Shown piece after piece: positions 1 through 64,000 of a stretch of DNA of 64,000 nucleotides. This stretch comes from Deltaproteobacteria bacterium (GTDB lineage: Bacteria; Myxococcota; Myxococcia; SLRQ01), in NCBI GenBank assembly GCA_029210625.1, contig JARGFU010000006.1, forward strand, positions 62,001 through 126,000, in the 5' to 3' direction. Below the pieces are notes generated by a model, which saw only the letters and a list, made by a program, of their open reading frames with translations, was not told the DNA's origin and made no database searches. A program made the position numbers and the translations under genes. The first letter of the stretch is position 1; every line of letters begins with the position of its first letter.

Positions 1-58
1 CGGTGGTCGAGAGCGAGAGCGCGGCCAGCGCGGCCACGCAGAACGAGAGACGTCGCAT
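1..58 (-). CDS. Truncated secreted-protein start (5' end only)
   Basis: Only the first 19 codons lie in the window; the gene runs off the left edge. The start is an ATG at 58-56 on the minus strand, preceded by a clear GGAGGAATC Shine-Dalgarno. The peptide begins MRRLSFCVAALAALSL, two arginines followed by a hydrophobic stretch, which is a typical signal-peptide start. It is therefore probably an exported protein. Nothing can be said about its function from this fragment. Confidence 0.6.
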   Translation of the reverse strand, partial: MRRLSFCVAALAALSLSTT

Positions 59-179
59 GATTCCTCCCTCGGCCGGTACGTCACCTCCCCCGACCGTCGT
101 GACAATGGTTCGGCCAGAAACCCTGGCTGCCGCATCCTACGAGCGATGGGCGCGTGGCGTCAGCCCTCGCGGCCGAACT

Positions 180-902
180 TCAGGGGCCGAAGAGCTCGTC
201 CACGACGTAGGTGACGCTGACGCCGAGCACCGCTCCGGCCAGCACGTCGGAGAGGTAGTGGCGGCCGTCCTGGATCCGGGAGGCGCCCACCAGCAGGGTC
301 AGGAGGGTGGCGGGCAGCCCCGCCCGCCAGCCGTAGCGGCGCCAGAGCAGGGTGGCCCAGGCCGCGGCCGAGGAGGTGTGCCCCGAGGGGAAGGAGGAGC
401 GGTGCCCGGAGTCGGGCCGGGGGCGGCCGACGCTCACCTTGAGGAGGTCGGTGAGGCCGGCGTTGATCAGCTGCGAGACCACGAAGGACTCGAGGGCGCG
501 CCGGTGGCCGGGGCGCCGCGCCTCCCGGTCCCAGAGCGAGAGCCCCCCGAGGGTCAGGGCGCTCCCCGCCAGCACGTAGGTGGGAGCCTGGCTGCCCACC
601 TCCGAGAGCCTCCCGAGCGGCTGGTTCTCCCGGGCCCAGTCCGAGGACTCCCGGTCCCAGTCCGAGGCGAAGCTGATCACCGAGAAGGAGAAGGTGAAGC
701 CGGCGACCTTCCAGGCGCCGTGCCGGGAGAGGCGCTGCCAGGCGTCCGGGGTGGCGGCCTCGGTCTCGCTCCCCCCGGGCTCCACCGCGCAGGGTGCTGT
801 CGCGGTCGCGGGTGCGGCCTCCTCCTCGGCGCGGGCCGGCAGCGGGGAGGCCGCCAGGAGCGCGAGGAGGAGCAGGGCTCGAGGAGGGAGGGGCGCCGGC
901 AT
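180..902 (-). CDS. PAP2-superfamily phosphatase, periplasmic
   Basis: This 240-residue protein has a signal peptide (cleavage likely after ARA, residue 25) and a complete PAP2 acid phosphatase signature. K155 to RP at 162-163 forms the first motif, PSGHT at 172-176 the second, and SR208-209 with H215 and D219 the third. In this family the two histidines and the aspartate carry out phosphate-ester hydrolysis, usually on lipid phosphates such as phosphatidic acid or undecaprenyl pyrophosphate. The substrate cannot be chosen from the sequence. Hydrophobic stretches flank the motifs, so it may be membrane-anchored. It lies 15 nt downstream of the CreD-like gene on the same strand, so the two could be co-transcribed. 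Confidence 0.9.
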   Translation of the reverse strand: MPAPLPPRALLLLALLAASPLPARAEEEAAPATATAPCAVEPGGSETEAATPDAWQRLSRHGAWKVAGFTFSFSVISFASDWDRESSDWARENQPLGRLSEVGSQAPTYVLAGSALTLGGLSLWDREARRPGHRRALESFVVSQLINAGLTDLLKVSVGRPRPDSGHRSSFPSGHTSSAAAWATLLWRRYGWRAGLPATLLTLLVGASRIQDGRHYLSDVLAGAVLGVSVTYVVDELFGP

Positions 903-917
903 CGCCGGCGATCCCTA

Positions 918-2216
918 TCACAGCGCCGTGGCGGGATCCCGGGGTGGCTCGGCCGGCCGGGCCGGATCCGGATCGATCCGGGGGGGCTCGAGCTTCCAGT
1001 CCGTGCGGCCGGTGATCTGCATCATCACGAAGAGGGTGAGGATGGCGCCCACCGTGATCGCCAGCCCGGTGAAGCCCTGCCAGAAGAAGGTGATGGAGAA
1101 GAGCACCAGGTAGAGGGCCTGGGGCAGGGCCATCTTCGCGAGGGCGAAGCGCCAGCCGGTGAAGAGGCGGGTGTAGGAGGTGACCAGGCCCAGGGAGACC
1201 CCCGAGGCGATCGCGAAGGAGGGGGCGATGGCGAGGTGGTCGACCAGGTAGGCGAAGAGGAGGTGGAAGGCGAAGAAGCCGCAGCCGATCATGAAGAAGT
1301 GCATGGGGTGGAGCTTCACCTGTCCAGCGGTCGCCAGCACGCCGACCACGAAGAAGAAGAAGAGCAGGCCGATGGGCGCGAAGAAGGTGATCCGCGCCGC
1401 GATGGGCCCCGGGCTCGGGAGCTGCGGCAGCACGACCCCGATGTCCTTGGAGGCCAGCAGCGAGTCGAAGGTCCACTGCCCCTCCCAGCCGGTGGCGGTG
1501 GTCTGCTGGGAGGAGGGCGAGAGGGTGCGGAGGGGAAAGTCCACCGCCTCGAAGTTGGTGCGCATCACCAGCGAGAAGTTCTCGGTGCGGGTCTGATCGC
1601 CGCCCCCCAGACGGTAGTGCCAGCTCCCGAGCCCGCGCGAGCGGTAGCGCACGGCGTAGGTGCGCACCTCGCCCTCGGCGAGGTGGACCTCCCACGCGAG
1701 GTCACCGCCGCTGACGGTGGTCTCGATCGGGCGGGCCGTGCCCTCGTCCACGCGCTCGACGGAGAGGCCGTCGTAGACCACCGCGCCGGAGGAGAGGGGG
1801 AAGAGCAGGTCGAGCTGACGGTCCTCGCCGGTGTCGTTCTCGATCCGGTAGAGGGCATCGAAGCCCACCTCGTAGGTGGCGAACCAGGCCAGCCCGCGCT
1901 GCCGGTGCTCGAGGTCGAGGCGCACGCCGATCTCGCTGCCCCCGAGGGCGACGGGGTGCTCGCGCGTCTCCATCCGCGTCACGGTGCGCTCGTGGGCGTT
2001 GCCCCGATCGTCGTAGTAGGTCTCGGTGTCCTGGACGGGGACCGAGGTCGTGTAGCTCACCCGCAGGGGGTGCTGCTCGAGCTCGGGGCCCCAGAGCCCC
2101 TGCACCTCCCAGGGCGACGAGGCCTCGTCGGTGCGGTGAACGAGGGTGCCGCCGAGCACCATCCAGGCGACGGAGCAGGCGAACCAGATCCCGGCAATGG
2201 CGATGAGTCGTTTCAT
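918..2216 (-). CDS. CreD-like inner membrane protein
   Basis: The 432-residue protein starts at the ATG whose product begins MKRLIAIAGIWF; the in-frame extension upstream of it is Arg/Pro-rich and looks non-coding. It has one N-terminal membrane segment, a long extracytoplasmic domain (about residues 25-290), and five or so C-terminal membrane helices. The run HPMHFFMIGCGFFAFHLLFA near the start of the helical part and the closing segment before GRTDWKLE are typical of the CreD (inner membrane colicin-tolerance) family. CreD belongs to the CreBC regulon in enterobacteria; its biochemical role is unsettled. No creBC genes are nearby. The call rests on topology and recalled family motifs. Confidence 0.7.
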   Translation of the reverse strand: MKRLIAIAGIWFACSVAWMVLGGTLVHRTDEASSPWEVQGLWGPELEQHPLRVSYTTSVPVQDTETYYDDRGNAHERTVTRMETREHPVALGGSEIGVRLDLEHRQRGLAWFATYEVGFDALYRIENDTGEDRQLDLLFPLSSGAVVYDGLSVERVDEGTARPIETTVSGGDLAWEVHLAEGEVRTYAVRYRSRGLGSWHYRLGGGDQTRTENFSLVMRTNFEAVDFPLRTLSPSSQQTTATGWEGQWTFDSLLASKDIGVVLPQLPSPGPIAARITFFAPIGLLFFFFVVGVLATAGQVKLHPMHFFMIGCGFFAFHLLFAYLVDHLAIAPSFAIASGVSLGLVTSYTRLFTGWRFALAKMALPQALYLVLFSITFFWQGFTGLAITVGAILTLFVMMQITGRTDWKLEPPRIDPDPARPAEPPRDPATAL

Positions 2217-2395
2217 GGCCGGCTGCCATGGCAAGGCGGGTGCCAGCCTGGCGGGGGGGCCAGGGGGCCGGAAAAGGGCGCTTTCGAGGCGGAGAGCGCC
2301 GGTGGGAAGGGCGGGCCGTGGCCTCGTGGCCACGCGGCCCGTCTCCCTCCCGCCACGACCCCGGGGGTGTCCCCCCGGGGGTGGTCAGAGGTGGG

Positions 2396-4429
2396 TCAGC
2401 GTCCGCGGTGCGGGCCGCCCCGGGCGTTCTTCACCCGGAAGGCGATCGCCTGGGTCGAGACGGTGCCCGTCCAGGCGTCGCGGCGGGCCTGGCGGCCGTC
2501 GTAGTTGCGGGGGATGTGCAGCGAGGCGCTCACCACCCAGTCGCCCGCGTCGCGCAGGCCGCAGACCTGGCCGAGGTCGATGCGCAGGGGAGCGGCGCGG
2601 CCGCCGGAGAGCTCGATGTAGTCGGCGGCGCTCGGCGGCCCGGCCATCGAGGCGGCGGCGCGGCACATCCGGGAGCGGCCGTACTGGTCGCGCAGGGTGA
2701 AGGTGATCATGAAGGGCTGCGGCAGGGCCACGAAGTAGGGGGTGCCCGTGGGGGCCTCGAGCTGCAGCGTCACCTCGATGGGCTCGTCGCCGTGGGGCGC
2801 CCGGGCCGGGGGCAGCAGCCGCGCCACCGGGGGCAGCGGCCGGGCCGGGCTCGCCGGGTGCTGATCGTAGGAGGGGGGCGGCGGGTTGTAGGGGCGGACC
2901 TCGGCCTGGCGCGGCGCGATGTCGAGGGTGTGGGTCGGCGCCTTGAGGGTGCCGTTCCAGATCGGCACCGAGTGCCCGTTGCGGCGAATGAAGCCGCTGC
3001 CGCCGGCGGGCAGGGTGTAGGAGAGCACCACCTGGTGCCGGCCGGCCGGGAGGTCGGGGCAGAGGTTGCGCAGGTCGATCTTGGTGGAGAGCGCGCCGCC
3101 CGGGCTCACGGTCCGCGAGGCGAGCTGGAGCTGACCGAGGTCGCCCACCTGACGCGGAGCGCAGCGGTAGAAGGCGCCCCGGGGGCCCCAGACCTCGGCG
3201 GAGAGCCAGAGCAGGGTGGGGGGCGTCAGGCCCACGAGGTCGGGCCCGAGGTTGCGCACCCGCAGGTCGAGGAGGATGGGGTCACCCTCCTGGAGGGCGA
3301 CGCCGCGGGGCTGGCTCACCTCGAGGCGGAGGTTGGCCCGCGCCTCGGCCGGCTCGCGGAAGAAGGGCAGGTTGTTGCCCTGGACCCGGCCCTGGAAGGC
3401 CTGGCGGCGCTGCGCGGGCGGCAGGCTCTTGTGGTCGGCCGGGTTCACGGCGTAGGTCGCGCTGACGGTGTAGGCGCCCGGTGCGGAGAGGTCGCAGATC
3501 TGGGCGAGGTCGACCTCGACCTGCCGCGACTGACCGACGGGCAGGGCCTGGAAGGCGCCGGCCTGGTAGAGGCGGGTGAGGGTGCCGCGGCAGCTCACCT
3601 GCTGGCCGTCGGCCCGCTTGATCATCAGGTTCAGGGCCGGGGGCGAGGGCTCGAGCACCAGCACCGAGTCGGGGCCGTGGTTGCGCAGGTCCAGGGTGAG
3701 GACCATCGGCTCGTTGACCCGGCTGCGCCGCTGGCGGGAGAGGTGGAGGGCGAGGTTGGCCCGCGCCTTCGGGGCGTTGACCTCCAGGGTGGTGGACGCC
3801 TGCAGCTCACCGACGTAGGCGTCGTAGCCGTAGCTGTAGCCGTCGAAGGTCAGCGGGATGCGGTACTTCAGCTTCACCTGGTACTTGCCCTCGGGCACGC
3901 CCTGGCAGAAGCCGTCGAGGTAGACGCTCTTGTCCATCATCCCGCCCGCGGGCAGGGAGTAGAAGCGGTCCGGGCGGATCTGCCGGGGGATGTCCACCGG
4001 CTCGCTGCAACGACGCACCTGCCGGGTGCGCACGTTGGTCAGCTCGAAGGTCATGAAGCCCTTGCGCATCTCGTAGAGGATCACCGGGACGGTGTTGTCG
4101 TTGCGCAGGGTCACCCGCACCGGGATGTTCTCCTCCGGGAGGAAGACCGGCTTGGCCGGATCCACGAAGAGCCGCAGGTTCTGGCCGAGCTGGGCCGGAG
4201 GCGGCACCGGCGCGGGCGCCGGGGGCGGCGGCGGCGGGGGGGGAGGCGGGGGCGTGGGCTCCGGCGGCGGAGCCGGGGGCGGCGGCGCCGGGGGTGGCGG
4301 GGTCATCTCCCCCTCGCCGGGGTTCGGGGAGGTGGTCGGGGGCGTCCCCGCGGGCGGGTCCACCACGTAGAAGCAGCCGGCCAGGGCGAGCACGGGTGCC
4401 AGGATCAGGATGGACGAGAGCTTCTTCAT
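2396..4429 (-). CDS. Lipoprotein with proline-rich stalk and four Cys-paired repeats
   Basis: This is a 677-residue lipoprotein: signal peptide with lipobox LAGC (C19), an extreme proline-rich linker (about 44-78), then four Ig-like repeats at roughly 84-216, 225-355, 366-503 and 536-665. Each repeat opens with an N-L-x-L type strand, contains a 'V-x-L-x-L-R-N' like strand, and carries two cysteines 32-34 residues apart: C141/C175, C280/C312, C423/C457, C589/C623. The second cysteine is always in a motif like 'I-D-L-x-x-x-C' and is followed by an 'A-G-x-Y-x-V' strand. One disulfide per repeat is likely. AAGGAGG precedes the ATG. I do not recognise a named family; adhesive or carrier roles are only possibilities. 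Confidence 0.8.
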   Translation of the reverse strand: MKKLSSILILAPVLALAGCFYVVDPPAGTPPTTSPNPGEGEMTPPPPAPPPPAPPPEPTPPPPPPPPPPPAPAPVPPPAQLGQNLRLFVDPAKPVFLPEENIPVRVTLRNDNTVPVILYEMRKGFMTFELTNVRTRQVRRCSEPVDIPRQIRPDRFYSLPAGGMMDKSVYLDGFCQGVPEGKYQVKLKYRIPLTFDGYSYGYDAYVGELQASTTLEVNAPKARANLALHLSRQRRSRVNEPMVLTLDLRNHGPDSVLVLEPSPPALNLMIKRADGQQVSCRGTLTRLYQAGAFQALPVGQSRQVEVDLAQICDLSAPGAYTVSATYAVNPADHKSLPPAQRRQAFQGRVQGNNLPFFREPAEARANLRLEVSQPRGVALQEGDPILLDLRVRNLGPDLVGLTPPTLLWLSAEVWGPRGAFYRCAPRQVGDLGQLQLASRTVSPGGALSTKIDLRNLCPDLPAGRHQVVLSYTLPAGGSGFIRRNGHSVPIWNGTLKAPTHTLDIAPRQAEVRPYNPPPPSYDQHPASPARPLPPVARLLPPARAPHGDEPIEVTLQLEAPTGTPYFVALPQPFMITFTLRDQYGRSRMCRAAASMAGPPSAADYIELSGGRAAPLRIDLGQVCGLRDAGDWVVSASLHIPRNYDGRQARRDAWTGTVSTQAIAFRVKNARGGPHRGR

Positions 4430-4584
4430 GACGGGATTGCCTCCTTGACCGGAGCGGACGTTCGAGGCCCGCCTCCATTCAGCCGGAAGTTTCGGCCCAC
4501 GGCCCTTCCGAGCACAAGGATCCCGGGAGGATGGCCCGGCCGGCTGGGTGAGGCCGGGCCTGGCATGGCCCCCGTGGAAGCGGC

Positions 4585-4590
4585 TACAAT
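4585..4590 (+). promoter_or_regulatory. Candidate -10 box (TACAAT) of the nuclease operon
   Basis: TACAAT lies only 6 nt before the ATG at 4597, and no Shine-Dalgarno is present in that gap. The box is a 5/6 match to the sigma-70 -10 consensus in a very GC-rich background. No convincing -35 is present at the right spacing. If used, transcription would start at or beside the start codon, giving a leaderless mRNA. Confidence 0.4.
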
Positions 4591-4596
4591 CGCCGG

Positions 4597-5760
4597 ATGG
4601 TGCTCCGATCGCACCGGGCAGACCTCCGGACCGGGTCGGCCTGGGAGGGAACGCGGCGAGGCACGCTGATCCTGGCGATCTGCGTGGCCCTCGGGGCCGG
4701 CTGTGCTCTCCGCACCAACTCCCACACGGCGCGCCAGCGCTACGAGAAGAAGGAGCTGCAGTCGCTCCTGACCCGCTTCGAGCAGCCCGGCCTGGTCCTC
4801 GGCGAGTTCGCCCTGGCCTCCAAGCCGGTCATCGACGGGGACACGGTGAAGGTGGCAGGCCTGGAGACCACCCTGCGCCTGCTGGCCATCGACACCGAGG
4901 AGACCTTCAAGAACGAGGACGACCGGCGCTTCGCCGCCGCGGACTGGGAGGGCTACCTCGCCTTCAAGGCCAGCCAGTCGCGCAAGCCCATCAAGGTGGC
5001 CACCCCCATGGGGGAGGAGGCCAAGCGCTTCGCCCAGAAGTTCTTCCAGGGCGTGACCAAGGTCCGCCTCGAGCGGGATCACCCCAAGGATCTGCGCGGC
5101 CGCTTCAACCGCTACCTCGTCTACGTCTTCGCGATGAAGGACGGGGTCTGGGTGAACTACAACATCGCCTGCGTCCGGGCGGGGATGAGCCCCTACTTCA
5201 CCAAGTATGGCTACTCCCGCCGCTTCCACGCCGACTTCCTCCGGGCCCAGGAGCTGGCGCGCTCCGAGGCCCGGGGCATCTGGGACCCCAACACCCAGCA
5301 CTACCCCGACTACGACGCCCGCCTGGAGTGGTGGAACGCCCGGGGTGAGTTCGTCGCCGGCTTCGAGGACGAGGGCCGCGACAAGGAGGACTGGGTGGTC
5401 CTCACCCACTGGGACTCCCTCCTGCGCCTCGAGGAGCTCGAGGGTCGGGACGTGCACGTGCTGGGCACCGTCAGCGAGGTGAAGCTCGGCGACCGGGGCC
5501 CGACCAAGGTGTTGCTGGGGCGGAGGATGTTCTCCGACTTCCCCCTGATCTTCTTCGACAAGGACGTCTTCGGCAGCTCACGCATCGCCGACTACCGGGG
5601 GGAGTTCGTCCACGTGAAGGGGCAGGTCACCCGCTACCGCAACAAGCACAACGGGGAAGAGACCCTCCAGATCCAGGTGAAGTCTCCCTCCCAGATCCTG
5701 CTCTCAGTGCGACCCCCGCCGGCGTCGCCCTCCAACACTGCCACCGCGAGCACCCCATGA
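4597..5760 (+). CDS. Nuclease lipoprotein: SNase domain plus OB-like C-terminal domain
   Basis: A 387-residue lipoprotein with a long basic N-region and lipobox LGAGC (C36). Residues 77-230 form a thermonuclease (SNase) domain: VIDGDT (78-83), the strand containing R94, D99 and E102 in the pattern RLLAIDTEE, and GRFNRYLVYV with an arginine at the R87 position of the staphylococcal enzyme. The three core catalytic residues therefore seem present. Residues about 281-370 look like a second OB-type nucleic-acid-binding domain (G-R-D-V-H-V-L-G-T-V, then Y-R-G-E-F-V-H-V-K-G-Q-V). It is the first gene of a four-gene operon and overlaps the next by ATGA. It probably cleaves DNA or RNA outside the cytoplasm. 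Confidence 0.85.
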   Translation: MVLRSHRADLRTGSAWEGTRRGTLILAICVALGAGCALRTNSHTARQRYEKKELQSLLTRFEQPGLVLGEFALASKPVIDGDTVKVAGLETTLRLLAIDTEETFKNEDDRRFAAADWEGYLAFKASQSRKPIKVATPMGEEAKRFAQKFFQGVTKVRLERDHPKDLRGRFNRYLVYVFAMKDGVWVNYNIACVRAGMSPYFTKYGYSRRFHADFLRAQELARSEARGIWDPNTQHYPDYDARLEWWNARGEFVAGFEDEGRDKEDWVVLTHWDSLLRLEELEGRDVHVLGTVSEVKLGDRGPTKVLLGRRMFSDFPLIFFDKDVFGSSRIADYRGEFVHVKGQVTRYRNKHNGEETLQIQVKSPSQILLSVRPPPASPSNTATASTP

Positions 5761-7451
5761 ACCACCTCTATCGTCTGTCCCTGGCGGCCGCCCTCGTCGG
5801 CGCGCTCCTCTCGACCAGCTGCGGCCCGGGTGGGGGCAACAACGACCAGGGCTGCCGGGCCGACCTCCTGGTGGGAGACCTCGTCATCACCGAGGTCATG
5901 GCGAACCCCGACAGCACCGACACCGGGCGCGAGTGGTTCGAGATCTTCGTCAACACGACCGCCGCCGTGGACCTGACCGGGCTGCGCCTGGAGGTGAGCC
6001 GGGCGGACGGCACCGGCGAGGAGCAGCACACGGTCGCCGGCCTCACGGTGGACCCCTCCGACTACATCACCTTCGGCTCCTTCCTCGAGCCGGTCCCGCA
6101 GTGGCTCGACTACTCCTACGGCACCAACCTCGGCAGTCTGCGCAACTCGGACGGCCGGGTGGCCGTGATCTGCGATGACGTCGTGGTGGACGAGGTCGTC
6201 TACGGCAGCACCTCCGACGGCAAGGCGCTGGTCTTCACCGGCGCACTCGCGCCGGACTACTCGGCCAACGACGCCGCCGAGAACTGGTGCAACGCCAGCG
6301 AGGAGTACGAGACGGGCTCGATGGGCTCGCCGGGGCAGGCGAACGAGCACTGCGCCGGAGGGCCGAACCCCACCGAGTGCGACGACGCCGGTGTGCGCCG
6401 CACCCTCGTGAACCCCCTGCCCGGCGATCTCGTCATCACCGAGCTGATGCCCAACCCCGCGGCGGCCGACGACGCCACCGCGGAGTGGTTCGAGGTCTAC
6501 GTCGGGCGCGACCTCGACCTCAACGGGGTCGAGCTGGGCGCCGACCCGGGCAACCCCCGGGTGACCCTCTCCGGCACCGACTGCCTCTCCGTGACGGCCG
6601 GCAGCTACGTGGTCTTCGCCCGCACCGCCGACCCGGCCACCAACGGCGGCCTCGACGCGGTCGCCGGGACCTTCCCGATGGGGATGGTCAACGGCGGCGG
6701 CTCGATCTTCGTGGGCTTCGAGGGCGCGGTCCTCGACGCCGTGACCTGGACCGGCTCGGGCACCGGCATCTCGGTCTCGCTCGATCCCGCCTCCCAGGAT
6801 CCCACCTCGAACGACGACCCCACCAAGTGGTGCGCGGGCACCGGGACCTACGGCCTGGGCGACACCGGCACCCCGGGCGCCGCGAACGCGTCCTGCCCCC
6901 TGGTGCCCCCGCCGGGCTCCTGCGTCGAGGGCGGCACCACCATCCGCGCCATCGATCCGCCGGGGGCGGGTGACCTGCAGCTCACCGAGCTGATGGCGAA
7001 CCCCGCCTCGGTGGACGACGCGCTCGGGGAGTGGTTCGAGGTCCGGGTGGGCCGCGATCTGGACCTCAACGGGCTCGAGGTCGGTACCGACACCGTCGGC
7101 GGCGCGGTCCGCTTCACCCTGAACGACACCGCCTGCCTGCGGGCCACCGCCGGCAGCCACATCGTCATCGCCCGGGAGACCGACGGCGGAGTGAACGGCG
7201 GCCTGCCCTCGGTGCTGGCCACCTTCGACTTCGCCCTGGTGAACACCAACTCGGGCCTCTTCGTCGGGCACGGCGGCACCCTCATCGACTCGATGACCTA
7301 CGCCTCGACCTCCTCGGGGGCCACCCTCTCCCGGGACCCGGCCCTGGCGACCCTCTGGTGCGATCTGGCGGCCTTCACCACCCCGGCGGCTCCCACCTAC
7401 GGTCTGGGAGACAAGGGCTCCCCCGCGGCGGTCAACCCCTCCTGCCAATGA
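5757..7451 (+). CDS. Lipoprotein with three lamin-tail (LTD) domains
   Basis: The 564-residue product has a lipobox at C22 and three tandem lamin-tail-domain repeats beginning near residues 40, 222 and 404. Each starts with a GDLVITE(V/L)MANP-like strand, followed by EWFEV-x-V, and closes with a W-C...GDxGxPGxxN...C segment. Bacterial LTDs are immunoglobulin-like modules found on secreted or membrane-tethered proteins and often accompany nucleases and other hydrolases. No catalytic domain is visible, so a binding or scaffolding role is likely. Its ATG overlaps the upstream nuclease stop (ATGA), and its stop overlaps the next start (ATGA), so translation is probably coupled. Confidence 0.88.
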   Translation: MNHLYRLSLAAALVGALLSTSCGPGGGNNDQGCRADLLVGDLVITEVMANPDSTDTGREWFEIFVNTTAAVDLTGLRLEVSRADGTGEEQHTVAGLTVDPSDYITFGSFLEPVPQWLDYSYGTNLGSLRNSDGRVAVICDDVVVDEVVYGSTSDGKALVFTGALAPDYSANDAAENWCNASEEYETGSMGSPGQANEHCAGGPNPTECDDAGVRRTLVNPLPGDLVITELMPNPAAADDATAEWFEVYVGRDLDLNGVELGADPGNPRVTLSGTDCLSVTAGSYVVFARTADPATNGGLDAVAGTFPMGMVNGGGSIFVGFEGAVLDAVTWTGSGTGISVSLDPASQDPTSNDDPTKWCAGTGTYGLGDTGTPGAANASCPLVPPPGSCVEGGTTIRAIDPPGAGDLQLTELMANPASVDDALGEWFEVRVGRDLDLNGLEVGTDTVGGAVRFTLNDTACLRATAGSHIVIARETDGGVNGGLPSVLATFDFALVNTNSGLFVGHGGTLIDSMTYASTSSGATLSRDPALATLWCDLAAFTTPAAPTYGLGDKGSPAAVNPSCQ

Positions 7452-7954
7452 GCCGGACGCCCGCCGCCGGCCTGCGGGTCTGCTGCCTCCTGCTCCTCGC
7501 CACGCCCCTCCTCCTGCTGGGGGGCGGTTGCGGGGAGAAGTGCGGCCCGAAGAAGGCGGTGGTCACCGAGGTGGTCGACGGTGACACCGTTCACCTCGAC
7601 ACCGGCGACACGGTGCGGCTCCTGATGGTGAACACCCCCGAGATCACCTCGGGGAAGAACGAGTGCTACGGCGAGGAGGCTCGCCGCTTCACCACCGATC
7701 TGGTCGAGGGCAAGGAGGTCCGCCTCGAGTACGAGGACGAGTGCACCGACCGCTTCCAGCGCCTGCTGGCCTATGTCTCCATCGACGGGCGGGAGCTCAA
7801 CGCCCTGCTGGTGGAGCGGGGCTACGCCTGCGCCTACTACGTGCCCCCGAGCGGCGAGGATCGTCTCGCCGAGTTCGAGGAGCTCGAGCTCGACGCCCGG
7901 GCCGCCAGCCGCGGCCTCTGGGGTAGCTGCCAGGAGATCACATGTCAGGACTGA
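7448..7954 (+). CDS. Second SNase-family nuclease lipoprotein
   Basis: A compact 168-residue lipoprotein (lipobox cysteine C28) made of a single thermonuclease domain. Visible motifs are VVDGDT (42-47), R57, the segment VNTPE (61-65) and R105 in DRFQRLLAY. Compared with staphylococcal nuclease, the arginines and the glutamate are kept, but the calcium-binding aspartate of the V-D-T-P-E motif is asparagine (N62). Cysteines at 32, 73, 99, 128, 161 and 166 suggest disulfides in an oxidising compartment. It overlaps the LTD gene by 4 nt and the HhH-barrel gene by 13 nt. It is much shorter than the operon's first nuclease and lacks the extra OB-like domain. Confidence 0.87.
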   Translation: MSRTPAAGLRVCCLLLLATPLLLLGGGCGEKCGPKKAVVTEVVDGDTVHLDTGDTVRLLMVNTPEITSGKNECYGEEARRFTTDLVEGKEVRLEYEDECTDRFQRLLAYVSIDGRELNALLVERGYACAYYVPPSGEDRLAEFEELELDARAASRGLWGSCQEITCQD

Positions 7955-10155
7955 GACGGCGGGCAGCGCTCCCCCTCTTCCTCGCCGCCGCGCTCGCGAG
8001 CTCGCCGGCGCTCGCGCGGGAGTACGACGCCTTCGTCGAGATCGAGGACGAGGAGGACATCTACGACCTCTACGACGACGGCACCATCGACGAGGAGGGC
8101 CGCGACACCCTCCTCGAGCTCCTCGAGAGCGGGGTGAGCCTCAACACCGCCTCCCGCGACCGGCTCTACGAACTGCCCAACCTCACCCTGCCGGTGGTGG
8201 ACGCGCTGCTCACCTACCGCCAGGAGGCCGGGAGCCTCGACAACCCCGCGGCCCTGGTGGGCGCGGGGCTGCTCACCGAGCGCGAGCTCTTCGCCCTGGC
8301 CCCCTTCCTGATCGTCTCCCAGCGCGAGGGGGCCGCCTTCGGCACCAAGGCCCGGGTGCGCTACGACACCTTGCTGGTGGCGGGCGAGAACCGGGTCCCG
8401 GGGATGGCGCTGCGGGCCAACGCCGAGGCCCTGGGGGGCTTCCGCACCGGCCTCGCCACGCTCCTCACCCGCGATCGCATCGGGCGGGTGACCTACGACG
8501 GAAGCCGCGACACCCCCACCCGCCGGGCCCTCACCGCCGCCGCGCCGGTGCCCCGGCTGCAGCTCGCCAAGGCCTTCGCCGAGTGGCGGGAGGAGGACTA
8601 CGGGGTCATCGCCGGCACCTACAAGATCGGCTTCGGGCAGCGCCTGACCTTCGACAACACCGGCGACTACGCCCCCAACGGCTGGGAGAAGGACGACACC
8701 CTCACCCGGGGCGCCTCGCTGAAGACCGCCTGCAAGGAGAGCACGGGCACCACCGAGTCGCCGCTCTGCGACTACGGGAGCGACCTGCGGATCTCGCCCG
8801 ACTACCGGTGGACCCCGCGGCTGCTGGGCGTCGCCGGAGGGCACCGTCGAATCGACCTCGGCATGGGGCACCTCCAGGCCTTCGGCTTCGGCTCCTTCCA
8901 GCGGCGTTCCATCTACCAGTATGAGGTGCTCGACCGCAGCATCTGCTCCATCGACGACGAGGCGGCGGACAACTGCAACCTCTCCGACGACTTCAACGTC
9001 TACGTCGACATCGACAACCCGTCGGCCACCGCACCGGAGTTCAAGTACACGACCCTCACGGGCCTCTACGACGAGCTGGTCGTGGGCGGGAACGTCGCCT
9101 ACTGGTTCGGCGAGCGGGCCCGGATCGGCCTCACCGGCTATGGGGCGGCGCCCTTCTGGCGGATCCCCGAGATGGACCTGGACTTCCGGCGGTCCTCTCG
9201 CTGGCCCTTCGGCGGCCCCTGGGGGGCGGTGGGCCTCAACGGGACGGTCGGCTTCGCCTGGTGGGATCTGGGCATGGAGGTCGCGCGCACCATCGACTCG
9301 ATGAGCCTGGGGGGCGGCGACTTCGGCGCCATCGTGCGGGGCCTGGGGAGCTGGAAGAAGCGGGAGCTGGAGCTGACCCTGCGCTACTACGGTCCCGACT
9401 TCCACAACCCCTACGCCCGGCCCATCTCGGCGGCCGACGAGCGGGACGGCGTCCGGGCCCGGGACGAGGCCGGCGCCCGCGTGCGCTACGCGGGGGAGGT
9501 CCTCCGGGACCTGGAGCTGCGCGGCACCGCCGACCTCTGGACGACCGTCTCCACCGGGGTCGTCAACACCCGGAACGAGGTGCGGGCGACCTATCGCCTC
9601 ACCGACGCGATCCGCCTCTCGGCGTGGGGCCTCTTCCACGACAAGAACCTCGCCGTGGGGGGGCGGCAGCAGTGCTTCGGGACCGACACCTTCGAGGACG
9701 CCGAGGGCACCGACATCGGTGAGATCGAGATCATCGAGGGCTGCGCCGGCATGAAGCTCCAGGCCACGGGGCAGGTGCGCTACGAGCCCTTCAAGAACAC
9801 GGCGATCACCCTGCAGTACCGCAACTCCTGGCTCGACGAGGGCAGCGCCTCGGGGCGACTCTTCGACGACCGCTTCCGGCAGGATCGCTCCTTCTGGCTG
9901 ACCCTGATGGTCAAGCCGATCCCCGAGCTCCGGATCCGCGGGCGCCTGCGCTACCTCATGGAGGACGTGGCCTACGCGGACCACCTCGAGAGCTGGCTGT
10001 GGACCTACCTCGAGGCCACCTACAGCCTGCAGAAGCGCTTCAAGTTCCGGCTGCGCTACGACCTGGTGAGCTGGCTGGACCAGCGGGACAGCACGCGGGA
10101 TCGGATCCCGAACCCCGAGCACTGGTTCTGGTTCTCCGCCGAGGCCAAGTTCTAG
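7942..10155 (+). CDS. Helix-hairpin-helix protein with outer-membrane barrel-like body
   Basis: This 737-residue protein has a signal peptide (cleavage likely after ALA, residue 25), an acidic stretch (30-52), and a ComEA-like helix-hairpin-helix DNA-binding segment around 64-125, including LNTASRDRLYELPN (68-80). From about 135 to the end it is rich in alternating aromatic/polar strands, ending in WFWFSAEAKF with a terminal Phe, as in outer-membrane beta-barrels. The start has a good AGGAG and lies inside the preceding nuclease gene (13-nt overlap). The combination suggests an outer-membrane protein that binds DNA near the periplasmic face. I know of no characterised member; function is inference from domains and operon. 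Confidence 0.78.
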   Translation: MSGLRRRAALPLFLAAALASSPALAREYDAFVEIEDEEDIYDLYDDGTIDEEGRDTLLELLESGVSLNTASRDRLYELPNLTLPVVDALLTYRQEAGSLDNPAALVGAGLLTERELFALAPFLIVSQREGAAFGTKARVRYDTLLVAGENRVPGMALRANAEALGGFRTGLATLLTRDRIGRVTYDGSRDTPTRRALTAAAPVPRLQLAKAFAEWREEDYGVIAGTYKIGFGQRLTFDNTGDYAPNGWEKDDTLTRGASLKTACKESTGTTESPLCDYGSDLRISPDYRWTPRLLGVAGGHRRIDLGMGHLQAFGFGSFQRRSIYQYEVLDRSICSIDDEAADNCNLSDDFNVYVDIDNPSATAPEFKYTTLTGLYDELVVGGNVAYWFGERARIGLTGYGAAPFWRIPEMDLDFRRSSRWPFGGPWGAVGLNGTVGFAWWDLGMEVARTIDSMSLGGGDFGAIVRGLGSWKKRELELTLRYYGPDFHNPYARPISAADERDGVRARDEAGARVRYAGEVLRDLELRGTADLWTTVSTGVVNTRNEVRATYRLTDAIRLSAWGLFHDKNLAVGGRQQCFGTDTFEDAEGTDIGEIEIIEGCAGMKLQATGQVRYEPFKNTAITLQYRNSWLDEGSASGRLFDDRFRQDRSFWLTLMVKPIPELRIRGRLRYLMEDVAYADHLESWLWTYLEATYSLQKRFKFRLRYDLVSWLDQRDSTRDRIPNPEHWFWFSAEAKF

Positions 10156-10179
10156 CGCGCGGCGGGATCGCGGCCGTCG

Positions 10180-10360
10180 CGGGCCGGGGGGAGGACCCCT
10201 CCCGGGGGACGCTCACCTCCCGCCGGGCCCGTGCCGGCTCGCCACACCGCCGCCAGGCCCGGCTCCGGCTCGCTCGGCAGCGGCACCGCCCGGATCGGTG
10301 GTGTGCGGGCGGCCGGGCGGCACCGCCGACGCCCCCGGGAGGGGTCCTCCCCCCGGCCCG
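10180..10360. repeat. Long inverted repeat (29-bp perfect arms) between convergent genes
   Basis: Positions 10180-10208 and 10332-10360 are exact reverse complements, 29 nt each and almost pure G/C. Just outside the arms, GCGGCCG at 10170-10176 can pair with CGGCCGC at 10362-10368 after a small bulge, and the about 120 nt between the arms are themselves partly complementary. The element fills most of the 316-nt gap between the HhH-barrel gene and the Cys-rich lipoprotein gene, which converge here. It could act as a two-way terminator or be a small REP/MITE-like repeat. Apart from this and the heptamer repeat at 10427 I see nothing in the gap. Confidence 0.75.
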
Positions 10361-10426
10361 CCGGCCGCTATCGGGCCACCGCGCGTAGAGCGCGCTCTCG
10401 TGGCTCTGCGGCCGGTCGCGCCACGG

Positions 10427-10450
10427 CTGATAGCTGACAGCTGATAGCTG
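10427..10450. repeat. Heptamer tandem repeat (CTGATAG/CTGACAG), copy 1
   Basis: Three 7-nt units, CTGATAG, CTGACAG and CTGATAG, followed by CTG, lie in the gap between two convergent genes. A second copy with the same units in a different order is at 31524-31547, also between convergent genes. The A/T content stands out from its surroundings. Confidence 0.7.
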
Positions 10451-10471
10451 CGGTCGAGCGCAGCGAGCCCG

Positions 10472-11338
10472 CTAGCGGCAGGCGCCGCCCGCGCAGGTGG
10501 TGTTGCAGGTCGAGCCCGCGGCGCAGCGGCGCTGGCACTTGCCGCCGGAGCAGTTGAAGTTGCAGGTGGCGCCGCGGTCGCAGAGCTGCTGGCAGTTGCC
10601 GCCCTGGCAATCGGAGGTGCAGACGGAGCCGGCGCGGCAGTGGTGGCGGCAGCCGCCGGCGGTGCAGGAGAGGGTGCAGCTCTGGCCGGTCGCGCAGGTC
10701 GCGCCGCCGTTGCGCACCAGGGCGGCTCCGCCTCCGGCCGCGGGCGCGGGAGCGGGCGCGGGGGCCGCGCCGCCGCCGCCGGTGGCGGTCCGGCGACCCC
10801 CCAGCATCGGCAGGCGGATGCCGCCGCGGTTCAGGTTCACGACCCCGCCGGTGGTGCCGCCGGTGTTCGCCGGGGGCGCGTTGGTGGTCGGGGGAGGCGG
10901 GGGCTGGTTGGTGGTCGGCGGGGGCGGCGGCTGGTTGCCGGCCACGGCCACCTGGCCGTCCTTGCCCTGCACGTTCACGCCCTGGTCGTTGACCGTGACG
11001 GTGCCCTCGGCGCCCTTGGCGACGACACCCTTCTCGCCCACGGCGACGGTGCCCTCCTTGCCCTTCACGACGACGCCCTTGTTGCCGACGGCGACGGTGC
11101 CCTCGGCGCCCTGGACGTTCACGCCGCCCGCGCCCACCGTGATCGTCCCGTCCTGGCCCACCGAGACGCCGGTGTCGCTGCCGATCACGATCTTCGAGCC
11201 ACCGGACTCGATGACCGTCCCCTCGGCGGTCTTGGTGATGACGGTGGTCTCCCCCTGGGGAGCGTCGGGCTCCTGGGGGCAGCCGGCGGCGAGGAGGAGC
11301 GGGGTGGCGAAGAGGGCCACGAAGAGGGCGTTTCTCAT
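10472..11338 (-). CDS. Lipoprotein with 16-residue repeats and Cys-rich 19-residue repeats
   Basis: A 288-residue lipoprotein (lipobox LAAGC, C20). Residues 64-127 are four tandem 16-residue repeats of the form GTVAVGxKGVVVKGxE with a partial fifth, likely to fold as a beta-solenoid. A Pro/Asn/Thr linker follows (136-160). The C-terminus (215-288) holds sixteen cysteines in four 19-residue units with the exact spacing C-x5-C-x3-C-x4-C-x3. The ATG at 11338 is preceded by GGGAGA; the upstream in-frame extension looks non-coding. I do not recognise the family, though similar Cys-rich tails occur in myxobacterial surface proteins. Such density of cysteines suggests a disulfide-rich or metal-binding extracytoplasmic tail. 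Confidence 0.78.
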   Translation of the reverse strand: MRNALFVALFATPLLLAAGCPQEPDAPQGETTVITKTAEGTVIESGGSKIVIGSDTGVSVGQDGTITVGAGGVNVQGAEGTVAVGNKGVVVKGKEGTVAVGEKGVVAKGAEGTVTVNDQGVNVQGKDGQVAVAGNQPPPPPTTNQPPPPPTTNAPPANTGGTTGGVVNLNRGGIRLPMLGGRRTATGGGGAAPAPAPAPAAGGGAALVRNGGATCATGQSCTLSCTAGGCRHHCRAGSVCTSDCQGGNCQQLCDRGATCNFNCSGGKCQRRCAAGSTCNTTCAGGACR

Positions 11339-11446
11339 GATCGGTCTCCCATGTGCGGGATGGATTGAAGGCGCCGAGAAGGAAAGCAAAGCCCAACCCG
11401 GGGCCCAGGGGCAAGGGGGGGCGCGGGGCCGGTGATCGACGGGGCC

Positions 11447-11474
11447 CTGACGCAACCCCTCCCGTGGATAGAAT
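11447..11474 (+). promoter_or_regulatory. Sigma-70-like promoter of the two-CW gene
   Basis: CTGACG (11447-11452) and TAGAAT (11469-11474) are 16 nt apart, each one or two changes from the sigma-70 consensus, and lie 24 nt before the ATG at 11498. A Shine-Dalgarno-like GAGAGGGA lies between the promoter and the start codon. Confidence 0.5.
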
Positions 11475-11497
11475 GTCCGTCGAGAGGGACGGTGAAC

Positions 11498-11803
11498 ATG
11501 ACGAACGGTAGACCCCTGAACTGCTGGGACATCCGCCAGTGCGGACGAGAGATCGGTGGCGAGCGGGCTGCGCGCCTGGGAGTGTGTCCCGCCGCGATGG
11601 AGACCCGGCTGAACGGGATCAATCGCGGTCGTAACGCCGGTCGCGCCTGCTGGGCCGTCGCCGGTACCTTCTGCGGCAGTGAGTCCACCGGCCAGCCGGG
11701 CCCGGATCAGGGCTGCGAGAAGTGCGAGGTCTACAGCCGGGTCCAGGCCGAGGAGGCCCACCGCTTCGTCGGCAGCGCGCTGGTCCTGGCCCTGATCCGC
11801 TAG
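11498..11803 (+). CDS. Two-CW domain protein
   Basis: A small 101-residue, probably cytoplasmic protein with two conserved Cys-Trp motifs: NCWDIRQCG near the N-terminus and RACWVVAG-like RACWAVAG further on, plus CxxC-like cysteines (CEKC) near the end. This arrangement matches the small proteins named 'two-CW domain' in genome annotation, common in delta-proteobacteria; the cysteines may bind a metal, but the function is not known. The ATG at 11498 is chosen because GAGAGGGA precedes it and homologous sequence starts just after it. The gene is preceded by its own promoter-like sequence. Its stop shares a CTAG with the convergent TauE/SafE gene. Confidence 0.8.
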   Translation: MTNGRPLNCWDIRQCGREIGGERAARLGVCPAAMETRLNGINRGRNAGRACWAVAGTFCGSESTGQPGPDQGCEKCEVYSRVQAEEAHRFVGSALVLALIR

Positions 11804-12525
11804 CGGAGCGCCGCGAGGCCGGCCAGGAGCAGCAGGCCGAAGAGCGCCAGGCGGAAGGTCCGCTCGGGGACCCGGTGGTGGAGCCACTGCCCGAGCCCGA
11901 AGCCGACGGCCAGCCCCGGCAGGAGCCAGGCGCCCAGGGTGATCGCCTCCATCGGCGCCTCCAGGCGCGGAACGAGCACCGCGATCATCAGGAAGTTCAG
12001 CACCAGCCAGAGCGAGGCGAGGGTTCCGCGCAGGGAGCGCTTGTCGGTGAGCTGACGCGCCAGGGCGTAGACGATGATCGGGCCGCCGGTGGCGATGAGG
12101 CCGTGGACGAGCCCGCCGATCAGATAGAGGGAGGCCTCGACGAGGGGAGGGAAGGGGGCCGCCGGGGCCTGCCGCCGCAGCGTCCGCCAGAGCTCGCGCG
12201 CGGAGAAGGCGATCACCAGCACCCCGAGCAGGGTCGAGAGCCCGGTGGTGGGGATGCGCGGTGAGAGCCAGAGCCCCACCCCGAGCCCGAGGAGGGCGAG
12301 GGGGAGCAGGCGGGTCAGGAAGAGGCGGGCGCGGATCTCCTTGCGATCGAGCCAGACGATGGGCGCGGTCTGCAGGGGTCCGGTGAGGATCACCGCCGCG
12401 ACCAGCACCCGCAGGTCCTCGAGGTGGACGCCGAGGGAGAGGGCCACGACGTTCCCGCCGAAGCCGGTCACCGCCTGCGCGGTCGCCGCGAGGGCGATGA
12501 TGCTGGAGAGCAGGAAGGTCTTCAT
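11800..12525 (-). CDS. TauE/SafE (TSUP) family membrane transporter
   Basis: A 241-residue polytopic membrane protein. The N-terminus, with AVTGFGGNVVALSLG, is the characteristic first repeat of the TauE/SafE family (small anion or organosulfonate exporters), and hydrophobic segments recur along the whole length (about seven helices). The second half contains the matching GLIATGGPIIVYAL repeat. It presumably moves an organic anion or sulfur compound across the inner membrane; the substrate cannot be told. It stands alone: its 3' end overlaps the two-CW gene tail to tail (CTAG) and a 90-nt gap separates its start from the lyase gene end. Confidence 0.85.
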   Translation of the reverse strand: MKTFLLSSIIALAATAQAVTGFGGNVVALSLGVHLEDLRVLVAAVILTGPLQTAPIVWLDRKEIRARLFLTRLLPLALLGLGVGLWLSPRIPTTGLSTLLGVLVIAFSARELWRTLRRQAPAAPFPPLVEASLYLIGGLVHGLIATGGPIIVYALARQLTDKRSLRGTLASLWLVLNFLMIAVLVPRLEAPMEAITLGAWLLPGLAVGFGLGQWLHHRVPERTFRLALFGLLLLAGLAALR

Positions 12526-12573
12526 GGGCAGGACGGGGATCGGCGCTGCCTATCTTCGCGCCACTTCACCCGG

Positions 12574-12596
12574 CCCGTCCCCCCAAAAAGGACGGG
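12574..12596 (-). terminator. Possible terminator downstream of the S1P-lyase-like gene
   Basis: CCCGTCC (12574-12580) and GGACGGG (12590-12596) form a 7-bp stem. On the minus strand the loop starts with five T residues. There is no T tract after the stem, so it is a weak candidate. Confidence 0.35.
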
Positions 12597-12615
12597 AGCG
12601 GGTGAGGCTCCAGGT

Positions 12616-13953
12616 TCAGGCGACGCGACGCGGCGGAAGCAGCTCGGACATCAGCTGCAGGATCATGTCCTTCACCGGGCCCTGGTCGAGGGTGCCGCCG
12701 GTCATGCCGTAGATCTGGGACATCCCGGAGGCCGAGGAGAGCTCGCCGGCGCGCACGCCCTCGGCCACCTCCCGCAGGTCGGCCAGGAAGGGCTCGACCA
12801 CCGGGGCGTGGGCCGGCGTCACCATCAGGTGGAGGGCAGCCGGGAGTTGCTGGGCGTCGAGGGACCAGCCCCGGGCCTCCATGGCGTCGCCCACCGCGTA
12901 GATGTCGAGGTCGTCGCCGGTGAAGGCGAAGACGCTGGCGTCGGGCTCGCCGACGATCCGCAGCCCGGGGATGGCCTCGATGCCGGCCTCGAGGGCCTCG
13001 GTGGTCTCGAGGATGGTGCGGGCGAGGGAGAGGTAGCCCTCCTCGCCCAGGTAGGTCAGCGCCGCCCAGGCCGCGGCGATGGCGCCGCCCCCGCGGGAGC
13101 CCACCATGCTCGGTGAGCCATAGAGGCCGCCGGGCCAGCGGGTGTAGGCGAAGAACTGGTGCTTCCGGTAGTCCTCGCTGCGGTAGAGGATGGTCGAGGC
13201 GCCGCGGGCGGCGAAGCCGTACTTGTGCAGATCGGCCGAGATGCTGGTGACCCCCGGGACCGCGAAGTCGAAGGGGGGGATGGGCCGGCCCAGGCGGCGC
13301 AGGAAGGGCAGGAGGTAGCCGCCGAGGCAGGCGTCCACATGGAAGGGGATGTCTCGTTGCGCGGCGAGGGCGGCCAGCGCCTCGATGGGGTCGACCACGC
13401 CGTGGGGATAGCCCGGGGCCGACCCGACCATGAGGATGGTGTTCTCGGTGATGAGGCGCTCGGCCTCCTCCGGGTCGGCCCGGTAGTCCTCCCGCAGCGG
13501 GACGTGGACCGTCTCGAGGCCGAAGTAGTGGGCGGCCTTCTCGAAGGCGGGGTGCGCCGAGAGGGGCAGGAGCAGCTCGGGCTTCTCGATCTCCGGCCGC
13601 AGCTGCCGCGCCCGGTCCCGGGCCGCCTTCACCGCCATCATGATGCTCTCGGTGCCGCCCGAGGTCATGGTGCCCACCGCCTCGGGGCCGCCCTGGAGCA
13701 GGGAGGTGGCCATCTGCACCACCTCCTCCTCGAAGCGCCGCAGGGAGGGGAAGGCGAAGGGCGAGAGCGCGTTGGCCGAGAAGAAGAGGGTGTAGGCCTC
13801 CTTCAGGACCGAGAGCAGCTCGTCCTCGGCGAAGTAGACCAGGGAGAAGGTGTGGCCGCCGTGCCAGTCGGCGTCACCGGCGGCCGCCTCCTTCAGGCGG
13901 GCGACCACCTCGTCCCGGGACAGGCCGGCCTTCGGAAACTCGGGAATGCTCAT
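12616..13953 (-). CDS. PLP-dependent lyase/decarboxylase, sphingosine-1-phosphate lyase type
   Basis: A 445-residue group II PLP-dependent enzyme. TMTSGGTES (95-103), HVDACLGG (205-212) and SADLHKYGF with the PLP lysine K244 are all present, and the pattern FPSLRRFEEEVVQMA near residue 68 is typical of sphingosine-1-phosphate lyases rather than glutamate decarboxylases. Those enzymes cleave phosphorylated long-chain bases to a fatty aldehyde and phosphoethanolamine. Unlike the mammalian enzyme there is no N-terminal membrane helix, as in bacterial members. Its start overlaps the stop of the TetR gene by 4 nt, so the two are translated together and the TetR probably controls it. Decarboxylation of an amino acid is the main alternative. 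Confidence 0.82.
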   Translation of the reverse strand: MSIPEFPKAGLSRDEVVARLKEAAAGDADWHGGHTFSLVYFAEDELLSVLKEAYTLFFSANALSPFAFPSLRRFEEEVVQMATSLLQGGPEAVGTMTSGGTESIMMAVKAARDRARQLRPEIEKPELLLPLSAHPAFEKAAHYFGLETVHVPLREDYRADPEEAERLITENTILMVGSAPGYPHGVVDPIEALAALAAQRDIPFHVDACLGGYLLPFLRRLGRPIPPFDFAVPGVTSISADLHKYGFAARGASTILYRSEDYRKHQFFAYTRWPGGLYGSPSMVGSRGGGAIAAAWAALTYLGEEGYLSLARTILETTEALEAGIEAIPGLRIVGEPDASVFAFTGDDLDIYAVGDAMEARGWSLDAQQLPAALHLMVTPAHAPVVEPFLADLREVAEGVRAGELSSASGMSQIYGMTGGTLDQGPVKDMILQLMSELLPPRRVA

Positions 13954-14669
13954 GTCGGATCTCCCATGCGATCGAGGAAGCGGCGGGCCGCCTCCAGCGC
14001 CCGCCGGGGGGCGCCGCAGGCGTGCAGCCAGTCGTCGGTGAGCTCGAGGGCCAGGTCGGGCCCGGGAGCGAAGCGTGAGTCGGTGGGCTCCAGGCGGCGC
14101 AGGCTGGTGGCGCCGTGGAGCAGGGCCCAGAGGCGGATGGCGCGGTCGGCGTCGCTGCCCGGAGTGAGGACGCCCGTCTCCCGGGCCCGGCCGAAGAGCT
14201 CGGCGACCCGCGTGAGGAAGGGCTGCACCCGCTCCATGACCTGCTGGTCGTCACCGGCGGAGGTGAGACGGCCGTCCCGGGCCAGCCCCAGGGAGAGGGC
14301 GGCGAAGGCGCGGGGGTGCTGGAAGGGCAGGAGCGCGTAGGTCTCGGCGAGGAGCAGGATGGGCACCAGGCTCCGGCGCCGCTGGTTCAGGCGGCTGCCC
14401 TCGAGCGCGGCGGCGGCCCGATCGAGGGCGGCCTCGAGCACCTCGGTGACCTCGGCCACCTGCCGCAGCTCCACCTCGGCCAGGATGGCGCCCTTCGAGG
14501 GGAAGTAGCGGTAGACGGCGCCCACCGTGTAGTCGAGCGCCTCGGCCAGCCGGGCGATGGTGAGGTGATCCGGGCCGCCCTCCTCGAGGAGCTGCTCGGC
14601 TGCCTCGAGGATCTCCTCGATGCGCAGCTCCCGGCGGCGCTGGCGGGGGCTGGAGTGAACCTTGTTCAT
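13950..14669 (-). CDS. TetR-family regulator coupled to the S1P-lyase-like gene
   Basis: A 239-residue TetR regulator. The N-terminal HTH is clear (IEEILEAAEQLLEEGG, then IARLAEALDYTVGAVYRYFPSKG at about 39-61); the C-terminal ligand domain is not recognisable. The ATG at 14669 directly abuts a perfect 21-bp palindrome that also contains the -10 box, and there is no Shine-Dalgarno, so the mRNA is probably leaderless. The regulator likely represses its own operon, which includes the downstream lyase. The divergent fused spermidine-synthase-like gene starts 131 nt away and could share the control region. The ligand is unknown; a long-chain base or acyl compound would fit the lyase. Confidence 0.88.
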   Translation of the reverse strand: MNKVHSSPRQRRRELRIEEILEAAEQLLEEGGPDHLTIARLAEALDYTVGAVYRYFPSKGAILAEVELRQVAEVTEVLEAALDRAAAALEGSRLNQRRRSLVPILLLAETYALLPFQHPRAFAALSLGLARDGRLTSAGDDQQVMERVQPFLTRVAELFGRARETGVLTPGSDADRAIRLWALLHGATSLRRLEPTDSRFAPGPDLALELTDDWLHACGAPRRALEAARRFLDRMGDPT

Positions 14670-14690
14670 AAAGTAAATGATATTTACTTT
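14670..14690. promoter_or_regulatory. Perfect palindrome, probable TetR operator
   Basis: AAAGTAAAT (14670-14678) and ATTTACTTT (14682-14690) are exact inverted repeats around a 3-nt centre. It is strongly A/T-rich in a GC-rich region, covers the -10 box and touches the TetR start codon, as expected for autorepression. Confidence 0.8.
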
Positions 14691-14704
14691 TTCGACCTCG
14701 TCAA
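14677..14704 (-). promoter_or_regulatory. Sigma-70 promoter of the TetR-lyase operon
   Basis: Read on the minus strand, TTGACG (14704-14699) and TATCAT (14682-14677) are 16 nt apart. Only 7 nt separate the -10 box from the ATG, so transcription should begin at or next to the A of the start codon. Confidence 0.7.
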
Positions 14705-14800
14705 GAGGGCGCCGGGCTCGAGCCGGGGCGGCGGCGCCCGGCCGCGGGATCTGCTGTATGGTCCGGGACGCCTCAGCGAAGACCCTCGTCCGGGATCTCC

Positions 14801-17464
14801 ATGCGCACGCTCGCCATCTACGTCGCCTTCTTCCTCTCCGGGGCCGCCGGCCTGATCTACCAGGTCATCTGGGTCCGGCACTTCGGCAACGTCTTCGGGA
14901 ACACGGTCTACTCCGCCTCCCTGGTGACCGGCGTCTTCATGCTCGGCCTCGGGCTCGGGGGCTTCTTCGCCGGCAGGTGGATCGATCGCCGCCGCGCCGC
15001 GGGGGTCGGGCTCCCTCTGCGCCTCTACGGGCTGGCCGAGGGCTCGATCGCGATCCTCGGCCTGCTGCTGGCCCTGCTCCTGCCCCGCCTCGGGCCGATC
15101 GCCGCCTGGATCACGTCCTATCGGGTCGGCGCCAGCGGCTGGCACGAGATCTCCTACGGGACGCACGTCGCGCTCTATGCCCTTGGCCTGGGCCTGCTCC
15201 TCCCCATCACCCTCCTGATGGGGGCGACCTTGACGCTGCTCGTGCGTCACCTGCTCGTCGAGCACCTGGACGAGGCGGGGTGGCGCATCGGCGTGCTCTA
15301 CGGCGTGAACATGGGCGGCGCCGCGCTCGGCGCCTTGCTGACCGACCTCTTGCTCGTGCCGATGGTCGGGCTGCTGGCGACGGCGTCCTTCGGGGTGGTG
15401 TTCAACCTGGCCGCGGCGATGATCGCCCTGCGGCTCGCCGGCCCGCCGGGAGAGGGGGGGGCGGGGGCGACTCCCGAGCCGGCGGCCAGGGAGCGCAGCC
15501 CGCTGGACGCGCGCACGGCCTGGACCGCGGTGACCCTGCTGCTCACGGGCTTCGGCGCGATGGGCATCGAGATCATCTGGTTCCGCTTCTTCAACATCAC
15601 CTTCGGCGCCTATCGAGAGGTCTTCTCGATCCTGCTGGCGGTCATGCTGGTGTCGATGTGGGCGGGGTCGGTCTGCGGCGGCGCCCTGCATCGGCGGCTC
15701 GGTGGTGCGGCGCGCATCTTCATGCTCTCGCAGGCCGGCGTGGTGATCACCGCCACGCTGCTCCTGATGTCCTCCGAGCCCGGCGGGGCGCTGCGCTACT
15801 TCAACGAATCCCTCCGGGCCGACTTCATCGCCAGCGGGCCCCTCCTGCGGGACCTGATGGCGGCGTGGTGGCGGATCCGGATGATCGGGCTGGTCATTGC
15901 CCTCCCGGCCTTCCTGATGGGCTTCACCTTCCCCGTCGCCAACGCGCTGGTGCAGGACGCCGAGGATCGGATCGGCCGCCGGGCCGGGGTGCTCTATCTG
16001 GCGAACACGATCGGCGCCGTGGCCGGCTCCTTCGTGACCGGCTTCGTGCTGATCCCCTTCCTGGGCACCCAGGGCTCGGCGTTGCTGCTCTTCGTCGCCT
16101 CGGCGACCGCCATCCTCACGATCTACCTGGCGGCGCGCTCCTCGGCCGCGAGGAGCGGTCGGCTCGAGCTCGCCGTCGCCGGCGCTGCCCTCACCGTCGC
16201 GGCCGTCGGCATCGGGGCCTGGATCGGGCTGGATCGGGGAGGGCTCCTCGCGGCCCACGCCAACGTGAACCGCCTCGCGGGGGAGCGGGTGCTCTCGACC
16301 AGCGAGGGGGTCTACGAGCTCATCTCGGTGACGGAGGACGAGTCCGGGCACCGGCGCCTGAACACCAACGGCCACAGCATGTCGGCCACCACGATCCACG
16401 GGCGCCGGTACATGCGGCTCTTCTCGCACTTCCCGCTGCTCCACCTCGATCAGCCGAAGCGAGCGCTGGTCATCTGCTTCGGGGTCGGCTCCACCGCCCG
16501 GGCCGCGGCGATGCACCCGATCGAGCGGCTCGACATCGTCGACCTCTCCCGGCACGTGCTGAAGCACGCGCCCTACTTCGAGAAGTGGAACCACGGCGTC
16601 CTCCAGGACGAGCGGGTCGAGGTCTTCGTCCAGGACGGCCGCACCCACCTGCGGACCCAGCCGCCGGGCACCTACGATCTGGTCACCCTCGAGCCTCCGC
16701 CGATCGCCTTCGCCGGCGTCTCCTCCCTCTACACCCGGGAGTTCTACGAGCTGGCGAAGTCGAAGCTGCGCGAAGGGGGCTTCGTCACCCAGTGGCTCCC
16801 CGCCTACCAGGTGCCGGAGGAGACGAACCTCGCGCTGGTCGCGGCCTTCGTCGAGGTCTTCGAGAACGCCATCCTCATCCAGGGGGACACGCGCGAGCTG
16901 ATCCTCGTCGGGCGGCTCGGACAGCCGGTCGAGATCGACCTCGACGCGCTCGAGGAGCGCCTGCGGCAGCGGCCGGTGGTGAAAGAGGACCTGGCGGAGG
17001 TTCGGGTCGCCAGCCTCACCGACTTCATCGGCCTCTTCGTCGCCGGGCGGGCGACCCTGCTCCGGGCGACCGAGGGCGTCGAGCCCATGAGCGACGACCG
17101 GCCGGTGATGGAGTTCTCCCAGTCCACCCACGTCCAGGAGTCGACGATCCCCCTGGAGATCCTCGCTCCCTGGGAGGCCGGCCAGTGGTGCCCGGCCTGC
17201 CTCTCGCCCGAGGGGAGCGATCCTCGCCTGCCGGGGCTGCCTCTCTACCTGGGGATAATGATGGGCATCTACCACAGCCCGGACTACCGCGAGATCCGCT
17301 CCTGGGAGGGAGACTCGCGGGCGATCGAGTTCTTGCTGCCGGACGGCGTCACGCCGCAGCACCCCGTGATCCAGTCCAGCCCGTGGCTGCGGCACTTCTT
17401 CGAGAGCGAGCCCCCGGGGCGCCCAGGCGGGGCACCTCCGGGTGAGCCGGGGGACGCGGGCTGA
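14801..17464 (+). CDS. Fused membrane/spermidine-synthase-like protein
   Basis: An 887-residue two-part protein. Residues 1 to about 455 are polytopic membrane helices opening with FFLSGAAGLIYQVIWVR, the hallmark start of 'fused MFS/spermidine synthase' proteins. About residues 485-760 form a soluble SpeE-like Rossmann domain: ICFGVGSTAR (near 557), IVDLS, VFVQDGRTHL, and YDLVTLEPPP followed by LYTREFYELAK. The SpeE aspartates that bind the diamine are partly changed (LEPPP where D-x-x-D-P is usual), so true aminopropyl transfer is uncertain. The start ATG has only a weak ribosome site. A GT39-like gene follows 29 nt later. In vivo function of this family is not established. Confidence 0.85.
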   Translation: MRTLAIYVAFFLSGAAGLIYQVIWVRHFGNVFGNTVYSASLVTGVFMLGLGLGGFFAGRWIDRRRAAGVGLPLRLYGLAEGSIAILGLLLALLLPRLGPIAAWITSYRVGASGWHEISYGTHVALYALGLGLLLPITLLMGATLTLLVRHLLVEHLDEAGWRIGVLYGVNMGGAALGALLTDLLLVPMVGLLATASFGVVFNLAAAMIALRLAGPPGEGGAGATPEPAARERSPLDARTAWTAVTLLLTGFGAMGIEIIWFRFFNITFGAYREVFSILLAVMLVSMWAGSVCGGALHRRLGGAARIFMLSQAGVVITATLLLMSSEPGGALRYFNESLRADFIASGPLLRDLMAAWWRIRMIGLVIALPAFLMGFTFPVANALVQDAEDRIGRRAGVLYLANTIGAVAGSFVTGFVLIPFLGTQGSALLLFVASATAILTIYLAARSSAARSGRLELAVAGAALTVAAVGIGAWIGLDRGGLLAAHANVNRLAGERVLSTSEGVYELISVTEDESGHRRLNTNGHSMSATTIHGRRYMRLFSHFPLLHLDQPKRALVICFGVGSTARAAAMHPIERLDIVDLSRHVLKHAPYFEKWNHGVLQDERVEVFVQDGRTHLRTQPPGTYDLVTLEPPPIAFAGVSSLYTREFYELAKSKLREGGFVTQWLPAYQVPEETNLALVAAFVEVFENAILIQGDTRELILVGRLGQPVEIDLDALEERLRQRPVVKEDLAEVRVASLTDFIGLFVAGRATLLRATEGVEPMSDDRPVMEFSQSTHVQESTIPLEILAPWEAGQWCPACLSPEGSDPRLPGLPLYLGIMMGIYHSPDYREIRSWEGDSRAIEFLLPDGVTPQHPVIQSSPWLRHFFESEPPGRPGGAPPGEPGDAG

Positions 17465-17493
17465 AGGCGGCCGGGAGAGGGGGCGGTCGAGCG

Positions 17494-18939
17494 ATGCGGC
17501 TGCGGGAGAACAGGTGGCTCGTCGTCCTCGCGATGGTGCTCGTGTATCTGCTCTCCCGTGCTCTCTTCTCGTGGATGGGCGTGAGCTTCGACGAGTCGCC
17601 GCTCACCCGCTCCTGGCAGAACCTCGACGTCGTGGCGCTGCAGCACGATCTGCTGGCGGGGGTCCACCACCAGCACGCGCAGCCCCCGCTCTTCAACCTC
17701 TTCCTGGGCGTCGTCCTCAAGCTCTTCCCGGTAGCCCACGCCGCCGCCTTCTCCCTCGTCTTTCGGGCGCTGGGGCTGGCGGCCTACCTCCTGAGCTACG
17801 CGATCCTCACCCGCCTCGGCTTCGGCCGGAAGATCGCCTTCCTCGCGGCGACCCTCTTCATCCTCACCCCGACGGCGGTGCTCTACGAGAGCTGGCTCTT
17901 CTACACCTGGCCGATCGCGGTGCTGCTGGCCCTCGCGGCGTACCTGCTGCTGCTCCACGAGGAGACGCTGGAGGTCAGGTACGCCGTGGGCTTCCTGGTC
18001 GTCATCGCCCTGCTCTGCCTGACGCGCTCGATGTTCCACGTGGTCTTCCTGGTGGCCTGCGCGGCCGGGGTCCTGCTCGTGCGGTCCCCGGGCCGGAGAC
18101 GGATCCTGGCCTTCGCCGTGGGTCTGCTCCTGGTGGTCGGGGCGCTGCCCCTGAAGAACTACCTCGTCTTCGGATCCGCGCAGACCTCCTCCTGGCTGGG
18201 CATGAACCTCTGGAAGATGGTCGGGCACAACGTGGCGGGCGCCGACCTGCCGATGGACGCCGGGGTCGGGGCCGTGCCCGCGTTCTCGCCCATCGACCGC
18301 TACCCGGAACGCTACCGGGAGGTGCCGGCGCGCTTCTCGTCGGTGCCGGTGCTGCGCGAGGAGCGCAAGTCGACCGGAGAGCCGAACCTCAACCACCACG
18401 GCTACCTCGCCGTCTCCCGGGAGTACCTGAAGGGCGCGAGGCACCTGATCGCCGCCGATCCGGGGGCCTACCTGAGGAGCGTCGGCAAGGGGTGGGGCTA
18501 CTACTGCCGGCCCGCCTGGGACTACTGGTTCCTGCAGGACAACCGGGAGCGGCTCCAGCCCTACATCGACCTCGTCTCCCTCGCGCCGATCCGCTTCCTC
18601 CTCGAGGAGCTGTTCCTGGGAGAGGACGCCGCGGCGGGAGCCTTCCCCCGCTCGTCCTATCTGCTGGTGCCGGGGATGCTGATCCTGGTGGTCGTCAACC
18701 TCGTCCTCGGCCTCGTCCGCCGCTTCCGGGGCGGTAGCCGCCCCCGGTCGATCGTCTTCCTCGCCTTCCTCGTGCTGACGGTGCTCTACGTCGCGCTGCT
18801 CGGGAACGCGCTGGAGTACGGAGAGAACAACCGCTTTCGGGTGCAGACCGACCTCCTCCTCTACCTCGCGGTGATCGTCTCCCTTCGCGATCTCGGGGGG
18901 GCGTTGCGCCAGAGGGTGTTCGAGAAGCGGGACCCCTGA
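17494..18939 (+). CDS. GT39/PMT-like membrane glycosyltransferase
   Basis: A 481-residue polytopic membrane protein starting at an ATG preceded by GGGAGAGGGGG. The first helix is followed by a loop with SFDESPLTRSW, an acidic site in the position where GT-C glycosyltransferases (PMT/ArnT) keep their catalytic Asp/Glu, and then HHQHAQPPLFNLFLG. About ten further hydrophobic helices follow. These enzymes transfer sugars from lipid-linked donors on the outer side of the inner membrane. The acceptor and donor are unknown. It lies 29 nt after the fused spermidine-synthase-like gene and is probably in the same transcript. Confidence 0.65.
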   Translation: MRLRENRWLVVLAMVLVYLLSRALFSWMGVSFDESPLTRSWQNLDVVALQHDLLAGVHHQHAQPPLFNLFLGVVLKLFPVAHAAAFSLVFRALGLAAYLLSYAILTRLGFGRKIAFLAATLFILTPTAVLYESWLFYTWPIAVLLALAAYLLLLHEETLEVRYAVGFLVVIALLCLTRSMFHVVFLVACAAGVLLVRSPGRRRILAFAVGLLLVVGALPLKNYLVFGSAQTSSWLGMNLWKMVGHNVAGADLPMDAGVGAVPAFSPIDRYPERYREVPARFSSVPVLREERKSTGEPNLNHHGYLAVSREYLKGARHLIAADPGAYLRSVGKGWGYYCRPAWDYWFLQDNRERLQPYIDLVSLAPIRFLLEELFLGEDAAAGAFPRSSYLLVPGMLILVVVNLVLGLVRRFRGGSRPRSIVFLAFLVLTVLYVALLGNALEYGENNRFRVQTDLLLYLAVIVSLRDLGGALRQRVFEKRDP

Positions 18940-18971
18940 TCTAGAGTGAGCCCCCAATAGGAGAGCCAGCA

Positions 18972-19826
18972 ATGACGACCGCCCTGAAGCAGACCTTCCT
19001 GACCCTTTGTCCCCTGATCGCCCTCGCCGTGGTCCCGGGCTGTGACGACCGCAGCGCCGAGGAGAAGGGGCGGGACTACGCCGACGAGAAGATCGGCTTC
19101 GCCGAGGGCGCCGCCAAGGTGCTGGAGGAGAAGGGCAAGGGGCTCGGCACCTCCGCCGCGAAGGGGGTCGGCGATCTGGTGAAGGGCGCCGGCTCGGCGG
19201 TGAAGGACACGGTCAACCCGCCGGTGGAGGTGAGCCTCTCCGAGGGATTGCAGTCGAGCGGCCTGAAGGTCCTCGAGGCCCACGAGGGCGCGACCACCCC
19301 CGAGGCCCGGGAGGTCGTCGTCAGCCTCGCCTTCGAGCAGGCCTACCCCGGCCGCCTGGTGCTCCTCGCCCTCGGCGAGGAGGGCGCCGAGGCCGCCCGG
19401 GCGGCCACCCCGGCGAACCTCGAGCAGGCGCCCGGCAGCCAGCAGGTGCTCACCTTCGGCTTTCCGCCGGACACCCGCCTCTCGAAGATCGGCGGCTATC
19501 GGCTCGAGGAGCTGGCCGCGAAGAGCGTCACCGTCGACGCGGGCCTCCCCGCCGATGGCCTCACCCTGAGCCAGCTCGAGGAGAAGGGCAGCACGGTCTC
19601 CCTCTACGCGGTCTTCGTGAAGGCCTACTGGGGCGGGCTCCAGCTGCGGGCCCACGACGCCGGCGGCCAGGAGCTCGGGCGCAGCGAGCCCACCGTGGCG
19701 CTGAAGCAGGCCGCCGACTCCGCCACCTACCTCTCCTTCGACTTCGATGCCCGGACACCGCTGGCGAAGGCCGCGCGCTACACCCTCCACGCCGCCGAGC
19801 CGAAGCCCGCGGCCCCCACCCCCTAG
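18972..19826 (+). CDS. Lipoprotein, function unknown
   Basis: A 284-residue lipoprotein (C24 after VPG). The first mature part (about 25-80) is charged and helical (EEKGRDYADEKIGFAEGAA) and resembles an amphipathic or coiled-coil tether. The rest has two related beta-rich halves (about 80-180 and 180-280): each contains a hydrophobic strand such as SLAFEQAYPGRLVLLALG or SLYAVFVKAYWGGLQLRA, suggesting an internal duplication. AGGAGAG precedes the ATG. It follows the glycosyltransferase by 32 nt and precedes the MetE-like gene by 20 nt, so a shared transcript is likely. I recognise no named family. Confidence 0.75.
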   Translation: MTTALKQTFLTLCPLIALAVVPGCDDRSAEEKGRDYADEKIGFAEGAAKVLEEKGKGLGTSAAKGVGDLVKGAGSAVKDTVNPPVEVSLSEGLQSSGLKVLEAHEGATTPEAREVVVSLAFEQAYPGRLVLLALGEEGAEAARAATPANLEQAPGSQQVLTFGFPPDTRLSKIGGYRLEELAAKSVTVDAGLPADGLTLSQLEEKGSTVSLYAVFVKAYWGGLQLRAHDAGGQELGRSEPTVALKQAADSATYLSFDFDARTPLAKAARYTLHAAEPKPAAPTP

Positions 19827-19846
19827 CGGCTCGACGGCACTCCCGG

Positions 19847-20944
19847 ATGACCTGGCGCACCGAACACGTGGGGAGCCTGCTCCGGCCCCCGGAGCTGATG
19901 AACCTGCGGCTCGCCCTGCTCCAGGGCCAGGGCGATCCCGGGGCCCTCGCCCGGCTGGAGGACGAGGCCATCCTCCAGGTGCTCGAGCGCCAGCGGGAGC
20001 TCGGCCTCGACGTGGTGGGCGACGGGGAGTTCCGACGCTTCTCCTTCATCGGGGAGATCGCGGCCTCCGTCTCGGGCTTCGCCTTCGGCCAGCTGCCGAA
20101 CCCCGACTGGTTCACGGCGGAGGGCCGCGACAACCCGGGCGCCAACGCCATGATCGCGGCCGAGAGGCTCGAGCCGCGCCGGCGGATCGCGCAGCGGGAG
20201 GCGGCCTTCCTCGGGGCGCACGCCGCCGGGCCCTTCAAGGTCACGCTCCCGAGCCCCCTGGTGATCGCCCAGGCCGGGTGGACCCCCGAGCGCAGCAGCG
20301 CGGCCTATCCGCGGCGCGCGGATCTGATGTGGCACGTGGCCGATCTCCTCCGCGAGGAGATCGCGGCGCTCGCCGCCGAGGGTGTCCCCTACGTCCAGAT
20401 CGACAACCCCGGCCTGGCCCACTACCTCGATCCGGCGCTGGCCGAGCGCGCCCGCGGCGTGGGGATCGAGATCGACATCCCCCTCGAGGAGGCCCTGGCG
20501 GCCGATCATCACTGCGTGAAGGATCTCCCCGAGGAGGGCCCCGTCGTGGGCCTGCACCTCTGCCGCGGCAACTGGAGGAGCGCCTGGCTGGCGCAGGGCG
20601 GCTACGAGCCCGTGGCCGAGGCGCTCTTCTCCCTTCCCCGCGTGAACCGCCTCCTGCTGGAGTTCGACACCGAGCGGGCGGGGAGCTTCGAGCCCCTGCG
20701 CCTGGTGCCCGGTGACAAGACGGTGGTGCTGGGGCTCGTCTCCACCAAGCAGGGGAGCCTGGAGGACGAGGAGGCGCTCCTCCGCAAGGTCGAGGCGGCC
20801 TCCCGCCACCTCCCCCTCGAGCGGCTGGCCATCAGCCCCCAGTGCGGCTTCGCCACGAGCATCCCGGGCAACCGGATCACCCCCGAGGAGCAGTGGGCCA
20901 AGCTCGAGCGCGTCGTCTCCCTGGCGGCGCGGCTCTGGGCCTGA
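19847..20944 (+). CDS. MetE-like (cobalamin-independent methionine synthase family) protein
   Basis: A 365-residue protein matching the C-terminal catalytic barrel of MetE (COG0620). The zinc ligands can be traced: H237 and C239 in GLHLCRGN, E272 in LLLEFDTERAG, and C333 in SPQCGFAT. It lacks the N-terminal half of full MetE, as do archaeal and stand-alone bacterial homologues. TEHVGSLLRP at the N-terminus is typical of these short forms. It should transfer a methyl group to a thiol, but the donor may be a corrinoid protein or another methyl carrier rather than methyltetrahydrofolate. It is the last gene of the run from 14801, and converges on the PLC-like gene with an 11-nt gap. Confidence 0.85.
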   Translation: MTWRTEHVGSLLRPPELMNLRLALLQGQGDPGALARLEDEAILQVLERQRELGLDVVGDGEFRRFSFIGEIAASVSGFAFGQLPNPDWFTAEGRDNPGANAMIAAERLEPRRRIAQREAAFLGAHAAGPFKVTLPSPLVIAQAGWTPERSSAAYPRRADLMWHVADLLREEIAALAAEGVPYVQIDNPGLAHYLDPALAERARGVGIEIDIPLEEALAADHHCVKDLPEEGPVVGLHLCRGNWRSAWLAQGGYEPVAEALFSLPRVNRLLLEFDTERAGSFEPLRLVPGDKTVVLGLVSTKQGSLEDEEALLRKVEAASRHLPLERLAISPQCGFATSIPGNRITPEEQWAKLERVVSLAARLWA

Positions 20945-20955
20945 GCTCGCGCGCG

Positions 20956-21816
20956 TCAGCGCAGACCGTTGAGGTCGGCGACGACCTCGAAGAGGTCGCC
21001 GAGGTCGTAGAAGTCCACCGCCACGATGTTGGGCAGCCGGCCGCTCTCGGCCTGGCACTCCGCGGCCCGGGCGCCGAGCACAGCCGCGGTGTTGGCCTCG
21101 GCGGCGGCGTCCGGATCGGCCAGCGAGTTTCCGATCCAGTGGTTGAGCAGGTAGAGCGGCGCGGCGGGGTCGCCCCGGTTGTGGGCGCAGGAGAACTCCT
21201 CGAGGGCGGCGAAGGAGTAGGGCGTGTCGCGGAAGAGATCCCAGGCGTGGTGGTACCAGGCCGGCGGCGGACCCGAGAACTCGGCGCTGACCAGCACCCG
21301 CTCCCCCGAGGCGATCATCTCCTCCAGGGTCGGCCAGCCGGCGGCCGGATCTCCCCGGTAGACGTGCGCCCCGAGCCCGCTCGCGTCGATGGCCGCCACC
21401 GTCTCCGCGACGGTGGTCGCGTCCTGGAGGATCAGGACCATGACTTCACGGGGGTGCGCGTCGAGGAAGGCCGCGATCGTCCCGAGGCCCTCCACCAGCG
21501 GCGTCGCGCCCAGCTCGCAGGCGGCGTGGCAGAGCCACAGGCCCCCCTGCCACTCGTGGGTGTCGAGCAGCATCGCCCGGACGCCGTCCTCGAGCTGCCG
21601 CGCCAGCCCGAAGGTCTGGTTCGGCACGGACCAGCCCTCGTCGTCGTTGGACATCGAGTTGTGGGTGCCGGGCAGCACCACCTCCGGCAGGCTTCGCGAG
21701 CAGAGGGCCGCGTCCCCGTTGCAGGGCGCCGGGGGCTCGGGCTCGCTGCCGCAAGCGAGAGTGCCGAGGAGCACCGCGGCGAGGAGGAGGGCAGAGAGGA
21801 TCGGGGGGGCTCTCAT
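20956..21816 (-). CDS. PLC-like phosphodiesterase lipoprotein
   Basis: A 286-residue lipoprotein (lipobox TLAC, C22). VVLPGTHNSMS (47-56) with H52, MLLDTHE with D85, and CHAAC with H97 reproduce the PI-PLC-X-type phosphodiesterase active site, in which two histidines act as general acid and base. An acidic Ca/Mg-binding set is less clear. Bacterial relatives act outside the cell on phosphatidylinositol or related lipids and glycans. The start is an ATG at 21816; the in-frame region upstream is the antisense of another reading of the neighbouring gene. It lies 17 nt after the larger secreted-protein gene, so the two are probably made together. Confidence 0.82.
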   Translation of the reverse strand: MRAPPILSALLLAAVLLGTLACGSEPEPPAPCNGDAALCSRSLPEVVLPGTHNSMSNDDEGWSVPNQTFGLARQLEDGVRAMLLDTHEWQGGLWLCHAACELGATPLVEGLGTIAAFLDAHPREVMVLILQDATTVAETVAAIDASGLGAHVYRGDPAAGWPTLEEMIASGERVLVSAEFSGPPPAWYHHAWDLFRDTPYSFAALEEFSCAHNRGDPAAPLYLLNHWIGNSLADPDAAAEANTAAVLGARAAECQAESGRLPNIVAVDFYDLGDLFEVVADLNGLR

Positions 21817-21833
21817 CGCAGGGCGATGATGCC

Positions 21834-23384
21834 CTACTGGCAGGCCCGGCGCGACTCGAAGACGACCGAGCCCTCGGTGGCCCACTGCATGCGGCCGTAG
21901 GGGATCGACTCGGTGTGGCGGCCGGCGGCGAAGATCTCGCCCGGCGTGTAGTTGGCGCCGCCCCGGCTCTGCCAGAGGCGCACCACCTCGCCGTCCGGGC
22001 GGCGCACGTCGACGAAGAAGGCGAGCGCGTCGACGGTCCAGTCGGCGCCGGTGCCGTACATCGTGGTGGTGGACTGGTAGGTGAAGCCGACCTTCCAGAC
22101 GCCGGGCGCGACCGGCAGGCCCAGGGAGAAGTGATCGGTCGGGGCCATGCCGGGGCCGTGGGAGCGGGTGAAGAGGCCGGCCTCGAGGACCTCGCCCTCC
22201 TGCTCGCCCACCTCGAGGTAGGCCACCAGCCAGTTCGTCGGGATGCCGTAGTGCCCCATGTAGCCATCGCCGAAGCCGACCACGTGGAGCTCGCAGGCGG
22301 TCGCGTCGTACTGCCCCGCGAGCTCGTAGCCGACGCAGTGGGGCTGGTTGTGCACCATCTGGTCGCTCTCGGTGTGCGCTCCGCTCTCCTTCTGGAGGCC
22401 GAGGCAGCGGGGGTCCGAGGCGTCGGGCCAGACCTCGAAGTGGTAGTTCTCGCCGTAGTTGGAGTCCCAGGCGACGCAGGAGGAGCCGGCGCCGGTGTAG
22501 TTCTCGAACCAGAGCTCGATGCTCTCGGCGTTCTCGGGGATCTCGAGCTGCCAGGTCCGCTCGGTGGCCTCGTTGGTGGGGATGCCCGCGTTGCTGATCA
22601 GCTGCCGCACGCTGCCCTGGAGGTGCTGGCCCTCGGGCAGGAAGCGGGCGTGGGCGACGACGTCCCAGGCGGGGTGGCCGTTGTGGGTGCCCCGGCAGTG
22701 AGGGAGGCGGTCGAGCTGGTACTGCACTCGCAGAAAGCCACCCTGCCGGAGGGTGCCGTGCCGGCTCTCGCCCCAGCCGGCGTCGAAGAAGAGCGAGCCG
22801 ACGGGGGGCTGGCAGACGCCCCCGTCGGAGGCGCCGTAGCCGGTGCTCGCCGTCAGGCGATGGGTGTCGAAGGGGCCGGTGTAGCGGTTGTGGTCGAAGA
22901 GCCGGGTCCCGCCGGGCAGCTCGACGAAGGGCAGCACCTCGATGGCCTCGGGGGAGGGCGACTGCGGACCGAAGAGGTGGTCGCTCATCCCGAAGTGGTA
23001 GCGCCGGTAGCCGGCCCGCCCCTCGCCCTCGTGAACGCCGTCGATCTGCCAGTGGTCGCCCTCGGAGCCGAGACGATAGAGGAGGCGCACCGCGGTCCCC
23101 TCCGGCAGGTCCTCGTCGACGTCGACCTTCACCTCCCAGTAGTAGAGGCACTCGCCCGAGTCGCAGTCCATCTGGTAGTCGCCCTCGCCCGGAAGCCGTC
23201 CGGCCGAGCGCAGCACCACCTGGCAGGCGCGGTCGGCGCGATCGCCGCCGTCGTCCACGATGGAGGGGGAGAGGGCGGCCACCGCGTGCCCCTGCGAGCG
23301 GGACTGCAGGCCGGTGCCGGCCAGGTCACCGCAGGCGGTCAGGGGGAGCAGGCCGACCAGGAGGAGAAAGCGCGAACGGTTCAT
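21834..23384 (-). CDS. Large secreted lipoprotein, DUF6209-like
   Basis: A 516-residue lipoprotein (TAC, C18) whose product begins MNRSRFLLLVGLL; this ATG is preferred over one three codons upstream because of the gaggtg ribosome site. The body is beta-rich with repeated 'x-W-x-V-x-V/W-x-x-x-L-P-x-G' strands. The stretch SCVAWDSNYGENYHFEVWP (about residue 300) recalls the myxobacterial DUF6209 family, but I can only say this from memory. Several cysteine pairs suggest disulfides. It is the first gene before the PLC-like phosphodiesterase and could be its binding partner or substrate-recognition module. No catalytic motif is seen. Confidence 0.7.
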   Translation of the reverse strand: MNRSRFLLLVGLLPLTACGDLAGTGLQSRSQGHAVAALSPSIVDDGGDRADRACQVVLRSAGRLPGEGDYQMDCDSGECLYYWEVKVDVDEDLPEGTAVRLLYRLGSEGDHWQIDGVHEGEGRAGYRRYHFGMSDHLFGPQSPSPEAIEVLPFVELPGGTRLFDHNRYTGPFDTHRLTASTGYGASDGGVCQPPVGSLFFDAGWGESRHGTLRQGGFLRVQYQLDRLPHCRGTHNGHPAWDVVAHARFLPEGQHLQGSVRQLISNAGIPTNEATERTWQLEIPENAESIELWFENYTGAGSSCVAWDSNYGENYHFEVWPDASDPRCLGLQKESGAHTESDQMVHNQPHCVGYELAGQYDATACELHVVGFGDGYMGHYGIPTNWLVAYLEVGEQEGEVLEAGLFTRSHGPGMAPTDHFSLGLPVAPGVWKVGFTYQSTTTMYGTGADWTVDALAFFVDVRRPDGEVVRLWQSRGGANYTPGEIFAAGRHTESIPYGRMQWATEGSVVFESRRACQ

Positions 23385-23486
23385 GGGGAGCACCTCGCGA
23401 GGAGAACGGGGAGGTCGTTCTCGGGGCGGGGCTTGTGGCAGGCCTGACGCGGGGCGTCAAGATCGCGGGGGGCGGGCGCCTGGGGG

Positions 23487-24740
23487 CTAGCCGTAGTGCT
23501 TCTCGGCCGCCTCCTCGGCGGCGATGGCGTCGGCCTCGTGGTCGCGCACCGGGGCGCTGCGTCCCGTACGCTCGGCCTCCGAGGCGTACCACTCGTGGGC
23601 GACGATGGTGCTCATCACCTCGTTGGTGCCGGTCCAGATCGAGGCCAGGCGAAGGTCCCGGAAGGTGCGCTCGACCGGGTAGACGTCGGTGTAGGCGATG
23701 CCGCCCATGACCTGCATGGCGTGGTGGCTGACCTGCTGGCAGCTCTCGGTGACGAAGCGCTTGGTCTCGCTGACCATCCGGCGGATCGTCGCCTCGCTCT
23801 CCCCGGCGTCCACCGCGGTCGCCGTGGCGTGGACCAGCGCCCGGGAGGCGTCGAGGAGCATGGCGCTCTCGGCGATCTGGAAGCTCACCCCCTGGAAGCG
23901 GGCCACCGGCCGGCCGAAGGCCTTGCGGCGGGTGGTGTAGCGGGTTGCGATCTCCAGGGCGGGGCGCGCGGCGCCGATGGTCATGGCCGCGGTGCCCAGC
24001 CGCTCGGGGATCATCATCGTGTTGAAGACCTCGTAGGCGCCGCCGATCCGGCCGACGACGTTCTCCTTCGGGACCTTCACGTCCTGGAAGGTCAGCCGGC
24101 CGGTGCCGCCGCCCCGGCAGCCCATCAGGCCGTAGAGGTAGCTCACCTCCACGCCCTCGCCGCGATCGACCAGGAAGCAGGTCAGCGCCTCGTGGGGCTT
24201 GGCCTCCGGGTCGGGATCCGTGCGGGCGTAGACCAGGAAGTAGTCCGCGCCCTCGGCGCCGACGATGAAGCGCTTCTGGCCGTTCAGCAGGAAGTGGTCG
24301 TCCTTCTCCTCGGCGGTGGTGGTCGCCCCGAAGAAGTCCGAGCCGCCCCGGGGCTCGGTGAGGCACTCGGCGGCGAACTTCTCCCCCTTCAGGAGGGGCA
24401 CCACGTACCTCTGCTGCTGCTCGGGGGTGCCGTGCTTCACGACGGCGTCGCAGACCAGCTCGGCGCCGACCCCGAAGACGCAGGCGAAGATGTAGCCGAG
24501 GGTGCCGACCTCCTCCATGCCCACGCAGGAGGCGACCCAGTCCAGCTCCCGGCCGCCCAGGCCTTTCGGGTAGCGCACGCCGAGGAGCCTCCGCCGGCCG
24601 GCCTCCTGGAGGAAGTCCTTCGGGAAGCGCACCTCGTCCCGGTCCATGGCGAGGATGAGGTCGCGGGGGACCCAGGCGACGAGCTCGCGGATCTCGTCGC
24701 GGTAGGCCTTCTGGGTGTCGGTGAGCAGGTGATCGAACAT
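23487..24740 (-). CDS. Acyl-CoA dehydrogenase
   Basis: A 417-residue flavoprotein of the acyl-CoA dehydrogenase family, starting at an ATG (24740) whose product begins MFDHLLTDTQKAYRDE. The FAD/substrate motifs are clear: ECLTEPRGGSDFFG, LNGQKRFIVGA, and near the C-terminus QVMGGIAYTDVYPVERTFRD. In the medium/short-chain enzymes the catalytic glutamate lies in IYEGT; here the matching residue is T370 (SIWTGTNE), so the base is probably supplied from another position as in the isovaleryl/long-chain types. It is divergent from a TetR regulator whose operator lies in the shared 124-nt gap and probably controls both sides. Confidence 0.9.
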   Translation of the reverse strand: MFDHLLTDTQKAYRDEIRELVAWVPRDLILAMDRDEVRFPKDFLQEAGRRRLLGVRYPKGLGGRELDWVASCVGMEEVGTLGYIFACVFGVGAELVCDAVVKHGTPEQQQRYVVPLLKGEKFAAECLTEPRGGSDFFGATTTAEEKDDHFLLNGQKRFIVGAEGADYFLVYARTDPDPEAKPHEALTCFLVDRGEGVEVSYLYGLMGCRGGGTGRLTFQDVKVPKENVVGRIGGAYEVFNTMMIPERLGTAAMTIGAARPALEIATRYTTRRKAFGRPVARFQGVSFQIAESAMLLDASRALVHATATAVDAGESEATIRRMVSETKRFVTESCQQVSHHAMQVMGGIAYTDVYPVERTFRDLRLASIWTGTNEVMSTIVAHEWYASEAERTGRSAPVRDHEADAIAAEEAAEKHYG

Positions 24741-24789
24741 CCGGGGAGTAGGCCACGGTGCGCGCCGGGGGAGAAGGCACGGTGGGTGG

Positions 24790-24818
24790 TTGACCCCGGG
24801 GCGGGGCGCACCTAGGGT
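24790..24818 (+). promoter_or_regulatory. Promoter of the TetR-RND operon
   Basis: TTGACC (24790-24795) and TAGGGT (24813-24818) are 17 nt apart, directly before the palindromic operator at 24824. The -35 is close to consensus and the -10 is weaker. Confidence 0.5.
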
Positions 24819-24823
24819 GCCCA

Positions 24824-24852
24824 AACTTCGACCACCCGGTCGAAGTTCGACC
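24824..24852. promoter_or_regulatory. Triple half-site operator of the TetR-RND operon
   Basis: AACTTCGACC (24824-24833) and GGTCGAAGTT (24838-24847) are perfect inverted repeats around ACCC. The right half then forms a second perfect palindrome with TTCGACC (24846-24852): GGTCGAA, G, TTCGACC. So three TTCGACC/GGTCGAA half-sites stand in a row, 12 nt before the TetR start. Confidence 0.8.
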
Positions 24853-24864
24853 GAGGAGTCCGGA

Positions 24865-25539
24865 ATGTCCCAGATCAACGAGGAGCGCCGCCAGGAGCGC
24901 CGCCAGGGCCGCCGGGAGCGGGAGCGGGAGGCCCGGATCGCCGCGATCCGCGAGGCCGCCGCCCGCCTCTTCGCCCGCAAGGGGGTGGAGGCGACGACCA
25001 TGGAGGAGGTGGCCGACGCCGCCGAGCTCGGCAAGGCCACCCTCTACCACTACTTCCCGACCAAGCAGGCGCTCTTCCGGGAGATCGTGACCTCGGCCAC
25101 CCGGGAGTTCTGGGAGAGCCTGGTCGAGGAGGGCCTGGCGCCCTCTCCCGACGCGGACGAGGTCCAGGCGCCCCGGACGGCGCTCGACGCCGTCGAGCGG
25201 GTGGCCCGGGTCACCAGCACCTACTACGCCGGGGAGGGCGAGCTGCCCCGCCTCCTGCTGCCGCTGATGGCGGGGGGGCAGGCCCGGCTGGCCGAGGCCC
25301 TCGGCCCCGAGGTCGCCGCGGAGGTGATGCGCGCCCACCGGCCCATCCTCGCCCCCCTGAAGACCGTCGACGCGGCGATGCCCCTCCCGGGCGCCGTCGC
25401 GGATCTGCTCACCACCCTCATGGTGGGCCTCGCCCACCGCGCCCAGGCCGACCCCGGCCGGGATCCTCGCTCCGAGCTGGACCTCTTCTTCAAACTCCTC
25501 CGTGCCGGCTGCGCCGGGACCTCCCGGGAGAACGCCTAG
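24865..25539 (+). CDS. TetR-family regulator of the RND/lipid-export operon
   Basis: A 224-residue TetR regulator whose product begins MSQINEERRQERRQ, a basic tail, then the HTH (AAIREAAARLFARKGVEATT, VADAAELGKATLYHYFPTKQALF) at about 26-70. The ligand-binding half is not recognised. It is the first gene of a plus-strand operon; its stop codon is immediately followed by the RND gene's ATG. The triple half-site operator sits between promoter and start. It is likely to sense a fatty-acyl or lipid-like ligand, given the exporter downstream and the divergent acyl-CoA dehydrogenase. That is inference from neighbours. Confidence 0.9.
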   Translation: MSQINEERRQERRQGRREREREARIAAIREAAARLFARKGVEATTMEEVADAAELGKATLYHYFPTKQALFREIVTSATREFWESLVEEGLAPSPDADEVQAPRTALDAVERVARVTSTYYAGEGELPRLLLPLMAGGQARLAEALGPEVAAEVMRAHRPILAPLKTVDAAMPLPGAVADLLTTLMVGLAHRAQADPGRDPRSELDLFFKLLRAGCAGTSRENA

Positions 25540-27951
25540 ATGATTCACATCACCGACTGGGTGCTGAAGCGCCCCTGGCTCACCATCGGCCTGACCGTCC
25601 TCTCCTTCTTCGTCTTCGGCTTCGGGATGCGGGGGATGAGCGCCGACACGGACGTCACCCGCGATCTGCCGCAGAACATCCCGGCCAAGCTCCTCTATGA
25701 CCGGATCGACGAGATGTTCCCGGCCAAGGAGACGATCATCGTCGTCGCCGAGAGCGAGGATCACTTCTCGGTGGAGGGCCTCGCGAAGCTCGACGCTCTG
25801 ACCCGCGTCCTCGAGAAGGTCGAGGGCGTGCAGTCGGTGATGAGCCTCACCACGGCCCGGCTGATCACCGCCGACGAGAACGGGATGGTGGTGCAGCCCG
25901 CCGGGGATCCTCTCCCGCAGACCCCGGAGGAGGCCGCGTCGCTGAAGGAGCGCCTCTACGGCCAGCCCCTCTACGTCGGCACCCTCCTCTCGGAGGACGG
26001 CACCGCGGTGGCCACCCTGGCCATGGTGAAGTCCGGCGCCCGGGAGGCCGACGTCGCCGAGCGGATCCTCGCCATCGCCGACGATCCCGCCCAGAGCCAG
26101 GGTCTGAAGCTCCACGTCACCGGCCGGGGGGCCGCCAACTACTGGGGCAAGGTGCTGATGGGCCGCGACATGGGGATGCTCTCCTCGGCGGCCCTCGGGA
26201 TCGTCTTCCTGCTCCTGCTGATCATCTTCCGCTCCTTCCGGGGTCTGCTCCTGCCGCTGGGCGTGGTGATCACGGCCATCATCTGGACCATGGGGCTGAT
26301 GGGCTACCTGGCCATCCCCCTGACCCACAGCACCGAGGTGATGCCGATCCTCCTGCTGGCCATCGGGGTGGCCGATGGCATCCACATCCTCAAGGGCTAC
26401 TACGAGCGCGCCCGCGGCGAGTCCGACGCCCGGGCCGTGGTGCGGGCCACCATGGTGGACCTGAATCGCCCGGTGGTGCTCACGTCGATCACCACGATGG
26501 TCGGCTTCATCAGCCTGGCGTCCTCGGGCGTGGCGTCCATCGAGGTGCTCGGCTACCTCACGGCCTTCGGTGTCTTCGCCGCGATGATCTTCTCGGTCAC
26601 CCTCATCCCCGCGGTGCTGGTGCTCCTGAAGGTCCCGCAGCTCGCCGAGGAGAAGAAGGCGCGCTTCCTCTGGGCCGAGGCCTTCGCCGGCCGCTACGCC
26701 GCCCTCCTGGCCCGCCGGCGCTGGGCGGTCCTGGGAGGCATCCTCGCGGTCATCGGCCTCTCGATCTGGGGGGCCACCCGGGTGCCGGTGGAGATGAGCA
26801 CCACCGAGAACTTCGCGCCCGACCACCCCCTGCGGGTGGCCACCGAGGCGGTGAACCGCCACTTCGCCGCCACGACCAACCTCACGGTGGTCGTCGAGGG
26901 GAGCGCCGCGGACGCGATCAAGGATCCGGTGGTCCTCGAGCGGATGGACGCCCTCCAGACCTGGCTCGAGAGCCAGCCTCACGTCGGGAAGATCCAGTCG
27001 ATCACTGGCTTCATCAAGCAGATGCACCGCGTGATGCACGGCGACGCCCCGGAGCAGTTCCGCCTGCCGCAGGTGATGGAGAAGGAGACCGGCACCGAGT
27101 GGGTCGAGCGCGACGGGGTCGAGGTCGAGGAGGAAGTGACCTTCGAGGTGCCCGGCAAGGAGCTGGTCGCCCAGTACCTCGCCCTCTACGAGATGAGCGG
27201 CAAGCCCGACGACTTCGCCAACCTCGTCACCTACGACTACCGGACCGCCCGGATGAACGTCTTCCTCTCGACCGACCGGGCCACCCACCTCACGACCCTC
27301 CACGACGACCTGAAGGTCTGGCTCGCCGAGAACTTCTCCGGGGTCGAGGGTCTGCAGGCCCAGCTCACCGGCATGGCCGAGCTGATCCGGGCCGTGAACG
27401 ACATGCTGGTCGAGGGGCAGGCCTGGTCCATCGCCCTCTCCCTGCTGCTGGTCTGGCTGGTCACCGCGCTGATCTTCCGCTCGCCGGTGCTGGGGCTCTT
27501 CGCGACCCTGCCCCTCTTCTTCAGCCTCTTCCTCAACTTCGGCACCATGGGGCTCTCGGGGATCGCCCTGAACGTCATGACCATGGCCACCTCCTCGGTG
27601 GCGGTGGGCGTGGGCATCGACTACGCCATCCACTTCATCCACCGCTATCAGGTCGACCGGCGCACCGGCGCCACCTACGAGCACGCCGCCGCCAGCGCCC
27701 TGCGCACGAGCGGCGTCGCCATCGCCTTCAACGCCGCCGCGGTGGCCCTGGGCTTCTCGGCCCTCGGCCTCTCGGCCTTCAAGGGGGTGTCCGACATGGG
27801 CATCCTCATCGCCCTGACGATGGTCACCAGCGCCTTCGCCGCGCTGACCATCCTCCCCGTCCTCTTCATCGTCCTGAAGCCGCGCGCCTTCGCCGTGGCT
27901 CCCGGGGCGGATGCGCCCAAAACCGACTCCTCTCCGCGCGAGGCTGCCTGA
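25540..27951 (+). CDS. RND-superfamily (MMPL/HpnN-like) transporter
   Basis: An 803-residue RND permease with the usual duplicated layout: one N-terminal helix, a large extracytoplasmic domain (about 40-200), five helices (210-375), a further helix near 390, a second periplasmic domain (420-620) and five more helices (630-790). GVADGIHILKGYYERARG and GVGIDYAIHFIHRYQV are the paired family motifs with the transmembrane acidic residues. It is shorter than the drug-efflux AcrB type (about 1040) and matches hydrophobe exporters such as HpnN or MMPL. The start is flush with the TetR stop. It is followed by an LolA-like and a DUF1302-like protein, a set typical of envelope lipid transfer. Confidence 0.92.
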   Translation: MIHITDWVLKRPWLTIGLTVLSFFVFGFGMRGMSADTDVTRDLPQNIPAKLLYDRIDEMFPAKETIIVVAESEDHFSVEGLAKLDALTRVLEKVEGVQSVMSLTTARLITADENGMVVQPAGDPLPQTPEEAASLKERLYGQPLYVGTLLSEDGTAVATLAMVKSGAREADVAERILAIADDPAQSQGLKLHVTGRGAANYWGKVLMGRDMGMLSSAALGIVFLLLLIIFRSFRGLLLPLGVVITAIIWTMGLMGYLAIPLTHSTEVMPILLLAIGVADGIHILKGYYERARGESDARAVVRATMVDLNRPVVLTSITTMVGFISLASSGVASIEVLGYLTAFGVFAAMIFSVTLIPAVLVLLKVPQLAEEKKARFLWAEAFAGRYAALLARRRWAVLGGILAVIGLSIWGATRVPVEMSTTENFAPDHPLRVATEAVNRHFAATTNLTVVVEGSAADAIKDPVVLERMDALQTWLESQPHVGKIQSITGFIKQMHRVMHGDAPEQFRLPQVMEKETGTEWVERDGVEVEEEVTFEVPGKELVAQYLALYEMSGKPDDFANLVTYDYRTARMNVFLSTDRATHLTTLHDDLKVWLAENFSGVEGLQAQLTGMAELIRAVNDMLVEGQAWSIALSLLLVWLVTALIFRSPVLGLFATLPLFFSLFLNFGTMGLSGIALNVMTMATSSVAVGVGIDYAIHFIHRYQVDRRTGATYEHAAASALRTSGVAIAFNAAAVALGFSALGLSAFKGVSDMGILIALTMVTSAFAALTILPVLFIVLKPRAFAVAPGADAPKTDSSPREAA

Positions 27952-27953
27952 CC

Positions 27954-28727
27954 ATGCGTACCCTCACCCTCGTCCTCTCCCTCCTCCTCGCCCTCCCGGT
28001 CCTCGCGGCCGACGATCCCCGCGCCCTGATGGACTCGGTCTTCGACCGGGGGACCTGGCAGGACATGAAGGGGAAGATCACCCTCACCCTGAAGACCCGG
28101 CGCGGCGACACCAAGGAGCGCGAGATCGAGATGTGGTCGCGGGACAACGAGGCCGGGGAGGCCAGCATGCTCATGCGCTTCGTCGCCCCCGCCGACGTCA
28201 AGGGCACGGCCTTCCTGCAGATCGAGAACACCGGCAGCGCGGACGATCGCCGCCTCTTCCTGCCGGCGCTGCGGCGGGTGCAGCGGATCACCTCCTCGGG
28301 CACCGGCGGCAACTTCATGGCCTCGGACTTCACCTTCTACGACATCGGCATGGCCGAGCTGGACGACTGGAAGTTCACCTTCGCCGGAGAGGGGAAGACC
28401 AAGCTCGGCGCCTGCAAGAAGGTCGAGGGCAAGGCCGCCGAGGAGCGGGTGATCACCGAGACCGGCTACTCGAAGGTGATCTGGTGCGTCGATTCCGAGA
28501 AGCTCACGGTCCTGGGCACCGAGTACTTCGACAAGGACGGGGACCGCTTCAAGCAGCTCACCGTGCAGGCCTTCGAGGAGCTCTCGGGGGTGCCCTTCGC
28601 CACCGACATGCTGATGGAGGATCTGAGCACGGGGCACAGCTCGCGGATGCTCTTCTCGGGCCTCGAGGTGAACACGGGCGTCGATCCCTCCCTCTTCACC
28701 GAGCGCGCCCTGCGCAAGCGGCGCTGA
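27954..28727 (+). CDS. Outer-membrane lipoprotein-sorting-like (LolA-fold) protein
   Basis: A 257-residue periplasmic protein with a signal peptide (cleavage after VLAA, near residue 19). The mature part fits the 'outer membrane lipoprotein-sorting protein' family that accompanies RND transporters: MLMRFVAPADVKGTAFLQIE, then LFLPALRRVQRITSSGTGGNFMASDFTFYD, where the latter block is highly conserved. The fold is LolA-like, an open barrel carrying a lipid. It likely ferries the molecule exported by the RND pump across the periplasm. The ATG starts 2 nt after the pump's stop, and 2 nt separate its stop from the next start. Confidence 0.9.
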   Translation: MRTLTLVLSLLLALPVLAADDPRALMDSVFDRGTWQDMKGKITLTLKTRRGDTKEREIEMWSRDNEAGEASMLMRFVAPADVKGTAFLQIENTGSADDRRLFLPALRRVQRITSSGTGGNFMASDFTFYDIGMAELDDWKFTFAGEGKTKLGACKKVEGKAAEERVITETGYSKVIWCVDSEKLTVLGTEYFDKDGDRFKQLTVQAFEELSGVPFATDMLMEDLSTGHSSRMLFSGLEVNTGVDPSLFTERALRKRR

Positions 28728-28729
28728 CC

Positions 28730-29989
28730 ATGGGGCGACTCTCGTGCCTCCTCGCCGCCGGGCTGATCGCCGCGGCGGTCGCCTCGCCGGCCACCGCCGC
28801 CAGCGACGGACCGACCCCCTTCGGCTACGTGAAGGGCTACCTCTTCCAGTCCCTCTCCGATCCCTATGTCATGGAGCGGGTGGGCACGCGCCTGCAGCTC
28901 GGCCTCGAGGGCGGCGGGGGCTGGGCCGGCTACCACCTCTCGGTGGACCTCGACCTGGGCACCCGCGTGGGGGGTGAGCCGGAGACCGAGCTCTTCGGCC
29001 TGCGCCCGGTCGAGGCCTGGTTCGAGCTGCTGGGCGAGCACCTCGAGCTGAGGGTGGGCAAGCAGTTCGTCTTCTGGGGCCGCGCCACCTGGGTGAACCC
29101 CACCGACGTGATCACCGCCTGGGACTACGCGAACATGTCCTCGGAGCTCGAGGACTACCGCCTCGCCCCCACGGCGGCGCGCCTGCGCTGGCTGATCTCC
29201 GGCGAGCTGGAGCTCGACGTGGTCTGGGTGCCCATCTTCGAGCCCAGCCGGGTTCCCCTGGTGCTGCCCGAGATCGAGGGCGCGACGGTCGAGCTGGGCT
29301 TCCAGTCCGTGCCGGACCGGAGGCTCTTCGATGGCGAGTTCGGTCTGCGCCTCGGCCAGACGGTCTCCGAGTGGGCCTTCGACTGGTCCCTCTCCGCCTA
29401 CCAGGGCTGGGAGAAGCTGCCCCGCGCCAGCCTCGCGCCGAGCGGCGCGTATCTTCCTCCTTCGCCACCCACCCGCTGGGACTACCACACGGCGCACCGG
29501 CGCATGAGCATGCTCGGCCTCGACCTCGCCAAGACCCTCGGCCCCCTGGTGATCACCGCGGAGGGGGCGATGAAGTTCGTGGACGGCCCGGCCGACCTCT
29601 ACAACGGGATCACCGATCGCTTCGAGTACGTCGCGGGCCTCACCTGGGTCGTCTCCCAGGACATGCAGGTCGGCCTCCAGAACCTCGGGAAGCTCCAGGT
29701 CGGGGATCCTCCGAGCGACGAGATGTTCCCCTCCCCCGATCCGATGGACCAGCAGCTCTCTCTCTTCATTCAGGCCGACCTCGCCAAGGAGTGGGGCGCC
29801 CAGCTGATCCTCATCTACGACCTCACCTACAGCGACGGCTTCGCCCTGGGCTTCCTCACCTGGAACCCCATCGACGCCCTGAACCTCGCCCTGGGGGTCA
29901 TCGGCTTCGCCGGCCGGGAGGACACCACGCCCTACGGGCGGATGCGGGACGCCTCCCAGCTCTTCCTCGAGGCCAAGTACAGCTTCTAG
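28730..29989 (+). CDS. DUF1302-like outer-membrane barrel protein
   Basis: A 419-residue protein with a signal peptide (cleavage near residue 23) and a beta-rich body ending in EAKYSF, a C-terminal Phe as in outer-membrane barrels. LRVGKQFVFWGRATWVNPTDVI and EDYRLAPTAARLRWL resemble the DUF1302 family, which routinely follows an RND transporter and a LolA-like protein. The three together suggest a route from inner to outer membrane for a hydrophobic molecule. It is the last gene of the operon; its TAG stop shares CTAG with the convergent SDR gene. Confidence 0.82.
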   Translation: MGRLSCLLAAGLIAAAVASPATAASDGPTPFGYVKGYLFQSLSDPYVMERVGTRLQLGLEGGGGWAGYHLSVDLDLGTRVGGEPETELFGLRPVEAWFELLGEHLELRVGKQFVFWGRATWVNPTDVITAWDYANMSSELEDYRLAPTAARLRWLISGELELDVVWVPIFEPSRVPLVLPEIEGATVELGFQSVPDRRLFDGEFGLRLGQTVSEWAFDWSLSAYQGWEKLPRASLAPSGAYLPPSPPTRWDYHTAHRRMSMLGLDLAKTLGPLVITAEGAMKFVDGPADLYNGITDRFEYVAGLTWVVSQDMQVGLQNLGKLQVGDPPSDEMFPSPDPMDQQLSLFIQADLAKEWGAQLILIYDLTYSDGFALGFLTWNPIDALNLALGVIGFAGREDTTPYGRMRDASQLFLEAKYSF

Positions 29990-30828
29990 AAGAGCTCGGG
30001 GTCCATCCACTGCACGACGTCGGCGGACATCCCGCCGTCGATTGGCACCACGGCGCCGGTGACCCAGGCGCCGGCGGCGCCGGCCAGCCAGAGCACCGCG
30101 CCGCCCACGTCGTCGGGGCGGCCGATCCGGCGCAGGGGGATCCGGGTCTCGAGGTGCTCCCGGCGGGCCTCGTCCCCCGTGATGTAGTTCATCATCTTGC
30201 TGGGGAAGGGGCCCAGCGCCAGCGCGTTGACCGTGACGTGCCGGGGTCCCAGCTCGTTGGCCAGCACCCGGCCGAGGTGGTGCAGGGCCGCCTTGCTCGC
30301 GGCGTAGGCGTAGGCGCCCTGCCCGTTGGGGATCGATCCGTTGATGCTACCGATGTTGACGACGCGGGCGGGATCGTCGGCGCTCGCCGCCCTCTCCATC
30401 AGGGGCAGCAGGGCCTGGATCAGGCTGAAGGGGGCGGCGACGTTCACCGACTGCAGGTCCTCCCAGGCCTTCCAGGGGTGCTGGCCCAGGGGGGCGCCCC
30501 AGGTCTTGCCCGAGTTGTTCACCAGGATCTCGAGGCGCTCGCAGCGGGACTCGACCTCCTCCGCGAGCGCCAGCACGCCGGCCTCCGTGGAGAGGTCGGC
30601 CCCGAAGCCCTCGCAGCGCTCCTCGCCCAGGGCCTCGTTCACCTCGGTCGCGGCGGTGGCGCAGGCCTCGCCCCTGCGCGAGGCGATCAACACCCGGGCG
30701 CCAGCGCCGGCCAGGGCCTCGGTGATCATCCGGCCGACGCCGCGGGCCCCGCCGGTGACGAGGGCCGTCTTGCCCTCCAGGCCGAAGAGTCGCTGGAGCC
30801 GGGCCTCGGGGCGGGTCGTGGTTCTCAT
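29986..30828 (-). CDS. Short-chain dehydrogenase/reductase
   Basis: A 280-residue classical SDR: cofactor motif VTGGARGVGR (24-33), NNSG in place of NNAG, and the YxxxK active site in YAYAASKAAL. The arginine-containing SRRGE after the second strand favours NADP(H). The closest general type is 3-oxoacyl-ACP reductase/gluconate dehydrogenase-like, but the substrate is not evident. The ATG at 30828 gives a natural N-terminus; further in-frame sequence upstream is non-coding. It converges on the DUF1302 gene with overlapping stops, so it is a separate unit. Confidence 0.9.
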   Translation of the reverse strand: MRTTTRPEARLQRLFGLEGKTALVTGGARGVGRMITEALAGAGARVLIASRRGEACATAATEVNEALGEERCEGFGADLSTEAGVLALAEEVESRCERLEILVNNSGKTWGAPLGQHPWKAWEDLQSVNVAAPFSLIQALLPLMERAASADDPARVVNIGSINGSIPNGQGAYAYAASKAALHHLGRVLANELGPRHVTVNALALGPFPSKMMNYITGDEARREHLETRIPLRRIGRPDDVGGAVLWLAGAAGAWVTGAVVPIDGGMSADVVQWMDPELF

Positions 30829-30896
30829 GACCCCTGCTTGCCTCTCCCCGTGCTCGAACGCAACCGCCCCTCCCTCACCCCCTCCACCCTGGGATC

Positions 30897-30926
30897 TTTG
30901 CGGCGGGCCCGACCTCGGACTATCTA
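30897..30926 (+). promoter_or_regulatory. Promoter of the EF-hand lipoprotein gene
   Basis: TTTGCG (30897-30902) and TATCTA (30921-30926) are 18 nt apart; the -10 box ends 7 nt before the ATG at 30934. No Shine-Dalgarno fits in that gap, so the transcript may be leaderless. Confidence 0.45.
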
Positions 30927-30933
30927 GGGCGCC

Positions 30934-31422
30934 ATGCGTAATCTGATCTTCGTCCTGTTCGCGATGTTCCTTGCCTCCTGTGCCTCCACCAAGGGCCAGA
31001 CCGGCGCCGGTGGCGCGGAGCACGCCTGTGATGGTGAGTGCTGCAAGAAGGATGGCGCCGCCGCTGAGAAGCCCGAGCACACCTGCGACGGCACCTGCGA
31101 CCACGCCAAGGCGGGCGGCAAGCCCTGCCACGGCGACAAGGCCGGCGCCTTCCACAAGGAGGGGATGCCCGAGGGTGAGCACACCATGGAGAACGTCGCC
31201 GCCCACGTCGACGAGCTCTTTGGCAAGCTCGACGCCGACGCCGATGGCTTCCTCACCCGGGAAGAGGTCGGGGAGCACCACCTCGCCGAGAAGTTCACGG
31301 TGGCCGATCAGGACGCCGACGAGAAGATCTCGAAGGCGGAGATGGTCTCCTTCGGCAAGCGGATGCACGACCACATGGCCCAGAAGAAGGCCGCGGCCGA
31401 GGCTGCCCCGACCGCCGAGTAG
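30934..31422 (+). CDS. EF-hand lipoprotein with Cys/His-rich N-terminal segment
   Basis: A 162-residue lipoprotein (lipobox LASC, C16). Residues 30-67 hold a Cys/His cluster: ACDGECC, HTCDGTCDH and PCHGD, plausible metal ligands. Two EF-hand loops follow: D100-x-D102-x-D104-G...E111 and D125-x-D127-x-D129...E136; the second has E130 where glycine is usual. Such a pair normally binds Ca2+. The C-terminus is Ala/Lys-rich. It stands alone with a promoter immediately upstream. The mix of an EF-hand pair and a Cys cluster on one small lipoprotein suggests metal sensing or buffering at the cell surface, but this is inference. Confidence 0.82.
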   Translation: MRNLIFVLFAMFLASCASTKGQTGAGGAEHACDGECCKKDGAAAEKPEHTCDGTCDHAKAGGKPCHGDKAGAFHKEGMPEGEHTMENVAAHVDELFGKLDADADGFLTREEVGEHHLAEKFTVADQDADEKISKAEMVSFGKRMHDHMAQKKAAAEAAPTAE

Positions 31423-31486
31423 ACACTGGCCACGAGCTTCGAGCTAGGAACCAAGAGCAACTAGGCTTCCGGGAGTGAAGCCGGAC

Positions 31487-31521
31487 AATGGGCTCGCTCC
31501 CTTCGGGGATGCGGGCCCATT
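31487..31521. terminator. Hairpin between convergent genes
   Basis: AATGGGCTCGC (31487-31497) and GCGGGCCCATT (31511-31521) pair over 11 positions with one G-T wobble and a 13-nt loop. It lies between the EF-hand and DUF2914-like genes, which converge. It probably stops transcription from one or both sides. Confidence 0.55.
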
Positions 31522-31523
31522 TG

Positions 31524-31547
31524 CTGATAGCTGATAGCTGACAGCTT
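31524..31547. repeat. Heptamer tandem repeat (CTGATAG/CTGACAG), copy 2
   Basis: Two CTGATAG units and one CTGACAG unit in tandem, directly after the hairpin at 31487-31521 and reaching the stop codon of the DUF2914-like gene. It uses the same two units as the copy at 10427-10450. Confidence 0.7.
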
Positions 31548-32482
31548 CAATCGACGTCGATCTCTGCCCGCCCCAGCTCGGTCGTCCCGCGCCGCACGAT
31601 GACCTCCCAGCGGCCGGGCTTGGAGAGGGTCTTCGAGAGGTAGGTCCGGTAGCGGAAGCCCTTCCCGTTCACCTCGAGGTCCTGGGTGCTGCGCACGACC
31701 CCGTCGTGTGCCCACTGCACCATGACGTCGTCGAAGCTCTCGCCCTGCGGCACCAGCCAGCTCATCCAGGCGCTGACGGTGTCGCCCTTCTTGGCGGCGC
31801 CGCGCAGGGGCTCGATGCACTCGTAGCGGGTGTCCGAGGCCTTGGCCGTGTCCACCTTCAGGCAGGGGGTGAGGCGGACCAGCACCGGCGGGCCGCCCTG
31901 CCCCCGGTAGTAGTACTCCCAGACGGCCTGCACGGTGTCGGCGTCCGGGGTGCTCGGCGCGGCCTTGCCGTAGCTCTGGCCGACGCTGGGGCGGCTGTGA
32001 CCGCCGAGGGCGTCGTAGATGTCCGCGGGCAGGCGCAGGGTGGCGACGTTCACGTCGGCCTCGAGCCCCAGCACGCCACCCATCCAGCCGAAGACGTTCT
32101 CCTCCTTCTCGACGTAGGCGTAGGCGAGGTCGAGCCGGCCGGCGTAGGGGATGCTCACCCGCTCGTAGTCGGCGTCCTTCACGCCCTTGCCGTCCTGGAA
32201 GCTCTTCCGGCTGCTGGCGAGGACGGTGCCGCGCACCTCCACCTCCCACTCGCAGTCCTCGATCACGTTGGCCTGGGCGACCCGCACCACCTGCACCTTC
32301 GACTCGCAGAGCGAGCAGAAGTCGATCAGGAAGGAGCCCGGGACGAGCAGATCGACGGCGCGGCGGGCGTCGGCCTCGGTGTTGCACTGAAGCTGATCGG
32401 CCAGCGCGGGGGCCGCGGGGGCGAGCAGGCCTCCGAGGAGCACGAGAGCGAAGAGGAGCGGGCGAGCTCTGCGAGAAGCCAT
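31547..32482 (-). CDS. Secreted protein with DUF2914-like C-terminal domain
   Basis: A 311-residue exported protein. The ATG at 32482 follows a GGAGG site and gives a signal peptide ending APALA (about residue 29). The middle (about 30-150) contains cysteines in FCSLCESK and a V-x-V-R-V-A strand of unknown type. The C-terminal part (about 205-311) has the DUF2914 pattern: WMSWLVPQGESFDDVMVQWAHDG, FRYRTYLSKTLSKPGRW, then a closing V-R-R-G-T-T-E-L-G-R-A-E strand. DUF2914 proteins are periplasmic beta-sandwiches of unknown function. The gene is between the ABC-F gene (36 nt upstream) and the convergent EF-hand gene. Confidence 0.75.
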   Translation of the reverse strand: MASRRARPLLFALVLLGGLLAPAAPALADQLQCNTEADARRAVDLLVPGSFLIDFCSLCESKVQVVRVAQANVIEDCEWEVEVRGTVLASSRKSFQDGKGVKDADYERVSIPYAGRLDLAYAYVEKEENVFGWMGGVLGLEADVNVATLRLPADIYDALGGHSRPSVGQSYGKAAPSTPDADTVQAVWEYYYRGQGGPPVLVRLTPCLKVDTAKASDTRYECIEPLRGAAKKGDTVSAWMSWLVPQGESFDDVMVQWAHDGVVRSTQDLEVNGKGFRYRTYLSKTLSKPGRWEVIVRRGTTELGRAEIDVD

Positions 32483-32518
32483 GGGGAACCTCCGGGATTC
32501 CATATTTGGAGAGGAGCG

Positions 32519-34129
32519 CTAGCGCCAGGCGCGGGCCTCGAACTGCTGACCGTCCTTCTCCAGGAACTCCTCGTAGGTCCCGGGGAAGTCGATGAGGCCG
32601 TTCGGGGTGAAGGCCCAGATCCGGTTGCAGACCGACTCGATGAGCTCCCGGTCGTGGGTCACCATGAAGACGGTGCCCTCGTACTGCTCGAGCGCCTCGC
32701 CGAGGGCGAGGATCGACTCGAGATCCAGGTGCGTGGTCGGGTCATCGAGGACGAGCACGTTGTCGCCCTGCAGCATCAGCCGGGAGAAGATCAGCCGCAC
32801 GGCCTCGCCGCCCGAGAGGGCCTTGGTGGGCTTGTCGCCCTCCTCGCCGCGGAAGAGCATCCGGCCCAGCAGCGAGCGGATGGTCTGCTTGTCGGCGTCC
32901 CGGTCGAAGCTGTGGAGGTACTCGGCGACCGTGGTGTCGTCGGGGATCGTGCTGCGGTGGTCCTGGGGGAGGTAGCCCACCGAGGTGTTGTGCCCCCACT
33001 CGATCTCGCCGTGGTCGGGCTGCAGGCGGCCGGTGAGCAGTTCGCAGAGGGTGGTCTTGCCCACGCCGGTGGTGCCGATGATGCCGATCTTGTCTCCCTT
33101 CATCACCAGGGAGTCCATCTCGTCACAGACCATCACGTCGGGCCAACGCTTGTCGACGCCCTTCAATTCCACGACCCGCTTGCCGGAGGGCTGCTTGATG
33201 TCGAAGCGGATGAAGGGCCGGGCGATGTTCGAGCGCTTGAGATCGACGACCTTCAGCTTCTCGATCTGCTTCTTGCGGCTCTGCACCTGCGAGGCGCGGG
33301 TGCCCGCCGAGAAGCGCTGCACGAAGTCCTGCAGCTGGGCGATCTTCTTCTCGCGCTCGGTGTTCTCGTGCTCGAGGCGCGAGCGGATGCCCACCTTCGC
33401 CTGCACCATGTCGTCGTAGCCGCCGGGGTAGAGGATGATCGTCTCGTAGTCGATGTCGGCGATGTGGGTGCAGACCGCGTTGATGAAGTGCCGGTCGTGG
33501 CTGATGGTGATCAGCACGCCCTCGTAGTCCTCGAGGAACTTCTCCAGCCACCGGATGGATTCCAGGTCGAGGTTGTTGGTGGGCTCGTCGAGGAGCAGGG
33601 CGTCGGGCTTGCCGAAGAGCGCCTTGGCCAGCAGGGTGCGCACCTTGTAGCTCGCGGGGATCTCGGCGAGCTTCTTGTCGTGGAGCGCGTCCACCACGCC
33701 GAGCCCCGAGAGCAGGGTCGCGGCGTCGGACTCGGCGGTGTAGCCGTCCTCCTCGGCGATGACGCCCTCGAGCTCACCGAGCTTCATGCCGTCCTCGTCG
33801 GTCAGGTCCTCCCCCTTGGCGAGCAGGACCTCCTTCTCCTGGAGGGCGTCCCAGAGGGGGCGGTTGCCCATCATCACGCAATCGAGGACCCGCGCCTCGT
33901 CGTAGGCGAAGTGATCCTGCTCCAGCACCGAGAGGCGCCGGGGAGGGTTCGCCGAGCCGGTGTCCGGATCGATCTGACCGGAGACGATCCGCATGAAGGT
34001 GGTCTTGCCGGCGCCGTTGGGGCCCGTCAGCCCGTAGCGGTTCCCCGCCTTGAAGGTGACGGTCACCTCCTCGAAGAGCTTCTTGCCCCCGAAGGCCTTG
34101 GAGAGGTTGTTGATGCTGATGTTGGCCAT
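32519..34129 (-). CDS. ybiT: ABC-F ATPase YbiT
   Basis: A 536-residue soluble protein with two ABC ATPase domains. The first has Walker A GPNGAGKTT (about 35-43) and Walker B ALLLDEPTNNLDLESIRWLEKFL; the second has GTTGVGKTT and LSGGEAVRLIFSRLMLQGDN. Between them is the short ABC-F linker. As in E. coli YbiT, the first domain lacks a normal LSGGQ (it has a PASYKVRTLL-type block instead), and the order AQLQDFVQRFSAGTRASQVQSR is characteristic. ABC-F proteins act on the ribosome and affect translation. The start has GGGAG upstream. It has no obvious operon partner apart from the DUF2914-like gene 36 nt downstream. Confidence 0.93.
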   Translation of the reverse strand: MANISINNLSKAFGGKKLFEEVTVTFKAGNRYGLTGPNGAGKTTFMRIVSGQIDPDTGSANPPRRLSVLEQDHFAYDEARVLDCVMMGNRPLWDALQEKEVLLAKGEDLTDEDGMKLGELEGVIAEEDGYTAESDAATLLSGLGVVDALHDKKLAEIPASYKVRTLLAKALFGKPDALLLDEPTNNLDLESIRWLEKFLEDYEGVLITISHDRHFINAVCTHIADIDYETIILYPGGYDDMVQAKVGIRSRLEHENTEREKKIAQLQDFVQRFSAGTRASQVQSRKKQIEKLKVVDLKRSNIARPFIRFDIKQPSGKRVVELKGVDKRWPDVMVCDEMDSLVMKGDKIGIIGTTGVGKTTLCELLTGRLQPDHGEIEWGHNTSVGYLPQDHRSTIPDDTTVAEYLHSFDRDADKQTIRSLLGRMLFRGEEGDKPTKALSGGEAVRLIFSRLMLQGDNVLVLDDPTTHLDLESILALGEALEQYEGTVFMVTHDRELIESVCNRIWAFTPNGLIDFPGTYEEFLEKDGQQFEARAWR

Positions 34130-34340
34130 GACGTACTCCCTGCCCCCGAAAAGATGCCTGACCCCCCGGCCTTCCGGCGGGGTGTTCTAGCGCCCCGCGA
34201 GCACCTTTTCAATCGGTGGCGGCCAAGTGCCTGAATTACGGCCAGAATTCGGCCGCAGACCCGTTTCGTGCGATCTGCGGTGGATGAGCTACCTTGGGGG
34301 GGCGCGCCCGCAGGTCCAGCCTGGGGCCGATGGACGATCG

Positions 34341-35441
34341 ATGGAACTGATTCGAAACTGGTTCAGGAGAACCTTCTCTGACCCTCAGCTGGTCATCCTG
34401 ATCGTCCTGCTGGTCTGCTTCTTCGGGGCGCTCCTCCTCCTGGGTGACATGCTGGTGCCGGTGATCGCCGCCACGGTGATCGCCTATCTCCTGGAGGCGC
34501 CGGTGAAGCTCCTGGAGCGTCGGCTCCCGCGCCTGCTCTCGGTCTCGATCGTCTTCGTCTGCTTCCTGGCGGTCTCCCTCTTCGTGATCGTCGCCCTGGT
34601 GCCCCTGATGATCCGGCAGGGCGGGCAGCTGGCCGAGTCGGTGCCCGCGGTCGTGCGCTCGGCCCAGCAGGGGCTGCTCACCGTCTCCGAGCGCTACCCC
34701 GAGCTCCTGGCCGAGGCCCAGCTCCGGGAGATCATGACCGGCGTTCAGTCCCAGCTCTCCGGCAGCCTCCAGGACGTGGTGAGCGTCTCGGTGGCCTCCG
34801 TGGTGGGGCTGGTGACCCTGGCCGTCTACCTGATCCTCGTCCCCCTGATGGTCTTCTTCATGCTGAAGGACAAGGTGGCCATCCTGGGCTGGGCCGGGCG
34901 CTTCCTGCCCAGCCGGCGGGAGCTGGCGGCCAGCGTCTGGCAGGAGGTCGATCAGCAGATCGGCAACTACATCCGGGGCAAGGCGGTGGAGATCGTCGTC
35001 GTCGCGATTGCCTCCTACATCACCTTCCTCATCCTCGACCTCGACTTCGCCCTCCTGCTGGGTATCCTGATCGGCCTCTCGGTCCTGGTGCCCTACGTCG
35101 GCGCCACGGTGATGACCTTCCCGGTCGCGGCCGTGGCCTACGTGCAGTGGGGCTTCGGCGAGGAGTTCACCTGGGTGGTGGTGGCCTACCTGATCGTGCA
35201 GGGCCTGGACGGCAACCTGCTGGTGCCGATCCTCTTCTCGGAGGCGGTGAAGCTCCACCCGGTGGCCATCATCGCCGCGATCCTCTTCTTCGGCGGGCTC
35301 TGGGGCTTCTGGGGCGTCTTCTTCGCCATCCCCCTGGCCACCCTGGTGCGGGCGGTCATCGAGGCCTGGTCCCGGAGCCGGCGCAGCCAGGCGCCGGAGC
35401 CGCCTCCCGACGGGGACACCGTCCAGCCCTCGGCGGCCTGA
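34341..35441 (+). CDS. AI-2E/PerM family membrane permease
   Basis: A 366-residue polytopic membrane protein beginning MELIRNWFRR. Hydrophobic segments near 15-60, a coiled central loop (about 110-160), and a helical second half ending in VQGLDGNLLVPILFSEAVKLHP and FFGGLWGFWGVFFAIPLATL, the most conserved block of the AI-2E family transporter/PerM group. Members include TqsA (AI-2 export) and many of unknown substrate, some Na+/H+-coupled. The C-terminal tail is Arg/Pro-rich and cytoplasmic. It is a single gene; its 3' side holds two hairpins. Confidence 0.9.
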   Translation: MELIRNWFRRTFSDPQLVILIVLLVCFFGALLLLGDMLVPVIAATVIAYLLEAPVKLLERRLPRLLSVSIVFVCFLAVSLFVIVALVPLMIRQGGQLAESVPAVVRSAQQGLLTVSERYPELLAEAQLREIMTGVQSQLSGSLQDVVSVSVASVVGLVTLAVYLILVPLMVFFMLKDKVAILGWAGRFLPSRRELAASVWQEVDQQIGNYIRGKAVEIVVVAIASYITFLILDLDFALLLGILIGLSVLVPYVGATVMTFPVAAVAYVQWGFGEEFTWVVVAYLIVQGLDGNLLVPILFSEAVKLHPVAIIAAILFFGGLWGFWGVFFAIPLATLVRAVIEAWSRSRRSQAPEPPPDGDTVQPSAA

Positions 35442-35493
35442 AGACAGACGCCGCTCGTACAGGGGACCTCGCGGACCCACCCAGAGCGGGGTC

Positions 35494-35540
35494 GGGCTCT
35501 CTCCTTGGCTCGGACCTGCGTCCGGCGAGAAGGAGAGCCC
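35494..35540. terminator. Imperfect hairpin downstream of the permease gene
   Basis: GGGCTCTC at 35494-35501 pairs with GAGAGCCC at 35533-35540, and after a two-base bulge CTT/AAG continues the stem; CGGAC and GTCCG pair inside the loop. It lies between convergent genes, upstream of a second, stronger hairpin. Confidence 0.5.
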
Positions 35541-35551
35541 GGGGTACAGCA

Positions 35552-35578
35552 GGGTCCGCGGCGCGAGGCCGCGGACCC
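35552..35578. terminator. Strong 11-bp hairpin between convergent genes
   Basis: GGGTCCGCGGC (35552-35562) and GCCGCGGACCC (35568-35578) form a perfect 11-bp stem with a 5-nt loop. It stands 21 nt from the end of the repeat lipoprotein gene and probably serves both convergent genes. No T tract follows. Confidence 0.65.
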
Positions 35579-35598
35579 GTCAGAGCAGGCGCCGGGCC

Positions 35599-35910
35599 TT
35601 ACTCGGCTTCGGCGTCGCCTTCGGCCTCGTCGCCCTCGGCGGCAGCCTCGTCGCCTTCGGCGGCGGCCTCGTCAGCCGGAGCAGCCTCGTCAGCCGGGGC
35701 GGCCTCGTCAGCCGGGGCAGCCTCGTCGGCCGGAGCGGCCTCGTCGGCCGGTGCAGCCTCGTCGGCCGGAGCGGCCTCGTCGGCCGGAGCGGCCTCGTCG
35801 GCCGGCGCCGCGGCGGTGTCCGGCTCGGCGGGCTTGTCCTCACCCTTGGGCGGGCAGGCGACGAGGAAGAGCGCGAAGGCGCAGACGATGGTGAGCAGCT
35901 TCTTGGTCAT
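35599..35910 (-). CDS. Small lipoprotein with hexapeptide (APADEA) repeats
   Basis: A 103-residue lipoprotein: signal peptide with lipobox LVAC (C19), then a charged spacer (PPKGEDKPAEPDTAA). The rest is eight tandem APADEA hexamers (about residues 37-84) followed by AAEGDEA units, all acidic and low in complexity. It resembles a disordered surface or periplasmic spacer. GGAGGGAGGAAC precedes the ATG. The 18-bp DNA units are nearly identical, so the copy number could change by slippage. No function can be assigned; it is divergent from the FecR gene. Confidence 0.75.
   Translation of the reverse strand: MTKKLLTIVCAFALFLVACPPKGEDKPAEPDTAAAPADEAAPADEAAPADEAAPADEAAPADEAAPADEAAPADEAAPADEAAAEGDEAAAEGDEAEGDAEAE
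35640..35812. repeat. 18-bp minisatellite coding for APADEA
   Basis: About nine tandem 18-nt units with near-identical sequence (GCCTCGTCGGCCGGAGCG-like on the plus strand) encode the hexapeptide repeats of the small lipoprotein on the minus strand. Differences are mostly single third-position changes. Confidence 0.75.
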
Positions 35911-36053
35911 GGATGTTCCTCCCTCCGATCATTCGGAGCCAGAGAACGGTACCCCAGGTCGGACTTTCATGGCACCCACCAATCCTGGCAAAATGTCCCG
36001 ACCATGCTCCCCGACGAAAGTGCTCGGATCCTCGGGTCGTCCAGGGAGGGTCG

Positions 36054-37409
36054 ATGACCTCGGGGGAGGCTCTGCGCGGAGTCGGCGAGCGCTACCAGCG
36101 TCGCTTCATCCAGCAGGAGCGGATCGGCCTTCGCAACGACCTGCTTGTCTGCCTGGTGGCCGGGCTCGGCGCGCTGGGCAGCCTGCAGCTCGCCCTGAGT
36201 CCCGACGGAGTCAGGGGCGCTCCGGGGCAGGGGGAGGCGGTGGCCGAGGTGGTCCGGGTGCTGGGGGGCACGCGCTTTCGCAGCCCCGGCACCCTGGACT
36301 GGCAGTCGCTGGGGACGGGGGCGCCGCTCCACCACCAGGACACGATCTTCGTTCCCGAGGGAGCCGAGCTGGTGCTCGGCTTCACCGATGGCTCCACCGC
36401 CCACGTGGACGCCGGCTCGCTCCTGGTCGTCGAGCGGCAGGACCGTGAGGGGGAGCGGACGAGCAGCGCGGTCGAGCTTCGCCGGGGTGGGATCCTCGGC
36501 CAGACCGCCGCCACCTCCACGCTCGAGGTTCGCTCGGGCAAGACCTCGACCACCCTGAAGGGGGCCTCCTCGGTGGCCCTGCGGCTCGACCCCGAGAAGC
36601 GCGCCCGGGTCAGCGTGCAGGGGAGCGGCGCCCAGGTCCGGACCGGCAACGACGCCCTGGAGCTCGGCGCCCGTGACGAGCTCCTGGTCGACGGCGAAGG
36701 GCAGGTGGAGCAGCGCCTGCATCACACGATCGATCTGCTCGCGCCCGACGACGGGATGCGTCGCCTGAGGCTCGGAGAGGACGATCAACAGACCTTCCGC
36801 TGGAGCGGCGGGGCCGCCGGCGAGCGGACCGAGGTGATCGTCGCGCGGGATGCCGACCTTCAACGGATCGTCCGCCGGCGCACCACCACCGGAGAGACCC
36901 TCACGCTCGAGCTGCCCGCGAGCGGGATCTACTTCTGGGGTGTCCGGCAAGCGGGGGCCACCAGCCCGGTCCGGCGGCTGGTCGTGGTCCGCGATCACCC
37001 CCCGAAGCCGATCGAGCCGCGCGCCGCGGCCACGGTGATGGTGCGAGAGGGCGAGGCGCTGCGCTTCCGCTGGCTGCCCTCGGCCGCCACCGAACTCTAT
37101 CGGGTCCGGCTCCTGGGCGGTGAGGCGGAGGCGGAGCTGATCTTCGAGGAGGAGGTCAGCAAGCCCCGCTTCGCCTACCGGGGCGATCTTCCGGAGGGGA
37201 TGTATCGCTGGGAGGTGCGCGCCGTGGATCCCGATCATCCCCGGGCCATTCCCCGGCGGCGGCCCCGCTTCCGGATCATCAACCGGGCGCTCCCCGACGC
37301 TCCGGAGCTCCTGGAGACCGACTTCGAGCCCCTGGCCCCCTACGAGGAGGGCGCCGCCATCGAGGCCGGCGCCGGGCTCGACCCCGGGGCGGATCCCGGG
37401 GGAGGGTGA
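36054..37409 (+). CDS. FecR-domain membrane protein
   Basis: A 451-residue protein; the ATG at 36054 follows AGGGAGGG. A short basic N-terminal region precedes one membrane helix (LLVCLVAGLGALGSLQLAL, about 31-50). The following part (about 65-170) looks like a FecR domain: GTRF, LHHQDTIFVPEGAELVLGF, then VELRRGGILG. Two fibronectin-like or Ig-like segments with WSGG and FRWLPSA follow (about 245-430), similar to FecR-linked proteins of myxobacteria. FecR domains usually transmit surface signals or bind ligands outside the membrane. The gene precedes the histidine kinase gene by 5 nt, so it may be an accessory sensor. Confidence 0.8.
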   Translation: MTSGEALRGVGERYQRRFIQQERIGLRNDLLVCLVAGLGALGSLQLALSPDGVRGAPGQGEAVAEVVRVLGGTRFRSPGTLDWQSLGTGAPLHHQDTIFVPEGAELVLGFTDGSTAHVDAGSLLVVERQDREGERTSSAVELRRGGILGQTAATSTLEVRSGKTSTTLKGASSVALRLDPEKRARVSVQGSGAQVRTGNDALELGARDELLVDGEGQVEQRLHHTIDLLAPDDGMRRLRLGEDDQQTFRWSGGAAGERTEVIVARDADLQRIVRRRTTTGETLTLELPASGIYFWGVRQAGATSPVRRLVVVRDHPPKPIEPRAAATVMVREGEALRFRWLPSAATELYRVRLLGGEAEAELIFEEEVSKPRFAYRGDLPEGMYRWEVRAVDPDHPRAIPRRRPRFRIINRALPDAPELLETDFEPLAPYEEGAAIEAGAGLDPGADPGGG

Positions 37410-37414
37410 GGACG

Positions 37415-39202
37415 ATGGCAGGCTCTGGTTTCCGCTTCTCGATTCGCTACAAGGTGGTGGCGCTGGTCACGGCCGTCCTGCTCGTGACCCTCGGCACCTA
37501 CCTGGCGCTCGCCACCGAGCTCTACCGTCGGGACAAGACCGCCTACATCTTCGAGCTCTCCTCCGCGATCACGGCCACCGTGGCCCAGGAGCTCGGCTCG
37601 AACCTCGAGTTCCTCGGGGAGCAGGTCGTGCAGGTGGGCGAGCGGGCGCTGGCCGCGCCGGACGAGGCGGCCGCCGACGCCCAGCTGGAGGCCTTCCTCG
37701 CCGAGGAGACCGACTTCGTCGCCATCCGCCTGATGCGCCCGGACGGGGCCGGGAAGCTCGAGCTCGTCGCCAGCCGGATGCAGGCGGAGCGCCTCCAGGA
37801 CATGAGCATCGAGCCGGCCGATCTCGAGGCCGACCGGACCCTGCGCTCCATCCCCTTCGCCGATCTGGAGAGCCTCGGGCTCTGGTTGGAGAACGCCAGC
37901 ATCCCTCCCGACGCGGCGCTGCTGCGCATGGCCGTCTCGGTGCCGGGCCCGGAGCCCGGAGCTCCACCCCGGGCCTTCCTCATCGCCGAGCTCCGCCAGG
38001 AGCGCTTCCTTAGGGTGCTGGGGCAGTCGAGCGCGCAGACCACCTACGTGGTGGGGGGAGACGGCGTCGTGCTGGCCCACCCCTCCACCGAGCGGGTCGT
38101 GGGCCGCGCCAACCTCGGTGATCGACCCATCGTGCGAGCCGCGCTCGAGGATGCCTTCGAGAAGGGGGTCCGCACCTTCGACGCCGAGGGGGAGTCCTAC
38201 CTCGGGGCCTTCGCGGCCATCACCCGCTTCCCCGGGGTGGTCGTGGCGGAGACGCCGGCCAGCACGGCGATGGTGGCGGCGCGGCGCCTGATGTGGTCCT
38301 CCCTCGCCTTCGGCCTGGCGCTGATCCTGCTGGCGCTGATCCTCTCGGTGATCTTCTCCCGGCGGCTCACCGCGCCCCTGCGGGAGCTCGAGGTGTTGAC
38401 CGGAGCCATCGGCGAGGGTGACTTCGACATCGAGGTGAAGGCTCAGCGGAACGACGAGATCGGCAGCCTCGCCCGGGCCTTCGGCACCATGACCGAGGCA
38501 CTGAAGGTGACCCAGAGCCAGCTGGTGCAGTCGGAGAAGATGGCGGCCTTCGGTCAGCTCGGCGCGGGCGTCACCCACGAGGTGAAGAACCCGCTCTCCG
38601 GCGTCCTCGGCTACATCCAGATGGCTCGGGAGGGCGCCAAGGGGGACGCCTCCCAGTCCGAGATCCTCGAGCGCGCCGAGGTCTCCGTGCGGCGCTGCGT
38701 GAAGATCCTCGACAACTTCCTGCGCTTCGCCCGGACCGACACCGAGGAGCAGGTCCAGACCGACCTGCGCCAGGCGGTGGAGGAGGGCTGCTCGCTGGCC
38801 CGCCACCAGCTCGAGATGCAGCGCGTGCAGCTCGAGACCCACCTGGGCGACGAGCCGGTCCCGGCGCTCCTCTCCGGTGGACAGATCCAGCAGGTGATCC
38901 TGAACCTCCTGATCAACGCCATGCACGCCATGCCCGGAGGCGGCAAGGTCGATGTCTCGGTCGTCCGGGACGAGACCCGGGCCCGGATCCTGGTCGCGGA
39001 CAACGGCCCCGGGATCCCTCCGGAGGCGCAGGGCCGGATCTTCGAGCCCTTCTTCACCACCAAGCCCGCGGGCGAGGGCACGGGGCTGGGGCTGGCCGTG
39101 AGCTACGGGATCGTCCAGTCCCACCGGGGGGAGATCCGCTTCCAGACCTCCGGTGCGGGGACGACCTTCACGATCGAGCTCCCCCTGGCCGGGGCCGCCT
39201 AG
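37415..39202 (+). CDS. Membrane sensor histidine kinase
   Basis: A 595-residue kinase: N-terminal helix (about 13-32), a cache-like extracytoplasmic sensor (about 40-285), second helix (about 290-312), HAMP (RRLTAPLRELEVLTGAI), HisKA with the phosphoacceptor in GAGVTHEVKNPLSG, and HATPase with NLLINAMHAMPGG, DNGPGIPPE and TKPAGEGTGLGLAVS. It is complete. The ATG at 37415 is preferred over a GTG 9 nt upstream because GGAGGG is correctly spaced. It forms an operon with the FecR-domain protein. No response regulator follows on its strand, but a receiver-GGDEF-EAL protein converges on it with a shared CTAG. Confidence 0.92.
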   Translation: MAGSGFRFSIRYKVVALVTAVLLVTLGTYLALATELYRRDKTAYIFELSSAITATVAQELGSNLEFLGEQVVQVGERALAAPDEAAADAQLEAFLAEETDFVAIRLMRPDGAGKLELVASRMQAERLQDMSIEPADLEADRTLRSIPFADLESLGLWLENASIPPDAALLRMAVSVPGPEPGAPPRAFLIAELRQERFLRVLGQSSAQTTYVVGGDGVVLAHPSTERVVGRANLGDRPIVRAALEDAFEKGVRTFDAEGESYLGAFAAITRFPGVVVAETPASTAMVAARRLMWSSLAFGLALILLALILSVIFSRRLTAPLRELEVLTGAIGEGDFDIEVKAQRNDEIGSLARAFGTMTEALKVTQSQLVQSEKMAAFGQLGAGVTHEVKNPLSGVLGYIQMAREGAKGDASQSEILERAEVSVRRCVKILDNFLRFARTDTEEQVQTDLRQAVEEGCSLARHQLEMQRVQLETHLGDEPVPALLSGGQIQQVILNLLINAMHAMPGGGKVDVSVVRDETRARILVADNGPGIPPEAQGRIFEPFFTTKPAGEGTGLGLAVSYGIVQSHRGEIRFQTSGAGTTFTIELPLAGAA

Positions 39203-40989
39203 GGGGCCTCCGGATCCTCCGGGGCGGGGTCGAAGGACTGCTGGAGGTAGGGCGGCGACGGGTGGCCGAAGAGGTAGCCATGGAGGAGGTGGCAACCGAG
39301 CTCCAGGACCGTGTCACGCTCCTCCGCGGTCTCGACCCCCTCGGCGATCACCTGCATCCCCTCGCCGTGGGCGTAGTCGAGGATGTGGCGAAGCAGGCGA
39401 GCCTTGCCGCTGTCCTGGTTGATGCCGCGCACCAGGCTCATGTCGATCTTCACGAAGTCGGGCCGGAGGGCGGCGAGGGTGCTCAGCCCGGCGTACCCTG
39501 CGCCGAGATCGTCCAGCGCGATCCGGAAGCCCGCCTCCCGCAGCCGGGCCAGCACCGAGCGGAGGTGCTCGTGGTCCCGGAGGGCGACGGTCTCGGTGAT
39601 CTCGTAGACGATCCGGTGGGCGTGGGGGCGGGCGCGGGAGTCCGCGTCGTGGAGCAGCTCGTCGTTCACCTCCATCGGGTGGAGGTTGACGAAGAGCAGC
39701 GACTCCTCGGGCAGCTCCTCGATCGGGAGGATGGCCCGCTCGCGCATCACCCGGCCCAGCTCGATCAACCGGCCGGTGAGCTGGGCGGTCTGGAGGAGCT
39801 GCACCGGGGAGGGGAAGACCGGGTGGGTGGGGCGACAGAGCGCCTCGTAGGCGAAGACCCGCTGCGAGGGGAGGTCGATGATCGGCTGGTAGAGGTAGTC
39901 GAGGCTCTGGTCGTGGAGGGTCTCTCCCAGGGCGGTCGCGTGACGGGCGACCACCCGGTGGCCTCGCTCCCCGCCCTCCTCCTCGCTCCGGATGGACTCG
40001 GAGTAGGCCATGACCCGGTTCCGGCCGGTGCGCTTCGCGGCGTAGAGGCTGGCGTCGGCGCAGGAGATCAGCTCGAGGTGGTCGCTGCCGTCGTCGGGGT
40101 AGGCCGAGACCCCGATGGAGACCGTCAACCGCTCCGGGGCGAGCCCGAAGTCGACCGCCTCCACGACCTTGCGCAGCTGCTCGGCCTTCAGGGTGGCGCC
40201 GTCCTTGCCGGTGCTCGGCAGCACCAGGGCGAACTCGTCCCCTCCGTAGCGGGCGGCGATGTCCTCCTTGCGCAGCCGGAAGCTCGAGTCCTTCTCCTGA
40301 TGCTCTCCCCGGAGGATGGCCGAGAGCTTCTTGAGCACCTCGTCCCCGAAGAGGTGTCCCCGGGAGTCGTTGATCCCCTTGAAGTCGTCGACGTCGAGGA
40401 AGAGGATCGCGAACTCGAGGTGGTGCCGGGTGGAGCGGTTGAGCTCACGCACCACCGAGTCGTGGAAGAAGGCGTGGTTGTAGAGGGTGGTCAGCGGGTC
40501 CCGGATCACCAGGGACTCCAGCAGGGCGTTCTTGTCCTGCAGGTCCTCGAGGATGGCTCGGTTCGCGCGGCGCAGGCCCTGCAGCTCGAGCACCCGCCGC
40601 AGCCGCCGCCGGACGGTCTCGACCTCGTCGAAGGGCTTGAGCAGGAAGTCGGCCACCCCCAGCTGGATGGCCCGGACGGTGCTGTCCACGTTGGCGTAGG
40701 CCGACATCAGCACGACCTCGCAGTCGTGCTGCAGCTCTCCCATCTCCCGGGCGAGCTCGAGCCCGTTGCCGTCCGGGAGGTTCATGTCCGTCATGAGCAG
40801 GTCGCAAGGGTTTCCGCGGGCCAGCTCGCGCGCCTCCTCGAGGCGCTCCGCGCAGGCCACATGGAAGCCCTCCCGCTCCAGGAAGAACTTCAGGAACTCC
40901 CGGACGGTGCTGTCGTCGTCCACCACGAGGACATCGAGGCCCTCACCGAGGCGCCGCTCGGTCCCGCCGGTGGAATCTCCTGCTGCCAC
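39199..40989 (-). CDS. Receiver-GGDEF-EAL protein (c-di-GMP turnover)
   Basis: A 596-residue response regulator. The receiver (about 18-135) has the phosphate-accepting D68 (TDMNLPDG) and K118 (LLKPF). The diguanylate cyclase domain has an intact GGDEF (249-253) and the I-site RxxD (RKED, five residues upstream), so it could make c-di-GMP and be feedback-inhibited. The phosphodiesterase domain keeps EAL (382-384), NLHPME, ITET, LDDLGAGYAG and VKID, so it may degrade c-di-GMP too. It converges on the histidine kinase gene, whose partner it may be. It is the only c-di-GMP protein seen here. Confidence 0.93.
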   Translation of the reverse strand: MAAGDSTGGTERRLGEGLDVLVVDDDSTVREFLKFFLEREGFHVACAERLEEARELARGNPCDLLMTDMNLPDGNGLELAREMGELQHDCEVVLMSAYANVDSTVRAIQLGVADFLLKPFDEVETVRRRLRRVLELQGLRRANRAILEDLQDKNALLESLVIRDPLTTLYNHAFFHDSVVRELNRSTRHHLEFAILFLDVDDFKGINDSRGHLFGDEVLKKLSAILRGEHQEKDSSFRLRKEDIAARYGGDEFALVLPSTGKDGATLKAEQLRKVVEAVDFGLAPERLTVSIGVSAYPDDGSDHLELISCADASLYAAKRTGRNRVMAYSESIRSEEEGGERGHRVVARHATALGETLHDQSLDYLYQPIIDLPSQRVFAYEALCRPTHPVFPSPVQLLQTAQLTGRLIELGRVMRERAILPIEELPEESLLFVNLHPMEVNDELLHDADSRARPHAHRIVYEITETVALRDHEHLRSVLARLREAGFRIALDDLGAGYAGLSTLAALRPDFVKIDMSLVRGINQDSGKARLLRHILDYAHGEGMQVIAEGVETAEERDTVLELGCHLLHGYLFGHPSPPYLQQSFDPAPEDPEAP

Positions 40990-41022
40990 GGTTGGAAGAT
41001 TATCCCACGCAGGGCAGGAGGC

Positions 41023-41646
41023 TCAGGAACTTTTGCCGAGCAGGCCCTCGGCCTCGAGCAGCTCGATGCACTTCTGCACGCAGGCCTCGAGGCTGTCCTT
41101 GGAGGCGTCGAGGGTCAGCTCGGCCTTCGGCGGGGCCTCGTAGGGGTCGTCGATCCCGGTGAAGCCCTTGAGCTCACCAGCCCGGGCCTTCTTGTAGAGA
41201 CCCTTCGGGTCGCGCTCCTCGCAGACCTCGATCGGGGTGTCCACGTAGACCTCGATGAACTTCAGGCCCGCCTCCTCGTGGAGCGCGCGGGCGGCGTCCC
41301 GGTCGGAGGTGTAGGGGGAGATGAAGCTCGTCAGGGCGATCTGCCCCGAGTCGGCGACCAGCTTGGCCACCTCGCCGATCCGGCGGATGTTCTCGGCCCG
41401 ATCCTCGGCGGAGAAGCCCAGGTTCTTGTTGAGGCCGAAGCGGATGTTGTCGCCGTCCATGCGGTAGGAGGGCACGCCCTGCTGCACCAGGACCTGCTCG
41501 AGGGCCGAGGCGATCGTGCTCTTGCCCGAGGCCGAGAGGCCGGTGAACCACATGGTGCCGCCCTTGTGGCCGAGCGCCTCCCAGCGCTCGTCGCGGGTGA
41601 GGTTGCCTTCGTGCCAGTGAATGTTCGTCGCCTTGACCTCGGACAC
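41023..41646 (-). CDS. cysC: Adenylylsulfate (APS) kinase
   Basis: A 207-residue APS kinase with the P-loop GLSASGKS (36-43), [29 protein letters not shown], and the FISPY motif. It phosphorylates adenylylsulfate to PAPS. The start codon is GTG (41646), supported by AAGGAGCGATC ten nucleotides away and by the [14 protein letters not shown] start typical of the family. No cysN, cysD or cysH lies nearby, so the sulfate-activation partners are elsewhere. It is 99 nt downstream of DinB on the same strand and has its own ribosome site; regulation is not visible. Confidence 0.95.
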
Positions 41647-41745
41647 TTTGATCGCTCCTTGAAGCAGGTTCTCTCGGAGAAAAAAGGAGCGGCTTTGGTA
41701 CCCGCGCCGGGCGCCGGCGTCCAGTTCCGGTGCAAAGAAGCACGC

Positions 41746-42942
41746 CTACTCGTCGGGATCCGGCCGCGAGCCCGGGCGCTGGCTGGCCCGGTGGATGCTG
41801 CCCCGACCGAAGCGGCCGGTGATGGCGTCGACCGCCCGGTCGAGGGCCTGGCGCTTCCGGTGGGCCCCGTCCTCGAAGAGGTCGGCCTGCGCCGGCTGGC
41901 CCGCGGGGACGAGATCGAAGGCGGCGATCCCCACCAGCCGCATGGGCTCGGAGAGGTCGAAGGCGGGCAGGAGGCCCACCGCGATGGCGTAGATCTCGTC
42001 GGCGGAGTCGAGGCCCTCCTCCCGCTGCACCTGCCGGGTGACGATCCGGTGGCGCCGGGTCTTGAGCTTGGCCCGCACCCCGTGGGCGACCAGCCCGGCC
42101 CGCCGCAGCCGGCGGGCGATGCGGTCGGCGGACGCGAGCAGGTGGGGCTTGATCTCCTCGGCCCCGAGCACGTCTCGATCGAGGGTGGCCTCGGCGCCGA
42201 TGCTCTTCGCCTCGTGGTCGCCCACCACTGGCCGGGGATCGTCCGCCCGGGAGAGGGCCGCGATGTGACGCCCCAGGGAGCCCAGCGCCCGCTCGAGGCG
42301 CGCGGGATCCGCCGAGCGGACCTCACCGATCGTCGAGAGGCCCAGCGCCTCGATCCGCTGCCGGGCCGCCGGGCCGACGCCCCAGAGCCGGGAGAGGGGG
42401 AGGGGGGCGAGGAAGCGCACGCTCTCCTCCGGAGGCACCACCGTGAGGCCGTCGGGCTTGTCGAAGTCGCTCGCCACCTTCGCCACGTACTTGCAGCCGG
42501 CGGCACCCACCGAGACGGTCAGGCCCCCGGTCGCGGCCTTCACCGCGGCCTTCAGGGCGAGCCCCATCTCGCGCGGTGTCCCGAAGAGGCGCTCGGCGCC
42601 GCTCATGTCGAGGAAGGCCTCGTCGAGGGAGAGGGCCTCCACCGTCGGAGAGAAGTCGTGGAAGACCTCCATCACCTGGCGGGAGACCTCGGCGTAGCGC
42701 GCGTGGCGCGGCGGGACGATGAGGGCCTGGGGGCAGCGGCGCCGGGCCTCCACCATCGGCATGGCGCTGCCCACCCCGAAGGGGCGCGCCTCGTAGGAGG
42801 CCGTGGTCACCACACCCCGGTCGCTCGGCGAGCCGATGAGCAGGGGCTTGCCCCGCAGGGAGGGATCGTCGAGCTGCTCCACGGCCGCGAAGAAGGCGTC
42901 CATGTCGGCGTGGAGGATGATCCGGGGCCAGGGCTCGCTCAC
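41746..42942 (-). CDS. dinB: DNA polymerase IV (Y-family)
   Basis: A 398-residue Y-family translesion polymerase. HADMDAFFAAVEQL (11-24) carries the first catalytic aspartates, TASYEARPFGV and SLDEAFLDMSG the second site, and GVGPAARQRIEALG the helix-hairpin-helix. It copies past damaged bases. The start is GTG at 42942; it overlaps the stop of the outer-membrane protein gene by 4 nt (GTGA), so translation is coupled to an apparently unrelated gene. The C-terminal end lacks a clear beta-clamp motif. No LexA box was recognised in the flanks. Confidence 0.95.
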   Translation of the reverse strand: MSEPWPRIILHADMDAFFAAVEQLDDPSLRGKPLLIGSPSDRGVVTTASYEARPFGVGSAMPMVEARRRCPQALIVPPRHARYAEVSRQVMEVFHDFSPTVEALSLDEAFLDMSGAERLFGTPREMGLALKAAVKAATGGLTVSVGAAGCKYVAKVASDFDKPDGLTVVPPEESVRFLAPLPLSRLWGVGPAARQRIEALGLSTIGEVRSADPARLERALGSLGRHIAALSRADDPRPVVGDHEAKSIGAEATLDRDVLGAEEIKPHLLASADRIARRLRRAGLVAHGVRAKLKTRRHRIVTRQVQREEGLDSADEIYAIAVGLLPAFDLSEPMRLVGIAAFDLVPAGQPAQADLFEDGAHRKRQALDRAVDAITGRFGRGSIHRASQRPGSRPDPDE

Positions 42943-44087
42943 GGCGCGGGGGGGGCGGGCAGCACCCTCCCGAGGGGGAAGCGCTGGCGGTAGCCGAGGT
43001 AGAGGCCGGTGCTGAACTCGGGCTTCAGGCTGCGCAGGTCGAAGTAGGGCTCGGCCCGCAGGGAGAGGAAGAGCCCCTGGCCCAGCTCCAGATCGTTGGT
43101 GAGGCGCAGCAGGAGCAGCTCCCGCAAGGGCTCGGCCTCGAGGGTCGGGTTGACCCGGCGGGAGACCGAGGAGAAGAGGGCGCCCCCCATCGGGTTGATG
43201 AAGCGGTCGCCCCGGAAGTAGGCGAGCTCGATCCAGCCGAGGTGCCGCAGCTTCACCGCCGCGTTCAGGTAGAGGGCCCAGCCCCGCTCGAAGAGGCGCT
43301 CCAGGGAGTAGGAGAGGTCCGAGTAGCCCAGCAGGTGGTGCTCGGTGCGCAGGGCCTCGACGAAGCCCTTGGTCTCCAGCACCCCGCGCAGGCCCACCCC
43401 TCCGTTCAGGGTCGTGGAGAGCTGGAGGGGGGAGGCGTCGATCGTGCCCCCCAGGTGGATGGCCGTGCCCTGCACCGGCAGCTCCAGCCGGCCGGACGCG
43501 CCCTTCAGGAGGACGGTGATCGTCGAGAGCCCGATGCGGGTCTCCTCCTGGAAGGGATCGTGGGGCCGGATGAGGGTGACCCAGTCGATCCAGAGATCCG
43601 AGAAGAAGCGCGGGTGTTCGTAGCGCAGCTGCACGCCCGTCTCGAGGGGGCGGGTGAGGTGCAGCTCGTAGTCGAAGAGGGGCTCGATCAGGCGGTGGGT
43701 GAGGTGACCCTCCAGGCTTCCGAAGATCAGCTCGAGCCCCCCGAAGCGCAGCTTCGCCCGCAGGTAGGGCTCGAGGCGCGGCCGCTCGGTGTCGCCGAAG
43801 AGGTGCCAGAGGAGGGCGCCGGCCTCCAGCCGGGCGAAGGCCGCCGGCCGCAGGGCCAGGGCGGCCCGGAGGTGCTGGCCGAAGAGGGTCGTCCCGTCGG
43901 CGATGGCGTTGCGGTACTCGTTGTCCTCGAGGAAGCCGAGGTAGGCGAGGTCCAGCCCGAGGTGCCCCCCGGGGAGGTCCTCGACCTCCGACCGGTCCCA
44001 GAAGATCCGCTGCTCGTCGTCGGCGAGGAGCGGGCCGCTCCCGAGGAGGGCGAGGGCCACGAGGGCCGCGCGGAGCGTCCTTGCCAT
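42939..44087 (-). CDS. Outer-membrane barrel-like protein
   Basis: A 382-residue exported protein starting MARTLRAALVALALLG with cleavage near residue 23 (LLADDEQ). The mature part alternates aromatic and charged residues in strands of about ten residues and contains RYEHPRFFSDLWIDWVTL and a C-terminal half ending near GLYLGYRQRF, all like an outer-membrane barrel of the porin or LPS-assembly type. I do not recognise a named family. No Shine-Dalgarno lies upstream. Its ATG shares two bases (CATG) with the divergent DUF2279-like gene's ATG; its stop overlaps the GTG of dinB. Confidence 0.72.
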   Translation of the reverse strand: MARTLRAALVALALLGSGPLLADDEQRIFWDRSEVEDLPGGHLGLDLAYLGFLEDNEYRNAIADGTTLFGQHLRAALALRPAAFARLEAGALLWHLFGDTERPRLEPYLRAKLRFGGLELIFGSLEGHLTHRLIEPLFDYELHLTRPLETGVQLRYEHPRFFSDLWIDWVTLIRPHDPFQEETRIGLSTITVLLKGASGRLELPVQGTAIHLGGTIDASPLQLSTTLNGGVGLRGVLETKGFVEALRTEHHLLGYSDLSYSLERLFERGWALYLNAAVKLRHLGWIELAYFRGDRFINPMGGALFSSVSRRVNPTLEAEPLRELLLLRLTNDLELGQGLFLSLRAEPYFDLRSLKPEFSTGLYLGYRQRFPLGRVLPAPPAP

Positions 44088-45210
44088 GGGGGAGATTGTG
44101 CTGCAGAAACGGCGGCCGGTGAAAGCATTGGTCACAGCGCTGCTGGTGCTCCTGATTCCCACGGTCGCGGCCGGGGACTCACTGAACACGACCGTTCCCG
44201 TCACCGTCCCCGTCGCCGTCACCGTCTTCTCCACGGGATCCATCGTAGGCGACGGGTCTGACGGAAAGGACGGGAACGGGGACGGTGACGGGGACGGGAA
44301 CGGCGCGCTGGAGGTCGAGCCGGCAGCGCCGTCGGCGGCCCCCGCCGGGGCCCTCACCGCTCCGGCACTGCGCCCCGCCAACCCCTGGGCCGTCGGCGGC
44401 CTCACCGCCGGCCTCGGCGCGGTGGTCATCCTCTCCGGCTACCTCTCCTGGTGGGACGACGGCGAGTTCGTGCCCTTCACCTGGCAGAAGACCGGCTGGT
44501 TCGGCCCCGATGCGCCCCTCGGCGGCGGCGACAAGAAGGGCCACTTCTTCAGCTTCTACACGATGACCCGCGCGACCGCGCAGTTCTACCGCTGGGTGCG
44601 GGTCTCGGACGGCTGGGCGCGCTTCGCCGGCGCCACCTTCGCCTTCGCGCTGGGAGCGATGATCGAGACCGTCGACGGCTTCACCCACTACGGCTTCGAG
44701 TTCCACGACGTCATCGCCAACGTCACGGGCATCGCCGTGGCCTCCCTGCTGGAGTGGGACGAGCGCCTCGACCGCCTCCTCGGGGTGAGGATGGGCTTCG
44801 TGCCCTCGAAGTACTTCCCCGAGCAGATCAAGCGGCTGGAGACCATGAACGACTACTCGGGCATGAGCCTCCACCTCGACCTGCGCCTGGCGGGGCTGGC
44901 GGGCTACGGCCTCGACCCCGGCTACGCCCGCTACCTCACCGTCGGCCTCACCTACGGTACCCGCGACTACGGTCCCGACGGTCCCGACAAGCGGCGCAAC
45001 CTCGGGGTCTTCGTCGGCCTCAACCTCCCCGAGCTCCTCGACGCGACCCTCGGGCGCGGCAAGCCCGGGGTCGAGGTCCTGCGGACCTTCACCCGCTACT
45101 ACGCCGTGCCGCTCACCGAGGTCGGCCTGCAGCACGATCTCGACGGCACCGGGCAGTATCTCAACTTCGGGGTGCCCAACCGGCTGGAGGTCCACCTGAA
45201 TGGCGACTAG
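44086..45210 (+). CDS. DUF2279/YfiM-like membrane protein
   Basis: A 374-residue protein. The first 25 residues are a signal-like helix; a low-complexity insertion (Thr/Val, then Asp/Gly/Asn; about 37-75) follows. Residues about 105-235 contain the DUF2279 signature: DKKGHFFSFYTMTR, E-T-V-D-G-F (MIETVDGFTHYGFEFHDVI) and N-V-T-G-I-A. The C-terminal third has beta-strand character. Family members, such as E. coli YfiM, are periplasmic or outer-membrane-associated and uncharacterised. GGAGCG precedes the ATG. The gene is divergent from the barrel-protein gene with overlapping start codons, and overlaps the DUF1207-like gene. Confidence 0.8.
   Translation: MGEIVLQKRRPVKALVTALLVLLIPTVAAGDSLNTTVPVTVPVAVTVFSTGSIVGDGSDGKDGNGDGDGDGNGALEVEPAAPSAAPAGALTAPALRPANPWAVGGLTAGLGAVVILSGYLSWWDDGEFVPFTWQKTGWFGPDAPLGGGDKKGHFFSFYTMTRATAQFYRWVRVSDGWARFAGATFAFALGAMIETVDGFTHYGFEFHDVIANVTGIAVASLLEWDERLDRLLGVRMGFVPSKYFPEQIKRLETMNDYSGMSLHLDLRLAGLAGYGLDPGYARYLTVGLTYGTRDYGPDGPDKRRNLGVFVGLNLPELLDATLGRGKPGVEVLRTFTRYYAVPLTEVGLQHDLDGTGQYLNFGVPNRLEVHLNGD
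44192..44303. repeat. Imperfect 35-bp inverted repeat inside the DUF2279-like gene
   Basis: Positions 44192-44226 and 44269-44303 are reverse complements at 30 of 35 positions, with a 42-nt centre. Both arms consist of hexamer-like units (CCCGTC or GACGGG, with variants). They encode the Thr/Val-rich and Asp/Gly-rich low-complexity stretch near the N-terminus. Confidence 0.75.
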
Positions 45211-46054
45211 CTCCCTGGCGGCGCTGCTCCTGATCGCGCTCGGCGGCGCGGCGGCTCCGGCCGAGGCGCCCGCCGAGGCCTTCGCTCTCCACCTCCTCCC
45301 CCGCACCCTGATCTACCGCTCCTACGCCGCCGGCCCCCGGGAGCCGCGGATGAGCAGCACGCCCTTCCACGTCCGGACCGACGCGGGCTCCGGCTGGCTC
45401 TGGGACTCGACCCTGGGGGCCCGCCTCCCGGTCTTCCGCTACGGCTCGGCCGACCGGGAGGGTGCGCAGCCCCTGGGCTGGCAGGTGGACGTCGAGGGCG
45501 CGGCCTTCGTCCGGCTCGACGCCGAGCTGCGCCGGGACCTGGTCTCGGCGGACTTCCGCGCTGGCGTGCCCATCACCTACGGCGCCCCGACCTGGCAGGT
45601 GAAGGTGGCCTACTACCACCTGATCTCCCATCTCGGTGACGAGTTCATCGACGCCAATCCGGGGGTGCCTCACAAGCTCTACGGGCGTGACGCCGCCGTG
45701 CTCGGGGGGGCCTGGCAGCCCCGACCCGGGCTGCGCGTCTACGCCGAGGTGGCGTACTCGCTGCAGAACGGTCGGGACAACGGCCCCCTCGAGCTGCAGG
45801 GTGGGATCGATTGGGTGCTTTCACCCCTCGCGCTCGGCCCCGGGGTGCCCCTCCTGGCGATCAACCTCCACGCCCGTCAGGACACCAGCTGGGGAGGAGC
45901 GGTGGCCGGCCTGGCCGGCTACCGGCTGCCGGTCTCACCGGATGGACCCTCCCTGACGGTCGGCCTGCACGCCTACGCCGGCCGCAGTAACCACTCGCAA
46001 TTCTTCGATGTTTTCGAGCGACAGCTGGGCCTCGGGCTCTTCTACGACTTCTGA
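45200..46054 (+). CDS. DUF1207-like protein
   Basis: A 284-residue protein with a signal peptide (cleavage likely after AEA near residue 25-28). Motifs YRSYAAGPREPRMS, GWQVDVEGAAFVRLD, and YYHLISHLGDEFIDANPG match the DUF1207 family, predicted outer-membrane or periplasmic lipid-related proteins. The C-terminal half has strands like an outer-membrane protein and ends in FYDF. Its ATG overlaps the DUF2279-like gene by 11 nt, so translation is coupled. A short T run but no clear hairpin follows the stop. Confidence 0.85.
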   Translation: MATSSLAALLLIALGGAAAPAEAPAEAFALHLLPRTLIYRSYAAGPREPRMSSTPFHVRTDAGSGWLWDSTLGARLPVFRYGSADREGAQPLGWQVDVEGAAFVRLDAELRRDLVSADFRAGVPITYGAPTWQVKVAYYHLISHLGDEFIDANPGVPHKLYGRDAAVLGGAWQPRPGLRVYAEVAYSLQNGRDNGPLELQGGIDWVLSPLALGPGVPLLAINLHARQDTSWGGAVAGLAGYRLPVSPDGPSLTVGLHAYAGRSNHSQFFDVFERQLGLGLFYDF

Positions 46055-46148
46055 TTTTTTGCACCCCAGCCAACCGTGCCACCGGCTCGGATCCGCCTTA
46101 TGGTGAGGCCTCGAATCTGCTCTTCAACGTGGTGCGTCATCCCCTTTC

Positions 46149-46155
46149 AGGAGGT
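46149..46155 (+). promoter_or_regulatory. Consensus ribosome binding site of citrate synthase
   Basis: AGGAGGT lies 6-7 nt before the ATG at 46162 and is a full anti-SD match, rare in this window. It suggests strong translation of citrate synthase. Confidence 0.8.
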
Positions 46156-46161
46156 TAATTC

Positions 46162-47466
46162 ATGTCCTTGCAGCAAACGCTTCAGCAGAAGATCGAAGGT
46201 TGGCGTCCCCGGACCACCAGGCTCCTGAAGGAGCATGGGGACACCAAGCTCTCCGAGGTCACCATCGGCCAGGCCATCGGCGGGGCCCGGGGCGTCAAGT
46301 GCCTCGTCACCGACATCTCCTACCTCGATCCCAACGAGGGCATCCGCTTCCGCGGCATGACCATCCCGGAGACCCTCGAGGCCCTGCCCAAGTACCCGGG
46401 CAGCGACATGCCCTACGTCGAGGGGCACCTCTGGCTCCTCCTCACCGGTGAGGTCCCCACCGAGGCCGAGGTCAAGGGGCTGGCCGCCGATCTGAAGTCC
46501 CGCGCCCAGGTGCCGCAGTACGTCTTCGACGTTCTGCGCGCCATGCCCCGGGACACCCACCCGATGACGATGTTCTCGACCGCCGTGCTCGCGATGCAGC
46601 GCGAGTCGGTCTACGCCAAGGCCTACAACAAGGGCCTGGGCAAGATGGACCACTGGCAGCCGACCCTCGAGGACGTGCTGAACCTGCTGGCCAAGCTGCC
46701 GGAGATCGGCGCCTACATCTACCGGATGAAGTACCGGAACGACACGCCGATCGCCCCGAACCCCGAGCTCGACTTCGGTGGCAACTTCGCCCACATGATG
46801 GGCTTCGAGAAGCCCTACGACGACGTGGCCCGGATGTACTTCATCCTCCACTCGGACCACGAGAGCGGCAACGTCAGCGCCCACACCGGCCACCTGATCG
46901 CCAGCGCCCTCTCCGACGTCTACTACGCCTCCTCCGGCATGCTGAACGGCCTCGCCGGTCCGCTCCACGGCCTCGCCAACGAGCAGGTCCTCAAGTGGAT
47001 CCAGGAGGTCATGGCGAAGATGGACGGCAAGCTCCCCTCCGAGGAGGAGATGAAGCAGTTCGTCTGGGACACCCTGAACTCCGGTCAGGTCATCCCCGGC
47101 TACGGCCACGCGGTGCTGCGCAAGACCGACCCCCGCTACACCGAGCAGCGGAAGTTCTGCGAGAAGCACCTCCCCGAGGATCCGATCTTCAAGTTCGTCG
47201 ACCTTCTCTACAAGGTCACGCCGCCCATCCTCGAGGAGCACGGCAAGGCCAAGAACCCCTGGCCGAACGTCGACGCTCAGTCCGGCGTGATCCAGTGGCA
47301 CTACGGCCTGCAGGAGTACGAGTACTACACCGTCCTCTTCGGCATCGGCCGCGCCCTCGGCGTCCTCGCCAACATCGTCTGGGATCGTGCCCTCGGCTAT
47401 CCGATCGAGCGGCCGAAGTCCCTCACCACGGCGATGCTCGAGGAGATCGCGGGGATCGCCAAGTAG
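46162..47466 (+). CDS. gltA: Citrate synthase, eukaryote-like type
   Basis: A 434-residue citrate synthase. The catalytic residues are identified by motif: H269 in GPLHGLANEQV, H316 in GYGHAVLRKTDPRY and D371 in NVDAQSG. The sequence is of the mitochondrial-type family: FRGMTIPETLEALP, SDHESGNVSAHTG, and the N-terminal extension KIEGWRPRTTRLLK, unlike the hexameric GltA of enterobacteria. Eukaryote-like citrate synthases were described in Geobacteraceae, so this fits a deltaproteobacterial-type host. It condenses oxaloacetate and acetyl-CoA. The gene has a full AGGAGG site and is followed by a strong hairpin; it is probably monocistronic. Confidence 0.95.
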   Translation: MSLQQTLQQKIEGWRPRTTRLLKEHGDTKLSEVTIGQAIGGARGVKCLVTDISYLDPNEGIRFRGMTIPETLEALPKYPGSDMPYVEGHLWLLLTGEVPTEAEVKGLAADLKSRAQVPQYVFDVLRAMPRDTHPMTMFSTAVLAMQRESVYAKAYNKGLGKMDHWQPTLEDVLNLLAKLPEIGAYIYRMKYRNDTPIAPNPELDFGGNFAHMMGFEKPYDDVARMYFILHSDHESGNVSAHTGHLIASALSDVYYASSGMLNGLAGPLHGLANEQVLKWIQEVMAKMDGKLPSEEEMKQFVWDTLNSGQVIPGYGHAVLRKTDPRYTEQRKFCEKHLPEDPIFKFVDLLYKVTPPILEEHGKAKNPWPNVDAQSGVIQWHYGLQEYEYYTVLFGIGRALGVLANIVWDRALGYPIERPKSLTTAMLEEIAGIAK

Positions 47467-47494
47467 CGGCCGGTCGTTCCCCATTGCGTGATAC

Positions 47495-47526
47495 CGACGG
47501 GCGCCCCATCTTCCGGGCGCCCGTCG
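47495..47526 (+). terminator. Terminator-like hairpin after citrate synthase
   Basis: CGACGGGCGCCC (47495-47506) and GGGCGCCCGTCG (47515-47526) form a perfect 12-bp stem with an 8-nt loop, 28 nt after the citrate synthase stop. No T tract follows. Confidence 0.75.
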
Positions 47527-47560
47527 TGTATGGGGTCCGGGGCGGGAGGGGCTTTCGCCG

Positions 47561-49300
47561 ATGACGCCAATCGAGATCGACTACCAGGAAGGGCAGAAGC
47601 GGCAGGTCGCCGAGATCAAGTTCCTGATCCACGACCTGCGCGTCGAGCGCTTCATCAACAACATCATCCACTTCCATGTCACCCTCAACACCGACCTGGA
47701 GATCTACGGCGTCGAGCAGGCCCACGCCTTCCACACCGACGATCTGGACAACCTGAAGCAGTACGCCGCCGCGATCCGCCGGGCCTTCCGCGACTACTCG
47801 AACGCGGTGACGAACTTCTCGCCGGACAAGACGATCATCGTCACCGGCCGCCGCTACATCGAGACGGTGCGGAAGATCTGCGATCTGATCCTCAACCCCC
47901 TCTGGGGCCGCTTCGATCGCACCCTGACCTTCCTGCCCGACGACTCTCGCTCGGTCCTGGCCCGGCACCACTACCGGAACAACATCCGCTGGATGTGCGG
48001 GGTCTACTACCGGATCGACTACTTCCTGCAGGAGCTCGACGACCACGACATCGTGGAGGTCTTCGACATCGGCAGCGACATCATCCACTACACGAACAAC
48101 ATCATCTACGGGTACATCGTCGAGAAGGGACACAGCCGGGTCGAGATCCAGATCGAGAAGGAGGGGCCGGCGGTGGTGCGGGGAAACCGCAACCGCTTCC
48201 GGCGCATGTACTTCAACCTGATCATGAACGCGGTCGACGCCCTCGAGGGCCTCCCGGTGGGCATGATCCGGGTGAAGGTCTCCGCCGACGGTGAGCGGGC
48301 GACCCTGGCGGTCAGCGACAACGGCAGCGGGATGTACCCCGAGAAGATCAAGAACCTGCTGCGCGAACGCGAGACCCTCGACGGCGAGCTGCGCTCTCTC
48401 GGCTTCGTCTTCGTCCGGCAGACGGTGACCGACTTCGGGGGCGAGCTGAAGGTCGACAGCGAGATCGACAAGGGCACGACCATCAGCGTGATCGTCCCCT
48501 ACCTGCCGGATCACGAGCCGCCGCCCCAGAAGCAGTCGAAGTGCCAGCAGTACGCGGTCATGCCCTTCCAGGACCTCGTGGACGGGAGGCCGGGCGTCGC
48601 GATCATCGATCGCGAGCAGCGCGCGGAGGCCCGGGAGGCCACTACCTACCCGGCGGCGGGCGAGCCCGCGCCGACACTCCAGACGCCGGCTCCCCCGGCG
48701 GCCTCCGAGGCGCCCCCCGAGGCGGCCCCCGAGGCGCCGACCCGGCGGGCGCAGATCGAGGACGCCCCCCTCGACTGGAACCCCAAGGACCACCAGGAGA
48801 ACTGCGGGCGGATCCTCTGGAACGACTACGAGCGCTCCCTCGCGCCCTACCCGGGCTGCGTCTTCGCCATCGGGGTCACCTACGAGCAGCGGATCGACTG
48901 CTTCGCTCACCGGCCCTACGAGCAGCACTGGAACATCAGCCACGAAGACCTCAGCCCGATGCTCTACGACGCCACCATCCGGGGCCGGCTCGAGGAGAAC
49001 GAGGAGAAGCGGGTCGAGCTGATCCTCAAGGAGCCCCACAGCGTGGCCTCCTACTTCGATCTCAAGGAGATCGAGGAGGGGCGCAGCGCCTTGCGCTTCG
49101 TGGAGATGATCCACGACGAGTACATCCTCATCGCCCGCAAGCTGATCGCCACCGGGCTGCCCGGCGACCTCGTCACCCACCTCACCGGGGTGTCGAAGTT
49201 CCTCCCCGAGGCCGAGATCGCCCTCGGCCCCGCGCCCTTCCTGCTGCGGGCCATCGCCGCCATGCCCCTCTCCACCGAGCTGCCCGACGCCTCCTCCTGA
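47561..49300 (+). CDS. HATPase (GHKL) protein with unrecognised N- and C-terminal domains
   Basis: A 579-residue, apparently soluble protein. A GHKL ATPase domain lies at about 195-315: N-box MYFNLIMNAVDAL, G1 DNGSGMYPEK and a variant G2 loop SLGFVFVRQTVTDFGGEL in place of GLGL. The N-terminal part (1-190) has no recognisable sensor domain, and no usual HisKA box; IHDLRVERFINNI and an HFHV stretch contain histidines. After an Ala/Pro linker (about 365-395) comes a C-terminal domain (about 400-579) with ENCGRILWNDYERSLAPY that I do not recognise. It follows citrate synthase but the hairpin suggests its own transcript. It may be an atypical histidine kinase; partner unknown. Confidence 0.7.
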   Translation: MTPIEIDYQEGQKRQVAEIKFLIHDLRVERFINNIIHFHVTLNTDLEIYGVEQAHAFHTDDLDNLKQYAAAIRRAFRDYSNAVTNFSPDKTIIVTGRRYIETVRKICDLILNPLWGRFDRTLTFLPDDSRSVLARHHYRNNIRWMCGVYYRIDYFLQELDDHDIVEVFDIGSDIIHYTNNIIYGYIVEKGHSRVEIQIEKEGPAVVRGNRNRFRRMYFNLIMNAVDALEGLPVGMIRVKVSADGERATLAVSDNGSGMYPEKIKNLLRERETLDGELRSLGFVFVRQTVTDFGGELKVDSEIDKGTTISVIVPYLPDHEPPPQKQSKCQQYAVMPFQDLVDGRPGVAIIDREQRAEAREATTYPAAGEPAPTLQTPAPPAASEAPPEAAPEAPTRRAQIEDAPLDWNPKDHQENCGRILWNDYERSLAPYPGCVFAIGVTYEQRIDCFAHRPYEQHWNISHEDLSPMLYDATIRGRLEENEEKRVELILKEPHSVASYFDLKEIEEGRSALRFVEMIHDEYILIARKLIATGLPGDLVTHLTGVSKFLPEAEIALGPAPFLLRAIAAMPLSTELPDASS

Positions 49301-49333
49301 ATACCGGCACGCACCTTGCTGTCTGTAGGGGGC

Positions 49334-50203
49334 ATGAAGGCGAAACCCCCGGGAATCGGACACAGGACGCACGCCGAGGGCGATCGGGTTGTCCGGAAGC
49401 GTGCGCGAGATTCACACTCCGCTGCGAGCTGGGGGGTGGGCAGATGTGGGTGGGCGCTGCTCTCCGGCGTTCTCCTCCTGCTGCCGGGCGCGCTGCGGGC
49501 CGAGTCGGTCCCGGTCTTCGGTCCCGGCGAGACCCTGATCTACGACATCAGCTACGGGCCGATCTCGGGAGGCAAGGCGCGCATCCTCGTGGGCGCCGAC
49601 ACCGGGGTCGCCGACCGGGAGGTCTGGCCGATCGTGGTGCAGGCGCGGACCTCCGAGGGCGTCGGGCGGCTCTTCGCGGTACAGGACCGGATGGTCACCC
49701 TCTTCGATCCCTTGGAGGAGATCACGCTCGGCTACGACTTCCATGCCCGGGAGGGCGGCAAGCGGCGCTCGACCCGCGCCCGGATGGACCGGGAGCGCGG
49801 CAAGGCGCACGTGGTCGAGCGCTCGGAGAGCGAGCCGGAGCGTCGACGCACCTACGAGGTGGGGCCCACCTGCCACGACCTGACCTCGGCCGTCTTCTGG
49901 CTTCGCGGCCGGCCCCTCGAGGTGGGGGATCGGGAGAAGGTGCGGATCTTCACCGGCGCCCGGACCTGGGATCTCCACGGCGTGGTCGAGGCGCGAGAGA
50001 CCCTGCGAACGGCCCGGGGCGAGCAGGCCACAGTGCGGGTGCGCTTCCGCACCCACCGGCGCGGCAAGCTGGTGAAGGACCGGGACATCACCCTCTGGTT
50101 CAGCGACGACGAGCGGCACGTGCCGGTGAAGATCCACGCCGAGGTCTTCCTGGGCGCGGTCCACGCCGAGCTCCAGAGCTACGCGCCGGGCCTGGCCCGC
50201 TAG
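49334..50203 (+). CDS. DUF3108-like exported protein
   Basis: The coding part is 289 residues from the ATG at 49334, but a GTG at 49436 would give an ideal signal peptide starting GRCGWALLSGVLLLLPG; the extra 34 residues from the ATG are charged and may not be translated. The mature protein starts with a DUF3108-like strand: FGPGETLIYDISYGPISGGKA. DUF3108 proteins are periplasmic beta-proteins found in many proteobacteria, of unknown function. ALRAES marks the cleavage site. It converges on the unknown gene at 50206 with a 2-nt gap. Confidence 0.78.
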   Translation: MKAKPPGIGHRTHAEGDRVVRKRARDSHSAASWGVGRCGWALLSGVLLLLPGALRAESVPVFGPGETLIYDISYGPISGGKARILVGADTGVADREVWPIVVQARTSEGVGRLFAVQDRMVTLFDPLEEITLGYDFHAREGGKRRSTRARMDRERGKAHVVERSESEPERRRTYEVGPTCHDLTSAVFWLRGRPLEVGDREKVRIFTGARTWDLHGVVEARETLRTARGEQATVRVRFRTHRRGKLVKDRDITLWFSDDERHVPVKIHAEVFLGAVHAELQSYAPGLAR

Positions 50204-50205
50204 AC

Positions 50206-51204
50206 CTAGCTGCGGCGGCGGGGCTTGCCGGGCGTGGGCACCACGATCTCGTCCTCCTCCTCGCGGGGGCGCACCGGCTGGGCCGCGATGTGAGGGGTGG
50301 TGTCGTGCTTGATCTGGCGGGCGGTGGCGCGCGCGCTCGAGAGGGCGCGCCTCCTCGCCGGCCCCACCGCCAGGGCGGCCTTCAGCCTCGCGGCCAGGGC
50401 GGGACGGAAGATGGCGGCGTGGACCTCGATGTCCCCGAGCCCCGTGCTGCTCGAGGTGGTCGAGAGCAGGGCGTCCGCACGATCGACGACGAGCTCCTCG
50501 ACGGCGAGGGCCGTCTCCTGGATCGTCGAGACCGGCATCCGGTCCGGGCAGCGCAGGTGGATGAGGGCCGCGGTGGCCCGGGGATCCCGCAGCTCGGGCA
50601 GGGCGCCCTTGGGGGGGCGCAGGAGGACCGTGCCCTTGTTGTCCGCCCCGACTCGCCAGAAGACGAGGCGCCCGGTGGTCGGCCGGGAGAGGAGGTCGGC
50701 GAGGGCCAGCGGGCTCACGCGGTTGACGCTCCCGCCGAGCATCAGGGAGCCCCCGAAGCAGCGAAGGAAGCGGCGCAGCCCGGTGTGGGGGCCGCCGTCG
50801 ACCTCGATCACGGTGGTGCCCAGCTCCCCCGAGAGGTGATCGGGGCGCGGCGTCTCCTTCTCGGCCTTCTGCCCCGTGGCGCGAGAGGAGAGCATCACCG
50901 AGACCGGGCCGGGCGGCCGGGAGGGGATGCCCACCAGGGTCAGCCCGGGGCGCCGCTGCTGCACGCGTTCGATGTGCTCGGCGAGGGGCTCGAGGTCTTC
51001 CTGGTCCAGGCTCGCGCACCAGAGCAGGGTCACGTGGATCCCCGCGTCGTTCGGGGGGAGCAGGCGCGAGAGGTGGGCGGCCTCTCGCACCGCGCTGACC
51101 GGGAGGCCGTAGACCCGCGCGACGGCGCGTGCCGTCCCCGCCACTCGCTCCGGTCCAACGACTTGCGCCTCGATCAAGCGATCCCCTCCCAGTCGTCCCT
51201 TCAT
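50206..51204 (-). CDS. Unknown protein
   Basis: A 332-residue protein with no signal peptide and no membrane helices, so probably cytoplasmic. It has a balanced amino-acid composition, unlike the antisense reading frames around it, which supports it being real. The N-terminal half has a Rossmann-like rhythm (VTLLWCASLDQEDLEPLAEH, GLTLVGIPSRPPGPVSVML) and the C-terminal third is Arg-rich (RRRALSSARATARQIK, ending GKPRRRS) and may bind nucleic acid or be disordered. I recognise no family. Translation starts at ATG 51204 with a weak ribosome site. It is divergent from the threonine dehydrogenase gene. Confidence 0.6.
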   Translation of the reverse strand: MKGRLGGDRLIEAQVVGPERVAGTARAVARVYGLPVSAVREAAHLSRLLPPNDAGIHVTLLWCASLDQEDLEPLAEHIERVQQRRPGLTLVGIPSRPPGPVSVMLSSRATGQKAEKETPRPDHLSGELGTTVIEVDGGPHTGLRRFLRCFGGSLMLGGSVNRVSPLALADLLSRPTTGRLVFWRVGADNKGTVLLRPPKGALPELRDPRATAALIHLRCPDRMPVSTIQETALAVEELVVDRADALLSTTSSSTGLGDIEVHAAIFRPALAARLKAALAVGPARRRALSSARATARQIKHDTTPHIAAQPVRPREEEDEIVVPTPGKPRRRS

Positions 51205-51363
51205 ATCAGACCGATCGGGTAGGAGAAGGGCCTTCCGTGAGGGGCGCCGGAGGACCCCGGGAGGGGCCTCGCGCGGTGGATCGCGGGCAGGCCCGGCCCG
51301 TGGTAGATCGGCGCCGGACCATCCGGCGCGCGCCAGAGCCCGCCGGCCAGCGTGAGGCCAGCC

Positions 51364-52335
51364 ATGAACGGAAAGAGAAGGTTCCTCGTCACCGGCGCCG
51401 TGGGCCAGATCGGCTCCGAGCTCACCCATGCCCTGCGCAGGCACTACGGCGCCGAGCAGGTGGTCGCCACCGACATCCGCCTCCCCACCGATCCGGCCCT
51501 GCGGGACGCCGGGCCCTTCGAGTTCCTCGACTGCCTCGACCCGAACCACATCACCCGGGTCATGCAGCGCTACGAGACCGACGTCATCTACCACCTCGGG
51601 GCGATCCTCTCCGCCATCGGAGAGCTCAAGCCCGGCCAGGCCTGGCAGATCAACGTCGAGGGCACCTACAACATGCTCGAGGCGGCCCGGCAGTATGGCT
51701 GCGCCATCTTCTTCCCCTCGTCCATCGGCGCCTTCGGCCCCGAGACCCCCCGGGACGACACGCCTCAGGTCACCATCCAGCGCCCGAACACGATGTACGG
51801 GGTGACCAAGGTCACCGGCGAGCTGCTCTGCGACTACTACCACCAGCGCTTCGACGTCGACGTGCGGGGCCTGCGCTTCCCCGGCCTGATCTCACACGAG
51901 ACCGAGCCTGGCGGCGGCACCACCGACTACGCCGTCGACATCTACCGGCAGGCGGTCGAGCACGCGGGCTACATCTCCTACCTGGGGCCCGACACGCGCC
52001 TGCCCATGATGTACATGCCGGACGCCATCCGGGCGATGATCGAGCTGATGGAGGCCGATCCCGCGCGCCTCGTGCACCGGAACGCCTACAACCTGGCGGC
52101 CATGAGCTTCACCCCGGAGGAGGTCGCGGCCGAGATCGCGAAGCACATCCCCTCCTTCGAGATCCGCTACCGGATCGACCCCACCCGCCAGGCGATCGCC
52201 GACTCCTGGCCGCGCTCCATCGACGACTCCGCCGCCCGGGCCGAGTGGGGGTGGAAGCCGCGCTACGACCTCACCTCCATGACCGAGGAGATGCTGCGCT
52301 CGCTGCAGGCAAACCTCGAGCACTCCCAGAGCTGA
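51364..52335 (+). CDS. L-threonine 3-dehydrogenase, SDR type
   Basis: A 323-residue extended SDR. VTGAVGQIGSEL binds NAD, and the pattern PSSIGAFGPETPRDD, IQRPNTMYGVTKVTGELL (Tyr and Lys of YxxxK) and FPGLIS matches NAD-dependent L-threonine 3-dehydrogenases of the SDR class, not the zinc MDR type of E. coli. It oxidises threonine to 2-amino-3-ketobutyrate, the substrate of the following Kbl. The ATG at 51364 is preferred to the GTG 12 nt earlier. The next gene starts 11 nt after its stop, so the two are an operon for threonine breakdown. Confidence 0.9.
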   Translation: MNGKRRFLVTGAVGQIGSELTHALRRHYGAEQVVATDIRLPTDPALRDAGPFEFLDCLDPNHITRVMQRYETDVIYHLGAILSAIGELKPGQAWQINVEGTYNMLEAARQYGCAIFFPSSIGAFGPETPRDDTPQVTIQRPNTMYGVTKVTGELLCDYYHQRFDVDVRGLRFPGLISHETEPGGGTTDYAVDIYRQAVEHAGYISYLGPDTRLPMMYMPDAIRAMIELMEADPARLVHRNAYNLAAMSFTPEEVAAEIAKHIPSFEIRYRIDPTRQAIADSWPRSIDDSAARAEWGWKPRYDLTSMTEEMLRSLQANLEHSQS

Positions 52336-52346
52336 AAGGAAGCGAC

Positions 52347-53573
52347 ATGAGCCTCGAGAGATTCGAGAAACTCCTCGACCAGGAAGTGAAGGCGATCCGG
52401 GAGGCCGGCACCGCCAAGGGAGACGAGACGGTCATCGCCGGCGTGCTGAAGGCCGAGGGGGAGCGCGGTCCCCGCTACCTGCTCGAGGGGCAGGGGGAGA
52501 AGCCCTTCATCCGGATGAACGCCAACTCCTATCTCGGCCTCGCCCTCGAGCCCGAGATCATCGAGGCGGAGGAGCAGGCGGCCCGATCCTTCGGCGTGGG
52601 CCCGGGCGCGGTGCGGTTCATCAGCGGCAGCTTCACGCCGCACCTGGCGCTCGAGGCGCGGCTGGCTGCCTTCCACGGCCGCGAGGCCGCGATGATCACC
52701 TCTTCGGCCTACACCTCGACGCTGGGCGTGGTCAGCACGCTGACCACCCCGGAGACGATGATCATCTCCGACGAGCTCAACCACAACTGCATCATCAACG
52801 CGATGAAGCTCGCCCGCCCGAAGGGCAAGAAGATCTATCCCCACAACGATGTGGCGGCCCTCGCGGCGGCCCTCGAGGAGAGCGTCGGGCAGGCCGACGC
52901 CGCGATGGTCATCACCGACGGGGTCTTCTCGATGCGGGGCGACTACGCGCCCCTGAAGGAGATCCGAGACCTGTGCACCCGCTTCGACGAGAAGTTCGAG
53001 CGGGGTGTGGTCCTGGTGATCGACGACTCCCACGGGGTGGGCGCCTACGGGGCGACCGGGCGAGGCACCGAGGAGATCACCGGCAGTGGTCCGGTGGAGA
53101 TCCTGATCGCGACCCTCGGCAAGGCCCTCGGGGTGAACGGCGGCTACTTCGTCTCCTCGCAGTCCGTGATCGACTTCATGCGGGAGAAGAACCCCTTCTA
53201 CATCTACACCAACCCGATCACGCCCTCGGAGGCCTCCGCCGCCCTCGCCGGCCTCGAGCTCCTCGACTCCGAGGCCGGCGTGAAGCGCCTGGAGCACCTC
53301 TCGGCCCTCACCGAGCGCTTCTCGCGGGGGCTGGTCGAGGCCGGGCACGAGACCATCGACAGCCCGCACCCGGTGACGCCGCTGGTGGTGCGCGACACCG
53401 CCCGGACCAACGCCCTGGTGAAGCACCTCTTCGAGCAGGGGGTGCTGGCCACGGGGCTGGCCTACCCGGTGGTGCCGCGGGGCGACGATCTCATCCGCTT
53501 CCAGCTCTGCGCCGACCACACCGAGGCCGACGTCGACGCGGTGCTCGCGGCCATCCGGGCCTTCGAGGGCTAG
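52347..53573 (+). CDS. kbl: Glycine C-acetyltransferase (2-amino-3-ketobutyrate CoA ligase)
   Basis: A 408-residue PLP enzyme of the alpha-oxoamine synthase family. RMNANSYLGLA, FGVGPGAVRFISGSF, VIDDSHGVGAYG and the PLP lysine in ATLGKALGVNGGY are present. Because the preceding gene is the threonine dehydrogenase, the most likely reaction is cleavage of 2-amino-3-ketobutyrate with CoA to glycine and acetyl-CoA, rather than serine palmitoyltransferase or related synthesis. GAAAGGAAGC lies before the ATG. The family cannot be separated by motifs alone, but context is strong. Confidence 0.92.
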   Translation: MSLERFEKLLDQEVKAIREAGTAKGDETVIAGVLKAEGERGPRYLLEGQGEKPFIRMNANSYLGLALEPEIIEAEEQAARSFGVGPGAVRFISGSFTPHLALEARLAAFHGREAAMITSSAYTSTLGVVSTLTTPETMIISDELNHNCIINAMKLARPKGKKIYPHNDVAALAAALEESVGQADAAMVITDGVFSMRGDYAPLKEIRDLCTRFDEKFERGVVLVIDDSHGVGAYGATGRGTEEITGSGPVEILIATLGKALGVNGGYFVSSQSVIDFMREKNPFYIYTNPITPSEASAALAGLELLDSEAGVKRLEHLSALTERFSRGLVEAGHETIDSPHPVTPLVVRDTARTNALVKHLFEQGVLATGLAYPVVPRGDDLIRFQLCADHTEADVDAVLAAIRAFEG

Positions 53574-53577
53574 GCGG

Positions 53578-54315
53578 ATGGGCCGGGGGGTCCTTCTGGT
53601 TCTCGTCCTCTCCGCGTCCTGCGGGGAGCCCGGGGTGCCGGTGAACGTGAGCGGGACCGCCTTCGGCTTCGGGGGCGGCGGCCGCATCGAGGGCGCCACG
53701 GTCGGGGTCGTGGAGTTCCCCGATCTCTCGACCCTCACCGACGAGCAGGGGGAGTGGGGCTTCGCCGGGCAGCTGCGCAGCGGGGACGAGGTGACCTTCA
53801 CCCTGGAGGGGGAGGGGCGGCCGCCGATCCAGACGGCCACCTTCGTGCTCGGCGAGGAGGGGCTGGAGCAGGTCAGCTTCCAGTCGCCCGACGACTTCAT
53901 GTACGAGCTGCTCTCCGACATGGTCTCCCTCGAGCCGGATCCGGAGCGCTGCCAGATCGCCAGCACCGTGACTCGCCAGGGCTACACCCTCTTCGCCTGG
54001 TCGGGTGAGACGCACGGTGAGCCGGAGGCGACGGTGAGCATCGAGCCCGCGCTGCCCTTCACCAGCGGGCCGATCTACTTCGACCTGGCCAGCGCCGGGG
54101 TCATCTGGCCGGATCCGGACCTGACCCGGACCACCGACGACGGTGGGGTGCTCTTCCTGGACGTGCCCGAGGGCGAATACCGCCTGGAGGCCCACAAGGC
54201 TGGCGCGACCTTCCGCGAGGTGAAGATCAAGTGCCGGGCCGGGTGGGTGGCCAACGCCGCGCCCCCCTGGGGCCTGCAGGCCCTCGAGGGTGGCGTCGGG
54301 CCGCGCTTGGAGTAA
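53578..54315 (+). CDS. Secreted lipoprotein with carboxypeptidase-regulatory-like fold
   Basis: A 245-residue lipoprotein (signal start MGRGVLLVLVLSASC, C15). The body has beta-sandwich strands such as VNVSGTAFGFGGGGRIEGATV and TDEQGEWGFAG, which resemble carboxypeptidase-regulatory-like domains (a GA-TV-xxxG-xxx-TDxxGxWxF pattern), and a second similar segment (TTDDGGVLFLDVPEGEYRLEA). Two cysteines (ERCQIA and IKCRAG) may pair. It starts 4 nt after kbl and could share its transcript. Function unknown; surface binding is a possibility. Confidence 0.72.
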   Translation: MGRGVLLVLVLSASCGEPGVPVNVSGTAFGFGGGGRIEGATVGVVEFPDLSTLTDEQGEWGFAGQLRSGDEVTFTLEGEGRPPIQTATFVLGEEGLEQVSFQSPDDFMYELLSDMVSLEPDPERCQIASTVTRQGYTLFAWSGETHGEPEATVSIEPALPFTSGPIYFDLASAGVIWPDPDLTRTTDDGGVLFLDVPEGEYRLEAHKAGATFREVKIKCRAGWVANAAPPWGLQALEGGVGPRLE

Positions 54316-54326
54316 GAAACGCACCC

Positions 54327-55571
54327 GTGCAGACCCCGCTGATCACCAACGACGCCGTCGTCCTGGGGATCCTCGTGGTGATCCTGGCCCTGATCTTCTG
54401 GACCAGCACCAGCGAGCGCCCCGGATGGAAGCGCTTCTACCGCTTCGTCCCGGCGCTCCTACTCTGCTACTTCGTGCCCGGCCTGCTGGGCACGGTCGGG
54501 ATCATCAGCGGCGAGCACTCGCAGCTCTACTTCGTGGCCTCACGCTACCTCCTGCCCGCGGCGCTGGTCCTGCTCACCCTGAGCCTCGATTTGCCGGCCA
54601 TCCGCCGCCTCGGTGGCAAGATCCTCTTGATGTTCCTCACCGGCACCGTGGGGATCGTCGTCGGGGGACCGCTGGCGATCCTGATCGTCTCGGCCTTCTC
54701 GCCCGAGACGGTGGGGGGCGCCGGCCCCGAGGCCGTCTGGCGGGGCATGGCCACCCTGGCGGGCTCCTGGATCGGCGGCGGCGCGAACCAGGCGGCCATG
54801 AAGGAGGTCTTCGAGGTCGGCGACGAGATCTTCAGCGCCTGGATCGCCGTGGACGTCCTGGTGGCCAACGTCTGGATGGCCTTTCTCCTCTTCGGGGCGG
54901 GCATCTCCAGGCAGATCGATCGGCGCACCGGGGCCGACGACTCGGCCATCGAGGCCCTGCGGGAGAAGGTCGAGGCCTACCAGGCCCGGCACGCGCGCAT
55001 CCCCTCGACCACGGACCTCTTCGCCATCCTCGGAGTGGGGCTGGGGATCACCGCCCTCGCCCACGTCGGCGCCGACTGGCTGGCCCCCACCTTCGAGGCG
55101 AACTGGCCCATCCTCCAGCGCTTCAGCCTCACCTCGGGCTTCTTCTGGCTGATCGTGATCGCCACCGCCCTCGGGATCGTCGCCTCCCTCACCCGCCTGC
55201 GCGAGCTCGAGGGGGCGGGGGCCTCCCGCGTGGGCTCGGTGCTCCTCTACGTCCTCGTCGCCACCATCGGCATGAAGATGAACCTGATGGCCATCTTCGA
55301 CCGGCCTGGCCTCTTCCTGGTGGGCTTCATCTGGATCGCCATCCACGCCGGCCTGATGCTGGGCGTCGGCTACCTGATCAAGGCCCCCTTCTTCTTCGTC
55401 GCGGTGGGCAGCCAGGCCAACATCGGCGGCGCCGCCTCGGCGCCGGTGGTCGCCTCGGCCTTCCATCCGGTCCTCGCCCCGGTGGGCGTGATGATGGCCG
55501 TCCTCGGCTATGCCCTGGGCACCTACGCCGCCTGGATCTGCGGGCTGATCATGCAGGCGGTGGCGCCGTGA
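54327..55571 (+). CDS. DUF819 family membrane protein
   Basis: A 414-residue polytopic protein translated from a GTG at 54327; the first residues QTPLITNDAVVLG match the family start, and upstream in-frame codons are Arg/Pro-rich. SWIGGGANQAAMKEVFEV and VGSQANIGGAASAPVVASAF are the two conserved DUF819 blocks, with Gly/Ala-rich helix breaks like those of Na+-coupled transporters. The substrate is unknown; the family includes YjcL. It overlaps the greB start by GTGA, so the two are translationally coupled, and follows the lipoprotein gene by 11 nt. Confidence 0.85.
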   Translation: MQTPLITNDAVVLGILVVILALIFWTSTSERPGWKRFYRFVPALLLCYFVPGLLGTVGIISGEHSQLYFVASRYLLPAALVLLTLSLDLPAIRRLGGKILLMFLTGTVGIVVGGPLAILIVSAFSPETVGGAGPEAVWRGMATLAGSWIGGGANQAAMKEVFEVGDEIFSAWIAVDVLVANVWMAFLLFGAGISRQIDRRTGADDSAIEALREKVEAYQARHARIPSTTDLFAILGVGLGITALAHVGADWLAPTFEANWPILQRFSLTSGFFWLIVIATALGIVASLTRLRELEGAGASRVGSVLLYVLVATIGMKMNLMAIFDRPGLFLVGFIWIAIHAGLMLGVGYLIKAPFFFVAVGSQANIGGAASAPVVASAFHPVLAPVGVMMAVLGYALGTYAAWICGLIMQAVAP

Positions 55572-56047
55572 GCGAAGGCAAGCGCTACATCACCCGGGGT
55601 GGCTTCCGGAGGCTGGAGCGGGAGTACGAGCAGCTCTGGAAGGTGGAGCGGCCGAAGATCGTCGAGGAGGTCGCGACCGCGGCCGCTCATGGCGATCGGT
55701 CGGAGAACGCCGAGTACAAGTACGGCAAGCGCAAGCTGCGGGAGATCGACCGCCGGATCCGCTACCTCTCGCGCCTCCTCGATCGTCTGACGATCGTCGA
55801 GCCGGAGGAGAGCCAGGCGGGGCGGGTCTTCTTCGGGGCCCGGGTCACCGTCGAGGACGAGGAGGGCGAGGAGCACCGCTACCGCATCGTCGGACCCGAC
55901 GAGACCGACAGCGCGAAGGGTGACATCAGCATCGAGTCGCCCATCGCCCGGGCCCTGCTGCGCAAGGCGGTGGACGACGAGGTGCTCGTCCACACGCCCC
56001 GCGGCCAGCGAGAGCTGACCATCCTGGCGATCGACTACGACCTCTAG
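55568..56047 (+). CDS. greB: Transcription elongation factor GreB
   Basis: A 159-residue GreA/GreB factor starting at GTG 55568. RYITRGGFRRLEREYEQLWKVERP, GDRSENAEYKYGKRKLREIDRRI and RYLSRLLD match GreB rather than GreA. It has the coiled-coil N-terminus with the acidic tip (D/E in GDRSENAE) and the FKBP-like C-terminal domain with RVFFGARVTVEDEEG. GreB helps RNA polymerase cut back stalled transcripts. It overlaps the DUF819 gene by 4 nt and shares CTAG with the convergent VIT/VWA gene. Confidence 0.95.
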   Translation: MSEGKRYITRGGFRRLEREYEQLWKVERPKIVEEVATAAAHGDRSENAEYKYGKRKLREIDRRIRYLSRLLDRLTIVEPEESQAGRVFFGARVTVEDEEGEEHRYRIVGPDETDSAKGDISIESPIARALLRKAVDDEVLVHTPRGQRELTILAIDYDL

Positions 56048-58707
56048 ATCACCAGCAGCTCGAGGGTGAGGCGCGCCTTCGCGTTCTCCACCTTCACTCC
56101 CGTCCGCAGCCCCTTCATCTTCGGGGCCAGGCAGCGGCCGAGCACCTCGTCGCCGCCGAGGACCTTCACCCCGCTGACCTTTCCCTCGGCGTCGAAGGAG
56201 AGCTCCACCTCGATCGCCTTGCCCTTGGCGAAGCAGGCGCGGGCGAGCCCGCCGAAGTGCTTCTCCAGGGCCTCGATGATCCCCAGAGGAGTGGAGAGGA
56301 GGGTGGCGGAGTGGCCGGTGACCAGGAGGGTGGGGCCGTCGCGGTCACCGATGGGCCGGGCGGCGACCTTCTCGGTCTTGCCGCTCTTGCCCTCGTGGAC
56401 CTCGATCATCCGCTGCCGCTGCTCTCCGAGGGCCCGCGCCCGCTCTCCGGTGAGCAGGGTCTGGTAGGTGGTGCGGGTGCGCTCGGTCTCGGGGCGCGAG
56501 GCGGGCATCGGCGGGCTCCCGCCGCTCCAGCTCCCTCCGCTGGCAGAGCTCGTCTCGCCGCTGCCGCCCTTGATGACCTGGATCATCCGCGAGCGCTTGG
56601 TCCCCAGGGCCCGGGTGCGCTCGCCGGTGATCAGGGTCTGGAGGGTGGCCCGGCTGCGCTCGCCGCCGGCGTAGCGCCGGGGGGCCGTCACCGTCGGGGT
56701 CCCGCCGTTGGGCGCGGCGGCCACGGCCTGGTTCGGGACGCCGGCGGGCAGGGGGCCGGGCTGGTGGACCGTGGTGCTGCTCCCACCCGGGTTCACCACC
56801 GCCGAGTCGACGGCCAGGAAGGAGGTGTACTGGGTGAGCAGACGGTGGGAGAGCCCGAGCTGCGTGATCATTTGGACCAGCTCCGGGGCGTCACCGGCCA
56901 TGGCGAGCTCGTCCGAGAGGAGGGAGATCCACTTTCGCGCCCAGAGGTGCCGCAGGGGGGCGTTCGCCTCGCTGGGCCGGGAGTCCTCCACTCGCACGAC
57001 CTGCCGGTGGAGGCCGTCGGCGTTCCAGCCCTCGAGGGTGATGGTCCCCTCGGCCTCGCCCTTGTACATGCCGAAGAGGATCAGGGGCCGCCGGGCCATC
57101 AGATCGGGCAGCTTGCCCGGGGCGACCTCGACGGCGCGGAAGTCCTCGAAGCCGTAGCCGATCCGGGAGAAGACGGGATCCTGGACGTACTCGGCGAGGT
57201 GCTCCGCGACGCCGCCGGCCGCGGAGGGCTCGAGGACCACGAAGGGCTCGCCCTGGCCCGCGCGGGCGAGGCCCTCGATGAGGGCGCGGTTCACCGAGCT
57301 CCCGATGCCGAAGGCGAAGAGGTTCGCCTCGTCCAGGTGCTCCCGGACCCACTTGAAGGACTGGGTCTCCACGTTCACGTAGCCGTCGGTGACCACGATG
57401 ACGCTCCGGGAGACGGCCTCCCGGGGCCGCGGGGCCTCGTAGGCGGCGCGCAGGCCGTCCATGAGCTGGGTGCCACCGCCGCCCCGCTGATCGTCGACCA
57501 GCGCGAGGGCCTCCTCGATGTTCTCCTCGCTCGCCGGGATCGAGCCCTCCTCGCTCATCGTCCACGAGCCGCCCGAGAAGAAGGTGATGTTGAAGTAGTC
57601 GGACTCCTTCAGCTGGCCGAGGAGGCGCGCCATCAGGCTCTTGGCGGTGTCCAGGGGGAAGCCCTGCATCGAGCCGGAGACGTCCAGGAGGAAGACGAAC
57701 TCGCGGGGGGTGAGCTCCTCGGGCCGGGGGCGCGCCGGCGGCTCCACCATGAGCAGGAAGTACTTCTCGCTCTCGTTCTCGGGATCCTCGTAGAGGAGGA
57801 GGCCGCTCTCGATCTGGTCCCCGGCGAGGCGGTAGCGCAGCACGAAGTCCCGGTCTCCGCCGCCGGACTTCGCCAGATCGACGATGGCGCTCTCGGGGGA
57901 GGGGCGCCGGACGTGCAGCTCGTGGGTCGGGGAGTCGAGCGCCTTGATCGGGATGGCCGACTCGAGGCGGACCTCGAGATCGTAGCGGTAGGGCTCCGGC
58001 TGGCCGGCGGGCAGGTGGGCGCCCCCGGCGAAGGCCTCCGCCGACTCCCGGTCGCCGCCGGTGAAGCGGGGGCCGACCACCGCGGGGTAGACGAACTCGT
58101 AGTCTCCCTCCCGCGGGACGAGCAGCTCGGTGTAGTCGAGCTCGACCTCGACGCGGTCGCCCGGCATCAGGTTCGCGACGCGCATGGTGAAGACGTTGGG
58201 CCGCTCCTGCTCGAGCAGGCTGGCCCGCTTGCCCTCGGCCCGGGCCTCCTCGTACTGCTGCCGCGCCTCGGCCTTCTCGTTGATCCGGGCCTCGACCCTC
58301 CGGTCTCCGATCGTCATGCGCATCCCGTGCACGGCGGCGCGGGTGGAGCCCGGGAAGACGTAGACCGCATCGATCGGCCAGCCTCCGTCGTTCTCGAAGA
58401 CCTGCTGGACCTTCACCTGAGCGATGACGCCGACGATCCGGACCTCGGCGGAGACCTCCCGCAGGGGCAGGCGCTCGGCGGCGGCGCCGCTCCCCTCGGC
58501 TCGCAGATAGGGTGCCAGGGTCCGATCCTCGGCGGCGCCGGCCGCCGCTCCGGCCCGGTCCGGGAAGGTGCCCCGGGAGGAGCCCAGGCGGGCGCCGCTC
58601 CTGGACAGGGCGAGGGAGGGTGAGAGGCGAGCCAGGCCGGCGTGGGCCTCGGGGGTGAGGCCGAGCAGCAGGGCGGCGAGCAGGGCGGGGGCGATCGTGC
58701 GGTGCAT
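56044..58707 (-). CDS. VIT/VWA domain protein with AgmX-like C-terminal domain
   Basis: An 887-residue exported protein, from ATG 58707 preceded by GGAGGAGGAACCC. Signal peptide to about residue 23 (EAHAG), VIT domain at about 70-200 (V-x-Q-V-F-E-N-D-G), VWA at about 335-500 with the MIDAS DVSGSM starting at D342, and a C-terminal domain (about 775-887) with two cysteines in ARACFAKG and GRCLAPK, like the AgmX/PglI-type C-terminal domain of myxobacteria. Two related segments (GERTRALGTKRSRMIQV and GERARALGEQRQRMIEV, about residues 680-715 and 740-780) show an internal duplication. It lies downstream of a close paralogue with a 96-nt gap. Adhesion or surface assembly is likely, but not shown. 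Confidence 0.88.
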   Translation of the reverse strand: MHRTIAPALLAALLLGLTPEAHAGLARLSPSLALSRSGARLGSSRGTFPDRAGAAAGAAEDRTLAPYLRAEGSGAAAERLPLREVSAEVRIVGVIAQVKVQQVFENDGGWPIDAVYVFPGSTRAAVHGMRMTIGDRRVEARINEKAEARQQYEEARAEGKRASLLEQERPNVFTMRVANLMPGDRVEVELDYTELLVPREGDYEFVYPAVVGPRFTGGDRESAEAFAGGAHLPAGQPEPYRYDLEVRLESAIPIKALDSPTHELHVRRPSPESAIVDLAKSGGGDRDFVLRYRLAGDQIESGLLLYEDPENESEKYFLLMVEPPARPRPEELTPREFVFLLDVSGSMQGFPLDTAKSLMARLLGQLKESDYFNITFFSGGSWTMSEEGSIPASEENIEEALALVDDQRGGGGTQLMDGLRAAYEAPRPREAVSRSVIVVTDGYVNVETQSFKWVREHLDEANLFAFGIGSSVNRALIEGLARAGQGEPFVVLEPSAAGGVAEHLAEYVQDPVFSRIGYGFEDFRAVEVAPGKLPDLMARRPLILFGMYKGEAEGTITLEGWNADGLHRQVVRVEDSRPSEANAPLRHLWARKWISLLSDELAMAGDAPELVQMITQLGLSHRLLTQYTSFLAVDSAVVNPGGSSTTVHQPGPLPAGVPNQAVAAAPNGGTPTVTAPRRYAGGERSRATLQTLITGERTRALGTKRSRMIQVIKGGSGETSSASGGSWSGGSPPMPASRPETERTRTTYQTLLTGERARALGEQRQRMIEVHEGKSGKTEKVAARPIGDRDGPTLLVTGHSATLLSTPLGIIEALEKHFGGLARACFAKGKAIEVELSFDAEGKVSGVKVLGGDEVLGRCLAPKMKGLRTGVKVENAKARLTLELLVI

Positions 58708-58803
58708 GGGTTCCTCCTCCAGCACGTTCGAGGATGAACCCAGGCTACGCGCGCGATCGGCGCGCCGTCTGTCAACGCTCTGTAACGGGTGGGAACCCGC
58801 GCC

Positions 58804-61314
58804 CTAGACCCGGATCACCATCAGCCCGAGGACCAGCTTGGCGCCCTTGGTGGCCTTGGCGACCGTGAAGCCCTTGAGCTTCGCCGTCAGGCACTGGCCG
58901 AGGGCCTGATCGCCGCCCACGACCTTCACCGCCACGATCTTGCCGCCGGCGCCGAAGGTGAGCTCGAGCTGGACCTTGGTGCCCTTGCTCCCGCAGGCCG
59001 CGGTGAGGGAGGCCAGCTTCTTCTCCAGCGCGGCCACGACCGGCTTCGGATCGGAGAGGCCGGTGGGGGAGGCCTTGCTGACCAGGAAGCGCGCGGCGCC
59101 GCCCCGGCCCTCGAGGGCGTCCTCCCGCTCGCGGCTGGCGTGGCTCTCCTTCTTGACCGCCATGCCTCCGCGCCCGCTGGCCATGCCACCCCCGAGGGTG
59201 CCCAGGGAGGGCGCGGGGCTCGGCGGCGGCGCCATGGACGGGGCCGGGCTGGAGGGCATGGCCATCTCCTCGGCCGCGGCCCGCGAGCGCGAGGGGGCCC
59301 GCCGCATGGCGCTGCTCGGCGCGACGCTCAGGCTCTTGGTCTGGGCCACCGCGGCGTTGGAGACGCCCTCGGGCATGGGGAGGGCCTGGCGGACCGCCTC
59401 GCCCTCGCCGCCCTTGTTCACCACCTCGGAGTCCACCGCCACGAAGGAGGTGTAGTCGGTGAGCAGGTTGTAGGAGAGGCCCAGGTCGGTGATGACGTCG
59501 ACCAGCTCCTGGTGCCCGTTGGCCATGATCAGCTCGTCCGACATGAAGGAGACCCACTTGCGGGCCCAGAGGTAGCGGATCGGGGCGTTCACCGCCTCGG
59601 CCCGGAAGTCGTCGACCTTCACCTTCATGGTGACGGGCCCCTCGCCGGTGTGCCCCTTCACGGTGATGGTGCCGCTGGCCTCACCCTCGTACTTGCCGAA
59701 GAGCACCAGGGGGCGCCGGGCCATCAGGTCCGGCAGCTTCATCGGAGCGACCTCCTTCGCCTGGAAGCCGTCGAAGCTGTAGCTGATCTTCGAGAGCACG
59801 GGCTCGCGGATGTACTCCCCGAGGCGCTCGGCCACGCCGGCGGCCTTGTCCGGCCCGAAGACGATGAAGGGCTCACCCTGGCCCGCCCGGGCCAGGCCCT
59901 CGATCAGGGCGCGGTTCACCGAGGTGCCGATGCCGAAGGAGAAGACGTTGGCCTCGTCGAGGTGCTCCCGCACCCACTTGAAGGCCTGGCTCTCCACCAT
60001 CACGTAGCCGTCGGTGACCACGATGACGCTGCGGGAGAGGCCCTCGTGCGGCCGGGGGGCCGCGTAGGCGGTGCGCAGGCCGTCCATCAGGCGGGTGCCG
60101 CCGCCGCCCATGCGCTGGTCCACCAGGGCGGTGGCCGCGGCGATGTTCGCATCGGTGGCCGGCAGGCTGCCCTCGCTGCTCATCATCCAGGAGCTGCCCG
60201 AGAAGAAGGCGACGTTGAAGTAGTCGTCGACCCGCAGCTGGCCCAGCAGCTTCCTCATCAGCTGCTTGGCGGTGTTCAGGGGGTAGCCCCGCATCGAGCC
60301 GGAGACGTCGAGGAGGAAGACGTACTCCCGGTTGGGGATGGCCTTGGGCTTCGGCCGCTGCGGCGGCTCGAGCATCATCAGGAAGAACTTCTCGCCCTCG
60401 TGCTCGTAGAGGAGCAGCCCCGTCTCGATCTCGTTGCCGGCGAGGCGGTAGCGAAGGACGAAGTCCTTGTTGCCGCCACCGGACTTCGCCAGCTCCACCA
60501 CCGCGCTCTGGGGGGAGGGGTTCTTCACCCGGATCTCGTGCGAGGGGCTCTTCACCTCCTTGAGGGGGATGCCGGTCTCGAGGCGGACGTCGATGCCGAA
60601 CTTGTAGGGCTCGGGCTTGCCGGCGGGCAGGTGCGGGTTGTTCGCCCAGGTCTCCTTCGAACCGCCGGTGAAGCGCGGACCGACGACGCTCGGGTAGACG
60701 AACTCGTAGAGGCCGTCCTCGGGCAGGAGCAGCTCGGAGTAGTCGAGCTCGACCTCGATCCGGTCGCCCGGCATCAGGTTCGCCACGTTCATGGTGAAGA
60801 CGTTGGGGCGGTTCTGCTCGAGGAGGCTGGCCCGCTTACCCTCGCGCTTGGCCTGCTCGTACTGCGCCCGGGCCTCGGCCTTCTTCTCGATCTTGGCCTC
60901 GACCGTCCGGTCACCGATGCGCATCCGCATGCCGTGCACCGCGGCCCGGGTGGAGCCCGGGAAGACGTAGATCGCCTCGATGGGCTTCTTCCCGTCGTTC
61001 TCGAAGACCTGCCGCACCTTCGCCTGGGCGATGACCCCGGCGATGTGCACGTCGGCGGAGGTCTCCTTCAGGGGCAGGCGGTCGGTGCGGGGATCACCTC
61101 CGGACACGTAGAGGTAGGGCGCCAGGGTCCGATCCTCGCCGAAGTCGATGCGGTCGGTGGGCTTCCGCGGGAAGCTGGCCCAGCCCGCTCCGACCTTGGC
61201 GCCGGCCGACTCCAGGGCCGCCGAGGGGCTCAGGGAGGTCTTGGCGTTGGCGGGCAGGACCAGGGTGCACAGGGAGAGGGCGACGAGCCAGGAGAGATCG
61301 CGCAGGCGCGGCAT
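58804..61314 (-). CDS. VIT/VWA domain protein, paralogue
   Basis: An 836-residue exported protein; the ATG at 61314 has GGAG 6 nt upstream, better than the ATG 4 codons earlier. It has a signal peptide (to about PANA, residue 23), VIT (about 70-200), VWA with MIDAS DVSGSM starting at D336, a Ser/Pro/Ala-rich linker (about 640-715), and a C-terminal domain with cysteines in TAACGSKG and GQCLTAK. It matches the downstream paralogue over nearly its full length but lacks the duplicated GERxRALG segment. The arrangement suggests a tandem gene duplication. It is divergent from the TetR/HIT-HD operon. Confidence 0.88.
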   Translation of the reverse strand: MPRLRDLSWLVALSLCTLVLPANAKTSLSPSAALESAGAKVGAGWASFPRKPTDRIDFGEDRTLAPYLYVSGGDPRTDRLPLKETSADVHIAGVIAQAKVRQVFENDGKKPIEAIYVFPGSTRAAVHGMRMRIGDRTVEAKIEKKAEARAQYEQAKREGKRASLLEQNRPNVFTMNVANLMPGDRIEVELDYSELLLPEDGLYEFVYPSVVGPRFTGGSKETWANNPHLPAGKPEPYKFGIDVRLETGIPLKEVKSPSHEIRVKNPSPQSAVVELAKSGGGNKDFVLRYRLAGNEIETGLLLYEHEGEKFFLMMLEPPQRPKPKAIPNREYVFLLDVSGSMRGYPLNTAKQLMRKLLGQLRVDDYFNVAFFSGSSWMMSSEGSLPATDANIAAATALVDQRMGGGGTRLMDGLRTAYAAPRPHEGLSRSVIVVTDGYVMVESQAFKWVREHLDEANVFSFGIGTSVNRALIEGLARAGQGEPFIVFGPDKAAGVAERLGEYIREPVLSKISYSFDGFQAKEVAPMKLPDLMARRPLVLFGKYEGEASGTITVKGHTGEGPVTMKVKVDDFRAEAVNAPIRYLWARKWVSFMSDELIMANGHQELVDVITDLGLSYNLLTDYTSFVAVDSEVVNKGGEGEAVRQALPMPEGVSNAAVAQTKSLSVAPSSAMRRAPSRSRAAAEEMAMPSSPAPSMAPPPSPAPSLGTLGGGMASGRGGMAVKKESHASREREDALEGRGGAARFLVSKASPTGLSDPKPVVAALEKKLASLTAACGSKGTKVQLELTFGAGGKIVAVKVVGGDQALGQCLTAKLKGFTVAKATKGAKLVLGLMVIRV

Positions 61315-61486
61315 GGCTTGCTCCATTTCGCTTTGGGGGCTTGGGATCGGGGCAAGACGGGCCAGCAGGCCGCCCCCCGGCGCAGCTCATCCTACGACCG
61401 AAGGGCCCCTCGCCTCCATCCCGGGCGGGGCAGGGTCTCACTCACCCTCTCTTCGACGTACGAGCGGCCGGAAAGGATCTATCGCC

Positions 61487-61515
61487 TTGACCCCCTCCGG
61501 GGGAGTGTTTATTAT
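61487..61515 (+). promoter_or_regulatory. Sigma-70 promoter of the TetR-HIT/HD operon
   Basis: TTGACC (61487-61492) and TATTAT (61510-61515) are exactly 17 nt apart, close to consensus. The palindromic operator starts right after the -10 box. Confidence 0.7.
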
Positions 61516-61531
61516 TTGGTTGACCAACCAA
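61516..61531. promoter_or_regulatory. Perfect 16-bp palindrome, probable TetR operator
   Basis: TTGGTTG (61516-61522), AC, CAACCAA (61525-61531): a perfect inverted repeat between the -10 box and the TetR ATG at 61535, covering the likely transcription start. No Shine-Dalgarno is present before the ATG. Confidence 0.78.
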
Positions 61532-61534
61532 CAA

Positions 61535-62152
61535 ATGGCCCGCCCCAGCAACACCGACGCCCGCCGTGGCGAGATCGTCGAGGCCCTCCGGAGGGTGATG
61601 GCCGAGCACGGCTACGAGAAGGCGACGGTGAGCCGGATCGCCGAGGCCGCGGGCCTGGCGCCGGGGCTGGTGCACTACCACTTCGGCAGCAAGGAGGAGG
61701 TGCTGCTGGCCCTCGTCGACGACCTGACCGGCCGGGCCGAGGCCCGGATGGACGAGCGCCTGGCGGCGGCCGGCCCCGATCCCCGGGAGCGGCTGGGGGC
61801 TGTCCTCGAGGCCCTCCTGGCCACCGGCAGCGGCAGCGACCCCGACGCGGTGGCTTGCTGGACCCTCATCGGCGCGGAGGCGATCCGGCACCCCGCCGTG
61901 CGCGCTGCCTATCAGACCTTCGTCAGCCAGACCGTGGCCCGCCTGCGGCGGGAGAGCCTCGCGGCCTGCCGGGCAGAGGGCCGGGCGGGGGGCGGGGTCG
62001 GCGCCATCGCGGCCGGGCTCATGGCCACGGTGGAGGGCTACTTCGGTCTCGCCGCGGCGGTCCCCGGCCTGGTCCCCGAGGGGACGGCGGCCGCGACCGC
62101 CCGCAGGATCGCTTTCGGCCTGCTGGACGCGCAGCCCCCGGTGGCCGAATGA
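61535..62152 (+). CDS. TetR-family regulator coupled to the HIT/HD gene
   Basis: A 205-residue TetR regulator beginning MARPSNTDARRGEIVEAL; the HTH is at about 10-58 (VMAEHGYEKATVSRIAEAAGLAPGLVHYHFGSKEEVLL). The C-terminal ligand domain contains GLMATVEGYFGLAA. The promoter and a perfect palindrome lie directly upstream, so autorepression is likely. Its stop overlaps the ATG of the HIT/HD protein (ATGA). The ligand cannot be judged. It is divergent from the upstream VIT/VWA paralogue, whose promoter could also be affected, 220 nt away. Confidence 0.9.
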   Translation: MARPSNTDARRGEIVEALRRVMAEHGYEKATVSRIAEAAGLAPGLVHYHFGSKEEVLLALVDDLTGRAEARMDERLAAAGPDPRERLGAVLEALLATGSGSDPDAVACWTLIGAEAIRHPAVRAAYQTFVSQTVARLRRESLAACRAEGRAGGGVGAIAAGLMATVEGYFGLAAAVPGLVPEGTAAATARRIAFGLLDAQPPVAE

Positions 62153-63219
62153 CGGCCGCCTACCGGCTCCCCGGCGGGGCGGTGGCCCGGCTGATGGACC
62201 CCCGGGTCCCCTTCCTGCCCCACTACCGGGTGCTCGTCCTGGAGACCCCCGCCTCGCCGGGCGACGAGGTGGCGCTCCTGGCCCTCGCCCGGCAGCTCGC
62301 CCGCCGGCTGGGCCAGGAGGCACTGGGCGACCCCGAGGCCTTCTCGGTGCTCTTCAACGGGGCGCGGACCCGCCGCGTCCCCCGGGCCCACGTCCACCTG
62401 CTGCCCTCCGGCAGCGTGGCCGGCAAGCGCTGGGGTCTGCTCTTCCTCTCCCTCAAGCGCGGGCTGCGGGCCGGGCGCGACCTCCTCCTCACCCCGCGCA
62501 CCCTCCTGCGGGGCTGGAGGGTGGGCCTGCGCCGCCGCTACGCTCGCTGGCGGCTGGCCCGGCTGCGGTCCGAGGCGCCGACACCGCTCCCGGTCCCCGA
62601 GCGCGAGGCCCTGGCCGCCCTCTTCGCTGCGGCCTGGCAGGCGCTCGGCTGCAAGGGAGACCCCGCGCCGGCCTTCGGCGATCTGGTGCGCCGCCACGCC
62701 GAACCGCACCGGCGCTACCACACCCTGACCCACGTCCAGGCGCTCCTCGCGGGCCTCGAGCGCCACCCGGGGCCCGTCGAGGATCGCGCGGCCCTCCAGC
62801 TGGCCATCTTCTTCCACGACGCCATCCAGGTCCCCGGGGGTGAGGAGGACGAGCAGGCCTCGGCCGCCCTCGCCCGGCAGCAGCTCGAGGGCGGCGGCGC
62901 CGATCCGGTCCGGCTCGCGGCGATCGAGGAGGCGATCCTCGCGACCCGCCACCGGGCCGCGCCCGCGCCGGGGGACCCCTCCCTGATGGTCGACCTCGAC
63001 CTCTCCATCCTGGGCGCCCTCCCCGGGGACTACGACGCCTACCTGAGCGCCGTGCGGTCGGAGTGGGCCTGGGTCTCCCACCGCCGCTGGCGGCGCGGGC
63101 GGCGCCGGCTCCTGGAGGGCTGGCTCGCCCGGCCGGCCCTCTTCCTCACCCCGGATCACCGCGCGCGCCTGGAGGCGCGGGCGCGGGCCAACCTCGAGCG
63201 GGAGCTGGCCTCGCTCTAG
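62149..63219 (+). CDS. HIT-like/HD-phosphohydrolase fusion protein
   Basis: A 356-residue cytoplasmic protein. Residues about 20-115 resemble a HIT domain: a helical region, then NGARTRRVPRAHVHLLPSG, where the HxHxH histidine triad appears as R79-x-H81-x-H83; the first histidine is arginine. Residues 150-356 match the HD-superfamily predicted metal-dependent hydrolases of COG4339: RRYHTLTHV (H191, H195), FFHD (H223-D224), and DEQASAA. HIT proteins hydrolyse nucleotidyl bonds, HD enzymes phosphate esters, so both act on nucleotide-like substrates. Its ATG overlaps the TetR stop. This fusion is not one I know. Confidence 0.75.
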   Translation: MTAAYRLPGGAVARLMDPRVPFLPHYRVLVLETPASPGDEVALLALARQLARRLGQEALGDPEAFSVLFNGARTRRVPRAHVHLLPSGSVAGKRWGLLFLSLKRGLRAGRDLLLTPRTLLRGWRVGLRRRYARWRLARLRSEAPTPLPVPEREALAALFAAAWQALGCKGDPAPAFGDLVRRHAEPHRRYHTLTHVQALLAGLERHPGPVEDRAALQLAIFFHDAIQVPGGEEDEQASAALARQQLEGGGADPVRLAAIEEAILATRHRAAPAPGDPSLMVDLDLSILGALPGDYDAYLSAVRSEWAWVSHRRWRRGRRRLLEGWLARPALFLTPDHRARLEARARANLERELASL

Positions 63220-63223
63220 CCTC

Positions 63224-64000
63224 TCAGCCGACCCAGGGGCGCTCGATCGAGACCGGGGCTCCCCGGGTGCCGTGGGCGTCGACGGGGCGCAGCTCGATCC
63301 GGACCTTCTCCGGCCTCACCTCCTCGGGCAGGGAGCAGGTGCGAAAGGAGCTGGTCTCCCGCCCACCCTGCCAGGCGCGGCTGAGGCACTCGGTCAGCGC
63401 GCCGGCCTCGGAGCCCGGCTCCGTATCCGCCCGGTGGAGTCGGACCTGGATCAGGGAGTGCTCGGCCGCGCCGGGGATCTTCGCGGCGAGATCGAGGCCG
63501 TTCTCCCGGTCGCTGAGGCGGCAGGCGATGACCTGGAGGATCTCGCCCTCGATGGCGGGCGGCGCGACGGTCGCCCCGGGGTCCTGCCAGGGGCCGGTCT
63601 TCCACCGGGCCGGCTTGCGCTCGCCGCCCGGCTGCCGGATGCGCGGGTTGTAGATCCGGTAGCTCGGCTCCCCGGCCGAGAGCCGCAGGGTGTATTCGGT
63701 GTTCGCCTGGAGGGGCACCGCCGGCTTCAGCAGCACCTGCAGGGTCCCCCGGTGCTCGCCCGGCCCCATCTGCAGCACGTTCAGCTTCACCCCCCGGCCC
63801 TGGTCCTCGAGGATGGCCCGCCCGGCGGCCCGCTCGATCTGCTCGCGGTAGCTCTCCGAGCCCTCCAGGAGGATCACCCCAACGGTGGGGATGACCGTGT
63901 CCACCGGAGGCCAGACCTCGAGCTCTCCGAGGAACAGGGACTTGCGCGCCGGCTCCTGCCACCCCCGGGCCGGGGAGCCGAGGAGGAGGGCCGGGAGGAC
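63224..64000 (-). CDS. Exported protein, 5' end outside the window
   Basis: The frame is open from the stop at 63224 to the right edge (258 codons visible). The first residues in the window, VLPALLLGSPARGWQE, look like the end of a signal peptide and its cleavage site, so only a few N-terminal codons are missing; the GTG at 63904 is therefore not the start. The body is beta-rich: LNVLQMGPGEHRGTLQVLL, YTLRLSAGEPSYRIYNP, then LQVIACRLSDRENG. Cysteines at ACRLSD, ECLSRAW and RTCSLPE may pair. I recognise no family. It converges on the HIT/HD gene with a 4-nt gap. Confidence 0.65.
   Translation of the reverse strand, partial: VLPALLLGSPARGWQEPARKSLFLGELEVWPPVDTVIPTVGVILLEGSESYREQIERAAGRAILEDQGRGVKLNVLQMGPGEHRGTLQVLLKPAVPLQANTEYTLRLSAGEPSYRIYNPRIRQPGGERKPARWKTGPWQDPGATVAPPAIEGEILQVIACRLSDRENGLDLAAKIPGAAEHSLIQVRLHRADTEPGSEAGALTECLSRAWQGGRETSSFRTCSLPEEVRPEKVRIELRPVDAHGTRGAPVSIERPWVG

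Follow-up and report, generated by a model that had tools for sequence, protein, structure and literature searches.

Analysis of a 64,000-nucleotide stretch of genomic DNA from a member of the Myxococcota (the window), supported by comparison with other genomes of the phylum, showed that two staphylococcal-type nucleases (SNase1 and SNase2), a lipoprotein with lamin-tail-domain (LTD) repeats, and an HhH domain joined to a predicted outer-membrane barrel are encoded in a tightly coupled cluster of four genes; the conserved set is probably one undescribed machine that handles nucleic acids at the cell surface. No description of the barrel family, of the barrel-LTD pairing, or of the whole cluster was found in the open-access literature searched. 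All of the domains are known, and a surface nuclease combined with an outer-membrane pore is a known kind of system in outline.

Gene coupling and conservation of the cluster

The genes lie on the plus strand in the order SNase1 (positions 4597 to 5760; 387 amino acids), LTD lipoprotein (5757 to 7451; 564 amino acids), SNase2 (7448 to 7954; 168 amino acids), and HhH-barrel (7942 to 10155; 737 amino acids); each starts with ATG, and the stop codon is TGA in the first three and TAG in the last. The initial annotation had proposed that these genes, overlapping by 4 nt (SNase1/LTD, ATGA), 4 nt (LTD/SNase2, ATGA), and 13 nt (SNase2/barrel), are made as one unit; its coordinates were exact, and a codon-usage gene caller recovered the identical four genes in 4597 to 10155. 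Minus-strand genes border the cluster on either side (2396 to 4429 and 10472 to 11338), and it is therefore a bounded four-gene unit. The operon promoter would be expected in the divergent intergenic region (4430 to 4596, unstranded), where a scan for sigma-70 promoters, which is uninformative for a high-GC myxobacterium, gave no sigma-70-like match. A signal peptide or lipobox-like cysteine is present in all four window proteins, in agreement with the export signals first proposed; the window lipoboxes (LGAGC, LSTSC, and LGGGC) are of a relaxed type. With a relaxed motif and automatically chosen starts, lipobox-like cysteines were counted in 43/54 SNase1, 46/55 SNase2, 56/62 LTD, 26/30 small-LTD (see below), and 9/79 barrel homologs; the strict Escherichia coli lipobox was matched by a minority of homologs only. 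From these motifs we infer lipid anchoring of both nucleases and the LTD protein. A single transcription unit whose products are directed to the envelope is supported.

Both bordering genes encode lipoprotein-like proteins that gave no Pfam match. The divergent one (2396 to 4429, minus strand; 677 amino acids) contains repeated segments and, toward its N terminus, a stretch rich in proline, and the convergent one (10472 to 11338, minus strand; 288 amino acids) has GTVxVGxxGVxVKG-type repeats and a cysteine-rich C terminus.

The barrel was found in 35 of 58 relatives, and among 20 neighborhoods the Myxococcaceae type, barrel-[SNase1]-LTD-SNase2, has the gene set of the window with the barrel at the front. 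Searching genome contigs with the single protein P0004 gave no match, and an alignment used as the query gave 115 matches, the best 80 of which were used as loci. Almost all of these 80 are labeled Myxococcota or Deltaproteobacteria, and they include Nannocystis, Enhygromyxa, Paraliomyxa, Kofleriaceae, Archangium, Corallococcus, and Myxococcus. Among them, 27 loci have the order small-LTD-SNase1-LTD-SNase2-barrel or a close variant, 12 have barrel-SNase1-LTD-SNase2, 11 have SNase1-LTD-barrel, 7 (cut or short upstream) have LTD-SNase2-barrel, and 5 have barrel-LTD-SNase2. SNase1 is absent in some lineages (Myxococcus and Corallococcus type) and SNase2 in others; LTD-SNase2-barrel or LTD-barrel is again the arrangement in more remote Myxococcota families, and a divergent locus from the window's own family (G001) has barrel-LTD with a 4-nt overlap. 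The initial annotation had named a gene order not conserved in related genomes as grounds for abandoning its proposal; the order proved to be conserved in related genomes and the cluster to occur phylum-wide, with an LTD gene near the barrel, usually adjoining or one to two cluster genes away, in 70 of the 71 evaluable loci among the best 80 of 115. Nine loci lacking LTD and cut by contig ends (L087, L118, L119, L131, L143, L148, L157, L163, and L164) were left out of the 71, while L117 and L134, which contain runs of N, keep an LTD fragment; the one real exception is L147, with SNase2-barrel and no LTD.

The spacing is equally close outside the window: median gaps are 20 nt for SNase1-LTD (n = 53), 1 nt for LTD-SNase2 (n = 52), 3 nt for SNase2-barrel (n = 37), and -10 nt for LTD-barrel (n = 13). 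Since this coupling recurs across the phylum, the overlap in the window is not due to chance. In many Myxococcaceae genomes (L041, L043, L046, and L049 to L052), the LTD-SNase2 overlap is exactly 13 nt, the size of the SNase2-barrel overlap in the window. Flanking genes vary between lineages, whereas the core is constant; no linked nucleotide transporter or nucleotidase, no defense genes, and no chaperone or pilins were found among the recurrent neighbors. In about 27 loci among L085 to L162 (best 80 of 115; for example, L085:3436-4068 and L099:4436-5080), SNase1 is preceded by an additional gene that usually overlaps it and encodes a single-LTD lipoprotein of about 200 amino acids; no such gene lies beside the window cluster.

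A genuine barrel is present in about 104 of 195 genomes of the phylum, a count that leaves out 13 genomes with weak matches (E values of 1e-6 to 1e-3) over the HhH stretch; one of these has an additional 96-amino-acid C-terminal frame, which was not counted as a barrel. The SNase1 profile matched 37 of the 195 genomes at an E value of ≤1e-20, and the barrel is present in every one of these 37; owing to the shared ancestry of the genomes, the counts are not independent. In the deep lineages G192 to G194, SNase1 and the barrel are on separate contigs. In a tree of 89 barrels, barrel-last and barrel-first loci each require two label changes (mean after shuffling, 22). Barrel-last is the majority order, and the Myxococcaceae have the barrel first; the window is placed provisionally among the barrel-last loci, at the end of a long branch. 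Because barrel-last loci include early branches, this order is likely the older one, as judged from a tree that was rooted at the midpoint only.

Predicted properties of the encoded proteins

The domain content first proposed (two SNases, a triple LTD protein, and an HhH domain with a barrel) was borne out by Pfam, by repeats visible in the translation, and by the modeled barrel, with the HhH match staying below threshold. SNase1 and SNase2 match the Pfam SNase family (PF00565) at 4.7e-9 (37.1 bits) and 3e-21 (76.3 bits), respectively, against a cutoff of 21. The catalytic positions D21, R35, D40, E43, and R87 (staphylococcal nuclease numbering) are present in the window SNase1 and invariant in 53 of 53 aligned proteins; in SNase2, D21, R35, E43, and R87 are kept in 55 of 55 homologs, and position 40 is Asp in 52 and Asn in 3, including the window protein, in which Ca2+ binding may be weakened. 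This conservation indicates that the nuclease site has been maintained by selection in SNase1 and SNase2 alike. The lipoprotein-like SNase1 has its SNase domain at residues ~65 to 232 and a C-terminal OB-fold-like region at ~262 to 370; its AlphaFold model (pLDDT 87) shows the SNase domain and a C-terminal beta domain, and SNase structures were its top PDB matches. The C-terminal part alone gave no match in a PDB sequence search, and the OB-fold assignment comes from Pfam matches of homologs (PF01336 in 15/39, best 3.4e-5; PF12869 in 9/39, best 9.5e-7). On this evidence, the putative OB-fold is a better candidate for nucleic-acid binding than either the HhH domain or the LTD. The window's genome also encodes a SNase1 paralog outside the cluster (G000:C16:21771-22745; L177:7772-8746, minus strand; 324 amino acids; E value of 1.5e-99 to the SNase1 profile), directly followed by an 854-amino-acid lipoprotein-like protein.

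The LTD lipoprotein matches Pfam LTD (PF00932) at 1.4e-16 (61.2 bits; cutoff, 34.3), and its repeats start at residues ~40, ~223, and ~406; two stretches pass Pfam, and the third (~406 to 520) is visible in the translation. The LTD is an Ig-like fold. Within the best 80 of 115 loci, the LTD protein is the barrel's most constant partner. There are 17 LTD matches in the window's genome, so that an LTD alone proves nothing and it is the constant place beside the barrel that is informative. Many of the genomic matches are in large open reading frames (contigs C11, C13, and others of G000), five of them on C13 within ~22 kb (156101 to 177882). LTD proteins of the cluster are very acidic (median pI, 4.07), and direct DNA binding is therefore not indicated; the binding scaffold of the initial annotation is more likely a protein scaffold.

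The HhH-barrel has a Sec signal, an HhH domain at residues 37 to 122, and a predicted 24-strand outer-membrane barrel at 136 to 736. The AlphaFold model, built with 44 homologs (pLDDT 87.0; pTM 0.87), is helical over 37 to 122 and then has 24 strands of 10 to 18 residues; given the even strand number, both barrel ends would lie in the periplasm. Foldseek placed the FimD translocation pore first (E value of 3e-11). With usher TM-scores of 0.33 to 0.38 to the query, this is a likeness of architecture and not a family assignment; other large barrels score nearly as high, and the listed PDB neighbors are outer-membrane barrels or complexes containing them. Pfam searches of the barrel gave no TonB-receptor family and no usher or chaperone family. 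Neither the barrel nor the LTD protein matched plasmids, and the barrel did not match viral contigs; nothing thus points to an origin from mobile elements or phages. A homologous HhH-barrel may exist in Bacteroidota, and no argument here draws on it.

Sequence-profile searches with the barrel protein matched HhH chains only, and these in the N-terminal part, for example, ComEA over ~62 residues (8dss, 2e-7); the HHH_3 match of this part (2e-4, 21.8 bits) is under the Pfam curated cutoff of 27. In the 44 homologs the first hairpin reads LP-N-L-T and not LP-G-h-G (Gly82 in 0/44; Gly80 in 11/44). The domain is also acidic, its net charge averaging -3.6 over residues 62 to 126 and -13.8 over 26 to 126. 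The separate ComEA-like protein of the same genome (contig C1), taken as a control, has LPGIG and VKGIG hairpins and a net charge of +7. The loss of Gly-x-Gly and the acidic charge, set against this control, speak against the HhH domain as a DNA binder, and the "DNA-binding barrel" of the initial annotation was dropped.

Possible functions of the cluster

Our combined results are consistent, at about even confidence, with a nuclease complex at the cell surface that is built on a pore-forming barrel and serves nucleic-acid feeding. The proteins would face the cell surface and associate in a physical complex, in which the 24-strand barrel and its small periplasmic HhH-derived domain would form the pore and the acidic LTD lipoprotein of Ig-like repeats would dock on the barrel as a scaffold; the two lipid-anchored nucleases would cut DNA or RNA at the barrel, with the SNase1 OB-fold binding the substrate. 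The most likely job would be the use of nucleic acids from lysed or killed neighbors, cut at the envelope, as a food source, and short cleavage products would probably enter the periplasm through the barrel. The degradation of extracellular DNA suggested in the initial annotation fits this scheme; its alternative, uptake of whole DNA, found no specific support. The relaxed lipoboxes, the D40N exchange in the window SNase2, the acidic LTD proteins and HhH domain, and the lack of any recurrently linked nucleotide transporter or nucleotidase in the neighbor survey speak against this reading. As the barrel and LTD protein are the most constant pair and some lineages have no SNase1 or no SNase2, the cluster may have a core function other than nuclease activity. 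Somewhat more tentatively, we propose that the barrel represents a new family of outer-membrane translocons in the Myxococcota, a 24-strand barrel for LTD lipoproteins and their nucleases that would move nucleic acid, or the nucleases themselves, through the outer membrane without a secretin, pilus, or TonB plug.

Other readings of the same set were considered. Ushers are 24-strand barrels that pass Ig-fold subunits, and the barrel might likewise be an export or display port that brings the LTD and nuclease lipoproteins to the cell exterior or anchors them there, with no transport of nucleic acid. The ranking of FimD/PapC translocation pores as the best structural neighbors and the constant partnership with an Ig-like LTD protein favor such a port; it appears unlikely given the low usher TM-scores, the nearly equal scores of other large barrels, the lack of usher or chaperone domains by Pfam, and the plug domain that ushers have inside the barrel, none being identified in the window barrel. 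We regard as quite unlikely a role in an envelope barrier or in matrix remodeling, in which the nucleases would destroy phage genomes or the extracellular DNA of biofilms or fruiting bodies and the barrel would be an anchor: SNases that are predicted to lie in the envelope and that have kept their active sites would suit it, and the SNase domains match the PADLOC candidate model "SNc+LTD," but that match is confined to the generic SNase part, defense genes do not recur among the neighbors, and the phylum-wide, tree-like retention is unlike that of patchy defense systems.

Natural transformation, with double-stranded DNA passing the barrel, the HhH domain pulling it in like ComEA, and the nucleases trimming it, is highly improbable. 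The alignment of the HhH region with ComEA, the presence of ComEC in the window's genome, and the dependence of Riemerella transformation on an HhH protein and on a barrel that is not a secretin (PMC8459023) are in its favor; however, Gly-x-Gly is missing from the acidic hairpins, contig C1 encodes a canonical ComEA-like protein apart from the barrel, and the Riemerella HhH protein, described as periplasmic with three HhH (PMC8459023), is not this barrel.

Relation to known systems

How predatory and soil Myxococcota handle DNA and RNA released by prey was not explained in the literature searched, in which we also found no open-access paper pairing LTD with Myxococcus. With nucleases, an LTD scaffold, and a large pore of the outer membrane united in one phylum-wide operon, this question becomes directly testable; the cluster would, in addition, place barrel-paired LTD repeats in a functional context and add a new family of outer-membrane proteins that form large pores and have no TonB plug.

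A close combination of domains is in ExeM of Shewanella oneidensis, an envelope-associated DNA-degrading enzyme whose LTD, OB-like, and nuclease domains are all required for full activity (PMC6085458). ExeM is a single polypeptide with an unrelated nuclease fold, EEP, found in the cytoplasmic membrane fraction and with no known barrel partner, whereas the window cluster has separate genes and SNase domains. Secreted DNases are known to pair nuclease domains with an LTD. An LTD-bearing nuclease protein also occurs in DNA-degradation loci of bacteria that feed on extracellular DNA (PMC8289736), and halophile DNases bear either LTD or HhH domains (PMC4486849). PADLOC C3a212 ("SNc+LTD") likewise combines SNase and LTD, and both window SNases match its SNase half; it is by name a fusion and a candidate-only model, whereas in the window the two kinds of domain belong to different lipoproteins and are accompanied by a barrel. 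The HhH region can be aligned with ComEA/HHH_3 over ~62 residues but differs in its lost hairpin Gly, its acidity, and its fusion to an outer-membrane barrel. The likeness to chaperone-usher systems lies in the FimD/PapC barrels of 24 strands, the best structural neighbors; the TM-scores are low, however, and usher domains, chaperone, and pilins are lacking at the cluster.

A similar outline is seen in SusCD-type loci for nutrient uptake in Bacteroidota, where a single operon joins the genes for an outer-membrane barrel, lipoproteins, and enzymes of degradation. SusC, as a TonB-dependent transporter, has 22 strands and an N-terminal plug, whereas the window barrel has a predicted 24 strands, a helical HhH N terminus, and no plug that was found; with LTD in place of SusD, the window cluster is not a member of this group. 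Lipoprotein SNases of Mycoplasma (e.g., Mhp379) are membrane anchored, share an operon with an ABC transporter, and probably supply nucleotide import; they differ in lacking LTD, in belonging to single-membrane cells, and in accompanying an ABC transporter instead of an outer-membrane barrel.

Follow-up and report, generated by a model that had tools for sequence, protein, structure and literature searches.

Organization of the locus

A predicted lipoprotein gene encoding 288 residues (P0001) lies in the window, that is, the whole stretch of 64,000 nucleotides that was analysed, which belongs to a host genome of 6.1 Mb in 64 contigs. The features of the gene and the disulfides proposed for its product are collected in Table 1. 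The translation matches the bacterial lipobox pattern, MRNALFVALFATPLLLAAG-C20, and P0001 is on this basis a predicted envelope lipoprotein, in agreement with the original prediction, which had been made from the DNA sequence and had recognised the lipoprotein signal. The G+C content at codon positions 1, 2 and 3 is 0.67, 0.63 and 0.97, and a third-position value of 0.97 is also found in both neighbouring genes measured. An antisense ORF exhibits a composition close to that of the gene (0.64/0.67/0.93), and so composition alone cannot exclude it; it was ruled out as a real frame by the lipobox and by the relatives, which were found in the sense frame.

Table 1. Features of the lipoprotein gene in the window and of its product
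Feature	Position	Strand	Basis
Predicted lipoprotein gene, 288 residues (P0001)	10472..11338	(-)	Open frame, coding composition, GGGAG before ATG
Likely ribosome-binding site GGGAG, 7 nt upstream of ATG	11346..11350	(-)	By eye
Signal peptide and lipobox LAAG-C20, residues 1-20	11279..11338	(-)	Sequence, lipobox pattern
Octad repeats GxxGxVxV doubled to 16, about residues 37-135	10934..11230	(-)	Autocorrelation; modelled strands
Pro/Gly/Ala-rich linker, residues 136-214	10697..10933	(-)	Sequence; low pLDDT
Cysteine tail, four units C-x5-C-x3-C-x4-C-x3, residues 215-287	10478..10696	(-)	Spacing, model, pair co-loss, even counts
Proposed disulfides 215-221, 225-230, 234-240, 244-249, 253-259, 263-268, 272-278, 282-287			Inferred

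The neighbouring genes encode an SNase-domain protein, a TauE-type transporter, a PLP decarboxylase and a protein whose helix-hairpin-helix match falls below the cut-off; no functional link or pathway was found from these neighbours. The neighbour at 7942-10155 is present in two of five relatives and the TauE-like neighbour at 11800-12525 in none of the five. The gene at 7031-7954 (+) encodes a Staphylococcal-nuclease domain (Pfam E 1.3e-20) behind a lipoprotein-like signal, and translation probably begins downstream of the listed start. Running away from the lipoprotein gene is a 101-aa frame at 11498-11803 (+) that contains CWDIRQCGRE...LGVCPA...CW and CEKC, has a promoter-like site at 11447-11474 and has no Pfam match at E<=0.01. 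Further along, 14801-17464 (+) encodes an 887-aa protein whose C-terminal half carries a spermidine-synthase domain (Pfam E 4e-14); the protein also has an MFS match below the cut-off.

The cysteine tail

Apart from C20 of the lipobox, the cysteines of the translation are the 16 of the tail, at residues 215, 221, 225, 230, 234, 240, 244, 249, 253, 259, 263, 268, 272, 278, 282 and 287. Their steps of 6, 4, 5 and 4 recur exactly, four times, and the translation confirms the earlier description of C-x5-C-x3-C-x4-C-x3 repeated four times without exception. These are four exact units in register with glycine in the turns, which places the tail among the cysteine-solenoid modules described below. 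With both end cysteines fixed, such a pattern is one arrangement in about 2.4e14, and C-x5-C-x3-C-x4-C has no second occurrence in the six frames of the window. The first cysteine of the tail opens a C-x5-C turn and the last one closes a C-x4-C turn, and so every tail cysteine has a local partner.

Distribution of the tail module

A DNA pattern of two consecutive units was scanned over genome_contigs and matched at least 118 loci. Among the 118 loci listed, 16 were judged genuine by eye, all of them labelled myxobacteria or Deltaproteobacteria, and 102 were dropped by eye, either because their frames were poly-cysteine, of low complexity or otherwise unlikely, or because no frame contained the motif. 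The named relatives suggest that the window itself comes from the Myxococcota. A search with a 19-row profile at E<=0.001 found the module in 18 of the 195 genomes searched within the phylum, the genome of the window included. The profile matched none of 198 and none of 200 genomes from two other phyla, to which a Taibaiella and a Pantoea record belong. As a positive control, the profile matches twice in the genome of the relative L103, one match being itself a profile row. The match of profile A1 to the tail of P0001 (E 2e-16) is not independent, given that the tail is row 1 of A1. The relatives keep the spacing, a point on which the original prediction had made itself depend.

Signal type was assigned for 34 proteins: 32 have a lipobox, recognised by pattern or on visual inspection (one of them doubtful), and the other two have an ordinary signal peptide. 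At least four exact units are present in seven of 36 family proteins (P0001, L039, L048, L100, L131, L132 and L134), and the longest exact run is four units in P0001 and five in L134. P0001 has no Pfam match at E<=1 and a single NCBIfam match of 12.7 bits, far below the 210-bit cut-off; no close relative of the whole protein was confirmed in a protein scan of genome_contigs. The family was scanned against Pfam and NCBIfam with alignment A3, which holds 28 of the 35 relatives. Pfam returned DUF2807 in four of these 28 (best E 9e-4), Notch LNR in one and DuffyBP_N in one, and NCBIfam returned four models in one member each (best E 0.1), none of which is a clear Pfam or NCBIfam model for the tail module. 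A sequence search of solved structures gave nothing convincing, with best E values of 9.2 for the profile (thrombomodulin) and 0.64 for the protein, and a literature search that covered mainly open-access papers found none on the module, bringing up papers on TraA and one on coral instead. Judged from these sequence comparisons, the tail is a member of an uncatalogued, phylum-biased Myxococcota module family with no catalogue entries found, and the gene in the window is, its octad N-terminus aside, an ordinary member of it.

Cysteine pairing across relatives

The fate of the C-x5-C cysteines was counted between consecutive C-x4-C anchors 14 residues apart, giving 80 loops from 31 of the 36 proteins. 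Both cysteines are present in 58 loops, both are absent in 21 and a single one is present in one loop, which is out of register by eye. Loops with anchors 13 or 15 residues apart (24 and 7, respectively) were set aside from this count; nine of the 24 and three of the seven carry one cysteine only, and by eye the nine comprise five CGDGxC-type repeats and four loops at the start of a module. Disulfides between adjacent coils would instead leave a cysteine unpaired in seven of 46 neighbouring coils. The lost pairs are spread over 11 proteins, some of which are closely related, and so the loop counts are not independent. The commonest replacements of a lost pair are A/V (5/21) and S/V (3/21), and polar replacements such as N/S also occur.

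The number of cysteines after the lipid cysteine is even in 30 of 34 proteins and odd in four, the test set being the 36 family proteins minus L045, which is cut by the locus end, and L154, in which no signal was seen. The count of L103 is even whichever lipid cysteine is taken (24 or 26). The corresponding p value of 6e-6 assumes independent proteins, and these proteins are not fully independent. At C-x5-C anchors 13 residues apart, both cysteines of the C-x4-C pair are kept in 60 of 71 loops, the first is missing from its expected position in 10 and the second is missing in one (L141); by eye, nine of the 10 loops lacking the first carry a cysteine one residue later, in a cap-like ending. 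Both are kept in all 10 loops with anchors 14 apart and in three of five with anchors 12 apart, where one loop lacks both (L141) and one the second (L137). The C-x4-C pair is almost never lost, and the case for its pairing is made chiefly by elimination and by the phase of the tail. Taken together, the co-loss of pairs and the even counts point to local disulfides rather than to free thiols or metal, and they support the disulfide-rich tail that had been suggested from the spacing.

Predicted fold of the tail

AlphaFold2 modelled the tail with two strands per 19 residues and a pLDDT of 89-98, within a whole-chain model of P0001 that has a pTM of 0.37 (mean pLDDT of the five models 62-71) and a linker below pLDDT 50 at model residues 114-120 and 138-185 (P0001 residues 133-139 and 157-204). 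The model of L103 has a pLDDT of 88.6 and a pTM of 0.81. A second-look structural comparison of L103 matched 11 chains with Z up to 6.9, a range that may reflect a common arrangement only, and the leading matches are beta-rolls and beta-helices. Foldseek found no solved structure in the PDB at E<=0.001 for either model (best E for P0001 0.055), which is no evidence of a new fold, and a viral fold library likewise contained no match at E<=0.001 (best 1.7e-3).

One study describes AlphaFold2 as biased towards solenoids when given perfect repeats (PMC11795689). The repeats of the tail are imperfect. Across the 80 loops, the middle residue between cysteines is V, L, M or F in 54/80 and 57/80 cases for the two strands, and the flanking residues are T, D, S or N in 184 of 320, both as in a beta-solenoid. 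This residue pattern, read from sequence, is support for a solenoid independent of AlphaFold2. Counting against the fold, the middle residues of one strand in the tail of P0001 itself are H, Q and R, which are unusual for an interior. The tail is best described as a predicted two-strand beta-solenoid.

The octad region

The original prediction had described 16-residue solenoid repeats ahead of the cysteines. The periodicity is real: identity is 0.40 at lag 16, whereas the remaining lags between 8 and 23 give values of 0.01-0.23. An autocorrelation based on residue classes (Val/Ile/Leu and Gly) peaks at 8, 16, 24 and 32 (z 5.2, 7.9, 5.5 and 6.9), and the basic unit is therefore eight residues, GxxGxVxV, doubled to 16. 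The solenoid, however, did not carry over to this region, which AlphaFold2 modelled as a flat beta-meander with strands of about six residues, two-residue turns and block mean pLDDT mostly of 60-81; it is the cysteine tail that was modelled as a solenoid. Model residues 52-113 match a PhiTE baseplate chain (Z 8.6, rmsd 1.9, 62 residues) and residues 52-107 the phi92 membrane-piercing protein (Z 8.4, rmsd 1.9, 56 residues), and these scores are tied by flat single-layer sheets, namely the CPAP TCP10/G-box domain (Z 8.8, rmsd 5.7-6.4) and OspA (Z 6.7). The octad model resembles flat sheets and phage spike chains about equally, and so the term solenoid is not established for the octads.

The best lead on this region is a PHROG match of P0001 to phrog_18079, a group of unknown function (E 6e-5). 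Five candidate octad relatives (L003 and L005-L008) were rejected as spurious by eye, being an RCC1-like repeat protein and Pro-rich or other low-complexity frames. A search of the own genome for octad relatives at E<=0.1 returned P0001 alone.

A proposed disulfide-stapled solenoid and its alternatives

P0001 is fairly probably an envelope lipoprotein with a disulfide-stapled, four-coil solenoid tail that is likely to act as a rigid displayed module. The protein would be exported and then lipidated at C20, and its octad beta-repeats, followed by a flexible linker rich in Pro and Gly, would carry a C-terminal two-strand beta-solenoid of four 19-residue coils. Each coil would run through a strand C-x-x-x-C, a turn xGGx, a second strand C-x-x-x-C and a turn xGxxx, and the cysteines flanking each turn would join, as a C-x5-C pair at one turn and as a C-x4-C pair at the other, giving eight disulfides. 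The combined evidence argues for eight such local disulfides stapling the turns of a beta-solenoid with 19 residues per coil. The cysteine pattern, the family and the joint presence and loss of pairs are observed, and from there on we infer the disulfide map and the location of the protein. The disulfides would give a short, thin rod its stiffness and its resistance to proteases, with no need for metal or for a large hydrophobic core. By analogy, rigid display or adhesion is the putative function, the tail most likely being a rigid displayed module such as a stalk or an adhesive or binding tip.

Very dense and regularly spaced cysteines, together with two adjacent histidines in the tail, could also indicate that the 16 thiolates bind zinc, copper or other soft metals in the manner of a periplasmic metallothionein. 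This is quite unlikely: lipoprotein export leads to an oxidising compartment, where the tail would reside, the joint loss of C-x5-C cysteines and the even counts suit disulfides, and histidine is rare in the family, at seven of 400 counted strand-middle, first-strand and flanking positions. Small independent disulfide knots, as EGF-like or TraA-like beads without a continuous solenoid, are a little less improbable. Myxobacterial TraA has cysteine-rich tandem repeats that have been proposed as a rigid stalk (PMC3325183), CGDGxC..CPxDC repeats also occur in some family members, one of the 28 relatives has a weak match (E 0.11) to the disulfide-rich Notch LNR, and thrombomodulin is the single solved-structure match of the profile. 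Independent knots are, however, at odds with the alternating hydrophobic and polar strand positions and with the length of loops that have lost a whole C-x5-C pair, which is mostly kept (among lengths 13-15 examined, 21 of 23 are 14 residues and two are 15), both of which suggest coils of a single fold; TIGR04201 is absent from the NCBIfam matches, and EGF is not among the three Pfam families matched by the 28 relatives.

Two further readings concern the origin of the repeats and the nature of the octads. The exact spacing could be the product of a recent tandem duplication without much function, since Tandem Repeats Finder reports a 57-bp period over about two copies with 76-78% matches, and the original prediction had indeed suggested a recent expansion. 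That part of it is not supported: most positions other than Cys and Gly vary between the units, whose identity is 13-38% when cysteine is left out. Their nucleotide identity outside Cys and shared Gly codons is 38-56%, compared with 38% when codons of the gene are paired at random, and the spacing recurs in relatives from several families of the phylum. Duplication of this kind is highly improbable, and the spacing is best explained by constraint. The octads, in turn, could form a trimeric intertwined beta-prism of the gp5/VgrG kind, making the protein a trimeric surface needle with three cysteine tails, as the GxxGxVxV octad, the PhiTE and phi92 matches and phrog_18079 might suggest. The tied Z of flat sheets, which may mark a common arrangement only, and a best Foldseek E of just 0.055 speak against such a spike, which we regard as rather unlikely. 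The proposed stapled solenoid gives the module a concrete fold and a disulfide map that could be tested by one mass-spectrometry experiment, and it is a way into a set of myxobacterial lipoproteins that lack annotation.

Comparison with known repeat proteins

The best second-look match of L103 is the AlgE6 R module (2ml1; Z 6.9, rmsd 2.8, 99 residues), an RTX nonapeptide beta-roll. An RTX coil has about 18-19 residues, and the tail as modelled resembles it in coil size and in building each coil from two strands joined by two Gly-rich turns. RTX rolls are locked by calcium, whereas the turns of the tail are flanked by cysteine pairs and its repeats lack GGxGxD. This motif is absent from 35 of the 36 family proteins, and in L134 it is confined to a Gly-rich linker outside the repeats; the three Pfam families that the 28 relatives match include no RTX model, and P0001 has no Pfam match. 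It is conceivable, though less likely than not, that a counterpart of the RTX beta-roll that needs no metal arose in the Myxococcota, in which two-strand coils of 19 residues have each turn closed by a local disulfide instead of calcium, oxidation on export locks the fold, and turns may swap the disulfide for a small, often hydrophobic pair. This would suggest a way for thin solenoids to be stabilised without calcium.

Other systems can be set beside the tail. Putative adhesins of the DUF2807 family (PF10988) are beta-helical, and the domain was matched by the four relatives noted above at E<=1; P0001, however, has no match, and one relative scored 17.1 bits against a cut-off of 24.2 with a query that was one letter off. 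Tenebrio-type insect antifreeze proteins are small disulfide solenoids with short coils, like the predicted tail, but their coils have 12 residues and carry a Thr array. TraA resembles the family in being a myxobacterial surface protein with cysteine-rich tandem repeats. TraA-type repeats have three invariant and two marginally conserved cysteines (PMC3325183), whereas the tail has four per 19 residues. The TraA repeat model TIGR04201 was not among the matches of P0001 or the 28 relatives at E<=1, or of four longer proteins at E<=0.1.

Module proteins in the same genome

The host genome contains five module places: besides P0001, contig 5 encodes a small lipoprotein, and contigs 1 and 25 between them encode three larger proteins. 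The larger proteins (L154 and L155 on contig 1 and L153 on contig 25) have CGDGxC...CPxDC repeats followed by looser cysteine coils and no Pfam match at E<=0.01, and L153 matches the NCBIfam model CoaZ_rpt_PGGG below its cut-off. The small lipoprotein (L127, 1330-1806 of its locus) has three consecutive coils with Ala/Val in place of the C-x5-C pair, the clearest exchange of a disulfide for a hydrophobic pair, and an odd number of cysteines, 17, after the lipid cysteine.
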